Source of the DNA: Halomonas beimenensis
GTDB taxonomy: Bacteria > Pseudomonadota > Gammaproteobacteria > Pseudomonadales > Halomonadaceae
NCBI RefSeq assembly: GCF_002549795.1
Contig: NZ_CP021435.1
Coordinates: 1,302,001-1,366,000, forward strand
Direction of reading: 5' to 3'
Length of the DNA: 64,000 nt
Each line of letters opens with the position of its first letter. The first letter of the stretch is position 1. Of the stretch, positions 1-64,000 are shown one piece after another. A program made the translations under genes and the position numbers. The notes under the pieces are model-generated. The model had not been told where the DNA came from. It did not search any database and saw only the letters and a list, made by a program, of their open reading frames with translations.

Positions 1-202
1 GGCGAGCTTCCTGGCCGAGTATCGCCATTGGCCGCCGTCCCCCCTGGAGCGTCTCGAGCAGCTGGAGCAACTGCGGGCCCTGCATCACGGCCACGCCATC
101 CAGGTGGCCCTGGCCACCCAGGCGCATCCGGCCGGCGTGGATACGCCGCAGGACCTGGCTCGGGTGCGTGATGTCTTGAGTCAACCCCAAGGAGACCAGT
201 GA
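1..202 (+). CDS. kdsB: 3-deoxy-manno-octulosonate cytidylyltransferase, C-terminal end only
   Basis: This is the last 66 codons of a gene entering from the left edge; the reading frame begins at base 2 and stops at TGA 200-202. The readable tail contains a [11 protein letters not shown] motif, which is the typical C-terminal signature of KdsB, the enzyme that activates Kdo with CTP for lipopolysaccharide inner-core synthesis. The catalytic N-terminal part lies outside the window. The stop codon overlaps the ATG of the phosphatase gene downstream, and the kdsB-phosphatase-murB order matches Pseudomonas, which supports the call. Confidence 0.8.
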
Positions 203-678
203 TGCGAGTGCTCTTCGTCTGCCTGGGCAACATCTGCCGATCGCCCACCGCCGAGGGGATGTTTCGCCGCCACCTCACGGAGGCGGGACTCGACGGACGG
301 GTCGAGGTCGACTCCTGCGGTATCGGGTCATGGCACCTGGGCAAGGCACCGGACCCTCGGGCGCAGGCGGCCGCGGCCTCCCGCGGACTGGATCTTTCCG
401 CGCTGCGGGCCCGGCAACTCGACGATCGGGACTTCGACCGGTTCGACTACCTGCTGGCCATGGACGAGGACAACCTGTCCGTCCTTCAGGCCCGGCGTCC
501 CGCCGACTGCGCCGCCCATGTGGGGCTCCTGCTCGAGTTCGCCGGGTTTCCGGGCCGGGCGGTGCCCGACCCCTACTACGGGGGCGACGCCGGCTTCGAG
601 GAGGTCCTCGACCTGGTCGAGGCCGCCTCCCGGGGCCTGCTCACGGCGGTGCGCGATCGCCTGGAGCGGACCCCTTGA
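202..678 (+). CDS. Low-molecular-weight protein-tyrosine phosphatase
   Basis: The product is 158 residues, the usual length for this cytoplasmic family. The N-terminus carries the P-loop C(X)5R(S/T): Cys7 nucleophile, Arg13, Ser14 in VCLGNICRSP. The general-acid motif DPYYGG places the catalytic Asp near residue 123. ATG 202 overlaps the kdsB stop; a GTG one codon upstream is possible but less likely. The family removes phosphate from tyrosines, in some bacteria on exopolysaccharide tyrosine kinases, but no such kinase is nearby, so the substrate is unknown. The gene sits between kdsB and murB and its stop overlaps the murB start, so the three are probably cotranscribed. Confidence 0.9.
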   Translation: MRVLFVCLGNICRSPTAEGMFRRHLTEAGLDGRVEVDSCGIGSWHLGKAPDPRAQAAAASRGLDLSALRARQLDDRDFDRFDYLLAMDEDNLSVLQARRPADCAAHVGLLLEFAGFPGRAVPDPYYGGDAGFEEVLDLVEAASRGLLTAVRDRLERTP

Positions 679-1697
679 GCGTCGCCATCCGAACCGAGGT
701 CGACCTCGCCCAGGCCAATACCCTGGGGCTGCCATGCATCGCCGAGCGCCTGGTGCGGCCTGGCAGCACGGCCGCGCTCCAGGCCGCCCTGGCCCTGGCG
801 CGAGCCGAGGATTGGCCGACTCTGGTGCTCGGTGGAGGCAGCAACCTGATCCTGCCCGAGCGCCTGTCCGGCCTGGTGATTCGCCCCGCCATGGACGCCT
901 GGTGGCAGGAGGAGGCCGAGGGCGACACCGTTCGTGTGCATGTCGAGGCCGGTGTGGTCTGGCACGACCTGGTCATGGCCCTGGCCGCCCGCGGCCTCTG
1001 GGGGCTGGAGAACCTGGCATTGATTCCCGGTCATTGCGGGGCGGCACCGATCCAGAACATCGGCGCCTATGGCGTGGAGCTCGGCGAGGCGCTCGAGGCC
1101 GTGCACCTCGTGTACCTCGACGATGGGCGAGAGGTCGTGCTGGGAGCCGAGGATTGTGCCTTCGGCTATCGCGACAGCATCTTCAAGGGAAGCCTGGCCG
1201 GTCGAGTGGTCATCACCCGCCTGGTGCTGCGCCTTTCGCGCCGGGCCGCGCCGCGACTGGCCTACGGGGACCTGGCGAACCGGGTCGGGCCGGCCCCCAC
1301 CCCCTTGGCGGTGGCGGAGGCGGTATGCGCGGTGCGTCGCGAGAAGCTGCCCGATCCCGCCCGGCTCGGCAACGCCGGCAGCTTCTTCAAGAATCCGGTG
1401 GTGGCGTCGGAGCAGGCCGAGGCGCTGCTCAGGGAGCACCCCGACATGCCGTGGTTCCCGCAGCCGGCCGGCAGGGTCAAGCTGGCGGCCGGCTGGCTGA
1501 TCGATCGCTGCGGGCTCAAGGGCTGGCGCCATGGGCATTTCGGCGTCCATGACCGTCAGGCCCTGGTGCTGGTGCATCATGGCGGGGGCAGTGCGACGGA
1601 GCTGCTCGCGTTCGCGGAACGCGTGGCCGGAGCCGTCGAGGACCGCTTCGGCATCGTGCTGGAGCGTGAGCCCCGCCTGGCGGGGGAGGGCGCCTAG
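675..1697 (+). CDS. murB: UDP-N-acetylenolpyruvoylglucosamine reductase
   Basis: MurB is the FAD-dependent enzyme that reduces enolpyruvyl-UDP-GlcNAc with NADPH to UDP-MurNAc in peptidoglycan precursor synthesis. The protein has the FAD-binding part with LGGGSNLIL and GLENLALIPG, followed by the NAGSFFKNP motif that holds the catalytic serine (Ser236). I start it at TTG 675, which overlaps the upstream stop and gives 340 residues, close to the 342 of E. coli. The open frame continues upstream to 330, but that part lies inside the phosphatase gene and does not resemble MurB. A strong bidirectional hairpin follows the gene. Confidence 0.93.
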   Translation: MSVAIRTEVDLAQANTLGLPCIAERLVRPGSTAALQAALALARAEDWPTLVLGGGSNLILPERLSGLVIRPAMDAWWQEEAEGDTVRVHVEAGVVWHDLVMALAARGLWGLENLALIPGHCGAAPIQNIGAYGVELGEALEAVHLVYLDDGREVVLGAEDCAFGYRDSIFKGSLAGRVVITRLVLRLSRRAAPRLAYGDLANRVGPAPTPLAVAEAVCAVRREKLPDPARLGNAGSFFKNPVVASEQAEALLREHPDMPWFPQPAGRVKLAAGWLIDRCGLKGWRHGHFGVHDRQALVLVHHGGGSATELLAFAERVAGAVEDRFGIVLEREPRLAGEGA

Positions 1698-1729
1698 CCT
1701 TCCCGTCCTCCTTCCCCGGCCTCCAAACG

Positions 1730-1761
1730 ACAACGCCCGTGGCATCTGCCACGGGCGTTGT
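1730..1761. terminator. Bidirectional terminator between murB and rne
   Basis: There is a perfect stem of about 14-15 bp, with arms 1730-1744 and 1747-1761 (core AACGCCCGTGGCA), closed by a tiny loop. It lies 32 bp past the murB stop and 20 bp past the rne stop on the other strand. A short run of T follows the plus-strand arm, and A-rich bases precede the other. The position between convergent 3' ends fits a shared rho-independent terminator. Confidence 0.85.
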
Positions 1762-1781
1762 TGCTTCAGGGGGGGGCGGGC

Positions 1782-4700
1782 TCAGCCCTTGTTGCCTTCC
1801 TGACGCTTGGCTTCCTGCTCACGCCGACGGATCTCTCGAGGGTCGTTGTGGGCGCGGCGGCGACGCCGGCGGGGCGCCGGCTTCTCGGCCTGAGACTGCG
1901 ACTCGGATTCGGTCCTGGCCTCGGGCTCCGGCTTCGCTTCGGGCTTGGTTTCGGCCTTGGGCTCCGGCTTGGCCTCGGCCTTGGGCTCCGGTTGGGCCTC
2001 GGCCTTGGCTTGCGGCTGGGCCTCGGCCTTGGCTTGCGGCTTGGGCTCGGCCTTGGGCTCCGGCTTGGTCTCGGCCTTGGGCTCCGGCTTGGCCTCGGCC
2101 TTGGCTTGCGGCTGGGCTTCGGCCTTGGCTTCCGGCTGGGGCTCGGCCTTGGGCTCCGGCTGGGTCTCGGCCTTGGCCTCGGCCTGGGTTTCCGGCTTCG
2201 CTTCGGGCTTGGCCTCGGCCTTGGGCTCGGCCTTGGCTTGCGGCTTGGGCTCGGCCTTGGCTTGCGGCTTGGTCTCGGCCTTGGGCTCCGGCTGGGGCTC
2301 GGCCTTGGGCTCCGGCTGGGTCTCGGCCTTGGCCTCGGCCTGGGTTTCCGGCTTCGTTTCGGGCTTGGCCTCGGCCTTGGGCTCCGGCTTCGTTTCGGGC
2401 TTGGGCTCGGCCTTGGCTTGCGGCTGGGTCTCGGCCTTGGGCTCCGGCTTGGCCTCGGCCTTGGGCTCCGGCTTGGCCTCGGCCTTGGGCTCCGGCTTGG
2501 CCTCGGCCTTGGGCTCCGGCTTGGCCTCGGCCTTGGGCTCCGGCTTGGCCTCGGCCTTGGGCTCCGGCTTGGGCTCGGCCTTGGCTTCCGGCTTCGCTTC
2601 GGGCTTGTCCTCGGCCTCGGCCTTGGGCTCCGGCTTCGCTTCGGGCTTGGGCTCGGCCTTGGGTTCCGGCTTGGGCTCGGCCTTGGCTTCTGGCTTCGCT
2701 TCGGGCTTGGGCTTGGGCTTGGCTTGCGGCTTGGGCTCGGCCTTGGCTTCCGGCTTCGCTTCGGCCTTGGGCTCCGGCTTGGCCTCGGCCTTGGGCTGCG
2801 ACTCGGTGTCAGCCTGAGGGGGCGCCTGAACTTCCTCCGTAGCGGTCGCCTGGGCGGCTTCCGCCTGGAGGCGTTCCTGCTCGGCCACGGCCGCCGGGTT
2901 CAAGGCATGCTGACGGCGACGCTGACGCGGATTGTTGCGGGTGCGCTGGGGCTTGGCCTCGGTCGTCGCGGCCTGCTCGACGGCCTCGCGCTTCTGCGGC
3001 TTGGCCTCGGGCCTGGTGCCTTCCGCCTGGGCCTGCTGTGGCTTGCGTGCCTCCTGTCCCTTGCGCTCCTGGGGCTTGCGCGCCTCCGAAGGGCGACCCT
3101 CGTCCTGGCGACGGCCGCGCCCCCCGCGGCCTCCGCGGCCCTGGCCTTCGGTCGCCTCCGGCTTGGCCTTGTCCTCGGCCTGGCGCTGGGACCTGGGCGA
3201 GCGACTTTCCCCGCGTCCCGCCTCGCTGCGTTCCGCGCCCTGACCGCCGCGCCGGCCTCGCTGACGGCCGTTGCCGCTACCGGACCTGGTGCCGCGCTGC
3301 TCCTCGCGTCCCTTGGGAGCGCCCTGGCGGGCGGACGCCGCCTGACGTGACTGGGCGTCGCGGGACTCTTTGGGTTCGGCGGTCTCCTGGCCGCTCTCCT
3401 CGCTGCCCAGCAGGCGGGCGAAGCCCTTCACCAGGCGACCCAGGACCCCTTCGCGCGCCGCCGGCACGGGCGGCGCGGTCTCGGTCTTGGCGGCCGCCGG
3501 AGCTGCCGGCTTGGATGAGGCGTCTTCCTGCAACGAAGCCGGCGCCGGCTCGTGGTGGACGACGGTCTTCACCGCCGCCTCGTCGCGCTTGACCGGCTTG
3601 CCGAAGGCGGCTTCCGGCTCCTTGCCCACCTCGGTCTCCATGGGGAGCTCGTAGCTGGACTTCTGGGCCGTGCCTTCCTCGTCGACATGATCGTCGCGCA
3701 GGCGCTGGACGTCGTAGTGCGGGGTGTCCATGTCGGGGTGCGGCAGCAGCACCACGCGCACGCCCTGGCGACGCTCGATGTCGGCCAGCACGGCCCGCTT
3801 CTCGTTGAGCAGGTAGGTGGCCACCGGCACCGGCAGGATGGCGCGGATCTGGGCGCTGCGCTCCTTCATGGCCTCTTCCTCGATGAGGCGCATGATGGAC
3901 AGCGAGATGGAGCGCACGTCGCGGATGGTGCCCTGGCCGACGCAGCGCGGGCAGACCACGCCGCTGGTCTCGCCGAGGGACGGGCGCAGGCGCTGGCGGG
4001 ACATCTCCATCAGGCCGAAGCGCGAGATGCGGCCGATCTGCACCCGGGCGCGGTCGAGCTTGAGCGCATCGCGCATCCGGTTCTCGACCTCGCGCTGGTT
4101 GCGCGCCGGGCTCATGTCGATGAAGTCGATGACCACCAGGCCGCCGATGTCACGCAGCCGCAACTGGCGGGCGATCTCGTCGGCGGCTTCCAGGTTGGTC
4201 TGCAGCGCCGTCTCCTCGATGTCGCTGCCCCGGGTGGCGCGTGCCGAGTTGATGTCGATGGAGACCAGTGCCTCGGTGTGGTCGATGACGATGGACCCGC
4301 CGGAGGGCAGCTTGACCTCCCGCTCGTAGGCGGTCTCGATCTGCGACTCGATCTGGAAGCGGGAGAACAGCGGTACCTCGTCGGCGTAGCGCTTGATCTT
4401 CTGCTGGTAGGAGGGCATGACCTGGCGGATGAAGGCCAGGGCCTCCTGATGCACCTGCTCGTTGTCGATCAGCACCTCGCCGATGTCCTGGCGCAGGTAG
4501 TCGCGCATGGCGCGGATGATGACGTTGGACTCGCGGTAGATCAGGAAGGGAGCGGGGCGCTTGCCGGCTTCCTCGGTGATCGACTCCCACACCTGCACCA
4601 GGTAGTCCAGGTCCCACTGCAGCTCCTCGGGAGAGCGGCCGATGCCGGCGGTGCGCACGATCAGGCCCATCTTGTCGGGCACGGTCAGCTGGCTCATGGC

Positions 4701-5153
4701 TTCCTTGAGCTGCGCCCGCTCCTCGCCCTCGATGCGCCGCGAGATGCCGCCGGCGCGAGGGTTGTTGGGCATCAGCACCAGGAAGCGGCCGGCCAGGCTG
4801 ATGAAGGTGGTCAGCGCCGCGCCCTTGTTGCCGCGCTCCTCCTTGTCGACCTGGACGATGACTTCCTGGCCTTCCTTGAGCACTTCCTTGATGCTGGGGC
4901 GGCCCGAGGGCTCCTTGATGAAGTACTCGCGGGAGATTTCCTTGAGGGGGAGGAAGCCGTGACGCTCGGCGCCGAAGTCGACGAAGGCGGCTTCGAGGGA
5001 GGGTTCGACGCGGGTGATCTTGCCGCGGTAGATGTTGGCTTTCTTCTGCTCCCGGGCACCGGATTCGATGTCCAGGTCATACAGGCGTTGTCCATCGACC
5101 AGTGCGACGCGCAGCTCTTCGGGCTGGGTCGCGTTGATGAGCATCCTTTTCAT
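1782..5153 (-). CDS. rne: Ribonuclease E with very long KPEA-repeat scaffold tail
   Basis: RNase E is the essential endonuclease that starts mRNA decay and processes rRNA and tRNA, and is the scaffold of the RNA degradosome. The start is ATG 5153 ([10 protein letters not shown], as in other RNase E proteins), giving 1123 residues. The S1 domain begins near residue 40. The catalytic DNase I-like domain has SIDINSA and VVIDFIDM with the two metal-binding aspartates, and the CPRC zinc-link is near residue 404, collinear with E. coli. The C-terminal half is disordered: an Arg-rich RNA-binding stretch is followed at about residues 788-1083 by near-uninterrupted K/P/E/A repeats, and the protein ends in a basic RRRRR segment. 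The upstream in-frame extension to 5363 is leader, not protein. Confidence 0.95.
1905..2790 (-). repeat. Tandem-repeat tract encoding KPEPKAEA-type units in rne
   Basis: Nearly 900 bp of the rne 3' half consist of 6-bp modules (codon pairs for [10 protein letters not shown]) arranged in larger units. Around 2430-2580 a 24-bp unit is repeated nearly perfectly several times in a row. Elsewhere the order of modules varies and longer blocks recur, for example the block with TQAEAK at about 2170-2215 and 2310-2355. The pattern indicates growth by slippage or unequal exchange. All changes are multiples of three, so the reading frame is kept. Confidence 0.9.
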
Positions 5154-5622
5154 GTCGTCTCGCAAAATGGACGCGCCGGTGGGCGCCCATGGGCAACGAC
5201 GAAGGCGAACCGCTGGGTGCTGCGTGCTTGTGCTCAGCGCATGGCGCGGATGCGGAATTGCGCCCGGCCGTGTCGGGGCCCGATGATGCAGGCGGCCCGG
5301 CACGGCATGTTCATGTTGAGTACGGGGCGGAGGCAGGACATGTCTCGGCGGGTCTTCGCCCATCCGGCCCTGCGGTCACCGCCAACACCTGGCATTCATC
5401 GATTCGCCAACGCCGGCCTCCGGCACGATGTGGTACGTATCCCGTGATCACCGCTCGCTCGTGTCGAGCGACGCGGGGCGGGCGTGGCGTTGTATCGCTT
5501 GCTTGTCGGCGGCGGGACCTCGAAACGGCGAGGGTCGTCGCGGCCTGATCTTTTCGCTCCGGCCTGCGTGTCTGTCGTGCAGGCGCTCGTACGGGCATTC
5601 CTGCCCACTGGAGCGAATTGGC
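5154..5622 (-). other. Long 5' leader of rne (565-bp divergent gap to rluC)
   Basis: The rne and rluC start codons are separated by 565 bp without a convincing gene. If the promoter at 5623-5651 is used, the rne messenger has a leader of about 460 nt. In E. coli a 361-nt rne leader with hairpins lets RNase E control its own messenger; conservation of length and position suggests the same here, but I did not identify the E. coli hairpin by sequence. Small open frames in this stretch show no family features. Confidence 0.5.
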
Positions 5623-5651
5623 AATATAACAGTAAAGGGGGTGCCCAGCAA
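5623..5651 (-). promoter_or_regulatory. Candidate sigma-70 promoter of rne
   Basis: Read on the minus strand, TTGCTG (5651-5646) is separated by exactly 17 bp from TATATT (5628-5623), which differs from the consensus -10 box at one position. It is the best promoter match found in the divergent gap and points toward rne. Its distance from the start codon implies a leader of about 460 nt. Confidence 0.55.
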
Positions 5652-5718
5652 TTGGCGGCAGGATGGCGCGCACTGCGATAGAATGCGGCTCTCACGCAGA
5701 TTCCCGAGGGAGGAATGC

Positions 5719-6666
5719 ATGGCCGAGGGCCGCGAGGTGCAATGGGTGGAAGTGACCGAGGGGCAGGTGGGCCAGCGGGTCGACAACTTCCTGATGACGC
5801 GTATCAAGGGGGCGCCCCGGGCGCTGATCTACCGCATCGTCCGCAAGGGCGAGGTGCGGGTGAACAAGAAGCGCGTCAAGGCCGATACCCGCCTGGCGCT
5901 GGGTGACGTGGTGCGCATCCCGCCGCTCCGGCTCGCTCCCCGGGAGGCGATCCGCGAGGTCAGCGACAACCTGCGCAACCTGCTCGCCGGCAGCGTCCTG
6001 CTCGAGGGCCGCGACTGGTTGGTGATCAACAAGCCCTCGGGGCTCGCCGTTCATGGCGGCAGCGGGGTCAAGATCGGCCTGATCGAGGCGCTGCGCCAGG
6101 TCCGCGAGGACCTCGACTTCCTCGAGCTGGTGCACCGCCTGGACCGCGACACCTCCGGCTGCCTGCTGCTGGCCAAGTCGCGCCCCGCGCTGCTGACCCT
6201 GAACGAGGCGCTCAAGCAACACCGCATGACCAAGCAGTACCTGGCGCTGGTCGCCGGCCGCTGGCCCGTGCGGAGGGATTTCGTCAGCGCGAGGCTGGAT
6301 CGCTTCGATGCCGGCAACGGCGAACGTCGGGTGCGGGTCGATGCCGCCGGCAAGGTGGCCCGGACCCGCTTCGCCGTGCGCGAGACCTTCAGCGGCGCGA
6401 GCCTGGTCGAGGCCGAACCCATCACCGGCCGGACCCACCAGATCCGCGTGCATGCCGCCCATGCCGGCCACCCGTTGCTCGGCGACGACAAGTACGGCAG
6501 CCGCGAGGGTGGGCGGATCGCCGCCCGCCTCGGGTTGTCCCGGCTCTTCCTGCATGCCGCCTCCCTGACCTTCCCCGAACCCACCAGCGGCAAGCCCGTG
6601 AGCATCCGTGCCCCCCTGGGGGAGGAGCTCGACGGCGTGCTTGCCCGGGCCCGCGAGGCCCGCTGA
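5719..6666 (+). CDS. rluC: Ribosomal large subunit pseudouridine synthase C
   Basis: RluC converts three uridines of 23S rRNA (955, 2504 and 2580 in E. coli numbering) to pseudouridine. The 315-residue protein has an N-terminal S4 RNA-binding domain (from about GQRVDNFLMTRI to VNKKRVKADTRL) and the RluA-family catalytic motif HRLDRDTSG with Asp144, the same number as in E. coli. ATG 5719 is preceded by a good GGGAGG ribosome site; the longer open frame from 5428 is untranslated leader. It is divergent from rne, as in Pseudomonas and E. coli, and 12 bp upstream of the HAD phosphatase gene. Confidence 0.93.
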   Translation: MAEGREVQWVEVTEGQVGQRVDNFLMTRIKGAPRALIYRIVRKGEVRVNKKRVKADTRLALGDVVRIPPLRLAPREAIREVSDNLRNLLAGSVLLEGRDWLVINKPSGLAVHGGSGVKIGLIEALRQVREDLDFLELVHRLDRDTSGCLLLAKSRPALLTLNEALKQHRMTKQYLALVAGRWPVRRDFVSARLDRFDAGNGERRVRVDAAGKVARTRFAVRETFSGASLVEAEPITGRTHQIRVHAAHAGHPLLGDDKYGSREGGRIAARLGLSRLFLHAASLTFPEPTSGKPVSIRAPLGEELDGVLARAREAR

Positions 6667-6678
6667 ACCGGAGCCAAG

Positions 6679-7329
6679 ATGCGATACCGACTGATGATCT
6701 TCGACTGGGACGGCACCCTGATGGACTCGGTGGCGCGCATCGTCGCCTGCATGCAGGCCGCGGGGCGTGACATCGGCTGGGGCGAGCTGCCCGAGGCGAG
6801 CGTGCGCGACATCATCGGCCTGGGGCTGCCCGAGGCCATCGCCAAGCTGTGTCCCGGCATCGACCCGGACCGCGCCGAGGCCCTGCGAAGCCGCTACGCC
6901 TATCACTTCGTCGAGGGCGACGTCACCCCGATGCCCTTCTATCCCGGCGTGGCCGAGGGGATCGCCCGCCTGCGCGGCGATGGCCGGACTCGCCTGGCGG
7001 TGGCCACCGGCAAGAGCCGGCGAGGGCTCGATCGCATCTTTCGTGAGAGCGAGTGCGGTCACTGGTTCCATGCCAGCCGCACCGCCGACGAGACCCGCTC
7101 CAAGCCCCACCCGCAGATGCTCGAGGAGCTGCTCGACGAGTTGGGCGTGCCGGCGGAGGAGGCGGTGATGATCGGTGACACCGAGTACGACCTGGAGATG
7201 GCTCGGGCGCTGGGCATGGATCGTGTCGCCGTGACCTATGGCGTGCACGCTCCGGATCGCCTGGCGGCGAGTCGTCCGGTGTTCACCGCCGAGGCCTTTC
7301 CGGAACTCATCGACTGGTTGCATGCCTGA
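6679..7329 (+). CDS. HAD-family phosphatase, phosphoglycolate-phosphatase-like
   Basis: This is a 216-residue haloacid-dehalogenase-superfamily hydrolase. Motif I DWDGT has the nucleophile Asp9 and Asp11, motif II is ATGKS, the conserved lysine is in KPHPQM, and motif IV is GDTEYD. The alpha-helical cap between motifs I and II places it in the subfamily with phosphoglycolate phosphatase and pyrophosphatases. The small-molecule substrate cannot be read from the sequence. It follows rluC by 12 bp and precedes sppA, an arrangement seen in Pseudomonas, so it is probably transcribed with both. Confidence 0.85.
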   Translation: MRYRLMIFDWDGTLMDSVARIVACMQAAGRDIGWGELPEASVRDIIGLGLPEAIAKLCPGIDPDRAEALRSRYAYHFVEGDVTPMPFYPGVAEGIARLRGDGRTRLAVATGKSRRGLDRIFRESECGHWFHASRTADETRSKPHPQMLEELLDELGVPAEEAVMIGDTEYDLEMARALGMDRVAVTYGVHAPDRLAASRPVFTAEAFPELIDWLHA

Positions 7330-7352
7330 CCGGCACCAAGGAGGCAAGCGTC

Positions 7353-8444
7353 ATGGGTGACGATCGACACGACGACTGGACCCAGGGGCCGGAGCTCAGC
7401 GCCGAGCAGGCTCGGCGAGAACGGGAGCGGCGCCAGTCATCCCCGGGAGCGCAGCAGGCGGCGCCCGGCGAGGATGCCGAGACGCTGCGCGAGCGCCAGC
7501 GGCTGGCGCAGCAGGCCATGCTCGATCGCTGGATCGACGGCGTGCTCGCCGAGCAGCGTCGTTCGCGGCGCTGGAAGCTGTTCTTCCGCTTTCTCGTCGT
7601 CCTGCTGATCCTGGCCTCGCTGGGCACCACCCTCTTCGGCGTCTTCCTGGCCCCGGGGCCGATGGGGGCGGAGGGCCCGCACCTGGGGGTGGTGCGCGTG
7701 GAGGGGGTGATCGATCGGGAGTCCCGAGCCAGCGCCGAGCGCATCCTCGAGGGCGTCGAGCGCGCCTGGGAGGCCCCCGGCGCGGAGGCGGTGGTGCTGC
7801 ACATCGACAGCCCCGGCGGCAGTCCGGTCCAGTCCCAGCGGATCTTCGCGGAGCTGATGCGTCTGCGGGAGCAGGGCGACAAGCCGATCCTCGCGGTGAT
7901 CGAGGACATCGGCGCCAGCGGCGCCTACTACATCGCCGCCGCGGCCGACGAGATCCATGCCGCCCCGGCCAGCCTGGTGGGATCGATCGGCGTCATCCAC
8001 GCCGGCTTCGGGTTCCAGGAGGCCATCGATCGCCTCGGCGTGGAGCGGCGGGTGTTCACGGCGGGCGAGAACAAGGCCTTCCTCGATCCTTTCTCGCGCA
8101 TCGCCCCGGAGCAGCGAGCCTTCTGGCAGGACGTGCTCGCCACCACTCACCAGCAGTTCATCGACGACGTGAAGGCCGGTCCCGGAGCTCGCCTGGCCGA
8201 CGACGAGCGGCTGTTCAGCGGGCTCATCTGGACCGGCGAGCAGGCCCGGGAGCTTGGCCTGGTGGATGGCCTGGCCAGCCTCGACGACCTCGCCAGGAAG
8301 CGCCTGGCGACGCCGCGCGTGCAGGACTACACCCCGAGGCTCGACCCCTTCGAGCGCCTGGCGCGGCGCTTCGGCCGGGTCGTTGCCGAATGGGCGGGCC
8401 TGCCCCGCGCCGACTCGCCGGTGCGCTACCAACTCGCCCCCTGA
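7353..8444 (+). CDS. sppA: Signal peptide peptidase SppA, short (S49) form
   Basis: SppA is an inner-membrane serine protease that degrades signal peptides after they are released by signal peptidase. The 363-residue protein has a charged cytoplasmic N-terminus, one transmembrane helix at about residues 75-100, and one S49 domain. The catalytic dyad is readable: Ser189 in GASGAYYIA and Lys241 in GENKAFLDPF. The spacing of 52 residues is that of the short Bacillus-type enzyme rather than the double-length E. coli one. It closes the rluC-HAD-sppA run and faces maf across a repeat-bearing gap. Confidence 0.9.
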   Translation: MGDDRHDDWTQGPELSAEQARRERERRQSSPGAQQAAPGEDAETLRERQRLAQQAMLDRWIDGVLAEQRRSRRWKLFFRFLVVLLILASLGTTLFGVFLAPGPMGAEGPHLGVVRVEGVIDRESRASAERILEGVERAWEAPGAEAVVLHIDSPGGSPVQSQRIFAELMRLREQGDKPILAVIEDIGASGAYYIAAAADEIHAAPASLVGSIGVIHAGFGFQEAIDRLGVERRVFTAGENKAFLDPFSRIAPEQRAFWQDVLATTHQQFIDDVKAGPGARLADDERLFSGLIWTGEQARELGLVDGLASLDDLARKRLATPRVQDYTPRLDPFERLARRFGRVVAEWAGLPRADSPVRYQLAP

Positions 8445-8449
8445 CGGGG

Positions 8450-8545
8450 AGCTCGAAGCTGGAAGAGCGGCGCTTCGCGCCTGGAAGCTGGAAGACAGCC
8501 TGAATCCGCCAAAGGAGGAATCTTCCAGCTTCAAGCTTACGTCCG
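8450..8545. repeat. Intergenic heptad/REP-like element between sppA and maf
   Basis: The 140-bp convergent gap is occupied by a structured element. Two heptads AGCTCGA and AGCTGGA (8450-8463) lead into a core GAAGAGC, a perfect mini-hairpin GGCGC-TTC-GCGCC (8469-8481), then GGAAGCTGGAAGA. The last stretch pairs (8483-8495) with TCTTCCAGCTTC at 8521-8533, giving a 12-13-bp stem over 25 nt. Close relatives of the core lie at 23131-23174 and 56384-56428. It may also end transcription of the two convergent genes. Confidence 0.8.
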
Positions 8546-8584
8546 CGCAGCGGGCGATCTTCCAGCTCCCGGCGAAGCCGGGGT

Positions 8585-9172
8585 TTATCGCTCGCCGAGC
8601 GGGTCCAGCCCGGCCACGCGCAGCAGCTCGCAGAGCCGGATCAGCGGCAGGCCGATCAGGGCATTGGGGTCGTCGCCCTCCAGGCGCTCGAACAGGGCGA
8701 TGCCGAGCCCTTCCATGCGGAAGCTGCCGGCGCTGTCCAGCGGCCGCTCCCGGGCGACATAGCGGGCGATCTCGTCCTCGTCGAGCGAGCGGAAGAGCAC
8801 GTCGAAGCGTTCGTGGCAGACCCGGTGGCTGCCCCGCCGGGTGTCGATCAGCGCCAGGCCGGTCAGGAAGCTCACCCTGCGTCCCGAGAAGCGCGCGAGC
8901 TGGGCTCGGGCGGCGGCCTCGTCCTCGGGCTTGCCCAGTACCTCGTCCTCGAAGACCGCCACCTGGTCGGAGCCGATGATCAGGTGGTCCGGCCAGGCCT
9001 CGGCGAGCCGTTCGGCCTTGGCCAGGGAGAGTCGGTGCACCAGCGCCCGGGGGGACTCGCCGGGACGGGGCGTCTCGTCGATGTCCGGGCTCTCCCAGGC
9101 ATAGGGAAGCTCCAGTCGGTCGAGCAGTTGGCGGCGGTATCGCGAGCTCGAGGCGAGCACCAGGCGTGGCAT
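8585..9172 (-). CDS. maf: Maf-like nucleotide pyrophosphatase (YceF group)
   Basis: The 195-residue protein belongs to the Maf/HAM1 nucleoside-triphosphate pyrophosphatases, which hydrolyse modified nucleotides; the YceF subgroup prefers 7-methyl-GTP. It starts with LVLASSSRYRRQLL, the substrate-binding loop of the family, followed by SPDIDE and the catalytic-aspartate region IGSDQVA. ATG 9172 is chosen because a GGAGGA ribosome site precedes it; an in-frame ATG 18 codons upstream adds residues unlike the family. It is divergent from yceD, the order found in Pseudomonas and E. coli. Confidence 0.88.
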   Translation of the reverse strand: MPRLVLASSSRYRRQLLDRLELPYAWESPDIDETPRPGESPRALVHRLSLAKAERLAEAWPDHLIIGSDQVAVFEDEVLGKPEDEAAARAQLARFSGRRVSFLTGLALIDTRRGSHRVCHERFDVLFRSLDEDEIARYVARERPLDSAGSFRMEGLGIALFERLEGDDPNALIGLPLIRLCELLRVAGLDPLGER

Positions 9173-9249
9173 GGCAGGGTCCTCCAACAGGATGAACGGC
9201 TTGGATTCTTGGTCGCTGGCGGGCATTGTAACCGCGAATCAAGCGGGCT

Positions 9250-9278
9250 TTGACAGGGGGGAGGGGAGTGCCTATCAT
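9250..9278 (+). promoter_or_regulatory. Strong sigma-70 promoter of the yceD-rpmF-plsX-fab run
   Basis: TTGACA (9250-9255) matches the -35 consensus perfectly and is separated by exactly 17 bp from TATCAT (9273-9278). It is the best sigma-70 match I found in the window. Transcription should begin at about 9284-9288, so the messenger would begin at or just before the yceD ATG at 9288. Confidence 0.8.
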
Positions 9279-9287
9279 TGCGCGCCT

Positions 9288-9815
9288 ATGTTGACCTCAC
9301 GACTCCCGGGCAGGGTCGAGCCCTACAAGCTCGCCGCACATGCCGAACATCTCGAAGGCCTGGTGGCGCTGGGCGATCTGCCTCGGCTGGCCGAGGAGAT
9401 CGGCGCCCAGCAGGGCGAGGCGCGGGTGTGGCTGGATTTCGCCATCGACGCCCAGGGGCGTCGGGTGATCCGTGGCCATCTCGAGGCCGAGCTCCAGCTG
9501 CCCTGTCGCCGCTGCCTGTCGCCCCTGGCGGAACTCGTCGAGAGCGACTTCCTGCTCGGCATGGTGACCAGCGACGCCCTGGCGGCCGATCTGCCGAGCA
9601 CCCACGAGCCGGTGCTGGTGGAGAACGAACAGCTGAACCTGCTGGCGGTGGTCGAGGACGAGCTGATCCTCAGCCTCCCCCAGGTGGTTTACCACGACGA
9701 GGCCGAGTGCGCGGTTTCGCGAGACCAGCTGACCAGTGGGGCGGGGGCCGATTCATCGGACTCGCCCTCCGAGAGTCCCTTCGACGTGCTCAAGCGTCTC
9801 AAGGGCAAAACCTGA
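9288..9815 (+). CDS. yceD: YceD/DUF177 family protein, 23S rRNA accumulation protein
   Basis: The 175-residue protein belongs to the DUF177/YceD family, which is nearly always encoded just upstream of rpmF and has been linked to 23S rRNA accumulation. The family signature is visible: a cysteine pair LPCRRCLSPL near the middle, the VEDELILSLP segment, and the C-terminal PFDVLKRLK. ATG 9288 gives an N-terminus (LPGRVEPYKLA) that lines up with the E. coli protein. There is essentially no room for a ribosome-binding site between the predicted transcription start and this ATG. Confidence 0.88.
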   Translation: MLTSRLPGRVEPYKLAAHAEHLEGLVALGDLPRLAEEIGAQQGEARVWLDFAIDAQGRRVIRGHLEAELQLPCRRCLSPLAELVESDFLLGMVTSDALAADLPSTHEPVLVENEQLNLLAVVEDELILSLPQVVYHDEAECAVSRDQLTSGAGADSSDSPSESPFDVLKRLKGKT

Positions 9816-9847
9816 TACCTCATCGATTCACTCTGGAGTGATATCTC

Positions 9848-10018
9848 ATGGCAGTTCAACAGAACCGCAAGACCCGTTCCAAGCGCGGCATGCGTCGCAG
9901 CCACGATGCCCTGACCGGCCAGGCCCTGTCCCAGGACAAGGAAACCGGTACCACTCACCTGCGCCACCACGTCTCTCCGGACGGGTTCTATCGCGGTCGC
10001 AAGGTCGTCGACGCCTGA
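9848..10018 (+). CDS. rpmF: 50S ribosomal protein L32
   Basis: This short gene encodes 56 residues beginning [20 protein letters not shown], the invariant start of proteobacterial L32, and ending in [11 protein letters not shown]. The large ribosomal subunit protein lies near the peptidyl-transferase centre. The zinc-binding cysteines found in some L32 proteins are absent, as is normal for this form. It lies 32 bp after yceD and 42 bp before plsX, the conserved arrangement that couples a ribosomal protein to lipid synthesis genes. Confidence 0.97.
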
Positions 10019-10060
10019 GGCGACACGAGACTCGACCCGCCGTGATGCCTGGCCGCTGAG

Positions 10061-11185
10061 ATGCGGATCGCCGTCGATGCCATGGGAGGGGATCTGGGTC
10101 CCCGCGCCACCGTCGCCGGTGCGGCCAGCGCCGTCATGGCCGACCCCGATCTCGAGATCCGGCTGTTCGGCCCTGCCGCCCGGCTGGAGGACGAGATCTC
10201 CCGGCTGCCGCGGTCCCTGGCCGCGGCGCCGTCACGTCTGCACGTCACCCACGCTCCCGATGTGGTCCGCCAGGACCAGCGGCCGGCCCAGGCCCTTCGC
10301 CATGGCCAGGACAGCAGCATGGCCGCCATGCTGGATTGCCTGGTCCACGGCGAGGCCGAGGCCGGGGTCAGCGCCGGCAACACCGGGGCGCTGATGGCGC
10401 TGTCCCGCCGCGCCCTGGGGACCGTGGGCGGCGTGCCGCGTCCGGCGATCAGCACCGCCATCCCCACCCGGGGCGAAGGACGTTGCTACCTGCTGGACCT
10501 GGGCGCCAACGTCGACGTGGGGGCGGCGCGACTGATCGATTTCGCCCTGATGGGGGAGGTCATGTCGCGCCAGATGGACGGCCTTGCGCACCCTCGGGTC
10601 GCCCTGCTCAACGTCGGCGTCGAGGGTACCAAGGGGACCGTCAGCGTGCAGCAGGCCGACGAGGCGTTGCGACGGCTTTCCGGATTGAACTACATCGGCT
10701 TCATCGAGGGGGACGGCATCTTCTCCGGCGAGGCCGATGTGGTAGTCTGCGACGGCTTCGTCGGCAACGCCGTGCTCAAGGCCAGCGAGGGGCTGGCACG
10801 GATGCTGGTGCATCGCGTGCAGGCGACCTTCGATGCCCACTGGACGAGTCGGCTGGTGGGGCTGCTGGCGCGGCCGGCGTTGGCCCGATTGCGCCGCGAG
10901 CTCGACCCGGTGCGCTACAACGGCGCGAGCCTGCTGGGGCTGGATGGCATCGTCATCAAGAGCCACGGCAGCGCCGATGCCGCGGGCTTTCGCTTCGCCG
11001 TGGCCCGGGCCGTGCAGGAGGTGCGCCATGCCGTGGCCGGGCGGCTGGCCGAGGAGCTCGAGCTTCGACGGTCCGCCGTCGATTCGGTCGTCGGTGACGG
11101 TCGAATCGACAGCGGATCCAGGATTCTCGGTCCCGGCGTCAAGGAGTCGGTCGGGACCGCGGCAAGCCAACAAGAGCAAAGGTGA
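10061..11185 (+). CDS. plsX: Phosphate acyltransferase PlsX
   Basis: PlsX makes acyl-phosphate from acyl-ACP, the acyl donor for the first step of phospholipid synthesis by PlsY. The 374-residue protein starts [10 protein letters not shown], the family hallmark, and contains [29 protein letters not shown] and [10 protein letters not shown]. The C-terminal 40 residues beyond the conserved core look unstructured and are a little longer than in E. coli. It is a peripheral membrane enzyme without transmembrane segments. Its stop codon overlaps a possible GTG start of fabD, so translation is probably coupled. Confidence 0.95.
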
Positions 11186-11190
11186 TCGAC

Positions 11191-12162
11191 ATGACACAAC
11201 CCCTTGCCCTCATCTTCCCCGGGCAGGGCTCCCAGCAGATCGGTATGCTGCGCGAGCTGGCCGAGCGCTACAGCGTGGTGCGCACCACCTTCGAGGAGGC
11301 CGCCGATGCGCTGGGTTACGACCTCTGGCAGGTGGTCCAGGAGGGACCCGCCGAGGCGCTCAACGCCACTGCCTGCACCCAGCCGGCGCTGCTGACCGCC
11401 AGCGTCGCCATCTGGCGTGTCTGGCAGGAGCTGGAAGGTCCGCGTCCCGGCGCCATGGCCGGCCACAGCCTGGGCGAGTACAGCGCCATGGTCTGTGCCG
11501 GCACCCTGCCGTTCGCCGACGGCGTACGGCTGGTCAAGCTGCGCGGCGAGGCCATGCAGGAGGCGGTGCCCATGGGGCAGGGCGCCATGGCCGCCATCCT
11601 CGGCCTGGACGATGCCGTCGTGGAGGAGGCCTGTGCCAAGGCCGCCCAGGGCGAGGTCGTCGCCGCGGTGAACTACAATGCGCCGGGGCAGGTGGTCATC
11701 GCCGGCGGCAAGGCCGCGGTCGATCGCGCCATCGCGGCCTGCCAGGAGGCGGGCGCCAAGCGGGCCATGCCGCTGCCGGTCTCGGTGCCGTCACACTGCG
11801 ACCTGATGCGTCCCGCCGCCGAGCGCCTGTCCGCGGCCATGGACGACATCGAGCTGCGGCCGCCTCGCTATACGGTGATCCAGAACGTCGATGCCCAGGC
11901 CCATGCCGACGTCGAGACCCTGCGCACCCGGCTCATCGAGCAGCTCTATCAGCCGGTGCGCTGGACCGCCTGCGTCGAGGCCATGGTCGCCCAGGGCGCC
12001 GAGGTCTTCATCGAGTGCGGGCCGGGTAAGGTGCTCACCGGCCTCAACAAGCGAATCGCCCGCGGGACCCGGGGCCTGGCGGTCAACGACCCCGACAGCC
12101 TGTCCGCGGCCCTGGACCTGGCCCGCGAGGCGGTCGGCCAGTCGCCGTCGGCCAATGCCTGA
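11191..12162 (+). CDS. fabD: Malonyl-CoA:ACP transacylase
   Basis: FabD loads malonyl groups onto acyl carrier protein for fatty-acid elongation. The 323-residue protein has the FPGQGSQ start, the nucleophile Ser93 in GHSLGEYSA and the catalytic His202 in PSHCDLM. I use ATG 11191 because AAAGGTGA lies at the right distance upstream; the in-frame GTG 11182 that overlaps the plsX stop would add three residues. The gene is followed by fabG after 30 bp in the usual plsX-fabD-fabG-acpP-fabF order. Confidence 0.96.
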   Translation: MTQPLALIFPGQGSQQIGMLRELAERYSVVRTTFEEAADALGYDLWQVVQEGPAEALNATACTQPALLTASVAIWRVWQELEGPRPGAMAGHSLGEYSAMVCAGTLPFADGVRLVKLRGEAMQEAVPMGQGAMAAILGLDDAVVEEACAKAAQGEVVAAVNYNAPGQVVIAGGKAAVDRAIAACQEAGAKRAMPLPVSVPSHCDLMRPAAERLSAAMDDIELRPPRYTVIQNVDAQAHADVETLRTRLIEQLYQPVRWTACVEAMVAQGAEVFIECGPGKVLTGLNKRIARGTRGLAVNDPDSLSAALDLAREAVGQSPSANA

Positions 12163-12192
12163 TCCATCTCCTGGACGAGAACGGAAGAGACC

Positions 12193-12936
12193 ATGACTAG
12201 CGAGCGTAGAGTCGCCCTGATCACCGGGGCCAGCCGCGGCATCGGCCGCGCCACCGCCCACGAACTCGGCCGTCAGGGCCGCATCGTGATCGGTACCGCC
12301 ACCAGCGACGCCGGTGCCGAGCGCATCGACGCCGACCTCAAGGCCCAGGGCTTCGAAGGTGGGGGGCGTCGCCTCGACGTCACCGACCAGGCCAGTGTCG
12401 ACGGCTTGATCAAGCGCATCAACGACGAGTTCGGCGCCCCGACCATCCTGGTCAACAACGCCGGCATCACCCGCGACAACCTGCTCATGCGCATGAAGGA
12501 AGACGAGTGGGATGCGGTGATCGACGCCAACCTCAAGTCGGTCTATCGGGTCAGCAAGGCCTGTCTGCGCGGCATGACCAAGGCCCGCTTCGGTCGCATC
12601 GTGTCGATCAGCTCGGTGGTCGCCACCATGGGCAACCTGGGGCAGACCAACTACGCGGCCGCCAAGGCCGGCATGGAAGGCTTCACCCGGGCGCTGGCCC
12701 GCGAGGTGGCCTCCCGGGCGATCACCGTCAATGCCGTGGCGCCCGGCTTCATCGCCACCGACATGACCGAGGCCCTGCCGGAGGAGCAGCAGAAGGCGTT
12801 GCTCGGCCAGATTCCCCTGGCGCGGCTCGGTCAGCCGGAGGAAATCGCCGCCGCGGTGGGCTTCCTCACCGGCGAGTCGGCCGGCTATATCACCGGCGAA
12901 ACCCTGCACGTCAACGGCGGCATGAACATGCGCTGA
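12193..12936 (+). CDS. fabG: 3-oxoacyl-ACP reductase
   Basis: FabG is the NADPH-dependent short-chain dehydrogenase that reduces 3-oxoacyl-ACP in each round of fatty-acid synthesis. The 247-residue protein has the cofactor motif GASRGIGRA near residue 12, the NNAG motif, and the catalytic Ser-Tyr-Lys in ISSVVATMG...YAAAKAG. It ends with HVNGGMNMR, as expected for FabG. The position between fabD and acpP removes doubt about which of the many SDR reductases this is. Confidence 0.96.
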   Translation: MTSERRVALITGASRGIGRATAHELGRQGRIVIGTATSDAGAERIDADLKAQGFEGGGRRLDVTDQASVDGLIKRINDEFGAPTILVNNAGITRDNLLMRMKEDEWDAVIDANLKSVYRVSKACLRGMTKARFGRIVSISSVVATMGNLGQTNYAAAKAGMEGFTRALAREVASRAITVNAVAPGFIATDMTEALPEEQQKALLGQIPLARLGQPEEIAAAVGFLTGESAGYITGETLHVNGGMNMR

Positions 12937-12954
12937 TGCCGCGCCATGTGGCGG

Positions 12955-12981
12955 TTGCGTCTAACCTAAGCGGTCTATAAA
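12955..12981 (+). promoter_or_regulatory. Candidate acpP promoter
   Basis: In the 126-bp fabG-acpP gap, TTGCGT (12955-12960) is followed after 15 bp by TATAAA (12976-12981). The -10 box is good but the spacing is short. An internal promoter here would fit the need for far more ACP than fabG product, as in E. coli. It would give a leader of about 75 nt. Confidence 0.5.
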
Positions 12982-13062
12982 CTACCCCGCAGCTTTTTGG
13001 CTTGCGGATCTGAAGCGGCTGGTTATCAGTCGGCTTAACGTGAACGACTGGAGTACGTCATA

Positions 13063-13296
13063 ATGAGCACCATCGAAGAGCGCGTGAAGAAGGTTGTGGC
13101 CGAGCGCCTGAACGTCAAGGAAGAGGACATCCAGAACTCTTCTTCTTTCACCGAGGACCTCGGCGCGGATTCCCTGGATACCGTCGAGCTGGTGATGGCG
13201 CTCGAAGAGGAATTCGACACCGAGATTCCTGACGAGGAAGCCGAGAAGATCACCACCGTTCAGGAAGCCATCGACTACGTCAACACCCACCAGTAA
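13063..13296 (+). CDS. acpP: Acyl carrier protein
   Basis: This 77-residue acidic protein carries growing fatty acids on a phosphopantetheine arm attached to Ser37 in the [10 protein letters not shown] motif. The sequence is nearly that of E. coli AcpP. The arm is added by AcpS, which is also encoded in this window at 57328-57705. A candidate promoter precedes the gene and two hairpins follow it. Confidence 0.98.
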
Positions 13297-13326
13297 GGGC
13301 GCCAGGCGCCGCTTGCTGGGGTGTAT

Positions 13327-13377
13327 CCAGGGCAGCGAGCCCTGGTGAGAGCCGTCCTGCCGTGCAGGGCGGCTCTC
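13327..13377 (+). terminator. Two tandem hairpins after acpP
   Basis: The first stem is CCAGGGC/GCCCTGG (13327-13345) with a 5-nt loop. The second has 14-base arms GAGAGCCGTCCTGC (13347-13360) and its complement (13364-13377), with one G-T pair and a 3-nt loop. Neither is followed by a T-run, so they may be an imperfect terminator or a 3' stabiliser of the abundant acpP messenger. Confidence 0.55.
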
Positions 13378-13402
13378 GTGCTATCTGGGGCAGGCCGGGG
13401 CG

Positions 13403-13431
13403 ACCACAGCGGACGTAGACTCGGGTATAAT
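13403..13431 (+). promoter_or_regulatory. Candidate fabF promoter
   Basis: A perfect -10 box TATAAT lies at 13426-13431, 57 bp upstream of the fabF start. The -35 region 17 bp upstream (ACCACA, 13403-13408) matches only the second half of the consensus. With the hairpins after acpP, this suggests fabF can be transcribed separately. Confidence 0.5.
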
Positions 13432-13487
13432 GCGCGCAAAGACGGCCCTCCGGGGCCGTGTCACCATCTGGATCTGGAGGAAAGCTG

Positions 13488-14726
13488 ATGGCTCGTAGAA
13501 GGGTTGTGGTGACGGGGCTTGGCCTGGTCACGCCAGTGGGGAATACCGTCGACGAGAGCTGGGGCAACATCCTGGCCGGCAAGAGCGGTATCGCCCCCAT
13601 CGAGCACTTCGATGCCAGTGGCTTCAACACGCGGTTCGGCGGTTCGGTCAAGGACTTCGACATCAGCCCCTACCTGAACCCCAAGGATGCCAGGAAGATG
13701 GACCTGTTCATCCAGTACGGCATCGCCGCGGGCAGCCAGGCGATCACTGACGCCGGCATCGAATGCACCGAGGAGAACGCCCATCGCATCGGCGTGGCCA
13801 TCGGCTCGGGCATCGGCGGCCTGCCGATGATCGAGCACAACCACCAGGCCCTGCAGAAGGGCGGGGCACGCCGGATCTCGCCGTTCTTCGTGCCGGGCTC
13901 GATCATCAACATGATCTCGGGCAACCTGGCCATCCAGCACGGTTATCGCGGCCCCAACATCGCCATTACCACCGCCTGCACCACCGGCACCCACAACATC
14001 GGCTACAGCGCACGCACCATCGCCTACGGCGATGCCGACGTGATGATCTGTGGCGGTGCCGAGATGGCCACCACCCCCCTGGGGCTGGGCGGTTTCTCCG
14101 CGGCCCGCGCCCTCTCGACCCGCAACGACGCACCGGCGGCGGCCAGCCGGCCCTGGGACCGTGACCGGGACGGCTTCGTGCTCTCCGACGGTGCCGGCGT
14201 CATGGTGCTGGAGGAGTACGAGCACGCCAAGGCCCGCGGCGCGACCATCTACGCCGAGCTGACCGGCTTCGGCATGAGCGACGACGCCTATCACATGACC
14301 GCGCCGCCCGAGGATGGCAGCGGCGCCGCCCTGTCGATGCAGAATGCCATTCGCGACGCCGGCCTCGCCCCCTCGGCCGTGGACTACATCAACGCCCATG
14401 GCACCTCCACCCCGGCCGGTGATCTGGCCGAGAGTCGGGCGGTGGAGCGCGTGCTGGGCGAGGCGGCCAAGGACGTGGCGGTCAGCTCCACCAAGTCGAT
14501 GATCGGCCACCTGCTGGGTGCCGCCGGTGCCGTCGAGGCGGTGTTCTCGGTGCTGGCCATCCGCGATCAGGTGGCGCCGCCCACCATCAACCTGGACAAC
14601 CCCCAGGAAGGCTGCGTGCTGGACTACGTGCCCCATACCGCCCGGGAGATGAAGATCGACGTCAGCCTGTCGAACTCCTTCGGCTTCGGCGGCACCAACG
14701 GCACCCTGGTCTTCTCCAGGGTGTGA
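13488..14726 (+). CDS. fabF: 3-oxoacyl-ACP synthase II
   Basis: FabF condenses malonyl-ACP with acyl-ACP and is the enzyme that controls the unsaturated-chain balance with temperature. The 412-residue thiolase-fold protein has the Cys-His-His triad: Cys164 in [10 protein letters not shown], His304 in [11 protein letters not shown] and His341 in [12 protein letters not shown] 13488 follows a CTGGAGG ribosome site; the ten upstream codons in the same frame are leader. Its stop overlaps the GTG start of pabC. Confidence 0.96.
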
Positions 14727-15571
14727 GCGGGACCGGCGATCACTCCCTCGCCCGGGGCCTGACCCCGGGGGAGGGGGTGCCCTTCGACGATCGCGGCCTG
14801 GCCTACGGCGACGGCCTCTTCGAGACCGTCCTGGTTCGCGACGGGGTGCCGCAGCTCTGGGAGCGCCATCTCGGACGCCTGGCCCGCGTCGCCGCGGCGC
14901 TGGGCTTCCCCCTGCCGGAACGCGAGACCCTGGAGGCCCTGCCGGCGCGGGCCGGCGAAGGGCTCGCGGTGCTCAAGCTGGTGCTGACCCGGGGCAGCGG
15001 CGGGCGCGGCTATCTGGCGCCCGAGGCACCCGAGCCCCGCCTGCGCTGGCAGGTCCTGCCCTTCTCCCCGGACCCGGCGCGCTGGTGGCAGGGCGTGGCC
15101 GTCCGTCACTGTCGGCTGCGGCTCGCCGTCCAGCCCGCCCTGGCCGGCCTCAAGCACCTCAACCGCCTGGAGAACGTTCTGGCGCGCGGCGAGTGGCGCG
15201 ACCCGGAGGTGGCCGAGGGGCTGTTGTGCGACGCCGAGGGCCGATTGGTGGAAGCGACCTGCATGAACGTCTTCTGGTGGTCCGACGGCGGCTGGCAGAC
15301 GCCTCGGCTGGAGGGCTGCGGCGTGGCGGGGACCCTGCGCGAGGCCCTGCTGGCCCGCGGCGGCATCCGCGAGGTGACGGCGGGTCCCGAGGTCCTGGAC
15401 CGCGTCGAGGCGCTGTGCCTGGGCAACTCCGTGCAGGGGCTCTGGCCGGTGACCCGGCTCGACGACACCGAAGGCCGGCCCCTGGCACGCTGGACGCCGA
15501 CCGAGCGTCACCGGACGCTGCAGGCCGAGGCCCATGGGCTGCTCGGCTACCCCCTTCAACCCGATGACTGA
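14723..15571 (+). CDS. pabC: Aminodeoxychorismate lyase
   Basis: PabC is the PLP enzyme that splits 4-amino-4-deoxychorismate into 4-aminobenzoate and pyruvate for folate synthesis. The 282-residue protein is a fold-type IV aminotransferase-like enzyme: [14 protein letters not shown] near the N-terminus, the PLP lysine Lys144 in [12 protein letters not shown], and [10 protein letters not shown]. The start is GTG 14723, overlapping the fabF stop (GTGA). The fabF-pabC-mltG-tmk-holB order is conserved in gammaproteobacteria. Confidence 0.92.
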
Positions 15572-15583
15572 AGAGGACATTCC

Positions 15584-18256
<2,673 letters not shown>

Positions 18257-18284
18257 TGATACATTGCCCGAGGAGGCTCGTTCG

Positions 18285-18620
18285 ATGGCCGCACAAAAAG
18301 CCCTTTCCCTGACCATCCAGGACATTCCCACCCTCCTCTCGGCCTACATGCCGCAGCTGGAGCGGGGCGGGATCTTCGTGCCCACGCGGGAACGCTACGA
18401 ACTCGGCCAGGAAGTCTTCCTCCTGCTCACCCTGCCCGACGAGACCGAACGCCTGCCGGTGACCGGCCGGGTGGTCTGGGTCTCCCCGGAGGGCGTCGCC
18501 GGGCGCCGGGTGCCGGGCATCGGCATCCACTTCAGCGCCGACGATCAGGGCGTGCGCGACCACATCGAGGACCTGCTGGCCGGCCAGCTCGACAAGGGCG
18601 CATCGACCTACACGCTCTGA
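18285..18620 (+). CDS. pilZ: PilZ domain protein, type IV pilus assembly type
   Basis: The 111-residue protein resembles P. aeruginosa PilZ (PA2960) throughout: LSAYMPQLERGGIFVPT, EVFLLLTLPDE, VTGRVVWVSPEG and GIGIHF. This founding form lacks the N-terminal RxxxR motif and in Pseudomonas does not bind cyclic-di-GMP; the motif is absent here too. The start ATG 18285 has a strong GAGGAGG ribosome site. The holB-pilZ-tatD order is conserved. A heptad repeat array begins right after its stop. Confidence 0.9.
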   Translation: MAAQKALSLTIQDIPTLLSAYMPQLERGGIFVPTRERYELGQEVFLLLTLPDETERLPVTGRVVWVSPEGVAGRRVPGIGIHFSADDQGVRDHIEDLLAGQLDKGASTYTL

Positions 18621-18623
18621 CGA

Positions 18624-18682
18624 GCTTCAAGCTTCAAGCTTCAAGCTTCAAGCTTCAAGCTTCAAGCTTCAAGCTTCAAGCT
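18624..18682. repeat. Heptad array, GCTTCAA x8, between pilZ and tatD
   Basis: Eight perfect tandem copies of the 7-mer GCTTCAA run from 18624 to 18679 and end in a partial GCT. The array begins 3 bp after the pilZ stop and fills most of the 93-bp gap to tatD. No left arm is present here, unlike at the other sites. A short AT-rich stretch (TACACT at 18682-18687) that could be a -10 box follows immediately. Confidence 0.95.
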
Positions 18683-18713
18683 ACACTCTATTTCCCCTGA
18701 ACCGTATTTGCCG

Positions 18714-19544
18714 ATGTTTGTCGATTCCCATTGCCATCTCGATCGCCTCGATCCCCGTACCCATGACGGCGACGTCGCCGCCGCCCTGGAGGCCGCTCGG
18801 GCCCGCGACGTGCGCCAGTTCCTCGCCATCGCGGTGACCCTGGAAGAGGTGCCGGGCATCGCCGCCATCGCCCGCGATCACGACGACGTGGTGATCTCCG
18901 CGGGCGTCCATCCCCTGCACCGGGTCCCCGAGGAGCCCAGTGTGACCGCCATCAAGGAGTGCGCGGAGCGCTTCGAGGCGGTCGCCATCGGGGAGACCGG
19001 CCTCGACTACCACTACGACGGCGTGCCCCGGGAGGTGCAGCTCGAGCGCTTCCGTCGCCACCTGATCGCGGCCGCCGAGCTCGAGTTACCGGTGATCATC
19101 CACACGCGCGAGGCGCGGGAGGACACCCTGGCGTTGATTCGCGAGCACGTGGATCCGCGCGTCGGCGGGGTGCTGCATTGTTTCACCGAGGATCTGGACA
19201 TGGCTCGGGAGGCCGTCGGTCACGGCTTCCATATCTCGCTGTCGGGCATCGTCACCTTCCGCAACGCGGCCTCGATCCGCGAGTTGGCCCGGCGCCTGCC
19301 GCTGGACCGGCTGCTGATCGAGACCGACAGCCCCTACCTGGCGCCGGTGCCGCATCGCGGCAAGCCCAACGAGCCGGCCTGGGTGGTGGAGGTGGCCGAG
19401 TGCATCGCCGCCGAGCGGGGCATCAGCGTCGAGGAGGTGGCCATGCAGACCACCGCCAACTTCTACCGACTGTTCAAGGCGGCCGCTCCCGAGGCGCCGG
19501 CCGAGGTGCGCGAGGCCCTGGCCCGCTCCGGCCTGGTCCCATAG
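18714..19544 (+). CDS. tatD: TatD-family metal-dependent hydrolase (YcfH-like DNase)
   Basis: The 276-residue protein is a TIM-barrel amidohydrolase. The metal ligands are readable in order: DSHCHLD, GETGLDYHY, IHTREA, LHCFTED and ETDSPYLAP. TatD proteins have Mg-dependent nuclease activity and quality-control roles. The position beside holB and pilZ corresponds to ycfH in E. coli. ATG 18714 is used; an in-frame TTG at 18708 would add two residues. No strong ribosome site is visible, and the gene begins 32 bp after the heptad array. Confidence 0.9.
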   Translation: MFVDSHCHLDRLDPRTHDGDVAAALEAARARDVRQFLAIAVTLEEVPGIAAIARDHDDVVISAGVHPLHRVPEEPSVTAIKECAERFEAVAIGETGLDYHYDGVPREVQLERFRRHLIAAAELELPVIIHTREAREDTLALIREHVDPRVGGVLHCFTEDLDMAREAVGHGFHISLSGIVTFRNAASIRELARRLPLDRLLIETDSPYLAPVPHRGKPNEPAWVVEVAECIAAERGISVEEVAMQTTANFYRLFKAAAPEAPAEVREALARSGLVP

Positions 19545-19573
19545 CGTCGGGGCGCCGCGAGGAGGTATCCGTC

Positions 19574-20113
19574 ATGAACCTGGATGCGTTGCTTTCCGGC
19601 ATCGAACCGGATGGAGAGATTCCCCCGGTGGATCGCTGGGCCCCCGAGCACCAGGGCGAGCTCGACCTGACGATCGCCGCCGATGGCCGCTGGATCCACG
19701 AGGGGACCCCGATCCGCCGTCCGCGCCTGGTGCGCCTGCTGTCCACCATCCTGCGCCGGGAAACCGACGGCGACTATTGCCTGGTCACCCCGGCCGAGAA
19801 GCAGCGCATCCGGGTCGAGGACAGGCCCTTCCTCGTCGTCGATGCCGACCGGGACGACGCCGGCGACTGGTGGCTGACCACCAACGTCGGCGATCGGGTA
19901 CGCCTCGACGCCGACCATCGCCTCACGGTCACGCCGACCCCGCGAGGCGAGCCCGTGCCCGAGGTGCCGGTGCGCTTCGGCCTCTCGGCACGGCTGGGAC
20001 GCAACGTCTTCTACCGGCTCGCCGAGGCCGCCGAGTCCCGCGGGGCAGAGCTCGGCCTGGAGAGCCGCGGCGTCTGGCAGCCGCTGGGCCGGCGGGACGC
20101 GGAGTCGCCATGA
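19574..20113 (+). CDS. DUF1285 family protein
   Basis: The 179-residue protein shows the features of DUF1285: the GRWIHEGTPIRRPRLVRLLSTILRRE block, DGDYCLVTPAEKQRIRVEDRPF, and two beta-rich halves. No enzyme motif is visible and the biochemical role is unknown. ATG 19574 has a GAGGAGGTA ribosome site. The gene sits between tatD and the helicase, and its stop overlaps the helicase start, so it may serve the same process or only share the transcript. It is also found beside tatD in Pseudomonas. Confidence 0.8.
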   Translation: MNLDALLSGIEPDGEIPPVDRWAPEHQGELDLTIAADGRWIHEGTPIRRPRLVRLLSTILRRETDGDYCLVTPAEKQRIRVEDRPFLVVDADRDDAGDWWLTTNVGDRVRLDADHRLTVTPTPRGEPVPEVPVRFGLSARLGRNVFYRLAEAAESRGAELGLESRGVWQPLGRRDAESP

Positions 20114-22296
20114 GGTTGACCGCCGAGCAGCAGGCCGTGATGGTCCACGACGAGGGCCATGCCCGAGTGGCCGCGGTGGCCGGGGCCGGCAAGACCACCA
20201 CCCTGGTGGCCCGGGTCCTGCAGGTGCTCGAGCAGGGGGTGTCGTCCACGCGCATCCTGGTGCTGATGTTCAACCGCTCGGCCAGGGAGGACTTCCAGGC
20301 CCGGCTGGGCGACCTGGCTCCTCCGGGGCAGGCGCTGCCCGACGTGCGCACCTTCCACTCCCTGGGGCACCGCCTCACCCAGAGCCTGACCCGTTGGGGC
20401 GTGTTGGCTCCCCGCCGGCTGCTCACCGCCGACTGGCAGCTGGAACGCCTGCTGCGCCAGGCCACCCAGCAGGCCCTGGAGGCGGTGCCCGACGGCGCCG
20501 AGACGGCCCTGGACGCCGACAAGCTCGAGGCGCTCGCTCACTTCTGCGGCCTGGTGAAGGCGGAGATGGCCGAGCCCGCCGAGCTCTATGCCCGGCTCGA
20601 CTTCGGCGAGGACACCGGGCATTTCGTCGCCGCCTTCGAACACGCCGAGGCCCTGCTGGCCGACCAGGCCCTGATGACCTACTCGGACCTGCTCTATCGC
20701 CCGCTCCAGGCCCTGGAGGCCGATGCCGCCCTGCGGGCCCGGGTCCAGGGCTTCCTCGATCACGTGATCATCGACGAGTACCAGGACATCAACCCCACCC
20801 AGCAGCGCCTGCTGGCCGTACTGGCCGGCCGCGAGGCGGCGGTGATGGCGGTAGGCGACGCCAACCAGTGCATCTACGAGTGGCGTGGGGCCCACCCCGA
20901 CACCATGCTGGAGGACTTCACCGCGACCTTCGGCGCCGCCCGGGACTACCCGCTGTCCACCACCTTTCGTCATGGCCATGCCCTGGCGCTGGCCGCCAAC
21001 CATGCCATCGACGCGAACCGCCGACGCCCCGACCAGCTGTGCCTGGCCGCGCCGGGCAATCCCGATACCCGGCTGTCGGTGGGGCAGGGCGCCCAGGGTC
21101 TGCTCGATGCCCTCGCCACCTGGCGGCGGCAGGACCGTCGCCTCGACGAGGCCTGCCTGCTGGTGCGCAGCTGGGCCCTGTCGGTGCCGCTGCAGCTGGC
21201 GCTGCTGCGCGAGGGCATTCCCTTCCGCCTGCCACGGGAGGATCGCTTCGTGTTCCGCCTGCCGCTGGTGGAGGCCCTGACGGGCTACCTGAGCCTGGCC
21301 CTCGACCCTGGCCTGCTGCGCGATCCCGGTCACCTGCTGACCCTGCTGTCCCAGCCCACTCCCTTCGTGCCCCGGGAACGCCTGGCGGCGCTGGCCCACC
21401 GGCTGGCCGAGACGCAGCAGTGGCCCGAGCGCCAGGATCCCCTGATCGCCGGACTCAAGCCCCACCCGCGCCGCACCCTGAAGCGCCGTTGGGCCTTGCT
21501 GCGCGAGCTGCCCGGCCTGGCCGGCTGGTCGCCGGCCAGGCTGCTCCAGCACGTGATCGAGAGCGTGGACGCGGAGAAGGTGCTCAAGCGGGCGGCGGCG
21601 CGACGCGACAAGGGCGAGGAGGACGTGCGCCTGCTCGACGTCCTGGTCGAGCAGGCCGGCCAGACGCAGCGGCTCGGGGATTTCATCGAGCTGTTGCGAC
21701 GACCGGTGGAGAACCGCGACGACGGTGTGCTGATCACCACGGTGCACGGTGCCAAGGGGCGGGAGTGGCCGCTGGTGGTGCTGGGCGGGGTCAACGAGGA
21801 AGACTTCCCCCACTACACCCGGGACAATCCCCTGACCCCATCGCGGCTCGAGGAGGAGCGGCGGCTGTTCTACGTGGCCATCACCCGGGCGCGGGAGCGG
21901 CTGGTGATGCTGCATGACGGCGGCGACCATCGTCCCAGCCGCTTCCTCGGCGAGACCGCCTGGGAAGACGGACAGCGGGTGGCCGAGCGTCTGGCCGAGG
22001 GTGACGAAACCCCGGTGCGGGTGACGCGCCCGGCACTGGTGCGCCGCTACCTCGAGGCTCAGGGGCGGGCGCTGGCCGTCGAGGCGGCCGTATCGCCGGC
22101 CGCGGTCACCGAACCCCTGGTCGACTACCGGGTCGGCCGGCGGTTGAGCCATGCGGTCTTCGGCGAGGGCGAGATCCGCGTGGTGGAGGGCGACCCGGAC
22201 AACCCGGTGATCGAGGTCCGTTTCGACCAGGCCGGCCGGCGGCGGCTGATCGCCCGTCGGGCGCCCATCGAACTGCTGGATGGAGAACGCGCATGA
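20110..22296 (+). CDS. UvrD/Rep-like superfamily 1 DNA helicase
   Basis: The 728-residue protein is a 3'-5' SF1A helicase. Visible motifs are Walker A GAGKTT near residue 27, motif II IIDEYQDINPTQ, motif III GDANQCIYEWRGA, motif IV STTFRHGH, motif V TVHGAKGREWPLV and motif VI EEERRLFYVAITRAR. A UvrD-type C-terminal module (SHAVFGEGEIRVVEG) ends the protein. It is not closest to UvrD or Rep themselves, so the exact repair or replication role is open. The ATG overlaps the DUF1285 stop, and its own stop overlaps the sulfurtransferase start. Confidence 0.85.
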   Translation: MRLTAEQQAVMVHDEGHARVAAVAGAGKTTTLVARVLQVLEQGVSSTRILVLMFNRSAREDFQARLGDLAPPGQALPDVRTFHSLGHRLTQSLTRWGVLAPRRLLTADWQLERLLRQATQQALEAVPDGAETALDADKLEALAHFCGLVKAEMAEPAELYARLDFGEDTGHFVAAFEHAEALLADQALMTYSDLLYRPLQALEADAALRARVQGFLDHVIIDEYQDINPTQQRLLAVLAGREAAVMAVGDANQCIYEWRGAHPDTMLEDFTATFGAARDYPLSTTFRHGHALALAANHAIDANRRRPDQLCLAAPGNPDTRLSVGQGAQGLLDALATWRRQDRRLDEACLLVRSWALSVPLQLALLREGIPFRLPREDRFVFRLPLVEALTGYLSLALDPGLLRDPGHLLTLLSQPTPFVPRERLAALAHRLAETQQWPERQDPLIAGLKPHPRRTLKRRWALLRELPGLAGWSPARLLQHVIESVDAEKVLKRAAARRDKGEEDVRLLDVLVEQAGQTQRLGDFIELLRRPVENRDDGVLITTVHGAKGREWPLVVLGGVNEEDFPHYTRDNPLTPSRLEEERRLFYVAITRARERLVMLHDGGDHRPSRFLGETAWEDGQRVAERLAEGDETPVRVTRPALVRRYLEAQGRALAVEAAVSPAAVTEPLVDYRVGRRLSHAVFGEGEIRVVEGDPDNPVIEVRFDQAGRRRLIARRAPIELLDGERA

Positions 22297-23117
22297 ACGA
22301 GGTGCTGATCGATGCCGCCGAACTGGCGAGCGCCCTGAAGGGCGATCGCCCGCCCCTGGTGCTGGATTGCCGGGCCCGGCTGGGGGATCCCGATGCCGGG
22401 GAGCGCCTGTGGCGCGAGGGACACGTGCCGGGGAGCCAGCACCTGGACCTGGATCGTGACCTGGCCGGCCCGCCGGGGGAGGGCGGGCGTCACCCGCTGC
22501 CCGACCAGGCGGCCTTCACGGCGGTGATCCGGCGCCTGGGCATCACCCCCGAGCGGCCGGTGGTGGTCTATGACGACATGGGCGGGCAGCTGGCCGCGGC
22601 CCGAGCCTGGTGGATGCTCGCCCGCTGGGCCGGCCATCCCGAGGTGCGCGTGCTCGACGGCGGCCTGCGCGCCTGGCAGGACGCCGGCGGCGAGTTGCCG
22701 CTCGGCCGCGAGCCCGCGCCCGTGCCCGGCGACTGGACCCCGCGCTATCGCGACGACGCCCGGGTCGGCGCCGAGGAGGTGTTTTCCGGCCGTGCCCTCA
22801 AGGTGGATGCCCGTGCCCGGGAGCGCTTCCGCGGCGAGGCCGAGCCGGTAGACCCGGTGGCGGGGCACATCCCCGGTGCGGTCTGCCGTCCCAGCGCGGA
22901 GAACCTCGACGCGACCGGGCGTTTCAAGGCCGCCGAGCTGCTGGATGCGGAGCTCCCCGAGGGCGAGACAGTCATCGCCTACTGCGGGTCCGGGGTCACC
23001 GCCTGTCACGATATCCTGGCCTACGCCATCGCCGGCCGGCCCCTGCCGCGGCTCTACCCCGGTTCCTGGAGCGAGTGGATCCGCGACCCGGCCCGCCCCC
23101 TCGCCACCGGCGACTGA
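22293..23117 (+). CDS. Sulfurtransferase, mercaptopyruvate type, two rhodanese domains
   Basis: The 274-residue protein has two rhodanese domains, the first inactive and the second with Cys231 in YCGSGVTACHD. The active loop CGSGVT is the form typical of 3-mercaptopyruvate sulfurtransferases (SseA) rather than of thiosulfate rhodaneses. These enzymes move sulfane sulfur to thiophilic acceptors in the cytoplasm. The gene overlaps the helicase by four bases, an unusual pairing that looks like shared transcription rather than shared pathway. A terminator hairpin follows. Confidence 0.85.
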   Translation: MNEVLIDAAELASALKGDRPPLVLDCRARLGDPDAGERLWREGHVPGSQHLDLDRDLAGPPGEGGRHPLPDQAAFTAVIRRLGITPERPVVVYDDMGGQLAAARAWWMLARWAGHPEVRVLDGGLRAWQDAGGELPLGREPAPVPGDWTPRYRDDARVGAEEVFSGRALKVDARARERFRGEAEPVDPVAGHIPGAVCRPSAENLDATGRFKAAELLDAELPEGETVIAYCGSGVTACHDILAYAIAGRPLPRLYPGSWSEWIRDPARPLATGD

Positions 23118-23130
23118 GCCGGGCACCGGA

Positions 23131-23174
23131 AGCTGGAGGAGCGCCGCTTCGCGGCTGGAAGCTTGAAGCTGGAA
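23131..23174. repeat. REP-like core, second copy
   Basis: Right after the sulfurtransferase stop lies GGAGGAGC, the mini-hairpin GCCGC-TTC-GCGGC (23143-23155), then TGGAAGCTTGAAGCTGGAAGA. It matches the core at 8462-8496. Both arms of the mini-hairpin changed together (GGCGC/GCGCC there, GCCGC/GCGGC here), so pairing is kept. A terminator hairpin and a heptad array follow. Confidence 0.8.
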
Positions 23175-23178
23175 GAGA

Positions 23179-23212
23179 AAACGCCCCGAAGGCCGAGGCC
23201 TGCGGGGCGTTT
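23179..23212. terminator. Bidirectional terminator between the sulfurtransferase and etfD genes
   Basis: Perfect 10-bp arms AAACGCCCCG (23179-23188) and CGGGGCGTTT (23203-23212) flank a loop that is itself palindromic (AGGCC/GGCCT). T-rich bases follow the plus arm (TTTCTGTTT), and a T-rich run lies after the hairpin when read on the minus strand. It separates two convergent genes. Confidence 0.85.
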
Positions 23213-23225
23213 CTGTTTATGCTGG

Positions 23226-23335
23226 CTTCGAGCTTCGAGCTTCGAGCTTCGAGCTTCGAGCTTCGAGCTTCGAGCTTCGAGCTTCGAGCTTCCTTGCTGG
23301 CGCAGCCCGTAGCCCGTAGCCCGTAGCCCGTAGCC
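23226..23335. repeat. Two heptad arrays: CTTCGAG x9 and AGCCCGT x4
   Basis: Nine perfect copies of CTTCGAG occupy 23226-23288 and end in a partial CTTC. After 11 bp of other sequence, four perfect copies of AGCCCGT occupy 23304-23331, ending in AGCC. The second array uses a different 7-mer but the same period. The etfD stop codon lies directly after it, at 23341-23343. Confidence 0.95.
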
Positions 23336-23340
23336 GGAGC

Positions 23341-25023
23341 TTACATATTCGGGTAGTTGGGCCCGCCACCACCTTCCGGCGCCACCCAGGTGATGTTCTG
23401 GGCCGGGTCCTTGATGTCGCAGGTCTTGCAGTGGATGCAGTTCTGGAAGTTGATCTGGAACTGCGGCTTGCCGTCCTCGTCCTCGACGACCTCGTAGACG
23501 CCCACGGGGCAGTAGCGCTGGGCCGGTTCGGCGTAGTCCGGCAGGTTGTCGCGGATCGGCAGGTCCGGATCGGCCAGCCGGAGGTGGCAGGGCTGGTCCT
23601 CCTCGTGGTTGGTGTTGGACAGGAACACCGAGGAGGGCTTGTCGAAGGACAGCTTGCCGTCGGGCTTGGGATAGTCGATCTTCTCGCATTCGGCGGCCTT
23701 CTTGAGGGCCGCGTGGTCCGGCACGGTGTCGTGCAGGGTCGGCAGCTTGCCGCCGACGAGCTGGTCGAGGAAATTGTAGGCGCCGCCGACCACGGTGCCG
23801 TACTTGTGGATCGCCGGGCCGAAGCTGCGGGTCTCGTCGAGCTCCTTGTAGGCCCAGCTGGCCTGCCACCGGTCCGTGAAGGCGGTGAGCTCGCGACCAC
23901 TCTCGTCGCCCGCGGCGATCGCCTCGAAGACGCTCTCGGCGGCCACCAGGCCGGACTTCATGGCGGTATGCAGGCCCTTGATCTTGGCGAAGTTCAGGGT
24001 GCCGGCGTCGCAACCGATCAGCAGCCCGCCGGGGAAGGTCATCTTCGGCAGGCAGTTGAGCCCGCCCTTGGCGATGGCCCGGGCGCCGTAGGCGACCCGG
24101 GCCCCCCCCTCCAGGTGCCGGGCGAGCACCGGATGGTGCTTCATGCGCTGGAATTCGTCGAAGGGCGACAGGTAGGGGTTCTGGTAGGACAGGTCCATGA
24201 TCAGGCCGACCACCACCTGCGCGTTCTCGGCATGGTAGAGGAACCAGCCGCCGTGGGTGTGCTTGTCCAGGGGCCAGCCGGAGCCGTGCAGCACCAGGCC
24301 GGGCTCGTGCTTGTCGGCGGGGACGTCCCACAGCTCCTTCAAGCCGATGCCGTAGTGCTGCGGGTCCTTGCCGGCCGCCAGGTCGAAGCGCTCGATCAGG
24401 CGCTTGCCGATATGGCCCCGGGCGCCCTCGGCGAACAGGGTGTACTTGGCGCGCAGCTCCATGCCGGGCATGTAGCTGTCCTTGGGCTGGCCGTCGGCGC
24501 CCACGCCCATGTCGCCGATCAGGATGCCCTTGACCACCTCGTCCTCGACGATCGCCTCCTGGGCGGCGAAGCCGGGGAAGATCTCCACGCCGAGCGCCTC
24601 GGCCTGCTCGGCCAGCCAGCGGCAGAGGTTGCCCGCGCTGATCACGTAGCGGCGGGAGTCGCCACTCGTGAGGTCACCGCCGGTGTTGTGCATGGTCTTG
24701 GGGACCAGGGCGTTGGGGAGCTTCTGGGCCTTCTCGGCGTCCTTGAGCAGGTAGAGCTCGTCGCGCACGGCGGGGGTGGTCAGGGGGGCGCCGCGCTCCT
24801 CCCAGTCGGGGAACAGCTCCTGGAGGGCGCGGGGCTCGAAGACGGCCCCGGAGAGGATGTGGGCCCCCACCTCGGAGCCCTTCTCGACCACGCAGACGGT
24901 CAGCTCCTGCTCGGCCTCGTTGGCCTGCTGCATCAGGCGGCAGGCCGCCGAGAGGCCGGCGGGTCCGGCGCCGACGATGACCACGTCGAACTCCATGGAG
25001 TCGCGTTCCACTTGTTCTGTCAT
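23341..25023 (-). CDS. etfD: Electron transfer flavoprotein-ubiquinone oxidoreductase
   Basis: ETF-QO passes electrons from reduced EtfAB to ubiquinone at the inner membrane, linking fatty-acid and amino-acid oxidation to respiration. The 560-residue protein has the N-terminal FAD motif VVIVGAGPAGLSAA, a second FAD-contact region, and C-terminal cysteines for a [4Fe-4S] cluster: YCPVG, then NCIHCKTCDIKDP. ATG 25023 has a GGAGAGAG ribosome site. It is divergent from etfBA with 361 bp between, as in Pseudomonas. A PsrA-like site lies in that gap. Confidence 0.95.
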   Translation of the reverse strand: MTEQVERDSMEFDVVIVGAGPAGLSAACRLMQQANEAEQELTVCVVEKGSEVGAHILSGAVFEPRALQELFPDWEERGAPLTTPAVRDELYLLKDAEKAQKLPNALVPKTMHNTGGDLTSGDSRRYVISAGNLCRWLAEQAEALGVEIFPGFAAQEAIVEDEVVKGILIGDMGVGADGQPKDSYMPGMELRAKYTLFAEGARGHIGKRLIERFDLAAGKDPQHYGIGLKELWDVPADKHEPGLVLHGSGWPLDKHTHGGWFLYHAENAQVVVGLIMDLSYQNPYLSPFDEFQRMKHHPVLARHLEGGARVAYGARAIAKGGLNCLPKMTFPGGLLIGCDAGTLNFAKIKGLHTAMKSGLVAAESVFEAIAAGDESGRELTAFTDRWQASWAYKELDETRSFGPAIHKYGTVVGGAYNFLDQLVGGKLPTLHDTVPDHAALKKAAECEKIDYPKPDGKLSFDKPSSVFLSNTNHEEDQPCHLRLADPDLPIRDNLPDYAEPAQRYCPVGVYEVVEDEDGKPQFQINFQNCIHCKTCDIKDPAQNITWVAPEGGGGPNYPNM

Positions 25024-25087
25024 AGGTTCTCTCTCCTCCCACGGCGACGACGCCCGGTGCCCTCAGGTACCACTAACGTCGCTAGAG

Positions 25088-25106
25088 TTAAAACGGTCGT
25101 TTGCTT
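25088..25106. promoter_or_regulatory. PsrA-like operator in the etfD/etfB divergent gap
   Basis: The 19-bp site TTAAAACGGTCGTTTGCTT contains AAAC, a 4-bp spacer and GTTT, followed by G. This matches the form known for the fatty-acid-responsive TetR regulator PsrA of gammaproteobacteria, (G/C)AAAC N2-4 GTTT(G/C), except for the first base. PsrA regulons are known to include beta-oxidation genes, and etf genes are a natural target. It lies 65 bp upstream of the etfD start. Confidence 0.5.
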
Positions 25107-25137
25107 CTAGGCATGCCTCATGATAGGCATAATAGCC

Positions 25138-25198
25138 GTAAAGGGTCACCCCTTACGATGGGTGAAGCGGCCACGATGGCCCCTTGCCACCATGGTGG
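25138..25198. promoter_or_regulatory. Two short inverted repeats upstream of etfB
   Basis: GTAAAGGG-TCA-CCCCTTAC (25138-25156) is an imperfect inverted repeat with a 3-bp centre. CCACCATGGTGG (25187-25198) is a perfect 12-bp palindrome. Both lie between the PsrA-like site and the etfB promoter candidate. They could be operators, but I recognise no regulator for either. The rest of the 25024-25384 gap holds no gene I can support. Confidence 0.3.
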
Positions 25199-25254
25199 GG
25201 ATTGTTGCCGCCAGCGAGGATGTGGCAAATTGAAGGGGTTTTTCGGTGCGGCGC

Positions 25255-25283
25255 CTATCAAACGCTTGCATGAAACATATAAC
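25255..25283 (+). promoter_or_regulatory. Candidate etfB promoter
   Basis: CTATCA (25255-25260) and TATAAC (25278-25283) are separated by 17 bp. The -10 box differs from consensus at one position, the -35 box at three. The implied leader before etfB ATG 25385 is about 95 nt. It is the best plus-strand match in this gap. Confidence 0.4.
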
Positions 25284-25384
25284 AGCATGCCGGCCGGTTC
25301 TATGGAGGGTGGGTATCACGTCCTCGTCACGTGAGGCTCGTCCTCGTCACCCAAGGTTCCGAGACTGAACCAAGCGAGGGCAAT

Positions 25385-26137
25385 ATGAAGGTACTCGTCG
25401 CGGTCAAACGCGTCATCGACTACAACGTCAAGATCCGGGTCAAGCCGGATAACAGTGACGTCGACCTCACCAACGTCAAGATGGCCATGAACCCTTTCTG
25501 CGAGATCGCCGTGGAGGAAGCGGTGCGTCTCAAGGAGAAGGGCGTGGCCAGCGAGATCGTCGCCGTGACCGTCGGCCCCAAGGCCGCCCAGGAGCAGCTG
25601 CGCACCGCCCTGGCGCTGGGGGCCGATCGCGCCATCCACGTTCAGACCGACGAGCGCGTCGAGTCGCTGGGCGCCGCCAAGGCGCTGGCCAAGGTGGTCG
25701 AAGACGAGCAGCCGGAGCTCACGATCCTCGGCAAGCAGGCCATCGACACCGACAACAACCAGACCGGCCAGATGCTCGCCGCGCTGACCAGTCGCCCCCA
25801 GGGCACCTTCGCCTCCGAGGTCGCGGTCGAGGACGGCAAGCTCAAGGTGACCCGCGAGATCGACGGTGGCTTGCAGACCGTCGAGCTGGCCCTGCCCGCG
25901 ATCGTCACCACCGACCTGCGCCTGAACGAGCCGCGCTACGCCAAGCTGCCCGACATCATGAAGGCCAAGAAGAAGCCGCTGGACACCAAGACCCCGGAGG
26001 AGCTGGGCGTCGAGGTGGGAAGCAAGCTCAAGCTGGTCAAGGTCGAGCCGCCGGCCGAGCGCCAGGGCGGCGTCAAGGTGGGCTCCGTCGATGAGCTCGT
26101 GGACAAACTCAAGAACGAAGCCAAGGTGATCTCATGA
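25385..26137 (+). CDS. etfB: Electron transfer flavoprotein beta subunit
   Basis: EtfB with EtfA forms the soluble FAD heterodimer that accepts electrons from acyl-CoA and other dehydrogenases and hands them to ETF-QO. The 250-residue protein starts [14 protein letters not shown] and has the signature region [32 protein letters not shown], which binds AMP. The chosen ATG 25385 gives the family N-terminus; 18 in-frame codons upstream do not fit. It overlaps etfA by four bases (ATGA). Confidence 0.96.
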
Positions 26138-27060
26138 GCATTCTGGTCCTTGCCGAACATCACGACGGTCAGCTCGCGGGTGCCACCGCCCATGTGGTCG
26201 CCGCGGCCCAGGCCATCGGCGGCGACATCGACGTGCTGGTGGCGGGCGAGAACGTCGGCGCCATCGCCGAGGCGGCCGCCAGGCTCGACGGGGTGAGCAA
26301 GGTGCGCGTCGCCGATGCCGCCGTCTACGCCCACCAGCTGGCCGAGCCCATGGGCGAGCTGCTGGCCGGCCTGGCCGGCGATTACTCCCACGTGCTGGCG
26401 GCGGCCTCCACCACCGGCAAGAACGTCCTGCCGCGCCTGGCCGCGCTCAAGGATGTCGCCCAGATCTCCGAGATCATCGCCGTGGAGAGCGCCGACACCT
26501 TCAAGCGCCCGATCTATGCCGGCAACGCCATCGCCACCGTGCAGAGCGAGGACGCGCTCAAGGTGATCACCGTGCGCGCCACCGCCTTCGACGCCGTGGA
26601 CGAGACCGGCGGAGCGACCGTCGAGGCCGTCGAGGCCAGCGTCGACAACGCCCTGTCGTCCTTCGTCGGCGAGGAGCTCGCCGAGAGCGACCGGCCCGAG
26701 CTGGGGGCGGCCAAGGTGGTCATCTCCGGCGGCCGCGGCATGGGCAGCGGCGAGAACTTCAAGCTGCTCGAGGGCATCGCCGACAAGCTGGGCGCGGCCA
26801 TCGGCGCCTCGCGCGCCGCGGTGGACGCGGGCTTCGTGCCCAACGACATGCAGGTCGGCCAGACCGGCAAGATCGTCGCCCCGGAGCTCTATATCGCCGT
26901 GGGCATCAGTGGGGCCATCCAGCACCTGGCGGGCATGAAGGACTCCAAGGTGATCGTGGCGATCAACAAGGACGAGGAGGCGCCGATCTTCCAGGTGGCC
27001 GATTATGGCCTGGTGGCGGATCTGTTCGAGGCCCTGCCGGAGCTGGAACAGAAGCTCTAA
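26134..27060 (+). CDS. etfA: Electron transfer flavoprotein alpha subunit
   Basis: EtfA carries most of the FAD site of the heterodimer. The 308-residue protein has the C-terminal FAD domain with [47 protein letters not shown] and the ending [23 protein letters not shown]. The last 75-80 bp of the gene recur twice in decayed form at 27238-27417. It is translationally coupled to etfB. Confidence 0.96.
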
Positions 27061-27082
27061 CTGCTTCTTTCATAACCAGCCC

Positions 27083-27220
27083 AGGAGATGAGCTGTTCCG
27101 GCGACAAGCTCCGGAGTGCCGGACCATCGCGAGGGCGCTGTAAACCCGTCCATGGGCGCTACTATTGCCGTCCATGGTCAAAAGACCCTCGCTTCACCTT
27201 GTCCCCGGCGCTCATCTCCT
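27083..27220. repeat. Large multi-armed palindrome downstream of etfA
   Basis: Arms pair in nested order over 138 bp. AGGAGATGAGC (27083-27093) pairs with GCTCATCTCCT (27210-27220); CCGGCGACAAG (27098-27108) with CTTGTCCCCGG (27198-27208, one mismatch); GCGAGGG (27129-27135) with CCCTCGC (27186-27192). The centre contains CCCGTCCATGGG and a second GTCCATGG. The regular nesting suggests a small non-coding mobile element or a folded RNA. It may also end etfBA transcription. Confidence 0.65.
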
Positions 27221-27237
27221 CTGAACTTTAGAACGAT

Positions 27238-27417
27238 GTTCCAAGGCCACATGGCCTGATCGTGAAACGGGCCGAGCTCTTCGAGGCGCTGCCGGAGCGG
27301 GAGCAGAAGCTTTCAGTCAGCGGAACGGGGCGCGACCTTCCCTGTCGCGCTCTCGGCAACCGCCGGCCTGGTCGCGGACCTGGTCGAGGCGCGGCCCTCG
27401 CTCGAGAGCCAGCTGCA
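27238..27417 (+). pseudogene. Two decayed copies of the etfA 3' end
   Basis: Copy A (27238-27311) ends with the codons for ELFEALPEREQKL, matching 33 of 39 bases of the true etfA end ([13 protein letters not shown]). Copy B (27330-27417), in another frame, reads TAGLVADLVEARPSLESQL against [18 protein letters not shown] and matches best over its first 30 bases. Neither has an intact frame linking it to a full gene. They are best read as relics of tandem duplication or of a lost etfA paralogue. GCGCGAC/GTCGCGC (27330-27350) forms a hairpin at the start of copy B. Confidence 0.55.
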
Positions 27418-27451
27418 GGCGACAGATCGCGCCCTTTCCGGTCGCGACCCG

Positions 27452-27481
27452 GGGCCGGCTTCCTTGCGGGGGAGCCGGCCC
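27452..27481 (+). terminator. Hairpin upstream of the TonB2 operon promoter
   Basis: A perfect 9-bp stem GGGCCGGCT (27452-27460) and AGCCGGCCC (27473-27481) encloses a 12-nt loop. No T-run follows. It lies about 20 bp upstream of the Fur-like box and may insulate the iron operon from etfBA transcription. Confidence 0.45.
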
Positions 27482-27502
27482 TGTCGCGTCTGGCGGACTC
27501 AA

Positions 27503-27535
27503 GATATTGATAACTATTCTTGTTCAGGGTAGGGT
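27503..27535 (+). promoter_or_regulatory. Fur-like box overlapping the promoter of the TonB2 operon
   Basis: The 19 bp GATATTGATAACTATTCTT (27503-27521) match the Fur consensus GATAATGATAATCATTATC at 14 positions. Inside it, TTGATA (27507-27512) is a good -35 box, followed after 17 bp by TAGGGT (27530-27535) as a -10 box. Fur binding would cover the -35 region and block transcription when iron is plentiful. This fits the iron-uptake energising genes downstream. Confidence 0.7.
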
Positions 27536-27568
27536 GCATCGCACCTGTGCACCTTTCGGGAGACGAGC

Positions 27569-28345
27569 GTGCCCTACCCACATCCATGGATCCGCCGGAG
27601 CCTGGCCCGCCTGTCGCTGGTGCTGGCCACCACGGCGGCCGCCGAGCCGACGCTGCGCGAGGAGACCCTCGACGCCCAGCGCACCCAGGCCGAGCTGCAG
27701 GCGCGCATCGATGCCGCCGACGAGGCGGTGCGAGACAGGCTCCAGGCCCTGCGCGAGGCCCGCGAGGAGATCCGGCGCCTGAGGCGCTACAACGCCGAGC
27801 TGGCGCCCCTGGTCGAGCGCCAGGCCGCCACCCTGGCCGAACGCCGAGAGGCGCTGGACACCTTGTCCCAGACCCGCGAGGCCCTGCCGGGGCTGATGCG
27901 CGGCATGGTCGAGCGCCTGCGTGCCTGGGTGGAAGGCGACATGCCCTTCCTGCGCGACGAGCGCCTGGCCCGGGTGGAGAGCCTCGAGACCCTGCTGGCC
28001 GACCCGGAACTCGACACCGCCGAGAAGCTGGAGCGGGTGCTGGCCGCCTGGCGCGCCGAGCTCGACTACGGCCGCGAGCTCGACGCCTGGCGCGGCGAGC
28101 TGCCCGGCGCCCCCCCCCGGGAGGTGGACTTCCTGCGCCTGGGCCGGGTGGGCTGGTACTACCTGACTCCCGACGGCCGCCGGGGCGGCGTCTGGCAGGC
28201 CGAGTCGGGCGAGTGGCGCCTCCTGGACGAGACGGCCCTCGCCGAGGTCCGCAAGGGGCTGGCCATCGCCCGTGAGCAGCGCGCCCCGGCCCTGCTTGAC
28301 CTGCCCGTCTCGCAACCTGTCTCGATGCCCGGGGAGGACGCCTGA
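27569..28345 (+). CDS. DUF3450 family periplasmic protein of a TonB2-type operon
   Basis: The 258-residue protein starts at GTG 27569 after a CGGGAGACG ribosome site. It has an N-terminal signal sequence (basic, then SLARLSLVLATTAAAEP), a long coiled coil at about residues 30-105, and a C-terminal part with VGWYYLTPDGRRGGVW. This matches DUF3450, a family usually found as the first gene of clusters encoding TtpC-ExbB-ExbD-TonB. Its exact role is unknown; the context suggests it assists the periplasmic side of the energy-transducing complex. The stop overlaps the next start. Confidence 0.8.
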   Translation: MPYPHPWIRRSLARLSLVLATTAAAEPTLREETLDAQRTQAELQARIDAADEAVRDRLQALREAREEIRRLRRYNAELAPLVERQAATLAERREALDTLSQTREALPGLMRGMVERLRAWVEGDMPFLRDERLARVESLETLLADPELDTAEKLERVLAAWRAELDYGRELDAWRGELPGAPPREVDFLRLGRVGWYYLTPDGRRGGVWQAESGEWRLLDETALAEVRKGLAIAREQRAPALLDLPVSQPVSMPGEDA

Positions 28346-29736
28346 TGACCCTGAAGCCGATTCTGCGCGGCGCGCTGGCCGGCCTGCTGCTGGCGGGGAC
28401 GCCGCTGCCGGTCCTGGCCCAGGAGGACGCCGCGGCGACGGACGCTCCCCTCGAGACCCTGCGCGCCGAGCGCGAGGCCGCCGAGGCTCGGGACCGGGCG
28501 CGACTGGCCGAACTGGTCGACGACGAGCAGGCCCTCGACGCCGCCCTCGCCGAGGCCCGTGCCGAGCTGGCCGAGGTACGCGAGCGCCGCGCGACCCTGG
28601 ATGGCCGGCAACAGGCCCAGACCGCCGAACTCGAGGCTCTCCAGGCTCGCCGTCAGGAGCAGGGCGGCGATCTCGAGGCGGTCTTCGACGCGGTGGCCGG
28701 CGTCAGCGGCGAGCTGCGCGACGACCTGAGCGCCGGCTGGCTGACCCTGGGCGCCGAGGCCGGGCTGCCGCCGCGCCTGGCGGCCGACGGCATCCTGCGC
28801 GCCGAGCAGCTCGCCACCCTGGCCGACAGCCTGATGGGCCTGACCGCCGAGACCGCCCGCGTGGTCGGCCTGACGGCGCCGGTGGCCGGGGCCGATGGCG
28901 AGGTGGCCGAGCGCGCCGTGATCCGCCTCGGCGACCTGCTGGCGGCCAGCGACGGCCGGTTGCTGGAGCGCGCCGGCGAGGACGGCCGCCTGGCGGTGCT
29001 GCCGCATACCCCGGCCGGGGTGGCCGAACGCCTGCGGGCCTTCCAGGACGGCGAGGGCGAGGTGGTATCCTTCGATCCCACCGATGGCCGGGTCCTCGAG
29101 GCCCTGGCCCGGCAACCGACGCTCTGGGAGCGCTTCCGGCAGGGCGGCGCCGTGGGCTATGTGGTGGTGGCCCTGGGCCTCGGCGGCCTGCTGGTGGCGC
29201 TCGGCCAGTACCTCTACCTGCTGCGGGTCACCGTGACCCTGCGCCGCCAGCTGGGCGACCTCGAACGGCTGCGCGACGACAACCCCCTGGGCCGGGCGCT
29301 CCAGCGGTTCCAGGCCCTCGGCCCCGGCCACGCCCCCGAGGCCCTGGAGGCGCGTCTCGACGAGGCGCTGCTCGCCGAGCAGCCGCGCCTCGAGCGCGGC
29401 CAGGGCCTGGTCAAGATGCTCGCCGCGGTGGCCCCGCTGCTGGGCCTGCTGGGCACGGTCACCGGCATGATCGTGACCTTCCAGTCGATCACCGTGTTCG
29501 GCACCGGCGACCCCCAGCTGATGGCCGGCGGCATCAGCCAGGCGCTGGTCACCACGGTGCTCGGGCTGATCACCGCCGTGCCGCTGCTGTTCGCCCACAC
29601 GGCGCTGTCCAGCCGCAGCCGGGCGCTGATCGGCACCCTGGAGGGCAGGGCCAGCGCCGTGCTCGCCGACACCCTGGAGGCCGCCCGAACCGCCTCCCCG
29701 ACCGTGGCGCCGCGCCATGCCGATGCCCTGGCTTGA
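28345..29736 (+). CDS. ttpC: TtpC-like ExbB with long periplasmic N-terminal domain
   Basis: The 463-residue protein has a signal peptide (ending near PVLAQE), about 220 residues of periplasmic, coiled-coil-rich sequence, and a C-terminal MotA/TolQ/ExbB domain with three transmembrane segments near residues 270-290, 355-385 and 400-425. The core motif LLGLLGTVTGMIVTFQSI is clear. This architecture is that of TtpC, the extra subunit required by the Vibrio TonB2 system. The operon also contains a normal short ExbB, as in Vibrio. The symbol is given by analogy. Confidence 0.85.
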   Translation: MTLKPILRGALAGLLLAGTPLPVLAQEDAAATDAPLETLRAEREAAEARDRARLAELVDDEQALDAALAEARAELAEVRERRATLDGRQQAQTAELEALQARRQEQGGDLEAVFDAVAGVSGELRDDLSAGWLTLGAEAGLPPRLAADGILRAEQLATLADSLMGLTAETARVVGLTAPVAGADGEVAERAVIRLGDLLAASDGRLLERAGEDGRLAVLPHTPAGVAERLRAFQDGEGEVVSFDPTDGRVLEALARQPTLWERFRQGGAVGYVVVALGLGGLLVALGQYLYLLRVTVTLRRQLGDLERLRDDNPLGRALQRFQALGPGHAPEALEARLDEALLAEQPRLERGQGLVKMLAAVAPLLGLLGTVTGMIVTFQSITVFGTGDPQLMAGGISQALVTTVLGLITAVPLLFAHTALSSRSRALIGTLEGRASAVLADTLEAARTASPTVAPRHADALA

Positions 29737-30253
29737 GCCGCTGGCCCGGCTGGTCGAGGCCGGGGGGCCCGTCCTGGTGGTCATCGTCGGCGTGGCTGTG
29801 CTGCTGTTCTCGCTGGCCCTGGAGCGCTGGTGGTTCTTCCGCCTCCATTACCGCCAGGCGCGCCGGGCCCTGGTGGACCACTGGGTGGCCAGGGCCGACC
29901 ACGTCAGCTGGAGCGCCCTGACCCTGCGCGAGGTCTGGACCCGGGAGCTGATCGCCCGGCTGCGCGGCCCGCTGCCCTGGCTGAAGCTGCTGGTGGTGAT
30001 CTGCCCGCTGCTGGGCCTGTTGGGCACCGTGACCGGCATGATCGCGGTGTTCGACAGCCTGGCCGTCAGCGAGGTCAACCAGGCCCGGGCCATGGCCGAC
30101 GGCGTGGCCCGGGCCACCCTGCCCACCCTGAGCGGCATGGCGGTCTCGGTGGTGGGCCTGCTGTTCATCGCCCGTCTCGAACACATCATCCGGCGCGAGG
30201 ACCAGCGGCTGCACGACCGCCTGGCCCGTGCCGCGGAGGACGCCCATGCGTAG
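29717..30253 (+). CDS. exbB: ExbB-type proton channel subunit
   Basis: The 178-residue inner-membrane protein has three transmembrane helices (about residues 17-36, 87-110 and 132-152) and the ExbB/TolQ signature LLGLLGTVTGMIAVFDSLA. With ExbD it forms the proton channel that powers TonB. It starts 20 bp inside the preceding gene, and its end overlaps exbD, which indicates strong coupling. An ATG two codons downstream is an alternative start. Confidence 0.9.
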   Translation: MPMPWLEPLARLVEAGGPVLVVIVGVAVLLFSLALERWWFFRLHYRQARRALVDHWVARADHVSWSALTLREVWTRELIARLRGPLPWLKLLVVICPLLGLLGTVTGMIAVFDSLAVSEVNQARAMADGVARATLPTLSGMAVSVVGLLFIARLEHIIRREDQRLHDRLARAAEDAHA

Positions 30254-30653
30254 ACGCCGACTGGCCGCCGCCGGCGAGGAGACCAGCGAGGTCAACCTGA
30301 CCCCGATGCTGGACGTGGTCTTCATCATGCTGATCTTCTTCATCGTCACCACCAGCTTCATCAAGGAGAGCGGGGTGGAGATCGAGCGCCCCGAATCCAG
30401 CGCGGCGACCCCGCGCCCGGACGTCCAGGTGCTGGTGGCGATCACCCCGGAAGGGGCGGTCTGGGTCGACGGCGAGCCGGTGGACCTGCACCGGGTGGGC
30501 CCCAGGGTGGCCGGCCTGGTCAGCGACGACGGCTCGGTGGTGATCCAGGCCGATCGCGAGGCGGCCACCGGCGTGCTGATCGAGGTGATGGATCGCCTGC
30601 GCGAGGAAGGCGTCGAGCAGGTGGCCGTGGCCGCCCAGCGGAGCGGCGCCTGA
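30246..30653 (+). CDS. exbD: ExbD-type proton channel subunit
   Basis: The 135-residue protein has a short basic cytoplasmic start, one transmembrane helix (LDVVFIMLIFFIVTTSF), and a periplasmic domain. Asp23 in the helix corresponds to the essential proton-carrying Asp25 of E. coli ExbD. ATG 30246 overlaps the exbB stop; an ATG six codons upstream is possible but lies further inside exbB. The stop overlaps the tonB start. Confidence 0.92.
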   Translation: MRRRRLAAAGEETSEVNLTPMLDVVFIMLIFFIVTTSFIKESGVEIERPESSAATPRPDVQVLVAITPEGAVWVDGEPVDLHRVGPRVAGLVSDDGSVVIQADREAATGVLIEVMDRLREEGVEQVAVAAQRSGA

Positions 30654-31381
30654 TGCGCCTGCCGGTCTCGCTGCTCGCCGGCACGACGCTGACGCTGGCG
30701 CTGTTCCTGCTGCTGGCGCTCCTGGTGGTGCCGCCCCAGGCCGAACCCGAGCCGCGCCAGGAGCTGACCATGGCGCTCGCCGAAGTGCCGGCCGAACCGG
30801 CGACGGAGCCGGAGCCGGCCTTCGCCGCGCCGCCCCCGCCGCCCAGCGCCCCCACGCCACCTCCCGAGCCGGCCCCGGCGCCACGGGTGGACAGTGCCAT
30901 CGCCCTGCCCGAACCTGAACTGCCGCCCATGGAGATGCCGGAGGTGCCCCTGGACGAGGCCCTGCCGGAGCTCACCGAGACCCCGCCGGAGCCCGAGCCC
31001 GATCCCCGGCCGGAACGTGAGCCGGAGCCGGCCCCGGCGCCCAGCCCCGAACCGGCACCCCGGCCCGCCGCACCCCCGGCGGCCACCGCCGAGCCGGTCG
31101 CCCGGGAGCCGGTGGACGTGGGCACCTCGGCCCAGGCGACCCGTCGCGTGCCCCCGGAGTATCCCGCCCGGGCCCGTCGCCGCGGCCTCCAGGGCCATGT
31201 GGTGGTGCAGTTCATCATCGCCCCGGATGGCGGGGTCGAGCGCGGCAGCATCGAGGTCGTCGAGGCCGATCCCCGCGGGGTCTTCGATCGCGCCGCCCGC
31301 CGGGCCATCGCCGACTGGCGGTTCGTCACCGCCGAGGGGCGCCGCCTGGCACGGCAACGCCTGGAATTCCGGTTGAGGTAG
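30653..31381 (+). CDS. tonB: TonB energy transducer
   Basis: The 242-residue protein spans the periplasm to deliver proton-motive energy to outer-membrane siderophore and vitamin receptors. It has one N-terminal membrane anchor (residues 5-26), a long Pro/Glu/Ala-rich spacer (about 30-155), and the TonB C-terminal domain: RRVPPEYPARARRRGLQGHVVVQFIIAPDG and AIADWRFV. The order DUF3450-ttpC-exbB-exbD-tonB-TPR is that of the TonB2 systems of Vibrio and relatives. No receptor gene is in the window. Confidence 0.93.
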   Translation: MRLPVSLLAGTTLTLALFLLLALLVVPPQAEPEPRQELTMALAEVPAEPATEPEPAFAAPPPPPSAPTPPPEPAPAPRVDSAIALPEPELPPMEMPEVPLDEALPELTETPPEPEPDPRPEREPEPAPAPSPEPAPRPAAPPAATAEPVAREPVDVGTSAQATRRVPPEYPARARRRGLQGHVVVQFIIAPDGGVERGSIEVVEADPRGVFDRAARRAIADWRFVTAEGRRLARQRLEFRLR

Positions 31382-31386
31382 CCGCC

Positions 31387-32553
31387 ATGACACCACGTCT
31401 CCCCTTGGCCGGCCTGATCGCCGGCGCCTGGCTGGCGCTGGCCGGGCCCGCCCTGGCCGCCCCCTCGTTGCCGGGCGGCATCATCCGCGACCTGGAGGGC
31501 CTGGAACGGAGGCTCCAGGCCGGGGACCTCGACACCGTGCGGGGCCGGGCCCTGGCCCAGGCCGAGCGCCTGGCCGGCGGCAACGCCGCCGACCGCTGGG
31601 CGCGCGCCCTCTACCTGCAGCTCGCCGCCGCCGCCGAGGGGCGTCGCGGCGACGCCGCGGCCGCCGCCGGACACCTGGCCGAGGCTCGGGCGATCGAGGG
31701 CGTCGAGCGCGCCCAGGCCGACCGCTGGTTGCGCCAGGAGGCCGGGCTACGCCTGCGGGCCGGCCAGGCCGAGCGGGCCCGGACGCTGCTCGCCGACTGG
31801 TTCCGCCGCCATCGCGGAGAGCCCGAGGATCACTGGCTGATGGCACGCTTGCTGGCCGCCGAGACGGACTGGGAGGGGGCGGCGCGCTGGGTCAGGCGTG
31901 CCCTGGAAGCCGGCGGTGAGCCGGACGAGACGGAGGCCTCGCTCGCCGCCGCCGTGCTGCAGCGCGCCGGCGAGGTGGCCTCGGCGCTGGCCGTGCTGGA
32001 GCGCCGGCTGGAGGGCGCCGAGGGCGATCCGGAAGCCTGGCGCCGGGCGACGGCCCTGGCCCAGCGGCTGGGCGACGCCGGCCGGGCGGCGGCGATCTGG
32101 GAGGCGGGATGGCGCCGCGGCGCGCTCGCCGGGCGCGACGATCTCCGCCAGCGCATCCGCCTGCATCTGGCCGGCGGTACACCGGCCCGCGCCGCCGAAC
32201 TGCTCGCCGCCGCCCTGGAGGAGGGTACGCTCGCCGATGACCTGGCCAACCGCCGCCTGCTGGCCCGAGCCTGGCAGGCGGCGCGGGACCGCGAGCGGGC
32301 CCTGGCCGCCTGGGAGCGGCTGGCCGAGCGCAGCGACGCCGGCGAGGATTGGTTGCAGCTGGGCCAACTGGCCCATGGCTGGGGGATGTGGGCACTCGCC
32401 GAACGGGCCCTTTCGCGGGCCCTGGCACTGGGCGAACCGGAGGCCGCCGCCTGGCTGGCCAGCCTGCCGGGGCAGGAAGGCCGCGGAGTGGCCGGTGATG
32501 CCGGCTCCGCCGAGGGGAATCAGTCGTCCAGTTCGGTCCACACCGGGGCGTGA
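31387..32553 (+). CDS. TPR-repeat periplasmic protein of the TonB2 operon
   Basis: The 388-residue protein has a signal peptide ([18 protein letters not shown]) followed by Ala/Leu/Arg-rich helix pairs typical of tetratricopeptide repeats from about residue 30 to 365. It begins 5 bp after tonB. A TPR protein of this kind closes the Vibrio tonB2 cluster (VC1543 type), where its role is poorly defined. Its 3' end overlaps the convergent xthA by 34 bp. The short disordered tail lies in the overlap. Confidence 0.8.
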
Positions 32554-33335
32554 TCCGAGGGCTTCTCCATGCCCCGCAGCTCGTAGTCGATCCCGGCCTC
32601 CCGGACCTTCTCGGCCAGCGCCGGGGTGACCAGGATGTAGTCGATGCGCAGGCCGCGCTTGGGGTCGCGTTCGAAGCCCCGGGAGCGGTAGTCGAACCAG
32701 CTGAAGCGGTCGTCCACCTCCGGGTGACAGATCCGGTAGCTGTCGGTCAGCCCCCAGCCCTTGATGCCCTCGAGCCACTCCCGTTCCACCGGCTGGAAGC
32801 TGGTCTTGCCCTCGCGCAGCCAGCGCTTGCGGTTGGCCTCGCCGATGCCGATGTCGATGTCTTCAGGGGAGATGTTGAAGTCGCCCATGATCGCCAGGCG
32901 CTCCTCGGGGGAGTGGTGCTCGTCGAGCAGCCGCTGGAGCTGGGCGTAGAACGCCCGCTTGTGGGGGAACTTCACCGGGTGATCGACGTTCTCGCCCTGG
33001 GGGAAGTAGCCGTTCCACACGGTCAGCGGCTCGCCGTCCGCCCCGCGCAGGCGCACCCCGATCAGCCGGCGCTGGGCCTCCTCGCCGTCGTCCGGGAAGC
33101 CCCGGTAGACGGCCTCGGGCTCCTGCCGGCACAGCAGCGCCACGCCGTAGTGGCCCTTCTGGCCGTGGAAGTAGACGTGATAGCCCATGGCCTCCACCGC
33201 GGCCACCGGGAACTCGCTGTCCTGGACCTTGGTTTCCTGCAGGCCGATCACGTCCGGCCGGTGCGCCTCGATCAGCGCCTCGAGCTGGTGGAGGCGGGCG
33301 CGAATGCCGTTGATGTTGAATGACACCAGGCGCAT
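32520..33335 (-). CDS. xthA: Exodeoxyribonuclease III
   Basis: ExoIII cuts abasic sites and removes 3' blocking groups in base-excision repair. The 271-residue protein has [10 protein letters not shown], the metal ligand Glu34 in [21 protein letters not shown], and the final SDHAPVW with the catalytic histidine. Length and motifs match E. coli XthA. It lies 3 bp downstream of the small basic gene and probably shares its transcript. Its 3' end overlaps the TPR gene on the other strand. Confidence 0.95.
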
Positions 33336-33338
33336 CGG

Positions 33339-33575
33339 TCAGTCGTCCTTGTCGTGGGGCTTGTCGGGATGGATGGCGATCGACTGGCCGGCTTCCTGGC
33401 GGGCCAGCTTGCGGGCCGCCTGCAGCTTGCGCTGCTGGCGCTTCTTCTGGGTGTAGCGGCGCGACGAGGTCACCTCGTCGGGGTTCTCGTGGCGCCACTT
33501 CTTGTAGTCCTTGCGCCGGCCGGTGCGAATCGTCACCTTGTCGGCCAGCGAGCGGGTCTTCTTCTTGCGCGTCAT
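33339..33575 (-). CDS. Small basic protein of unknown function upstream of xthA
   Basis: The 78-residue product begins [14 protein letters not shown] and is rich in Lys and Arg ([33 protein letters not shown]), ending in an acidic PHDKDD. I know no defined domain for it. The composition suggests nucleic-acid or ribosome binding. ATG 33575 is chosen because an AGGAGCC-like ribosome site (read on the minus strand) precedes it; upstream codons do not look coding. It lies 3 bp before xthA. Confidence 0.6.
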
Positions 33576-33661
33576 GACGCAGGCTCCTTGGGTAATGGGC
33601 GCCATTCTATCAGCCTCGGGGGTGGCGCTTCGACAGTGGGCGCGCCCTCGGCGCCGGAGAC

Positions 33662-33670
33662 TGGTACAAT
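33662..33670 (+). promoter_or_regulatory. Extended -10 promoter for rhlB
   Basis: TGG-TACAAT (33662-33670) is an extended -10 element: TG one base before a hexamer that differs from TATAAT at one position. No good -35 box is visible, which such promoters do not need. Transcription would begin near 33677, giving a leader of about 40-60 nt. Confidence 0.5.
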
Positions 33671-33738
33671 GGTCGTTTGCGTCACGCATCCACCCATCGA
33701 CGCTTTCCATCCACCCCATGGACGAGACAGCACAGCCT

Positions 33739-35019
33739 ATGAGCGAGTCGGATCAGACCACAGCACCGGCCCAGACCGAGAACCGCAAGCCCAAGCGTCG
33801 CCGCCGCAAGCCGCGCCGTCGCCAGTCGAACTGGGACCTGCGCCAGTTCCAGGTCCCCGCCGTGGCGGGCAAGTGGCGCTTCCATGACTTCGATCTCCCG
33901 CTGCCGCTGATGCGCGCCATTCATGCCCAGGGCTTCGAGTACTGCACTCCGATCCAGGCCGAGGCGCTGCGCCATACCCTGCTGGGCGGCGACGTCGTCG
34001 GCAAGGCCCAGACCGGCACCGGCAAGACCGCCGCCTTCCTGATCTCGATCCTGGCCTACTTCCTCGAGGAGGAGGCGCCGGACGGCCAGAAGCCCGGCGC
34101 GCCCAGGGCACTCATCGTGGCTCCCACCCGCGAGCTGGCGCTGCAGATCGAGAAGGACGCCAAGGCACTGGCGCGCTTCACCCAGCTCAACGTCGCCAGC
34201 GTCGTGGGCGGGATGGACTACCAGAAGCAGCTCGAGGGACTGGGCAAGAAGCTCGACATCCTGGTGGCCACCCCGGGCCGGCTGCTGGATTTCCACCAGC
34301 GGCGGGACGTCGACCTCACCCAGGTCGAGGTGCTGGTGCTCGACGAGGCGGATCGCATGCTCTCCATGGGCTTCATTCCCGACGTCAAGCGCATCATTCG
34401 CCATACGCCGAAGAAGGAGGAGCGTCAGACCTTCCTGTTCTCGGCCACCTTCACCGAGGACATCCTCAACCTGGCCAGCCAGTGGACCCATGACCCGGCC
34501 CACGTCGAGATCGAGGTCACCGTCGACAATGCCGCGGACATCGACCAGCGGGTCTACCTGGTCAGCGACGAGGACAAGCAGCGCCTGCTGGTCAATCTCC
34601 TGCAGCAGGAGAGCTTCGACCGGGTGATGGTCTTCGGCAACCGCCGCGACCTGGTGCGCAAGCTCGACGAGCTGCTCAAGAAGGCCGGCATCAACGCCGC
34701 CATGCTCTCCGGCGACGTGCCCCAGAACCAGCGTATCCGCACCCTGGAGCGCTTCCGCGAGGGCGAGATCCAGGTGCTGGTGGCCACCGACGTGGCCGGC
34801 CGCGGCATCCATATCGAGGATGTCAGCCACGTGATCAACTATACCCTGCCCGAGGACCCGGAGGACTACGTCCACCGCATCGGCCGCACCGGGCGCGCCG
34901 GCGCCAAGGGCACCTCGATCAGCTTCGTGGGCGAGGAGGACGCCTTCTCCCTGCCGGAGATCGAGCGTTTCATCAACGACAAGCTGCCCTGCGAGCATCC
35001 GCCCGAAGGACTGTTGTAA
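33739..35019 (+). CDS. rhlB: DEAD-box RNA helicase, RhlB-like
   Basis: The 426-residue protein has all DEAD-box motifs: [13 protein letters not shown] (Q), AQTGTGKT (I), PTRELALQI (Ia), TPGRLLDF (Ib), VLDEADRML (II), SAT (III), [15 protein letters not shown] (V) and [10 protein letters not shown] (VI). A short basic N-terminal tail ([13 protein letters not shown]) precedes the core. In E. coli RhlB works with RNase E in the degradosome; that rne is also in this window is suggestive only. ATG 33739 is used; ATG 33718 in the same frame is equally possible, as neither has a clear ribosome site. Confidence 0.88.
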
Positions 35020-35132
35020 GCTCTTAGCTTTAAGCTCGAAGCTGGAAGAGAAAAACACCGGCTGTGGCGGAAGCCAGAGCCTCCTCCGAGTGGCACTGGT
35101 GTGACTTCCAGCTTCCAGCTTCTGGCTTCCAG
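35019..35132. repeat. Heptad element between rhlB and dinG
   Basis: The left arm has four degenerate heptads (AGCTCTT, AGCTTTA, AGCTCGA, AGCTGGA; 35019-35046). The right arm has four of CTTCCAG type (35105-35132, one variant CTTCTGG). The arms are inverted with respect to each other, and the loop contains a weaker ACACC/GGTGT pairing. The element fills the gap; the dinG ribosome site AGGA follows it at once. Confidence 0.85.
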
Positions 35133-35143
35133 CTAGGAATTTT

Positions 35144-37287
<2,144 letters not shown>

Positions 37288-37291
<4 letters not shown>

Positions 37292-38142
37292 AGCTGATCC
37301 TCAGCCGCAAGGGCTTCGATACGGCCGCCGGGGGCGTGCCCAGCCCGATCCTGCCCGACGGACGGATGATCGCGCTGCCCATCCCGGACGAGCGGTCGGT
37401 GATCCCCTACGGCGAGATCACCCACCAGGGCGAGCCGCTGGGGCCCCTCGTGGCCGACCTGACCCGCGGCAGGATCGCCCCCGACACCCGGGCCCACCTG
37501 GACCCCGACCTCGTGGCGGACAGCCTGCCGCGCCGGCCGGGCTGGCGACTGCTCTTCGGCCAGATGGGCCAGGCCCAGAGCCACCTGCGCAATCAGGGCG
37601 TCGGCCCGGGGGATGTCTTCCTGTTCTTCGGCCTCTTCCGTCGCGTCGAACACCTCGACGGCGCCTGGCGCTTCGGGGCCGACGCCCGGCCCTGTCATCT
37701 GCTCTGGGGCTGGATGCAGGTGGGCGAGGTGCTGCCCCTGGACGGCGTCCCGGCCGGTGCCTACGGCTGGGCCGACTATCATCCCCATCGGCAGCGGGGA
37801 GACGTCCTCCACAACGTGCTCTATCTCGCCCGGAGGCGGCTAGAGCTCGAGGGACTCGGCACGACGTTGCCGGGCGCCGGGATCTTCCCCGGCTATTCCC
37901 CCGAGCGCCGGCTGACGGCCCCGGACGCCGAGAGGGTCTCCGCCTGGAGGCTGCCGTCCTGGTTCCATCCGGGGGAGGGCCGGCCGCCGCTGAGCTATCA
38001 CGCCGACCCGACACGCTGGCGGCGGCAGGCGGAGCACACCGCCCTGCAGGCCGTCGCCCGAGGCCAGGAATTCGTGCTGGACGCCGAGGCCTATCCCGAG
38101 GCGCTTCCCTGGGCGGGCGAGCTCATCCGGCGCGGGGCCTGA
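37288..38142 (+). CDS. Nmad3-like putative nucleotide-modification-associated protein
   Basis: The 284-residue protein begins MKLILSRKGFDTAAGGVPSPI and contains AHLDPDL, GWRLLFGQMGQAQSHLRNQGVGPGDVFLFFGLFR, LLWGWMQVGEV and SYHADPTRWR. I recognise this as the pattern of the Nmad3 family (nucleotide modification associated domain 3), predicted from gene neighbourhoods of DNA-base modification systems; no activity is established. Its ATG overlaps the dinG stop, so it is cotranscribed with a helicase. No other DNA-modification gene is nearby. Its 3' end overlaps the convergent hypB by 20 bp. Confidence 0.65.
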
Positions 38143-39001
38143 GGGGCCGGGCCACGGACGGTTCACCGCGATCCGGCCGATGCCCCCCGGCGATGTCGTC
38201 CCGCTGCCGATTCAGCCAGGCATACCAGTCATCGAGGCCCTCGCCACGAGTGGCGGAGAGGGGGATCACCTCGATGTCGGGATTGACCCGCCGGGCGAAG
38301 GCGATGCACGCCGTCACGTCGAAGTCGACATGCGGCAGCAGGTCGATCTTGTTGAGGATCATCAGCCGGGCGCTGCGGAACAGGTGAGGGTACTTGAGCG
38401 GCTTGTCGGTCCCCTCCGTCACCGAGAGGATCGCCACCTTGGCGGCCTCGCCGAGGTCGAACAGGGCGGGGCAGACCAGGTTGCCGACGTTCTCGATCAT
38501 CACCAGCGATCCCGGCGGTGGCGCCAGCCGGTCGAGGGCACCGGCGATCATGTCGGCATCCAGGTGGCATCCCGTGCCGGTGTTGATCTGCACCGCCCGG
38601 CAGCCGGTGGCGCGGATGCGCTCCACGTCGAACTGCGTCTCCTGGTCGCCCTCGATCACCCCGATCGACGGCGGGTCCGTCCGATTGCGAAGGGTGCGTT
38701 CGAGCAGCGTGGTCTTGCCGGCCCCCGGCGAGCTCACCAGGTTCAGGGCCAGGATGCCCCGCGCCGCGAGCCAGGCGCGGTTGCGTTCGGCCAGGCGGTC
38801 GTTCTCGGCCAGCACCGCCTGCTCGAGAGGCACCGTGGTGCCGTGAGCCCCCGCCACCGCCGCCGCCGGATCGGAAGCTCCGTCAGGCGGGGTCGCCCGA
38901 GCCCCCGGAGGCGCAGCGGTATCGAGGGTCAGGATCTCGCCGGTGGCGGGATCGGTCAGCCGGGGGAGGGCGCCGTCGGAACAACCGCAGGTCGTGCACA
39001 T
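38123..39001 (-). CDS. hypB: Hydrogenase maturation GTPase, nickel insertion
   Basis: HypB with HypA inserts nickel into the large subunit of [NiFe] hydrogenases. The 292-residue protein starts MCTTCGCSD, the CxxCGC nickel site of the E. coli type, followed by a 90-residue linker and the G domain: SSPGAGKTTLLE, GDQETQFDVERI, GCHLDADMI, ENVGNLVCPA and NKIDLLP. The linker is not His-rich, so it is not a nickel-storage form. It is the last gene of the hyp operon, its start overlapping the hypA stop by one base. Confidence 0.95.
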   Translation of the reverse strand: MCTTCGCSDGALPRLTDPATGEILTLDTAAPPGARATPPDGASDPAAAVAGAHGTTVPLEQAVLAENDRLAERNRAWLAARGILALNLVSSPGAGKTTLLERTLRNRTDPPSIGVIEGDQETQFDVERIRATGCRAVQINTGTGCHLDADMIAGALDRLAPPPGSLVMIENVGNLVCPALFDLGEAAKVAILSVTEGTDKPLKYPHLFRSARLMILNKIDLLPHVDFDVTACIAFARRVNPDIEVIPLSATRGEGLDDWYAWLNRQRDDIAGGHRPDRGEPSVARPLRPRAG

Positions 39002-39342
39002 CAGGACATCTCCTCGATCTCCATCGATCGGATTCTGAGCTCGTCGCCGCCGCTCGGCGGGTCCAGGTCCACCGAGCCGCACTCGCAGGCGGCCAGCAGG
39101 TCGAACATCGTCACCTCTCGTCCGCACCGACGGCAGCGGCTGCGGCCGGGGCAGGCGAGGATCTCGAGCTCGGAGCCCTCCAGTGGCGTGGCGCGAGTCG
39201 CGACCTCGTAGCAGAAGCGCAGGGCCTCGGGCATCACGCAGGTGAGCGTGCCCACCTCCAGCGTCACGCGCCGCACCCGGGCCTCGCCGGCGCGCTCGGC
39301 GCAGACCTCGACGATGCGTCGGGCGACGGTCAACTCATGCAT
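39001..39342 (-). CDS. hypA: Hydrogenase maturation nickel metallochaperone
   Basis: The 113-residue protein begins MHELTVARRIVE, in which the amino-terminus and His2 bind nickel, and has a zinc site made of two Cys pairs (CRRC and CECG). It hands nickel to the hydrogenase precursor together with HypB. The sequence between the zinc pairs (EVTMFDLLAA) is of normal length. Its position between hypE and hypB supports the call. Confidence 0.93.
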   Translation of the reverse strand: MHELTVARRIVEVCAERAGEARVRRVTLEVGTLTCVMPEALRFCYEVATRATPLEGSELEILACPGRSRCRRCGREVTMFDLLAACECGSVDLDPPSGGDELRIRSMEIEEMS

Positions 39343-39369
39343 CCTCGCGCTCCCGAAACGTCGCGCCGA

Positions 39370-40449
39370 TCAGCAGATGCGGGGCAACTGCTCGCCGACC
39401 AGCATGTCGACGATACGCCCTCCGCCGAAGCCGGTGTGCAGGATGACGCGGCCCGCCGGGGCCGAGTCGATCTCGCCGATCAGGGCGGCATCCCGCCCCG
39501 CCGGATGCGCCCGCATCGCCGCCAGGGCGGCCTCGGCCCGGTCCGGCGGCACGACCGCCGCCAGGAGGCCCTCGTTGGCGTAATAGAGCGGGTCGAGCCC
39601 CAGGATCTCCGAGACTCCCTTGACGGTCTCGCGCACGGGCAGGGCCGCCTCGTCGAGGTGAACGCCGATCCCCGCCGCCCGGGCGAACTCGTTGAGCACC
39701 GTCGCCAGCCCGCCGCGGGTGGCGTCGCGCAGGCAATGGACGTCGGGGCAGGCTTCCCGCAGGGCATCGATCAGGCCGTTCAGCGGCCGGGTGTCGCTCG
39801 TGACGGGCACCTCCAGGGCGAGGTCGTCGCGGGCGGCGAGGATCGCCACGCCGTGGTCGCCGATACAACCGTTGACCAGCACCCGGTCGCCGGGGCGCGC
39901 CCGGGTGGCGGCGATCTGGACCCCGGCGGGAATCACGCCCACCCCGCTGGTGGTGAGGAACAGCTTGTCCGCCCCGCCGCGTGGCACCACCTTGGTGTCG
40001 CCGGTGACGATGGCGACGCCGGCGGCGGCGGCGGCCCGCTGCATGGACGCGGCGATGCGGCGCAGGTCGGCGACGGGAAAGCCCTCCTCGAGGATCACCG
40101 CGCATGACAGGAAACGCGGGCGCGCGCCCGACACCGCCAGGTCGTTGACGGTGCCGTTCACCGCCAGCTCGCCGATGTCGCCGCCGGGGAAGAACAGCGG
40201 ATCGACCACGTAGGAATCCGTGGTGAAGGCCAGGCGATCGCCGTCGCGGGCGAGGTCGGCCAGCGCGAAGCGGGCCTGGTCCTCCAGCGGGGCCAGGGCC
40301 GGATTGTCGAAGGCCGCGACGAAGACGTCGTCGACCAGGTCGCGCATCGCCTTGCCCCCGCTGCCGTGGGCGAGGGTCACGGTACCGTCGCGGACCCGGC
40401 CGCTGCGCCGGCCGATCGGCGAGAGGGGCGTCGAGGCGGCGTCGTTCAT
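39370..40449 (-). CDS. hypE: Hydrogenase maturation protein, carbamoyl dehydratase
   Basis: HypE dehydrates the carbamoyl group placed on its C-terminal cysteine to a thiocyanate, the source of the cyanide ligands of the [NiFe] site. The 359-residue PurM-like ATPase has LAHGSGGKAM, TDSYVVDPLFFPGGDIG, VTGDTKVV and ends LPRIC, the invariant PRIC tail. ATG 40449 overlaps the hypD stop by four bases. The gene ends 27 bp before hypA. Confidence 0.95.
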   Translation of the reverse strand: MNDAASTPLSPIGRRSGRVRDGTVTLAHGSGGKAMRDLVDDVFVAAFDNPALAPLEDQARFALADLARDGDRLAFTTDSYVVDPLFFPGGDIGELAVNGTVNDLAVSGARPRFLSCAVILEEGFPVADLRRIAASMQRAAAAAGVAIVTGDTKVVPRGGADKLFLTTSGVGVIPAGVQIAATRARPGDRVLVNGCIGDHGVAILAARDDLALEVPVTSDTRPLNGLIDALREACPDVHCLRDATRGGLATVLNEFARAAGIGVHLDEAALPVRETVKGVSEILGLDPLYYANEGLLAAVVPPDRAEAALAAMRAHPAGRDAALIGEIDSAPAGRVILHTGFGGGRIVDMLVGEQLPRIC

Positions 40450-41651
40450 GTCGGCTTCTCCTGGCTCGTGGCGGGATGGTCGGCGGCGTCGCGGGAGGCG
40501 AGGCCGTCGACGGCCTCGGTGCGATCCCGGCGCGGAGGGCCGGCCGGGTCGCCGTATCGGTAGACGGCGGCGCAGGCCCCCTCCGAGGACACCATCAGCG
40601 AGCCCAGGGGGGTCTCCGGCGTGCAGGCCGTGCCGAACACCTTGCACTGACGGGGCTTGATCGCGCCCTTGAGCACCTCGCCGCACTGGCAGGCCTTGGG
40701 ATCGGCGATGCGGAGGTTGGGCAGGGAGTACCGGCGTTCGGCATCGAAGCGGGCATAGGCCTCGTTCAGGCGCACCCCGGAGTGATCGATGGAGCCCAGG
40801 CCGCGCCATTCGAAGAACTCGCGCAGCCGGAAGACCCGCTGCACCGCGCGCAGTGCCGCCGCGTTGCCGGCCTCGGGCACCACGCGCCGGTACTGGTTCT
40901 CCACCTCGCAGCGTCCCTCGTCGAGCTGGACCATGACCATCCAGATGGCCTGCAGGATGTCCAGCGGCTCGAAGCCAGAGATCACCAGCGGCTTGCGGTA
41001 GTGCCGGGCGATGAAGGCATAGGGGGCATCGCCGATGACCATGCTGACGTGGCCGGGGCCCAGGAAGCCGTCGAGGGTGAGTTCCGGGGAGTCGAGGATG
41101 GCCTTGATGGTGGGGATGATGGTGATGTGGTTGCAGAACACCGAGAAGTTGTCGATCCCCTCGGCCTCGGCGCGCAGCACCGTCAGGGCGGTGGAGGGCA
41201 TGGTGGTCTCGAAGCCCAGGGCGAAGAACACCACCTCCCGGTCAGGCTGGTCCCGGGCCAGGGCGAGGGCGTCCATGGGCGAGTAGACCAGGCGCACCTC
41301 GGCGCCCTCGGCCCTGGCCTGCATCAGGCTCTTGCGCGATCCCGGCACGCGCATGGCGTCACCGTAGGTGGTGAAGAGGATGTTGGGATGTTCGGCGAGC
41401 GCCACGCAGTCATCGACCCGGCCCATGGGCAGCACGCAGACCGGGCAGCCGGGACCGTGCACCAGCTCGATGGCCTCGGGCAGCAGCTGTTCGAGGCCGT
41501 ACTTGAAGATGGTGTGGGTGTGGCCGCCGCACACCTCCATCAGCTGCAGCGGGCGCCGGCGACAGATCGGGTTGCGGGCCGCCAGGGCGTCGATGCGCCT
41601 GGCCAGGGCGCGGGCCTTGCCAGGATCGCGGAATTCGTCGACGAACTTCAT
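40446..41651 (-). CDS. hypD: Hydrogenase maturation protein, Fe(CN)2CO scaffold
   Basis: HypD is the iron-sulfur scaffold on which, with HypC, the Fe(CN)2CO group is built. The 401-residue protein has MEVCGGHTHTIFKYGL, LVHGPGCPVCVLPMGRID-like GCPVC, FFALGFETTMPSTA, GPGHVSMVIG and the C-terminal cluster cysteines in CQCGEVLKG, CKVFGTACTPE and SSEGACAA. About 30 extra polar residues follow the usual end. It lies 19 bp downstream of the SIS gene and overlaps hypE. Confidence 0.95.
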   Translation of the reverse strand: MKFVDEFRDPGKARALARRIDALAARNPICRRRPLQLMEVCGGHTHTIFKYGLEQLLPEAIELVHGPGCPVCVLPMGRVDDCVALAEHPNILFTTYGDAMRVPGSRKSLMQARAEGAEVRLVYSPMDALALARDQPDREVVFFALGFETTMPSTALTVLRAEAEGIDNFSVFCNHITIIPTIKAILDSPELTLDGFLGPGHVSMVIGDAPYAFIARHYRKPLVISGFEPLDILQAIWMVMVQLDEGRCEVENQYRRVVPEAGNAAALRAVQRVFRLREFFEWRGLGSIDHSGVRLNEAYARFDAERRYSLPNLRIADPKACQCGEVLKGAIKPRQCKVFGTACTPETPLGSLMVSSEGACAAVYRYGDPAGPPRRDRTEAVDGLASRDAADHPATSQEKPT

Positions 41652-41670
41652 GAGCGCCTCCCTGGCCGGC

Positions 41671-42357
41671 TCATGGGCCTGCCTCCAGGCCGCCGCGGCG
41701 GTCGGCCAGCAGGGTATGCACCAGGTCCCAGAGGATGTGATAGGTCGCGACGTGTACCTCCTGGACACGGTGGATGCTGTCCGTGGCGACCACCAGGCAG
41801 TGGTCGAGGTCGTCGCTGCGTGCCATCTCGCCGCCGTCGCCACCGGCCAGCCCCAGGGTCATCAGGCCCAGCTTCCGCGCCTGGGCGAAGGCGCGCATCA
41901 GGTTGCGCGAGTTGCCGCTGGTGGAGAAGCCCACCAGGCCGTCCTCGGGGCGGGCCAGGGCGAGCAGCTGGCGCACGAAGACGTGGTCGAAGCCGACGTC
42001 ATTGCCCACGGCGGTCAGCATGGCGTCGTTGCCGGCCAGGGGGATGGCGGCCAGCGCCGCCCGGCCGGCCGTGACAGGGTGAAGGAACTCCACGGCGAAG
42101 TGGGCGGCATCACAGCTCGAGCCGCCGTTGCCCATGGTCAGCATTCGCCCGCCCCGTCGGTAGACCCCGGCGATGGCGCGGGCGGCGTCGACCACCGCCT
42201 GGCCCCGGGAGGCGAAGAACTCGCGCTTGACCTGGACGCCATGGTCGGCCTTCTCCCGCACCGATGCCAGCAGGGCGTCCTGAACCCCCGCATCATCCTG
42301 GAGCTCCCCGTGCAGGAAGGGGTAGAGGTCCCGCAGGGGATCGACGTCATCGGCCAT
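41671..42357 (-). CDS. SIS-domain protein, GmhA-like, within the hyp operon
   Basis: The 228-residue protein is a single SIS (sugar isomerase) domain of the phosphoheptose-isomerase type: MGNGGSSCDAAHFAVEFL, LAGNDAMLTAVGNDVGFDHVFVRQ, FSTSGNSRNLMRAF and the C-terminal HILWDLVH. GmhA makes D-glycero-D-manno-heptose 7-phosphate for lipopolysaccharide. Here the gene is fully embedded between hypC (11-bp overlap) and hypD, so it is cotranscribed with hydrogenase maturation genes. Whether it acts on a heptose or serves maturation is unknown. Confidence 0.8.
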   Translation of the reverse strand: MADDVDPLRDLYPFLHGELQDDAGVQDALLASVREKADHGVQVKREFFASRGQAVVDAARAIAGVYRRGGRMLTMGNGGSSCDAAHFAVEFLHPVTAGRAALAAIPLAGNDAMLTAVGNDVGFDHVFVRQLLALARPEDGLVGFSTSGNSRNLMRAFAQARKLGLMTLGLAGGDGGEMARSDDLDHCLVVATDSIHRVQEVHVATYHILWDLVHTLLADRRGGLEAGP

Positions 42358-42646
42358 GCTCGCCTCCTCGTCTCGCGGACGCCTGCGGCTGGCGCAGTTC
42401 CTCGTCCATCTCCCCCAGTTCCCGGAGCAGTTCGAGGGTCCTGGCGGCCTCCTCGGCGTCGATGCGGCTCATGGCGAAACCGACATGCACCAGCACCCAG
42501 TCGCCGACACAGTCGGCGTGACGCCCGTCCTCCTCGACCACGCAGGCGATGTTGATCGCGCGGCGGATGCCGGCGATCTCGACCAGGGCGGTGTCGGTCT
42601 CGTCGTCGACGATCGACACGATACGACCCGGGATGCCTAGGCACAT
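42347..42646 (-). CDS. hypC: Hydrogenase maturation chaperone HypC
   Basis: The 99-residue protein starts MCLGIPGRI, whose Cys2 binds the iron group, and has the small beta-barrel with GDWVLVHVGFAMSRID. It shuttles the Fe(CN)2CO group from HypD to the hydrogenase large subunit. The charged tail after residue 80 is a little longer than usual. It overlaps hypF by 10 bp and the SIS gene by 11 bp. Confidence 0.95.
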   Translation of the reverse strand: MCLGIPGRIVSIVDDETDTALVEIAGIRRAINIACVVEEDGRHADCVGDWVLVHVGFAMSRIDAEEAARTLELLRELGEMDEELRQPQASARRGGEHGR

Positions 42647-45042
42647 GGGCTCGGCTCCTTCGTCTCGGCGATCGTCAGGGCGGCGGCGACGGCCGCCTGT
42701 CCCAGGCTCAGCCCCCCGTCGTTGGCGGGGACCCGGGCATGGCGAAGCACCTTCCAGCCTGCCGCCTCGAGCCGAGGCACCAGCGCTTCAGCGAGGACCG
42801 CGTTCTGGAAGACGCCACCCGAGAGGGCGATGCGTCCTCCCCAGCGATCGCCGTGATGGTTCGCCAGGTGCTCGACCATCGCCGCCAGGCCCTCGGCCAG
42901 GCCGGTATGGAACCGGGCCGCCATGATGCCGGTGGTCTCGCCGCGTGCCAGATCGGCGAGCAGCGCCTGCCACATCGGGCCAGGCTCCAGGCGCGGCAGC
43001 CCCTCGTCCTGCACGATGGCGAAGGGATAGCCGGCTTCGGCGAGGGCGCCCTCCTCGACGGCGGCTTCCAGCTCGCTGGCCGCCTGGCCCTCGTAGCTCA
43101 CCGTCAGGCGCAGGCCGAGCAGGGCCGCCACGGCATCGAAGAGCCGTCCCGCGGCACTGCTCAGCGGGCTGTTGAGCCCCGTCGCGATCATCCGCTCCAG
43201 GGTGGCCAGGGGCCGGGCCTCCAGCGCCTGGAAGAAGGCCAGTCGCCGGTGTCGGGCGGCCAGGCCGGGCCAGTCGCCCAGCCGGCACAGGTGGGCGTGG
43301 GCCAGGCGCCAGGGCTGGCGAATGGCCTGGGTGCCGCCGGGCATGGCGACCGGCATCAGGCTGGCCAGGCGACGGTAGCCCCGATAGTCGGCCAGCAGGA
43401 ACTCGCCGCCCCACAGGGTCCCGTCGTCGCCGTAGCCGGTGCCGTCCAGGGCGATGCCCAGGGCCGGCGGCGTGTCGCGATCGAGCCCGTTGTCGGCGAG
43501 GCAGGCGGCGACATGGGCGTGGTGATGCTGGACCTCCACCAGCGCCAGGTCGTGGGCGGCGGCCCAGTCGCGTCCCGCGCGGCTGGGGCGATAGTCGGGA
43601 TGTGCATCGATCGCGAGACGCTCGGGGCGGTGGGCGAAGAGCCGCAGGTAGCGGCGCAGCGTCTGCTGCCGGGCGGCCTCGCCCTCCGGGGTGTCCAGCC
43701 GGCCCAGGTGTTGGGAGAGGATGGCCTGGCCGTCCTTCAACAGGCAGAAGGTGTTCTTGAGCTCGCCCCCCAGGGCCAGGAGCGGCGGGGACGCGGCGAA
43801 GCCGGCGGGTAGCGGCAGCGGGGCCGGGGCGAAGCCCCGGGCGCGGCGCAGCAGGGCGGGCGCCCCGGCCACCGTGCGTACCAGGGAGTCGTCCAGGCGG
43901 TCGACGATCTCCCGGTCATGGAGCAGCAGCGCCTCGGCGATCGGGACCTCGCCCCCGACGAGGCCGGCCCGTGCCGCCTGGTTGGCGATGCATGGCGGCT
44001 CGCCGGCGCGATTGCCGCTGGTCAGCACGATGGGAGCGTCCAGGTCGGCCAGCAGCAGGTGATGCAGGGGGGAGTAGGGCAGCATGAAACCGTAATGGCG
44101 CTGCCTCGGCGCCACGCCCTCGGCGAGACGTTCGCCACCCCCGGCGGCGAGCAGCACGATGGGGGCCGCCGGGCTCTCCAGCAGCGCCTGCTCCCGGGGC
44201 GTGACCCGGCAGTAGCGGCGGATCATGTCGAGGTCGCGTGCCATCAGCGCGAGCGGCTTGTCGGGGCGGCACTTGCGCCGGCGAAGCCGGTCGACGGCCT
44301 CGGCGTCGGTGGCGTCACAGGCCAGATGGAAGCCTCCCACCCCCTTGATGGCCAGGATCTGGCCGGCCCGCAACCGGCGCCGGGCGGCGGTCAGCGGCTT
44401 CTCGCCGGGATCGAGCGAAGCCCCGGTGGGGCCCTCCAGCCATAGGCGGGGGCCGCACTCGGGGCAGGCATTGGGCTGGGCATGGAAGCGCCGGTTCGCC
44501 GGGTCCCGGTACTCCGCCCGGCAGCGTGCGCAGAGCGGAAAGGCGGCCATGCTGGTGTTGGCGCGGTCGTAGGGAATGGCGCGGACGATCGACATCCGCG
44601 GCCCGCAGTGGGTGCAGTTGGTGAAGGCGTAGCGATGGCGTCGATCCCCGGGATCGAACAGCTCGGCACGGCAGTCGGCGCAGGTGGCGGCGTCGGCCAC
44701 GATGCCGGTGTGCACGTCCCCGCCTCGGCTGTCGACGATGGCGAATCCCGCGCTCGGCGGCGCCCCGTCCAGGGGCTCGATCTCCAGTGTCTCGATGCGG
44801 GCCAGGGGAGGCGATTCCTCGCGCAGACGCCGGCAGAAGCGGTGACGGGACGACGCCTCGCCCCAGGCGTGGATCCACACCCCCTGGGCGTCGTTGCCGA
44901 CCTCGCCGACGAGCCCGCAGTCGCGCGCCAGGCGCCATACGGTGGGGCGGAACCCGACGCCCTGCACCAGGCCGCGCACGCGGATCGCCATGCCGCACGC
45001 CGCCGGCGCTTGCCGTCCTGTTTCCGTCACCGTCGTGGCCAT
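42637..45042 (-). CDS. hypF: Hydrogenase maturation carbamoyltransferase
   Basis: HypF makes carbamoyl-adenylate from carbamoyl phosphate and passes the carbamoyl group to HypE. The 801-residue protein has the acylphosphatase domain (RGLVQGVGFRPTVWRLA), two zinc fingers (CADC...CTHC and CARC...CPEC), a YrdC-like domain at about 205-390, and the Kae1-like domain with HHHAHVAACLADNG and GGVFQNAVLAE. It is the first gene of the operon. I saw no clear sigma-54 or FNR site in the 226-bp gap upstream. Confidence 0.94.
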   Translation of the reverse strand: MATTVTETGRQAPAACGMAIRVRGLVQGVGFRPTVWRLARDCGLVGEVGNDAQGVWIHAWGEASSRHRFCRRLREESPPLARIETLEIEPLDGAPPSAGFAIVDSRGGDVHTGIVADAATCADCRAELFDPGDRRHRYAFTNCTHCGPRMSIVRAIPYDRANTSMAAFPLCARCRAEYRDPANRRFHAQPNACPECGPRLWLEGPTGASLDPGEKPLTAARRRLRAGQILAIKGVGGFHLACDATDAEAVDRLRRRKCRPDKPLALMARDLDMIRRYCRVTPREQALLESPAAPIVLLAAGGGERLAEGVAPRQRHYGFMLPYSPLHHLLLADLDAPIVLTSGNRAGEPPCIANQAARAGLVGGEVPIAEALLLHDREIVDRLDDSLVRTVAGAPALLRRARGFAPAPLPLPAGFAASPPLLALGGELKNTFCLLKDGQAILSQHLGRLDTPEGEAARQQTLRRYLRLFAHRPERLAIDAHPDYRPSRAGRDWAAAHDLALVEVQHHHAHVAACLADNGLDRDTPPALGIALDGTGYGDDGTLWGGEFLLADYRGYRRLASLMPVAMPGGTQAIRQPWRLAHAHLCRLGDWPGLAARHRRLAFFQALEARPLATLERMIATGLNSPLSSAAGRLFDAVAALLGLRLTVSYEGQAASELEAAVEEGALAEAGYPFAIVQDEGLPRLEPGPMWQALLADLARGETTGIMAARFHTGLAEGLAAMVEHLANHHGDRWGGRIALSGGVFQNAVLAEALVPRLEAAGWKVLRHARVPANDGGLSLGQAAVAAALTIAETKEPSPCA

Positions 45043-45211
45043 GGCCCTCGCTCTGTGTCGACGACGCTTCGGCAGGATGCGATCTCGCTGGCCGATCGGG
45101 GCATCGCCGCGTTTCCTGTCGTCGAGACGTCATGGTCGTCCCTCAGAGCGTAGCCCAGCAACGGGCCAGGGTGCCCGACTGTCTTGCCCCTATGCCGGGT
45201 CACGGACGACG

Positions 45212-45237
45212 CGGGCCCGCCGAGATGGGCGGGCCCG
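45212..45237 (-). terminator. Terminator of aroF
   Basis: A perfect 10-bp GC stem (45212-45221 and 45228-45237) with a 6-nt loop lies 31 bp beyond the aroF stop on the minus strand. No T-run follows in that direction. Its place between aroF and the hypF start suggests that the hyp operon is transcribed separately. Confidence 0.65.
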
Positions 45238-45268
45238 TGTCATGCGAGGAGCGAAGGGGAGAGGGCGG

Positions 45269-46348
45269 TTAGGCGGCCTCGCGGCGCTTGGCGAGCACGG
45301 GCGCCAGCTTCTCGTTCATGGACTTGAAGGACTGCTCGGTGGTGTCCCAATCGATGCAGGCGTCGGTGATGGAGACGCCGTAGACCAGCTGGCTGTGGTC
45401 CTCGGGCACCTTCTGGTTGCCCCAGCCGATGTTGGACTCGACCATCAGGCCGATGATGGAGCGGTTGCCCTCCAGGATCTGGTTGGTGACGTTCTCCAGC
45501 ACCAGCGGCTGCAGCCCCGGATCCTTGTTGGAGTTGGCATGGGAGCAGTCGATCATGATGTTGGGGGTCACGCCGGCCTTGTTCAGCTCCTGTTCGGCGA
45601 GCGCCACGCTGACGCTGTCATAGTTGGGCTTGCCGTTGCCGCCGCGCAGCACCACATGGCCGTAGGCGTTGCCGCGGGTGCGGATGATCGCCACCTTGCC
45701 GGCCTGGTCGATGCCGAGGAAGTTGTGCGGATGCGCCACCGACTGCAGCGCATTGACGGCCACGTCGAGGCTGCCGTCGGTGCCGTTCTTGAAGCCGACG
45801 GGGCAGGAGAGGCCGGAAGCCATCTCGCGGTGGGTCTGGGACTCGGTGGTCCGGGCGCCGATCGCGGACCAGCTGATGCAGTCCTGGAGGTACTGGGGTG
45901 AGATCGGGTCCAGGGCCTCGGTGGCCAGGGGGAGCCCCAGCTCGGCCAGCTCCACCAGCAGCTTGCGGGCGATATGCAGGCCCTCCTCGATCTCGAAGGA
46001 GCCGTTGAGATGGGGGTCGTTGATCAGGCCCTTCCAGCCCACGGTGGTCCGCGGCTTCTCGAAATAGACGCGCATCACGACGTACAGGCTATCCTTGACC
46101 TCATCGGCGAGCCGGCGCAGGCGGCGGGCATAGTCCAGGGCCGCGTCCACGTCGTGGATCGAGCAGGGCCCCACCACCATCAGCAGCCGGGGGTCGCGGC
46201 CGTCGAGGATGTTCTGGATGGTGTCGCGTCCCTCGATCACCGTGCGCTCGGCTTCCTCGGAGAGGGGAATCTCCCCCTTGAGATCGGCCGGGGTGATGAG
46301 GACGTCCTCGGCGAGGACGTTGAGGTTGTTGACCTGTTGCTCGGACAT
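45269..46348 (-). CDS. aroF: DAHP synthase, tyrosine-sensitive type
   Basis: This enzyme condenses phosphoenolpyruvate and erythrose 4-phosphate, the first step of the shikimate pathway. The 359-residue class I protein has VVGPCSIHD, YFEKPRTTVGWKGL, ARTTESQTHREMASGL, NGTDGS and DCSHANSNKD. In the segment that sets feedback specificity it reads ALDPISPQYLQD, closer to E. coli AroF (Tyr) than to AroG or AroH. The type assignment is by this pattern only. It is divergent from algU and has its own promoter candidate and terminator. Confidence 0.9.
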   Translation of the reverse strand: MSEQQVNNLNVLAEDVLITPADLKGEIPLSEEAERTVIEGRDTIQNILDGRDPRLLMVVGPCSIHDVDAALDYARRLRRLADEVKDSLYVVMRVYFEKPRTTVGWKGLINDPHLNGSFEIEEGLHIARKLLVELAELGLPLATEALDPISPQYLQDCISWSAIGARTTESQTHREMASGLSCPVGFKNGTDGSLDVAVNALQSVAHPHNFLGIDQAGKVAIIRTRGNAYGHVVLRGGNGKPNYDSVSVALAEQELNKAGVTPNIMIDCSHANSNKDPGLQPLVLENVTNQILEGNRSIIGLMVESNIGWGNQKVPEDHSQLVYGVSITDACIDWDTTEQSFKSMNEKLAPVLAKRREAA

Positions 46349-46401
46349 TGTGCTTCGTTACCTATCGGAGTCGTGTCAGCGCTGAATCGTCTAAGACACC
46401 T

Positions 46402-46430
46402 ACTATCGCGCGCGCGCCTGGCAAATTCAA
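46402..46430 (-). promoter_or_regulatory. Candidate aroF promoter
   Basis: On the minus strand TTGAAT (46430-46425) and GATAGT (46407-46402) are separated by 17 bp. Each box matches the consensus at four positions. The spacer is mostly alternating CG. The implied leader is about 50 nt. No TyrR box was recognised. Confidence 0.5.
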
Positions 46431-46440
46431 TCGATCCGGG

Positions 46441-46565
46441 GAACCGTGGACGGCCCGACCTGTCACAGCGCCGGTGCCGCACGGCACCGTGTCGGTCCGA
46501 TCGCCGGGACGGCGGCTTGATGGATGCCGGAGAAACGGGAACACTTGGGCTCCCGCCACATCGGC
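46441..46565 (+). promoter_or_regulatory. Two weak sigma-E-type promoter candidates upstream of algU
   Basis: AlgU/RpoE factors usually transcribe their own gene. GAACCG-N16-TCACA (46441-46467) and GAACAC-N16-TCGGC (46539-46565) resemble the GAACTT/TCTGA or TCAAA pattern with correct spacing, but each has mismatches. The 324-bp aroF-algU gap otherwise holds only the aroF promoter candidate; I see no gene in it. Confidence 0.3.
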
Positions 46566-46672
46566 ACACGCACATCCCAGGGTCTAGGTTGATACATATG
46601 GAAGCGACACCAGTCTCATCGCGACGTTCCACGGCGGCGTCGCCACCAGCTCCCGCCATGGGGAGGCGTTGA

Positions 46673-47278
46673 ATGGGCACCCGGGAGACCGACCAGCAAC
46701 TCGTCGAACGCGCCCAGAAGGGCGATACCCGAGCCTTCGATCTGCTGGTCAAGAAGTACCAGCACAAGATCATCGGCCTGATCGGGCGCTACGTGCACGA
46801 CCAGGCCGAGGTCCAGGACGTGGCCCAGGAGGCCTTCATCAAGGCCTATCGGGCCCTGGGCAAGTTCCGGGCCGAGAGCGCCTTCTATACCTGGATGTAT
46901 CGCATCGCCATCAATACCGCCAAGAACCACCTGGTGTCCAAGGGGCGGCGTCCGCCGGGCAGCGATCTGGACATCGTCGATGCCGAGGTGGTCGATCACA
47001 GCGGCCGGCTCGCCGACATCGAGACCCCCGAGGCGGCCATCGCCAGGGACCAGCTGCAGGCGGCCGTCTTCGAGGCCATCGAGGCCCTGCCCGACGACCT
47101 GCGTACGGCGATCACACTGCGCGAACTCGATGGGCTCTCCTACGAGGACATCGCCAACATCATGGACTGCCCGGTGGGCACGGTGCGCTCGCGCATCTTC
47201 CGGGCACGCGAGGCCGTGGATCAGCACATCCGGCCCCTGGTCACGACCTCCCGCAACCAGGAAGCGGTCACCGAATGA
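46673..47278 (+). CDS. algU: Extracytoplasmic-function sigma factor AlgU/RpoE
   Basis: The 201-residue protein is the envelope-stress sigma factor. Region 2 reads TRAFDLLVKKYQHKIIGLIGRYV...DVAQEAFIKAYRAL and SAFYTWMYRIAINTAKN; region 4 reads ALPDDLRTAITLRELDGLSYEDIANIMDCPVGTVRSRIFRARE. Both are almost identical in pattern to P. aeruginosa AlgU and E. coli RpoE. ATG 46673 follows GGGGAGGCG. It is followed by the genes that restrain it (mucA, mucB) and by mucC and mucD. Confidence 0.96.
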   Translation: MGTRETDQQLVERAQKGDTRAFDLLVKKYQHKIIGLIGRYVHDQAEVQDVAQEAFIKAYRALGKFRAESAFYTWMYRIAINTAKNHLVSKGRRPPGSDLDIVDAEVVDHSGRLADIETPEAAIARDQLQAAVFEAIEALPDDLRTAITLRELDGLSYEDIANIMDCPVGTVRSRIFRAREAVDQHIRPLVTTSRNQEAVTE

Positions 47279-47430
47279 GGCGAATTTCCACCGTTTTTGT
47301 CGATTGGCTGAACTGTCCGCCGCTTGTGACGTCATATGCGGTGACCGGCCCGTGCGTCACGGGTCATGGGCCTCTCGACATGGCCGACGACACGGGCTTT
47401 CGGGTCGGGTTTCCAGGCTTCCAACAGGAT

Positions 47431-47450
47431 GCAAGGCGGCGGCGCCTTGC
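47431..47450 (+). promoter_or_regulatory. Perfect hairpin just upstream of mucA
   Basis: GCAAGGCG-GCGG-CGCCTTGC forms an 8-bp stem with a 4-nt loop, 21 bp before the mucA ATG in the 193-bp algU-mucA gap. It could slow or limit translation of the anti-sigma factor relative to the sigma factor. It has no T-run, so it is unlikely to be a terminator. Confidence 0.5.
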
Positions 47451-47471
47451 CCATTGTGAGGGTGATAAGAA

Positions 47472-48140
47472 ATGAGTCAGAACGCACGGGAATCGCTTTC
47501 TGCGCTAATGGACGACGAGGGGGATGAGCTCGAGCTACGGCGGGTCCTGAAGTCGCTGGAGGACGAGCCGGACGCGGCGGATGCCTGGCGCCGCTACCAT
47601 CTGATGAGAAGCCTGATGCGACGTGAGACGGACGCCGACGTCGCCACCGACCTCTCCGCGGGGATCATGGCCCGCCTCCAGGACGAGCCTGCGCCGACTC
47701 CGGCCGCAAGCGAGCTGCCGCGACGCTCGCTGCCCCTGGCGCGCAGCGCCGGTATTGCCGCGGCCGTGTCCCTGCTGGTCATCACCGGGGTGCAGTTCTA
47801 CAACGGCGCCTCGCCGCTGGGCGGCGACGAGGCCGCCGTGGCGGCCGCCGCCGAGCAGGCCGAGTTTCCGACGGACGACCGGATGCCCTCGCTGGTCGAC
47901 CTGCCGATGTTCCAGACCCCCACGGCAGGCAATGCCGGCCTGATGACCGTGGGGGCCGGGGAGGCGATGCCCATGATGCTGTCGCCGTCCCAGCGCCAGT
48001 CGCTGCGCATGGACCGTCAGCAGGCCCTGCTCCTGCAGTCCTACCTGGATCGCCATGCGGAGGGCGCCGCCGCCAGTGGCGGCGACGTCTGGATGCCGCT
48101 GCTGCGGGCCTCGGGAAGCGAGACACTGGGACAGCGCTGA
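47472..48140 (+). CDS. mucA: Anti-sigma factor MucA/RseA family
   Basis: The 222-residue inner-membrane protein holds AlgU inactive. The N-terminal RseA domain (ESLSALMDDEGDELELRRVLKSLEDEPDAADAWRRYHL type, residues 8-45) binds the sigma factor; a transmembrane helix lies at about 91-108; the periplasmic part is cut by regulated proteolysis under envelope stress. Sequence identity beyond the N-terminal domain is low, as is usual. The stop overlaps the mucB start (TGATG). Confidence 0.9.
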   Translation: MSQNARESLSALMDDEGDELELRRVLKSLEDEPDAADAWRRYHLMRSLMRRETDADVATDLSAGIMARLQDEPAPTPAASELPRRSLPLARSAGIAAAVSLLVITGVQFYNGASPLGGDEAAVAAAAEQAEFPTDDRMPSLVDLPMFQTPTAGNAGLMTVGAGEAMPMMLSPSQRQSLRMDRQQALLLQSYLDRHAEGAAASGGDVWMPLLRASGSETLGQR

Positions 48141-49165
48141 TGGCGACCCGGCGCACAAGGACGGCGCGACTGGCGGCGACCCTCCTGGCCGGCGCCATCC
48201 TGCTGCTCCCTGTCCAGGGAATGGCGGCCACGCCGGGGGTCGAAGGCCCCCACTTCGACTGCGCCGAGCTGGCCGACGGGGCCCCGCCGGATTCCGCCCG
48301 CGGCTGGTACGAGCGCAGCCTCTGGGCGAACCATTGCTATGTCTACCAGGCCCGGGCGGTGCGCATCGGCGTCGACGGGGTGCGCACCCTGGCGCTGTCC
48401 CACGAGATCCGTGACGGCATCGAGCGTGAGGTGGCGCGGTTCCTCGACGGACCCGCCGTGGTGTTCGAGCGCCAGGGACGAGTCGCCCGTCTCGCCGGTA
48501 TGGCCGCGGGGCGTCCCGCACCGGCCTCGCCGGCAACGATCGTCGATCATCTCGCCGGGCTCTATCGTCTCCAGATCACCGGCGAGGATCGCATCGCCGG
48601 CCGTCGAACGGTTCGGCTCGACATCGAGCCGCTGGACGAGCTGCGCTATGGCCACCGGTTGTGGCTCGATGCCGTGACCGCCCTCCCGCTCAAGCAGATG
48701 CTGCTCGACGAGCGTGGACGGGTGATCGAGACCTTCCAGATCACCGAACTGCGCGACCCGCGTCTTCACCGGGGAGAGATCGGCCTTTCCCCGGCGCGAC
48801 GCCTCCCCGCCCCCCCCTGGCGGCCCGGCTGGATGCCCGAAGGGTTCGTGGCCCAGCCGGTGGAGACCCATGCCGGCCGCCGTCCGGAGGTCGGCCATCG
48901 GGTCTATGGCGACGGCCTGGCGACCCTGAGCCTGTTCGTCGAGCCACTGGAGAACCGTGATCTGCTGATCCCCGGTGTCCATCGACTGGGGGTATCGAAC
49001 GCCGCGGTGCTGCACCGGCAGCTCGGCGGCCGCCCCCGCCAGGTGGTGGCCATGGGCGAGCTGCCGCCCGAGGTCCTGCGCCGGGTGGTCGAGGCCGTGG
49101 AGTGGCACGCCGACGACGGGGGCGACCCCGGCCGGGAGGCGAGACGGCCGGAGGTGACCCCATGA
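48140..49165 (+). CDS. mucB: Periplasmic regulator MucB/RseB
   Basis: MucB binds the periplasmic part of MucA and protects it from cleavage until lipid or LPS signals appear. The 341-residue protein has a signal peptide (LLAGAILLLPVQGMAA) and the two-domain lipoprotein-carrier-like fold: YEGTFVY-like YVYQARAVRIG, VDHLAGLYRLQITGEDRIAGRRTVRLDIEP, and WMPEGF at the start of the second domain. It lies between mucA and mucC with overlaps at both ends. Confidence 0.9.
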   Translation: MATRRTRTARLAATLLAGAILLLPVQGMAATPGVEGPHFDCAELADGAPPDSARGWYERSLWANHCYVYQARAVRIGVDGVRTLALSHEIRDGIEREVARFLDGPAVVFERQGRVARLAGMAAGRPAPASPATIVDHLAGLYRLQITGEDRIAGRRTVRLDIEPLDELRYGHRLWLDAVTALPLKQMLLDERGRVIETFQITELRDPRLHRGEIGLSPARRLPAPPWRPGWMPEGFVAQPVETHAGRRPEVGHRVYGDGLATLSLFVEPLENRDLLIPGVHRLGVSNAAVLHRQLGGRPRQVVAMGELPPEVLRRVVEAVEWHADDGGDPGREARRPEVTP

Positions 49166-49611
49166 GTCCAGACGAGACGGCGAGCCTGCTGGTCGAGCGC
49201 GGCCGGGTGGTGGAGCCCTTCGAGGGAGGCGCCTGGGTCCAGGTCGAGCGGAGCAGTGCCTGCGGCGCCTGCGCGGCCCGGTCCGGGTGCGGCACTCGAG
49301 CCATGGCCCGTTGGGGGCGGTCGCGCCCGTTGCGGGTGGCCATCGAAAGCTCGCATCCGCTGGCCATCGGCCAGGAGGTCTCCCTGGGCCTGCCCCCGCG
49401 CGAGCTGGCCAGCGCCAGCCTCTGGACCTACGGCATGCCGCTGGGGCTCGCCCTGGCCGGCGCCCTGGGCATCGAGCGGCTGGGAGGCTCCGAGCCCTGG
49501 GTGGCGCTGGGGTTCGCCGCGGGACTGCTCGGCGGCCTGCTGATCCTGAGGCGACGGCTGCAGCGTGATGACGCCCGCTATCGGCCCCGGCTGCTCGAGC
49601 CCCCCTGCTGA
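49162..49611 (+). CDS. mucC: RseC/MucC family inner-membrane protein
   Basis: The 149-residue protein has the RseC/MucC pattern: an N-terminal cysteine-rich part (SACGACAARSGCGT, possibly metal- or cluster-binding), a short beta domain, and two transmembrane helices at about 85-103 and 110-128. In E. coli RseC positively influences sigma-E and SoxR reduction. ATG 49162 overlaps the mucB stop. A 71-bp gap separates it from mucD. Confidence 0.88.
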   Translation: MSPDETASLLVERGRVVEPFEGGAWVQVERSSACGACAARSGCGTRAMARWGRSRPLRVAIESSHPLAIGQEVSLGLPPRELASASLWTYGMPLGLALAGALGIERLGGSEPWVALGFAAGLLGGLLILRRRLQRDDARYRPRLLEPPC

Positions 49612-49682
49612 ACCTTTCTCCCACCTTGTGGTAAGAGAAACACGATCTGCTTATTCATCGCACCTTGTCACAGGAGTCCCTC

Positions 49683-51083
49683 ATGACACCCAGATCCCTT
49701 TCCCTGTGGATGCTCCTGGTCCTGGCGCTCTTCGCCACCCAGGCCGCCCAGGCCCGGGAATTGCCCGACTTCACCGAACTGGTGGAGGAGGCGGCCCCCG
49801 GGGTCGTCAACATCTCCACCTCACGGATGGTGGAGCGCGACTCCCCCTTCCACGATTTCGGCGGCCAGGAGATTCCGGAGATCTTCCGTCACTTCTTCGG
49901 TGATCGCTTGCCGATGCCGCCCGGCGGTGGCGGGCAGCGCGAGGAGCGTCAGTCGCTGGGGTCGGGCTTCATCATCGACGAGGACGGCTACATCATGACC
50001 AACGCTCACGTGGTCGACGGGGCCGACCAGATCCTGGTGCGCCTCAACGATCGCCGCGAGCTGGAAGCCGAACTGGTCGGCGCCGACGAGAAGACCGACG
50101 TGGCGGTGCTCAAGGTCGAGGCCGACAACCTGCCCACCCTCGCCCTGGGCGACTCCGACGAGCTCCAGGTGGGCGAGTGGGTGGCGGCCATCGGCTCGCC
50201 CTTCGGCTTCGATCACTCCGTGACCGCCGGCATCGTCAGCGCCATCAACCGCACCCTGCCGCGGGATGTCTACGTGCCCTTCATCCAGACCGACGTGGCC
50301 ATCAACCCGGGAAATTCCGGGGGACCGCTGTTCAACCTCGACGGCGAGGTGGTCGGCATCAACTCCCAGATCTTCACCCGCAGCGGCGGCTTCATGGGGC
50401 TGTCCTTCGCCATCCCCATCAACGTGGCCATGGACGTGGCCGACCAGCTCCGCGCCAACGGCTCGGTGGCCCGCGGCTGGCTCGGGGTGATGATCCAGCC
50501 GGTCTCCCGGGAGCTGGCCGAGTCCTTCGGCATGGACAACCCCGAGGGCGCGTTGATCGCCGACCTGGATCCGGAGGGACCAGCGGCCGAGGGTGGCCTG
50601 CAGGCCGGGGACATCATCCTCGAGGTCAACGGCAAGGAGGTGGAGCGCTCCAGTACCCTGCCGCGCCTGATCGGTCGCGTGCCGCCCGGTGGTGAGGTCG
50701 CCCTGGAAGTGCTGCGCGACGGCGCCAGTCGCACCATCACCCTGGACGTGGGGGCATGGCCCGATGCCGCCCTGGCCGCCGAAGGCGGCGATACAGCCCC
50801 GGCCCGACTGGGGGTGGTGGTCCAGGCGCTCGACGAGGGGGATCGCCGCAAGCTGGGGCTCGACCATGGCGTGCGGGTCGCCGAGGTCGAACCGGGCGGC
50901 ATCGCCGCCCAGGCCGGCATCCGCCCCGGCGACGTCCTGGTGAGCATCGGCCAGCAGGCGGTGGAGAGCCCCTCGCAGCTCGCCGAGCTGGTCGCCGGCT
51001 TCCCGGAGGGCAGCGTGGTGCCGGTGCGTCTCTACCGGGAAGGCCGCTCCTACTTCGTGGCCCTGCGACTCGCCGCCGACTGA
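49683..51083 (+). CDS. mucD: Periplasmic serine protease MucD/DegP
   Basis: The 466-residue HtrA-type protease degrades misfolded envelope proteins and dampens AlgU activity. It has a signal peptide (SLWMLLVLALFATQAAQA), a trypsin-like domain with His109 in NAHVVDGAD, Asp139 in KTDVAVLKV and Ser212 in NPGNSGGPLF, and two PDZ domains (about 265-350 and 370-460). ATG 49683 follows ACAGGAG; an in-frame start six codons upstream is less likely. The algU-mucABCD order equals that of Pseudomonas. Confidence 0.95.
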   Translation: MTPRSLSLWMLLVLALFATQAAQARELPDFTELVEEAAPGVVNISTSRMVERDSPFHDFGGQEIPEIFRHFFGDRLPMPPGGGGQREERQSLGSGFIIDEDGYIMTNAHVVDGADQILVRLNDRRELEAELVGADEKTDVAVLKVEADNLPTLALGDSDELQVGEWVAAIGSPFGFDHSVTAGIVSAINRTLPRDVYVPFIQTDVAINPGNSGGPLFNLDGEVVGINSQIFTRSGGFMGLSFAIPINVAMDVADQLRANGSVARGWLGVMIQPVSRELAESFGMDNPEGALIADLDPEGPAAEGGLQAGDIILEVNGKEVERSSTLPRLIGRVPPGGEVALEVLRDGASRTITLDVGAWPDAALAAEGGDTAPARLGVVVQALDEGDRRKLGLDHGVRVAEVEPGGIAAQAGIRPGDVLVSIGQQAVESPSQLAELVAGFPEGSVVPVRLYREGRSYFVALRLAAD

Positions 51084-51109
51084 CCCCGTCGGCGTCCGTC
51101 GAGCGCCGA

Positions 51110-51135
51110 GACCCGGCGGCCCCGGCCGCCGGGTC
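51110..51135 (+). terminator. GC-rich hairpin after mucD
   Basis: GACCCGGCGGCC (51110-51121) and GGCCGCCGGGTC (51124-51135) form a perfect 12-bp inverted repeat with almost no loop, 27 bp after the mucD stop. No T-run follows. TACAAT (51161-51166), a possible -10 box for lepA, lies 25 bp further on with a weak -35 region. Confidence 0.55.
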
Positions 51136-51238
51136 GCTGTATCTGGCCGGCGCATCCCGCTACAATGCCGCCATCTCACACGATGCGCATTTCCGCCCCC
51201 GGTTCTGCGGGCGCGTACACGACACGGATCAATCCTGA

Positions 51239-53056
51239 ATGGCAGAAAGCGATAACCGTAAAGTAATCAACGGGATACGGAACTTCTCGATCATCGCCCA
51301 CATCGATCACGGCAAGTCGACCCTGGCCGACCGCCTGATCCAGACCTGCGGGGGGCTGACCGAGCGCGAACTCAAGGAACAGGTCCTGGATTCCATGGAC
51401 CTGGAGCGTGAGCGGGGCATCACCATCAAGGCCCAGTCGGTGACGCTGGACTACCACGCCAAGGACGGCAACGTCTACCAGCTGAACTTCATCGATACGC
51501 CGGGGCACGTGGACTTCTCGTACGAGGTCTCGCGCTCGCTCTATGCCTGCGAGGGGGCGCTGCTGGTGGTGGATGCCGCCCAGGGTGTCGAGGCCCAGTC
51601 CGTGGCCAACTGCTACACGGCCATCGAGCAGGGCCTCGAGGTGCTGCCGGTGCTCAACAAGATGGATCTGCCCCAGGCCGATCCCGAGAAGGTCGGCCAC
51701 GAGATCGAGGAGATCATCGGCCTCGATGCCACCGATGCCTGCCAGGTGTCGGCCAAGAGCGGCCTGGGCGTCGACGAGCTGCTCGAGCGGCTGGTGCGCG
51801 ACATTCCGCCCCCCAAGGGCGATCCGGAGGCGCCGCTGCAGGCGCTGATCATCGACTCCTGGTTCGACAACTACCTGGGCGTGGTCTCCCTGGTGCGGAT
51901 CTTCGACGGTACCCTGAAGAAGGGCGACAAGATCCGCATCACCTCCACCGGCCGCGACTGGCAGGCCAACGAGGTGGGTATCTTCACCCCGCAGCGTCGC
52001 GGGACCGACGTGCTCAAGGCCGGCGAGGTGGGGTTCGTGGTGGCCGGCATCAAGGACATCCATGGCGCCCCGGTGGGGGATACCATCACCCATGCCAAGA
52101 CCCCGGACGTCAAGCGCCTGCCCGGCTTCCAGAAGGTCAAGCCCCAGGTCTATGCCGGCATGTTCCCGGTCAGCGCCGACGACTACGAGGACTTCCGCGA
52201 CGCCCTGGAGAAGCTGGCGCTCAACGATGCCTCCCTGGACTACGAACCGGAGAATTCCGACGCCCTGGGCTTCGGCTTCCGGGTCGGTTTCCTCGGCACC
52301 CTGCACATGGAGATCGTCCAGGAGCGGCTCGAGCGCGAGTACGACCTGGACCTGCTGACCACCGCGCCGACCGTGGTCTACGAGCTGGCCATGAAGGACG
52401 GCTCGGTGCGCTACGTCTCCAACCCGTCCAAGCTGCCCGACATGGCCGACGTGGAGGAGATGCGCGAGCCCATCGTGCGGGCGAGCATCCTGGTGCCCCA
52501 GGACTTCGTCGGCAACGTCATCGCCGAGTGCGAGCAGCGCCGCGGCACCCAGCTCGACATGCTCTTCCTGGGCAGCCAGATCCAGCTCACCTACGAGCTG
52601 CCGATGAGCGAGGTGGTGATGGACTTCTTCGATCGCCTGAAGTCCATTTCCAAGGGCTATGCCTCGCTGGAGTACAACTTCGAGCGCTTCCAGGCGGCCA
52701 AGCTGGTGCGTCTCGACGTGCTCATCAACGGTGATCGTGTCGATGCCCTGGCGGTGATCATCCACCGCGACCATGCCCACTCCCGTGGCCGGGTGCTGGT
52801 CGAGAAGATGAAGGAACTGATTCCGCGGCAGATGTTCGACGTGGCCATCCAGGCCGCGATCGGCGGTCAGGTGGTGGCTCGCTCCACGGTCAAGGCGATG
52901 CGCAAGAACGTCACCGCCAAGTGCTACGGCGGCGATGTGACCCGCAAGAAGAAGCTGCTCGAGAAGCAGAAGGCGGGCAAGAAACGCATGAAGCAGGTCG
53001 GCCGGGTGGAGATTCCCCAGGATGCCTTCCTCGCCGTGCTCAAGGTCAACGACTAG
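51239..53056 (+). CDS. lepA: Elongation factor 4 (LepA)
   Basis: LepA is a ribosome-bound translational GTPase involved in initiation and back-translocation. The 605-residue protein has the G domain ([32 protein letters not shown]), domain II, and the LepA-specific C-terminal domain ending [28 protein letters not shown] 51239 has no obvious ribosome site, but the protein matches the family from residue 10. The gene is followed by lepB after 15 bp. Confidence 0.96.
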
Positions 53057-53071
53057 GGAAGGGCGTCGACG

Positions 53072-53878
53072 ATGGACTTCGCACTCTTGCTGGTGGTGGC
53101 GGTGGCCGTCACCGGCGCCATCTGGCTGCTGGACCTGATCTGGTGGCGGCCCGCCCGCCGGGCCCGGCTGCTTGCCAACACCGAGGCCGGGACGACCGAG
53201 GGGATCGATCCCGCGGCCCGGGAGAAGGCGCTCAAGGATCCCTGGCCGGTGGACTACGCACGCTCCTTCTTCCCGGTGCTGCTGGTGGTCCTGGTGCTGC
53301 GCAGCTTCGTGGTCGAGCCCTTCCAGATTCCCTCCGGCTCGATGCGCCCGACCCTGGAAGTGGGCGACTTCATCCTGGTCAACAAGTTCGCCTACGGCCT
53401 GCGCCTGCCGGTGATCAATACCCGGATCGTCGAGCTCGGCGAGCCCGAGCGGGGCGACGTCATGGTGTTCCGCTTTCCCAGCGAGCCCTCGGTGAACTTC
53501 ATCAAGCGCGTGGTGGGGGTGCCGGGGGATCGCATTCGCTACGAGGACAAGCAGCTCTACGTCAACGGCGAGCCGGTGCCCAAGTCGCTGGTCGAGGCCG
53601 GGCCCGCGGCGGCTCCCGGCGAGTTGCTGCTCGAAGAGCGACTGGGCGAGGTGAGCCACGCTATCTACACTAATCCTCGCGACCCCGGCCCGCAGATGCG
53701 CGAGGTCGTGGTGCCGCCGGGCCATTATTTCACCATGGGAGACAACCGCGACCACTCCAACGATAGCCGCTACTGGGGCTTCGTGCCGGAGGCCAATGTC
53801 GTGGGCAAGGCCTTCGCCGTCTGGATGCACTGGGACGGTGGCCTGCCGAGTTTCACCAGCGTGCGCCGCATTCAATAA
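53072..53878 (+). CDS. lepB: Signal peptidase I
   Basis: LepB cleaves signal peptides of exported proteins at the outer face of the inner membrane. The 268-residue protein has two transmembrane segments (about 3-24 and 63-82). The catalytic dyad is Ser90 in IPSGSMRPTL and Lys145 in FIKRVVGVPGD, one residue off the E. coli numbers. The C-terminal box MGDNRDHSNDSRYWGFV is present. The lepA-lepB-rnc-era order is conserved in gammaproteobacteria. Confidence 0.96.
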   Translation: MDFALLLVVAVAVTGAIWLLDLIWWRPARRARLLANTEAGTTEGIDPAAREKALKDPWPVDYARSFFPVLLVVLVLRSFVVEPFQIPSGSMRPTLEVGDFILVNKFAYGLRLPVINTRIVELGEPERGDVMVFRFPSEPSVNFIKRVVGVPGDRIRYEDKQLYVNGEPVPKSLVEAGPAAAPGELLLEERLGEVSHAIYTNPRDPGPQMREVVVPPGHYFTMGDNRDHSNDSRYWGFVPEANVVGKAFAVWMHWDGGLPSFTSVRRIQ

Positions 53879-53923
53879 CACATGCCGGGATCGGCATCGC
53901 TTGCATGACATAGCAGGAGCTTC

Positions 53924-54613
53924 GTGAGCAATTCCCTGACCCTTTTCAGCCGCCGGATCGGCCATGATTTCGCGCAGCCCGAGCTGCTCGAGCTGGCCCT
54001 GACCCATCGCAGCTTCGGTGGCCGCAACAACGAACGCCTGGAATTCCTCGGCGATTCCATCGTCAACTTCGTCATCGCGGAGGACCTCTACCAGCGCTTT
54101 CCCCAGGCTCGGGAGGGCCAGCTGTCGCGCCTGCGTGCCCGCCTGGTCAAGGGCCAGACCCTGGCCGAGCTGGCCCGCGAGATGGACTTCGGCGATCACC
54201 TGCGCCTGGGCTCCGGCGAGATGAAGAGCGGCGGACATCGCCGCGACTCCATCCTCGCCGACGCCGTCGAGGCGGTCATCGGCGCCGCCCACCTGGATGC
54301 CGGGATGGAGACGGCCCGGGCCCGGGTGCTGGCCTGGTACGCCGAGCGCCTGGAGGCCATCGACCTCCAGGACACCCAGAAGGATCCCAAGACCCGGCTG
54401 CAGGAGTTCCTGCAGTCGCGCCAGGTGGCGCTGCCGCGCTACGAGGTCATCTCGGTGGAGGGCGAGGCCCATGCCCAGACCTTCACGGTGGAGTGCCACG
54501 TGGACATTCTCGACGAGCACACCCAGGGCATCGGCTCCAGCCGCCGCCACGCCGAGCAGCAGGCCGCCGCGCGCGCCCTGGGCCGGCTCGACCCCCGTGG
54601 AGGTCGCTCATGA
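53924..54613 (+). CDS. rnc: Ribonuclease III
   Basis: RNase III cuts double-stranded RNA in rRNA precursors and mRNAs. The 229-residue protein has the catalytic signature [13 protein letters not shown] and the second acidic site DAVEAVIGA, then a double-stranded RNA-binding domain from about residue 155 ([11 protein letters not shown]...[14 protein letters not shown]). The start is GTG 53924 with a GCAGGAGC ribosome site. The stop overlaps the era ATG, and a structured 45-bp spacer precedes it. Confidence 0.96.
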
Positions 54614-55509
54614 CCCAGCGCTGCGGCTTCGTGGCCATCGTCGGCCGTCCCAACGTCGGCAAGTCGACGCTGATGAACCGGATCCTCGGCCAGAAGATCT
54701 CCATCACCTCGCGCCGTCCCCAGACCACCCGCCATCAGGTCATGGGCATCAAGACCGAGGGCGAGGCTCAGTACATCTACGTCGATACCCCGGGCATCCA
54801 TATCCTCGAGAAGGACCGCAACAAGGCCATCAACCGCTTCATGAACCAGGCGGCCACCCAGGCACTGCGGGACGTGGACTGCGTGGTCTTCATCATCGAC
54901 CGCACCCGCTGGACCGCCGAGGACCAGGTGGTGCTGGAGCGCCTGGCCAGGGTCGAGGCGCCGGTGATCCTGGCGGTCAACAAGGTCGACCGCCTCAAGG
55001 ACAAGTCGGAACTGCTGCCCTGGCTGGAGTCGGTGGGCGCCCGGCGCGACTTCGCGGCCATCGTGCCCATCGCGGCCAAGCACGGCACCAACGTGCCGGA
55101 GCTCGAGGCCGAGGTCGCCAGGCACCTGCCCGAGAGCGTGCACTACTTTCCCGACGACCAGATCACCGACAAGAGCCAGCGCTTCCTGGCCGCCGAACTG
55201 GTCCGCGAGAAGGTCATGCGCCAGCTGGGTGACGAGCTGCCCTACCAGATGACCGTGGAGATCGAGGAGTTTCGGGACGAGGGCAAGGTGGTGCACATCA
55301 GCGCCCTGATCATGGTCGAACGGCAGGGCCAGAAGAAGATCCTGATCGGCGAGCGCGGCGAGCGCATCAAGAAGATCGGCCGCGAGGCCCGGCTCGACAT
55401 GGAGCGGGTGCTCGGCGCCAAGGTCATGCTCAACCTCTGGGTCAAGGTCAAGCGCGGCTGGTCCGACGACGAGCGGGCGCTCAAGAGCCTGGGCTACGAC
55501 CTGGATTGA
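54610..55509 (+). CDS. era: GTPase Era
   Basis: Era binds 16S rRNA and helps mature the 30S subunit. The 299-residue protein has the G domain ([30 protein letters not shown]) and a KH RNA-binding domain with [19 protein letters not shown] 54610 overlaps the rnc stop. The downstream neighbour recO, usual in this operon, is separated by a heptad repeat. Confidence 0.97.
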
Positions 55510-55649
55510 GCGACCAAGCGGCGAGTAGAAAGTAAAAAGTGGCAAGTAGAAAGGGAAGGAGGCGCAAGTAGAAAGGTTCTCATCTGCTTGCCACTTGCCA
55601 CTTGCCACTTGCCACTTGCCACTTGCCGCTTGCCGCTTGCTCCTTGCTC
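55510..55649. repeat. Heptad element between era and recO, CTTGCCA type
   Basis: Nine heptads occupy 55587-55649: five CTTGCCA, two CTTGCCG and two CTTGCTC. The left part (55525-55575) contains AGTAGAAAG several times and GTGGCAAGTAGAAAG, which is partly the inverse of the array. The 7-mer differs from that of the other sites, but the period, copy number and left-arm/right-arm layout are the same. The array ends 35 bp before the recO start. Confidence 0.9.
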
Positions 55650-55684
55650 CCTGTGGCTTGACGCTGCCCGAAGGCCCATCGCTC

Positions 55685-56386
55685 ATGATCCCCCAACCGG
55701 CCTATCTGTTGCACAAGCGGCCCTACCGCGAGACCAGCGCCCTGGTCGAGCTGCTGACCCTGGACCACGGGCGGGTCCGGGCCGTGGCGCGGGGCGTGCA
55801 GCGGCCCCGCAGCCGGGCCCGGGCGGCCCTGCAGCCCTTCGCGCCGCTGCACCTTACCTGGAGCGGCGAGGGCGATCTCAAGCGGCTGTCGCTGATGGAG
55901 ACTCAGGGCGCGGCGGCCATGCTGGTCGGCGAAGGACTGCTGTGCGGCCTCTATGCCAACGAACTGTTGACCCGGTTGCTGCCCGTGGAGCTGCCGGTCC
56001 GGGAGGTCTTCGTCCACTACGGCGCGGCCCTCGAGGCCCTGCCGCGTCCCGAGCGACGGGCCGGTGCCCTGCGGCGCCTCGAGCAGGCGCTGCTCGAGGC
56101 GCTGGATGCCGAGCCGCGCTTCTGCGGCCCCGATGGCCAGGCCCTCGACCCGCAGACTCGCTATGTCTTCGACCCCGTCTCCCGCGCCTTCCACCCGGGA
56201 CAGGGCGGCATCGATGGTCGTACCCTGAAGCTGCTGGCGAGTGGCGACCGGGGCGAGCCGGGCCTGGCCGGGCCCGCCAAGGCCGTCAATCGGGCGGCCC
56301 TGGCGCCACTGCTGGGTAGCCGGCCGCTGCGCTCCCGGGAGTGGATGCGCCAGTTGGCGGCCCGGCGGCGGGCCCGCCAAGCTTGA
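55685..56386 (+). CDS. recO: DNA repair protein RecO
   Basis: RecO, with RecR, loads RecA on gaps coated with SSB. The 233-residue protein has an N-terminal OB-fold (AYLLHKRPYRETSALVELLTLDHGRVRAVARGVQR) and a helical C-terminal part typical of the family. ATG 55685 matches the family start; the frame runs open upstream through the heptad array, so the true start rests on homology. The gene is flanked by repeat elements on both sides. Confidence 0.9.
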   Translation: MIPQPAYLLHKRPYRETSALVELLTLDHGRVRAVARGVQRPRSRARAALQPFAPLHLTWSGEGDLKRLSLMETQGAAAMLVGEGLLCGLYANELLTRLLPVELPVREVFVHYGAALEALPRPERRAGALRRLEQALLEALDAEPRFCGPDGQALDPQTRYVFDPVSRAFHPGQGGIDGRTLKLLASGDRGEPGLAGPAKAVNRAALAPLLGSRPLRSREWMRQLAARRRARQA

Positions 56387-56517
56387 AGAGCAGCGCTACG
56401 CGCCTGGAAGCCTGAAGCTGGAAGACAGGCTTGCGGTACAGGTGGGTGGTAACATGCTGTTTTCCAGCTTCCAGCTTCCAGCTTCCAGCTTCCAGCTTCC
56501 AGCTTCCAGCTTCCAGC
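56384..56517. repeat. Heptad/REP-like element between recO and pdxJ
   Basis: The core (56384-56428) reads TGAAGAGCA, a mini-hairpin GCGC-TAC-GCGC (56393-56403), then CTGGAAGCCTGAAGCTGGAAG. GAAGCTGGAAGACAG (56414-56428) pairs at 14 of 15 positions with CTGTTTTCCAGCTTC (56457-56471). The right arm continues as eight perfect TTCCAGC heptads (56462-56517). It shares its core with the elements at 8450 and 23131. The pdxJ ribosome site follows 10 bp later. Confidence 0.92.
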
Positions 56518-56542
56518 TTACGGCTCATCGAAGGAGAGTGTC

Positions 56543-57325
56543 ATGCATCCCCCCCGCATCCTGCTCGGCGTCAACATCGACCACATCGCCACCCTGCGCC
56601 AGGCCCGCGGCACCCGCTATCCCGATCCCGTCCAGGCGGCGCTGCTGGCCGAGGAGGCCGGAGCCGACGGCATCACCGTCCATCTGCGCGAGGATCGCCG
56701 CCATATCCAGGACCGCGACGTACACCTGCTGGCCGAGGTGCTCAACACCCGCATGAACCTGGAGATGGCGGTCACCGAGTCGATGCTGGCGCTGGCCGAG
56801 GAGGTCCGTCCGGCCCATGTCTGCCTGGTGCCGGAGAAGCGCGAGGAGTTGACCACCGAGGGTGGGCTGGACGTCGCGGGGAGCTTCGAGGCCGTGGCCG
56901 ACGCCGGCCGTCGGCTGGCGGCCGCGGGCTGCGAGGTGTCGCTGTTCATCGACCCGGAGCCGGCCCAGATCGAGGCCGCGGCGAACGCCGGGGCGCCGGT
57001 GGTGGAGCTGCACACCGGGGCCTACGCCGAGGCGTCCGGCGTCGGGGCCGAGCGGGAGCATGCCCGGCTGGTGGCCGCCGCCGAGATGGCCGGTGAACTG
57101 GGCTTGACCGTCAATGCCGGCCATGGCCTGCATTACCACAACGTCGAGGCCATTGCCGCCATTCCCGGCCTGCACGAGCTCAACATCGGCCATGCCATCA
57201 TCGCCCGAGCGCTGTTCGTCGGCCTCAAGGAGGCGGTGGCGGAGATGAAGCGCCTGGCCATCGCCGGCCAGGAGGCCGGCTTCGTGGCCGCGCTGGAAGA
57301 GCACGACCACGATCACGATCACTGA
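56543..57325 (+). CDS. pdxJ: Pyridoxine 5'-phosphate synthase
   Basis: PdxJ joins 1-deoxyxylulose 5-phosphate and aminoacetone phosphate to form pyridoxine phosphate. The 260-residue TIM-barrel protein starts [18 protein letters not shown] and has [21 protein letters not shown] and [13 protein letters not shown] 56543 follows GAAGGAGAG. The protein ends in EEHDHDHDH, a short His/Asp tail that E. coli PdxJ lacks. It is followed by acpS after 2 bp. Confidence 0.95.
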
Positions 57326-57327
57326 CC

Positions 57328-57705
57328 ATGATCCTCGGCATCGGCACCGACATCGCGAGGGTGGCGCGTTTCGTGGACGCCCAGGCACGCCATGGCGAGC
57401 GCTTCGCCGAGCGGTTGCTGGGTGTCGACGAGCTGGCCCGCTATCGGGAGCGGGGGCGTCCCGCGGCCTACCTGGCCAAGCGTTTCGCCGCCAAGGAGGC
57501 CTTCGTCAAGGCGCTGGGCAGCGGACTGCGCCATGGCATGCGCTGGACCGAGATCCAGGTGGTCAACGATGCCCTGGGGCGACCGACCCTCCGCCTGGAG
57601 GGCAAGGCCCATGACCTGGCCGAGGCTGCCGGCGTCAAGGCCCTTCATCTCTCGCTGTCGGACGAGGCGGCGTTCGCCGTGGCCTTCGTGGTGATGGAGG
57701 GGTGA
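57328..57705 (+). CDS. acpS: Holo-ACP synthase
   Basis: AcpS transfers phosphopantetheine from CoA to Ser37 of AcpP. The 125-residue protein has [12 protein letters not shown] and [12 protein letters not shown], the two magnesium and CoA-binding motifs, and is of normal length. The pdxJ-acpS pair is standard. Its last 61 bp overlap the 3' end of gacS on the opposite strand. Confidence 0.95.
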
Positions 57706-60353
57706 ACCCCCTGCCACGCCCGGAGCGCGCCCATGGCCGCATAGAGGTCGGGCAGCAGGGGGGCGACGGCCTCGAGGCCTCGGGAGCGCAACCGCGTCTC
57801 CAGGGTCTCGGCGAGCAGGCCCAGGCGCGGCACGCCGCAGTAACGGCAGGCGCCGTTGAGGGCGTGGATGGCGTCGAGCAGTCCCTCGGCGTCGTTCGAC
57901 GTCATGGCCTCGCGGATCGCCCTCTCGCTGTCGTCCAGGGAATCGATCAGTTGGCCGAGCAGCTGGCGGGCCAGGGTCTGGCGGCCGCCGGCCAGCTGGG
58001 TACCCAGTGCCAGGTCCACCGAGGCCAGCTCGGCATCCCCGGCCGGCGTTTCCGACGGCTTGGCGGGCCCGTCCTCCAGGGGCAGGCCGACTCCCAGGTG
58101 ATGGCGCAGCAGGCTGGAGAGCTGGGCGGTATCCAGCGGCTTCTCCAGTACCCCGTCGAGCCCACTCTCCAGCAATTGGCGACGCTGCTCGCTCTGTACA
58201 TGGGCCGTGACCGCGATGATCGGCACGTGCCGCCAGGGCCCTCCCAGGCCGCGCAGGGATCGGGTCGTCTCCACGCCGTCCATGCCGCGCATGCGAATGT
58301 CCATCAGCACCAGATCGAACCGGGTTTCCTGGGCCATGGCCAGGGCCTCCTCGCCGCTGGCCGCCAGTCCCACCTCCAGCTCCGGCCCCTGGATCAGTTC
58401 CTTGAGCAGCAGACGATTGGATTCGGTGTCATCCACCACCATCAGGCGAAGGGGAGGACCTTCGGGGGCGGTCGGCCGGTGGGGGGACTGATCGCGGCGC
58501 GCCCGGGTCAGGGCCCGGGTCACCGATTCCACCAGGGTGCGCCGCGACAGCGGCTTGCTCAGCACTTCCCCGCCATGTGGCAGCGGCAAGACCGGCAGGT
58601 CGGGTGGGCTGGCATTGACCAGCAGCAGGGCCGGACAGGGCAGGTCCTCCAGGCGACGCTGCCAGGCCGCCAGCCCCGTCTCGCCGAGGTCCTCGTCGGC
58701 CAGCCCGATCACCGCCAGGGCGGGGGCGGCGGTACGAGCCTTCTCCAGGTCGGTGATCCGGGCTTCCCAGCGTGACAGCAGATGCCGGAGGGCATGCCGG
58801 GTCGGGCCATGAGGTTCCTCCAGGACGACGCGCTTGCCATCCAGCACCAGCTCCGGGGCGCGCTCGGCATCCTCCCGGCAGGCCAAGGGAAGGGTGAACG
58901 AGAAGGTGGAGCCCTCGTTCGGGGTGCTGTCGACGGAGATCTCGCCCCCCATCTGTTCCACCAGCTGCCGGCTGATGGCCAGGCCCAGCCCGGTACCGCC
59001 GAATTCTCGCTGGTGGCTCGCGTCGGCCTGGCGGAAGGCCTGGAAGAGGCGGCGCTGGGCGTCCTGGGAGAGACCGATGCCGGTATCGCTGACGGCCAGC
59101 TTCAACACTACATGGCCCGGCGCCTGCTGTTCGACCATCACCCGAACGATGACCTCGCCCTGTTCGGTGAACTTGACGGCGTTGCCGACCAGGTTGGTGA
59201 GTACCTGGCGGATGCGCAGCGGGTCCCCCTGCAGCGCCTCGGGCACGTCGTCGTAGACCAGTCCGAGGAGCTGGAGACCCTTCTGCTGGGCCTGGGGCGC
59301 CTGGAGACCGAGCACTTCGTCGACCAGGGCCACCATGTCCAGTTCGGTATGCTCGAGCTCCAGTCGGCCGGCCTCGATCTTGGAGAAATCCAGGACGTCA
59401 TTGATCAGCATCAGCAGGTTGTCGCAGGCCCGCTGGACATGGTCGAGCCATTCGCGCTGGCGCGGGGCGAGCTCGGTGCGATGCAGCAGTCGGCAGAAGC
59501 CGATGATGCCGTTCAAGGGGGTACGGATCTCGTGGCTCATGTTGGCCAGGAACTCCGACTTGGCCCGATTGGCCTCCAGGGCGCGACGGTGGGCGAGATC
59601 CAGCTCGATGTTCTGGACCTCGATGGTCTCCATCGATTCCTGGAGCTCGCCGGTGGCCTGGTCGATCTGGGCCTGAAGATCCTCCCGGGCCGAGGCGAGG
59701 TGGTCGCCCAGGGCATTGAGTCGCTGGGCCAGCCGGCTCATCTCCGGATCCCGGGGCAGGGGGAGCGGACGCGGGTCGCCGCCGGCGGTCAGCCACTCCA
59801 GCGTCTGGGCGGCGCGTTCCAGCGGTACCGACACCCGGCGGCTGAGGCCGTAAGCCACCATGAACAGCAGCATCCCGAGCATCAGCAGCACGATCCCGCC
59901 GATGGCCAGATGACGGTAGTAGGTCAGGGGCAGGACCGAGGCGTCCACGTCGAGCAACAGTCCTGCGCCGGGCGCGCCCGGCAGGGGAGCCCGGATCAGC
60001 CAGCGCCGTCCCTGTTCCTCGATGCGGATGGCCTCCGGTGCCGCCATGTCGGGACTCGCCCTGAGGCGGCCGAGCTCCAGGCGCCGTCGGCCCTCGGCGT
60101 CCTGGATGCCGAGGGCGCGCACGTCTTCCAGGTCGAGCAGGCGGGCGGCGGTCCTCTCCAGGGTCTCCCGCTCTCCGGCCGCCAGGGCCTCGCCCAGGGA
60201 GGGGGCGAGCATCGAGGTGGCCTGGACCAGGCGTTCGCGCATCAGCTGCCGGTGGCGGCGATCCTCCAGCTCCGCCACCACCGCCACCACCAGGGTCATC
60301 AATACCAGGGGAAGCACGAGGATGGCCAGCATCAGGCGGGTCTTCAATGACAT
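57645..60353 (-). CDS. gacS: Hybrid sensor histidine kinase GacS/BarA
   Basis: GacS/BarA controls the small-RNA/CsrA switch through GacA. The 902-residue protein has two membrane helices (about 8-27 and 160-185) around a periplasmic sensor, a HAMP linker, the kinase with His274 in [14 protein letters not shown]1 and G2 boxes ([29 protein letters not shown]), a degenerate receiver (about 520-635), a true receiver with Asp685 in [10 protein letters not shown], and a C-terminal HPt domain with His830 in [15 protein letters not shown] 60353 gives the proper membrane start. gacA is not in the window. Confidence 0.93.
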
Positions 60354-60410
60354 GGAGATGACTCGTCGGGTGGGTGTCGCGGCGTAGTATGCCACAGCCG
60401 GCGGGCATGC

Positions 60411-60440
60411 CTGTCCACTCGGGGCGGCCAAGGATATAAT
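60411..60440 (+). promoter_or_regulatory. Candidate cysM promoter
   Basis: A perfect -10 box TATAAT (60435-60440) lies 31 bp before the cysM ATG. The -35 region is weak (CTGTCC at 60411-60416 with 18 bp, or TGTCCA with 17 bp). The leader would be about 25 nt, with room for the AAGGAAGG ribosome site. Confidence 0.55.
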
Positions 60441-60471
60441 GCCGAAAAGACGTTTCCAGAAGGAAGGTTGC

Positions 60472-61368
60472 ATGCAGTTCCCCACCCTGGAGGAGACCGT
60501 CGGCCATACGCCGCTGGTTCGCCTGAAGCGCATCACCGCGGGGCGCAACAACACCCTGCTCGCCAAGCTCGAGGGCAACAATCCGGCCGGCTCCGTCAAG
60601 GACCGTCCGGCATTGTCCATGCTCGAGCAGGCGGAGGCGCGGGGCACGATCTCCCCGGGCGACACCCTCGTCGAGGCCACCTCCGGCAACACCGGCATCG
60701 CCCTGGCCATGGCCGCGGCCATCAAGGGCTATCGTCTGGTCCTGATCATGCCGGAGAACGCCTCCAGCGAGCGCAAGCAGGCCATGGCCGCTTACGGCGC
60801 CGAACTGATCGAGGTCAGCCAGGCCGGCGGCATGGAAGAGGCCCGTGACCTGGCCGAGACCATGATCGCCCGCGGTGAGGGCAAGCCGCTCGACCAGTTC
60901 GCCAATCCCGACAACCCCCTGGCGCACTATCGAGGCACCGGGCCGGAGCTGTGGGAGCAGACCGGTGGCACCATCACCCACTTCGTCAGCTCCATGGGGA
61001 CCACCGGCACCATCATGGGCGTCTCCCGCTACCTCAAGGAAAGGAACCCCGGGGTGCAGATCGTCGGCCTCCAGCCGGAGGACGGCGCCAGCATCGCCGG
61101 CATAAGACGCTGGCCCGAGGCCTACCTGCCGCAGATCTTCGATTCCTCCCGGGTCGATCGGGTACTCGACATCGGCCAGCACGAGGCCGAGGTGCACATG
61201 CGCCGCCTGGCTCGGGAAGAAGGCATCCTCGCCGGGGTCTCCTCCGGCGGGGCCCTGGCGGGCGCGCTGCGCCTGGCCGAGGAAGTCGAGGATGCGGTGA
61301 TCGTCTTCATCGTCTGCGACCGCGGCGACCGTTACCTGTCCACCGGCCTGTTCGCCCCGGAGTCCTGA
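60472..61368 (+). CDS. cysM: Cysteine synthase B
   Basis: CysM makes cysteine from O-acetylserine, and can use thiosulfate to give S-sulfocysteine. The 298-residue PLP enzyme has Lys43 in [13 protein letters not shown], the substrate loop [11 protein letters not shown], and the phosphate cradle GTTGTIMG. The RRWPEAYLP segment is characteristic of CysM rather than CysK. ATG 60472 follows AAGGAAGG. The cysM-rlmD-relA order matches Pseudomonas PA0932-PA0934. Confidence 0.94.
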
Positions 61369-61369
61369 G

Positions 61370-62803
61370 GTGGGGCTCGGCAAGCGACGGCCCACGAGAG
61401 CCCGTTCCGGCGTCTCGGGGCTCCAGGAACGGCGTCGGGAGGCGCCCCCGGCCAAGGGCGCAGGCGACGACGCCCCGGTCTTGACCCTCCAGGGACTCGC
61501 CCATGACGGCCGCGGCGTGGGCCGCACCCCGGCCGGCAAGACCGTCTTCGTCGAGGGCGGCCTGGCCGGCGAGACGGTGGCCGTGGCGGTGCATCGTACC
61601 CGCAAGCGCTTCGACGAGGCCCATGTGCGCGAGGTGCTCGAGCCCTCTGTGGATCGGGTCACGCCGCCCTGCGCCCATTACGGCAGCTGCGGCGGCTGCG
61701 ACCTCCAGCACCTGAGCCTGGCGGGGCAGCATCGCCACAAGCAGGCGGTACTTCGCGAGCTGCTCGCCCGCCAGGGCCTGGCACCCGCCGGCGAGCCCGA
61801 GCTGCTGGCCGAGGCCGGCGAGGGCTACCGGCGCCGGGCGCGGCTGGGGGTCAAGGTCGATGCCGAGGGTGGCGTGCACCTGGGGTTCCGGGCGCGCCAC
61901 AGCCACCGCCTGGTCGACCTCGATGCCTGTCCGGTGCTCCTCCCCGAGCTGTCGGCGCTGCTCACCCCGCTGCGCGACTGCCTGAAGGCCCTCGAGGCCC
62001 CGCGGCACGTGGGTCACCTGGAACTGCTGGCCAGCGACGTCGGCGAGACCCTGGTGATTCGCCAGCTGCGCGAGCATCCCGACGATACCTACCGATGGCG
62101 GACCTTCGCCGAGGCCCGGGGCGTCCACCTGGCACGCTGGGTCGGACGGGAGGCGCCGACGTTCGAGTGGCTGACGCCGGCTCCGGCCCTGAGCTGCCGT
62201 CTGGCGGTGGGGGAGCGTGAGCTGACCCTGGGCTTCGCCCCCGGCGACTTCCTGCAGGCCAACGAGGCGGTCAACGCCCGCATGGTCGCCACCGCCCTGG
62301 CCTGGCTGTCGCCGCTGTCCCCGGGCGAGCCGGTTCTGGACCTGTTCGCCGGGGTGGGCAACTTCGGCCTGCCCCTCTCGGCCCTCGGGGCGCGGGTCTG
62401 CGCCGTGGAGGGCAGTGCCGCCATGGTCGACCGCCTGGGCGACAATGCCCAGCGCAACGGGCTCAGGGTGGACGCCCGCCAGGCCGACCTCAACGCCGCG
62501 GCGTCCGGTCGGGCCCTGCTCGACGAGCTCGGGCCGCGTACCGTGCTGCTGGATCCCCCCCGGGACGGCGCCGAGGCCGTCTGCCGGTCGCTGGCCGAGC
62601 GTCCGGTACCGCGGGTGCTGTACGTGTCCTGCGACCCGGCCACCCTGGCCCGGGATGCGGCGCGGCTCGTGCAGGCTGGCTACGTCATCCAACGCTGGGC
62701 GGTGGCCGACATGTTCGCCCACACCGCCCACCTGGAATCCATGCTGCTGCTCGAGCACCCGGATGCCGGGCGGCGGTGCGAAGGAGCGTCAATCGATGGT
62801 TAA
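61370..62803 (+). CDS. rlmD: 23S rRNA (uracil-1939-C5)-methyltransferase
   Basis: RlmD methylates U1939 of 23S rRNA using S-adenosylmethionine. The 477-residue protein has a TRAM RNA-binding domain (LTLQGLAHDGRGVGR), the iron-sulfur cysteines CAHYGSCGGC plus DACPVL, the SAM motif VLDLFAGVGNFGLPL, and the catalytic cysteine in VLYVSCDPATLARD. The start is GTG 61370, one base after the cysM stop; the first 35 residues are basic and not conserved, so a later start is possible. It overlaps relA by 8 bp. Confidence 0.92.
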   Translation: MGLGKRRPTRARSGVSGLQERRREAPPAKGAGDDAPVLTLQGLAHDGRGVGRTPAGKTVFVEGGLAGETVAVAVHRTRKRFDEAHVREVLEPSVDRVTPPCAHYGSCGGCDLQHLSLAGQHRHKQAVLRELLARQGLAPAGEPELLAEAGEGYRRRARLGVKVDAEGGVHLGFRARHSHRLVDLDACPVLLPELSALLTPLRDCLKALEAPRHVGHLELLASDVGETLVIRQLREHPDDTYRWRTFAEARGVHLARWVGREAPTFEWLTPAPALSCRLAVGERELTLGFAPGDFLQANEAVNARMVATALAWLSPLSPGEPVLDLFAGVGNFGLPLSALGARVCAVEGSAAMVDRLGDNAQRNGLRVDARQADLNAAASGRALLDELGPRTVLLDPPRDGAEAVCRSLAERPVPRVLYVSCDPATLARDAARLVQAGYVIQRWAVADMFAHTAHLESMLLLEHPDAGRRCEGASIDG

Positions 62804-64000
62804 AGTGCGGGAAGACCAGCCGCTGGCCGAGGACGGCGCGGTCGATATTCCACGCTGGGTCGAACGCCTGCAGGAGGACGTCAAGCTGCGCGCCCCGGAC
62901 GAGATGCGGGCGGCCTGCGAGCTGGCCCAGCGCCTGGAGCGCGAGTCCGATCGCCCCCACAAGGTATGGCTCAAGGACGGGTCGAGCTTTCGCATGGGCC
63001 TGGAGATGGCCGACATCCTCGGCGAGCTGCGCCTGGACCAGCCGGCGCTCGAGGCGGCGGTGCTCTATCGGGCGGTACGCGAGGGCCTGATCGGTCTGGA
63101 GGACATCGCCAAGCGCTTCGGCCAGGAGGTCGCCGGCCTGATCGACGGCGTGCTGCAGATGGCCGCCATCAGCACCTCCCAGACCCCCAGCCAAGGCCTC
63201 AGCCAGCACGACCAGCAGGACAACCTGCGCAAGATGCTGGTCAACATGATCGATGACGTGCGGGTGGCGCTGATCAAGATCGCCGAGCGCACCTGCGCGC
63301 TGCGCCAGGTGCGGGACGCCCCCCGCGAGAAGCGCATGCAGGTGGCCCGGGAGGTCTTCGACATCTACGCGCCCCTGGCGCACCGCCTGGGCATCGGCCA
63401 CCTCAAGTGGGAGCTCGAGGACCTGTCCTTTCGCTATCTCCACGAGGACGACTACAAGGCCATCGCCCGCCAGCTCGCCGAGAAGCGCCTGGACCGGGAC
63501 CGCTACATCCACGACGTGGTGGAGATCCTCAAGGGCCTGATCGAGGCTCAGGGCATCCATCACTATCAGGTGGACGGCCGCGCCAAGCACATCTATTCGA
63601 TCTGGCGGAAGATGAAGCGCAAGCGCATCGACTTCTCCCAGGTCCATGACATTCGCGCGGTCCGCATCCTGGTCCCCGAGATCAGCGACTGCTACACGGT
63701 GCTCGGCCTGGTGCACTCGCGCTGGCATCATGTCCCCAACGAATTCGACGACTACATCGCCAACCCCAAGAAGAACGGCTACCAGTCACTGCATACCGCC
63801 GTCTTCGGCCCCGAGGGCAAGGTGCTGGAGATCCAGATCCGCACCTTCGCCATGCACGAGGAGGCCGAGCTGGGGGTCTGCGCCCACTGGCGCTACAAGG
63901 GCCACGACACCAACGCCCGCAGCGCCAGCTACGAGGAGAAGATCGCCTGGCTGCGCCAGGTGCTGGAATGGCAGGAGGAGGTCGGCGACTTCGGCGACAT
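62796..64000 (+). CDS. relA: (p)ppGpp synthetase RelA, 5' part
   Basis: The gene runs off the right edge after 401 codons. The N-terminal pseudo-hydrolase domain lacks the HD residues (LYRAVREGLIGLEDIAKRFG), as is typical of RelA rather than SpoT. The synthetase domain contains RAKHIYSIWRKMKRK, VHDIRAVRILV, YIANPKKNGYQSLHTAVFGPEG and EIQIRTFAMHEEAELGVCAHWRYK. ATG 62796 has a GAAGGAG ribosome site and lies in the end of rlmD. RelA makes the alarmone on ribosomes stalled by uncharged tRNA. Confidence 0.95.
   Translation, partial: MVKVREDQPLAEDGAVDIPRWVERLQEDVKLRAPDEMRAACELAQRLERESDRPHKVWLKDGSSFRMGLEMADILGELRLDQPALEAAVLYRAVREGLIGLEDIAKRFGQEVAGLIDGVLQMAAISTSQTPSQGLSQHDQQDNLRKMLVNMIDDVRVALIKIAERTCALRQVRDAPREKRMQVAREVFDIYAPLAHRLGIGHLKWELEDLSFRYLHEDDYKAIARQLAEKRLDRDRYIHDVVEILKGLIEAQGIHHYQVDGRAKHIYSIWRKMKRKRIDFSQVHDIRAVRILVPEISDCYTVLGLVHSRWHHVPNEFDDYIANPKKNGYQSLHTAVFGPEGKVLEIQIRTFAMHEEAELGVCAHWRYKGHDTNARSASYEEKIAWLRQVLEWQEEVGDFGD

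Follow-up and report, generated by a model that had tools for sequence, protein, structure and literature searches.

Three intergenic sites in the genome of Halomonas beimenensis share a short repeat built around a mini-hairpin whose arms differ in step from site to site, which raises the question of what kind of element the repeat belongs to and what changes both arms together. The window considered here is the whole 64,000-nucleotide stretch that was analysed, positions 1,302,001-1,366,000 of a genome of 4,053,030 bases in a single contig. A sequence-only reading of this DNA described the repeat as a REP-like core and linked it to RAYT transposases; the dispersed repeat and the concerted change of its arms have held, the RAYT link has not. 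At gene 3' ends the core forms one arm of a larger palindrome; neither this palindrome nor its orientation relative to the replication fork, on which our argument turns, figured in that reading.

Cores are present at all three sites previously placed at 8462-8496, 23131-23174 and 56384-56428, with the motifs and stem-loops given in Table 1. Site 3 has an A/C mismatch in the outermost position of the stem and therefore forms four pairs, matching the GCGC/GCGC arms first described. Within the window a loose core pattern was tried: allowing up to three mismatches it gave 20 matches against 13.9 expected, not above chance, and at 0-1 mismatch it gave four, the three cores and one at 5104. Across the whole genome the pattern GAAGAGC-N6-16-GGAAGCTG has nine matches and its reversed form none. 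A covariance model was built from 27 cores, 11 of them rows from this genome that match by construction, and a search of the genome with it returned 79 matches at E <= 0.01. We treat the 25 that are full-length with at least 39 bits as strong copies; the remaining 54, either weaker modules or pieces of heptad arrays and in many cases on the opposite strand, were excluded from the orientation counts. None of the 25 strong copies lies inside a gene, genes being called here and throughout by a purpose-written, simple codon-usage program, and no Rfam family matched the 64-kb window at its gathering score. Core-pattern matches occur in 120 of 275 family genomes, which is an upper figure because hairpin-less matches and reversed-control hits are common in that scan; among the matches listed, at least 80 core-bearing hosts are named Halomonas, Chromohalobacter, Litchfieldella, Modicisalibacter, Onishia or Salinicola, all of which we take to be Halomonadaceae. 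The core therefore extends beyond three places and its variation covaries in the further copies, the two points on which the sequence-only reading had made its proposal depend.

The covariation of the stem is real. In named genomes, a pattern that frees one stem pair and the loop centre while fixing the other two loop bases gave at least 121 matches in at least 113 loci, 119 of them distinct, and 115 of the 119 cores have a Watson-Crick free pair, against 59.4 expected if the two positions were independent, bearing out the claim that the arms change in step. Among the 119 distinct cores listed the free pair is G-C in 69, C-G in 45, T-A in one and otherwise composed in four, and the loop centre is T in 83, G in 16, A in 11 and C in nine. 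The 24 distinct rows of the core alignment have 94.2% of stem cells paired, falling to 53.3% at most when the partner columns are slid by 1-3, and their covariation score of 0.273 (0.094 when shuffled) was reached by none of 500 shuffles. Two weaker measures discriminate less: three pairs changed on both sides (reached by 26 of 500 shuffles) and four further pair types (247 of 500). The loop, left free in this alignment, is T-N-C in most, not all, of the 27 aligned cores. On the other strand T-N-C is G-N-A, the loop of the very stable d(GCGAAGC) mini-hairpin; the energy model used gives the same value for both strands. It had been proposed that the pairing is either selected or copied as a unit. 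The concerted change on which this rests is sound, and the selection reading is not forced by it, since a single template-switching event can alter both arms of a stem (PMC8794818).

Read in the direction of the fork, the larger palindrome begins at a stop codon with a first arm of AAG-phased heptads, often containing one or more mini-hairpins, and GGAAGA. There follow a centre of some tens of nucleotides, which sometimes forms a strong hairpin with a T run, often ATGCTG, and then an inverted second arm, which is frequently a homogeneous array such as (CTTCCAG)n. The second arm of site 1 is without a long array. RNA folding at the three window sites gave z values of -3.47, -5.18 and -2.44, and inspection of the folds revealed a terminator-like hairpin with a T-rich run at site 2, not evident at sites 1 and 3.

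Table 1. Palindromes, cores and heptad arrays in the window (positions within the 64,000 nucleotides)
Feature	Coordinates	Strand	Remarks
Site 1, first arm	8448..8498	+	Phased heptads and core 8462-8490 (GAAGAGC 8462-8468, stem-loop GGCGC-TTC-GCGCC 8469-8481), directly after the stop of a peptidase S49 gene
Site 1, centre	8499..8520	+	Between the arms
Site 1, second arm	8521..8584	-	TCTTCCAGCTTCAAGCTT and two mini-hairpin modules, reading outward from the convergent Maf gene
Site 2, first arm	23129..23177	+	Core 23136-23164 (GAGGAGC from 23136), mini-hairpin 23143-23155 (GCCGC-TTC-GCGGC), phased heptads to 23177
Site 2, centre	23182..23218	+	GC-rich hairpin, then T-rich run; putative, terminator-like
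Site 2, second arm	23225..23292	+	Perfect heptad array GCTTCGA, 9.7 copies
Further perfect heptad array	23304..23335	+	Different unit, AGCCCGT, 4.6 copies
Site 3, first arm	56380..56426	+	Core 56385-56413 (GAAGAGC from 56385), mini-hairpin 56392-56404 (AGCGC-TAC-GCGCC, 4 pairs); end of a recO-like gene
Site 3, centre	56427..56461	+	Ends in the ATGCTG that precedes many arrays
Site 3, second arm	56462..56519	+	Perfect heptad array TTCCAGC, 8.3 copies, before pdxJ
Core-less heptad array	18623..18682	.	AGCTTCA, 8.6 copies; unit without clear strand
Palindrome of same plan, no mini-hairpin	35017..35134	+	AAGCTNN first-arm heptads, CTTCCAG second-arm heptads
Palindrome of same plan, other heptads	55516..55650	+	AAGTAGA/AAGTGGC first arm, CTTGCCA array as second arm

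The seven-nucleotide pitch prevails among the sampled intergenic arrays whatever their unit. In 304 kb of this genome (the window and twelve spread-out 20-kb stretches; arrays of at least three copies and score of at least 50), nine of ten intergenic tandem arrays have period 7 and one has period 8, and outside the window the figure is four of five, whereas none of four coding arrays has period 7 (12, 14, 18 and 24). The same division was seen in 160 kb from relatives, with period 7 in 3/3 intergenic and 0/9 coding arrays, although six of the eight stretches surround site 1 and two of the three intergenic arrays lie in the site-1 spacer itself. The 667 kb of the genome examined for perfect heptad arrays of four or more copies contain 45, with 14 different units; this sample was chosen partly, and strand-blind, by AGCT-heptad patterns, and its arrays were unfiltered for intergenic position. 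On the first-arm side, AAG recurs at 7 nt 93 times, at 14 nt 59 times and at 21 nt 27 times, against five times or fewer at any other distance from 3 to 20 nt; CTT spacings there are 34, 36 and 29 at 7, 14 and 21 nt, partly because some stretches contain a neighbouring array. The T-N-C mini-hairpin is found on the first-arm side of 19 of 26 arrays and on the far side of three (the lagging array excluded). The complement of the array unit occurs within 170 nt upstream in 24 of the 45 cases and within 120 nt downstream in one, stretches of unequal length; as permuted pairings yielded a mean of 14.5 and a maximum of 25 upstream in 2000 permutations, copying of the first arm as it now stands accounts for only part of the arrays.

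Polarity was judged against replichores. The contig, like those of the relatives G100, G061, G047 and G109, begins with a gene recognised as dnaA, and on this chromosome GC skew is positive in six of six samples on the left and negative in six of six on the right, changing sign near 1.95-1.98 Mb. The replichore border was taken from GC skew only; a dif site, sought by its consensus in parts of 1.94-2.17 Mb, was not found within seven mismatches. We defined anchored arrays as CTG-N0-4-(CTTNNAG)3, which gave 29 hits, or 27 after two doubles were merged. Twenty-six of the 27 read CTT on the leading strand (left replichore 13/13 on +, right 13/14 on -), and the reversed pattern gave no hits. Strong cores, taken as the best 25 of the 79 model matches with one near the terminus set aside, are leading in 22 of 24; two-sided binomial probabilities are 4e-7 for the arrays and 4e-5 for the cores, and when the arrays are collapsed into 14 blocks more than 50 kb apart, 13 blocks are wholly leading (one-sided p 0.0009). 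This fork polarity is independent of the neighbouring genes. Leading orientation holds for 12/12 arrays and 14/15 cores between convergent genes, for 9/9 arrays (8/8 without a strand-ambiguous one) and 4/4 cores lying in tandem along genes, and for 5/6 arrays and 4/5 cores lying against them; none of the 27 arrays or 25 cores is found between divergent genes.

The larger set of perfect arrays of at least four copies, oriented by their pyrimidine-rich strand, comprises 40 leading and four lagging among 44, one of the 45 lying near the terminus and being set aside. One array at 2,996,836-2,996,868 (CTTCAAG/CTTGAAG; hit at 2,996,843) has a unit without clear strand, and counts as leading among the anchored and as lagging among the perfect arrays; without it the figures are 25/26 and 40/43, and without both strand-ambiguous perfect arrays (2,996,836 and 1,320,623) the latter becomes 39/42. 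Two lagging arrays, at 2,165,283 and 2,167,797 (G000 C1:2,165,283-2,167,845), are neighbours, with a normally oriented array 8 kb away, and a small, recent inversion is possible there. Arrays in relatives are leading in 10/10 (G100), 8/8 (G061), 1/1 (G047) and 1/1 (G109) cases, GC skew samples agreeing with the replichores in the first two and position alone assigning them in the others; the other five of the nine relatives searched have no arrays. All seven hairpin-bearing cores with known positions in G061, G100 and G047 are also leading, a count that leaves aside two overlapping hairpin-less matches in G100, which would be lagging, and three matches in G109.

Simpler modules are less strictly oriented. 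GCTNCGC with one heptad has 52 hits in the genome (reversed control 4), non-independent where they share a site, three of them near the terminus and four within called genes; 18 of 18 are leading in tandem regions, and between convergent genes 18 are leading and 12 lagging. Since these modules point both ways, polarity belongs to the core-plus-array palindromes and not to every mini-hairpin behind a stop codon. A second array class, CTTKCYN in four units, has eight leading and four lagging members by hit cluster (reversed control 1); the four lagging ones, short and mixed, look like first arms, which is a post hoc reading, and this class is weaker evidence.

Comparison with relatives indicates that the sites are old and their contents young. 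The stretch of peptidase S49 and Maf genes around site 1 was matched in 90 of 90 genus genomes, and both flanking genes are present in 28 of the 30 site-1 loci read. The spacers between them follow the same plan with other units (CTTGCTC, CTCGCAC and CCACGGG arrays, an AGAGGGA-like arm) or hold different mini-hairpins or another dispersed repeat. Empty sites, which the earlier reading had suggested looking for in close strains, do exist: in at least 19 of the 90 genomes the two site-1 hits are separated by no more than 13 nt. In the sister genomes G064 and G106 the spacers measure 137 and 158 nt, a difference of exactly 21 nt, or three CTTCCAG units. At other orthologous spacers the core is kept at 90-96% flank identity, or a different heptad family is present, or the core is reversed. 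Site conservation combined with differing contents indicates long-lived sites with fast internal turnover. Across 145 core sites compared with orthologous loci (426 pairs, overlapping and non-independent), the core is kept in 275 and missing by the strict pattern in 151, in some only through point changes; of these 151, 89 contain phased AAG or phased CTT at least twice and 62 do not. No convincing target duplication was seen in the 20 of these orthologous comparisons that were inspected.

Several individual loci deserve mention. The other dispersed repeat (...GCGCTGTGAACCCCTCCCTGGGCGCTACC...) occupies the orthologous site-1 spacer of several species (L140, L152, L153, L155, L157). At one orthologous spacer the core has opposite orientations in different species (L278 against L256 and L078), and at another a core together with a small ORF is absent from one relative (L250 compared with L348 and L270). 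We take the small ORF in L250 to resemble a four-helix-bundle (S23) protein.

The gene-independent fork polarity leaves two broad ideas, rewriting during DNA synthesis and fork-coupled insertion. From the anatomy, the 7-nt period, the position at the 3' ends of genes and this orientation we infer the former, and give an even chance to the proposition that the cores are the first arm of an intergenic quasi-palindrome family rewritten with fixed polarity by the passing replication fork. The leading-strand polymerase would copy the first arm and the centre, after which the nascent 3' end would fold back on the first arm, for which the gene's own terminator hairpin would be a natural seed. The folded-back end would then copy the heptads while looping out the stable mini-hairpins, slipping in steps of 7 nt, so that the arm made second would become a pure heptad array; both arms of a stem could change in one such event. 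Rewriting would explain the T-N-C mini-hairpins on the first-arm side, the homogeneous second arms and the paired stem changes together. In E. coli, template switching is stronger on the leading strand (PMC6357072; PMC8794818), and its strand-biased product has a counterpart here in the polarity of arrays and cores; those assays use small reporters, and carrying them over to Halomonas would be an extrapolation. The strand of synthesis is conjectural, for the same polarity would result if the event took place on the lagging strand, in the arm that is copied first. Against rewriting, the presence of one core at 25 sites calls for an additional process; the core might have spread by ectopic copying from one similarly phased arm to another, a guess that lies outside what the rewriting model explains. 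More ambitiously, and with a little less than even confidence, the fork itself might be regarded as the author of these elements, terminator-seeded quasi-palindromes growing and being re-copied in 7-nt steps, with any unit, on the arm that leading-strand synthesis produces second, so that their anatomy would record fork direction and the heptad pitch would reflect the replication machinery. If true, this would link the excess of heptamer repeats in bacteria with covariation in dispersed palindromes that have no transposase.

Fork-coupled insertion would require a non-autonomous element that a Y1/HUH or clamp-binding transposase inserts, as single-stranded DNA, in the template of the lagging strand; this enzyme would be missing here, extinct or not recognised, and the fork polarity would be an insertion polarity. 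The orientation of IS200/IS605 elements follows host replication, and clamp-tied orientation biases are known from several IS families (PMC5371812); a core that is dispersed, itself polarised in 22 of 24 copies, and replaced at orthologous spacers by nothing or by another family would suit such an element. We nevertheless consider it unlikely, because the transposase search, which covered the Y1_Tnp family (PF01797), found no match in this genome while five of 14 control genomes matched, no convincing target duplication appeared in the 20 comparisons, and homogeneous period-7 arrays on one arm are left unexplained. The same search also tells against the RAYT-mobilised REP/REPIN family of the sequence-only reading, which is largely refuted and to which we attach next to no credence. 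The repeats resemble REPs and REPINs in being short intergenic palindromes, often inverted pairs in many copies per genome (see also PMC3116915), and some relatives do have RAYT-like genes. Y1 matches, tallied by eye, occur in 110 of 275 family genomes and in nine of the 19 with at least four core-pattern matches; Y1 is thus present in the lineage and not tied to the core. Neither the core nor an AGCT-type heptad pair occurs at 20 chosen Y1/RAYT-like loci of relatives, scanned together with some 2 kb of flanking sequence on either side as far as the contig extended, which also counts against the single-stranded element; one other stem-loop with a GC-TNC-GC centre was seen there, in L122. Furthermore, canonical REPs have GT[AG]G at the hairpin foot (PMC6006769), whereas the foot is GAGC in all 27 aligned cores, nearly all of which were found with patterns fixing GAGC. 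The missing GT[AG]G foot counts against the single-stranded element too, and the heptad-phased arms are a further difference from REPs.

Two other readings dispense with both rewriting and insertion. The palindromes might be functional polar signals, kept in one orientation by selection, for example because they pause the fork, act in chromosome segregation or serve as intergenic terminators. Their place at gene 3' ends and never between divergent genes (0/27 arrays, 0/25 cores), their strong RNA folding at the three window sites and the stem covariation all suit this reading, which is however quite improbable, as families, hairpins and units are exchanged at orthologous sites, some of which are empty, and as template switching can yield covariation. 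Ordinary bidirectional terminators that follow gene orientation, the fork bias merely mirroring the genes, would account for the centres that resemble intrinsic terminators and for elements following stop codons. Convergent genes, however, supply no direction, yet the arrays (12/12) and cores (14/15) between them are leading, as are most of those that run against genes (5/6 and 4/5). We therefore rejected gene-following terminators as the source of the orientation, and the reading as a whole is highly improbable; termination could still be the function of the centre. Loss of SbcCD, considered as a reason why long palindromes survive, was rejected as well, SbcD being present in this genome and above cut-off in 83 of 90 genus genomes.

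Bacteria have an excess of heptamer repeats, for which a connection with polymerase contact and slippage has been suggested and left open (PMC4692102). That work treats one consensus unit per organism, GGGAATC in Xanthomonas and GGGGAYT in Nostoc; these share with the Halomonas arrays a period of 7 and a mostly intergenic position, and many Xanthomonas copies form inverted pairs, with no leading/lagging preference reported. Halomonas shows the same intergenic over-representation of the 7-nt period, but has 14 units in 667 kb, mini-hairpins in one arm and strong fork polarity (26/27 leading). The TAACTGA heptads of Beggiatoaceae and cyanobacteria also form intergenic arrays that change in 7-nt steps, and all eight sets between stop codons in a small Microcystis sample have the same orientation; unlike the Halomonas arrays, which lie at gene 3' ends inside palindromes, the Beggiatoaceae sets are mostly upstream of start codons (PMC4679880). 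Template switching at E. coli quasipalindromes likewise rewrites inverted repeats by nascent-strand fold-back, more strongly on the leading strand, but is a laboratory reporter reaction of a few bases (PMC6357072), whereas the Halomonas case is a genome-wide dispersed repeat. A literature search, made mostly without subscription papers, found no prior description of a fork-polarised heptad palindrome in Halomonadaceae. Because one genome and its relatives display the period, the asymmetry of the arms and the fork polarity together, the slippage idea becomes testable: the side of the array predicts fork direction, and a flipped element should flip its growing arm. The case also cautions against taking covariation in bacterial intergenic hairpins as a necessary sign of selection or of an active transposase.

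Two further observations concern repeats in this genome. Heptad arrays at G000 C1:2,592,063, 2,982,261 and 3,114,026 (L159, L164) adjoin one end of an insertion sequence; the copy in L159 encodes an rve-type transposase and is labelled IS3-like, and this insertion sequence may target heptad repeats. Within the window, a 24-nt tandem repeat of about 36 copies lies at 1942-2797, inside a called coding region on the - strand.
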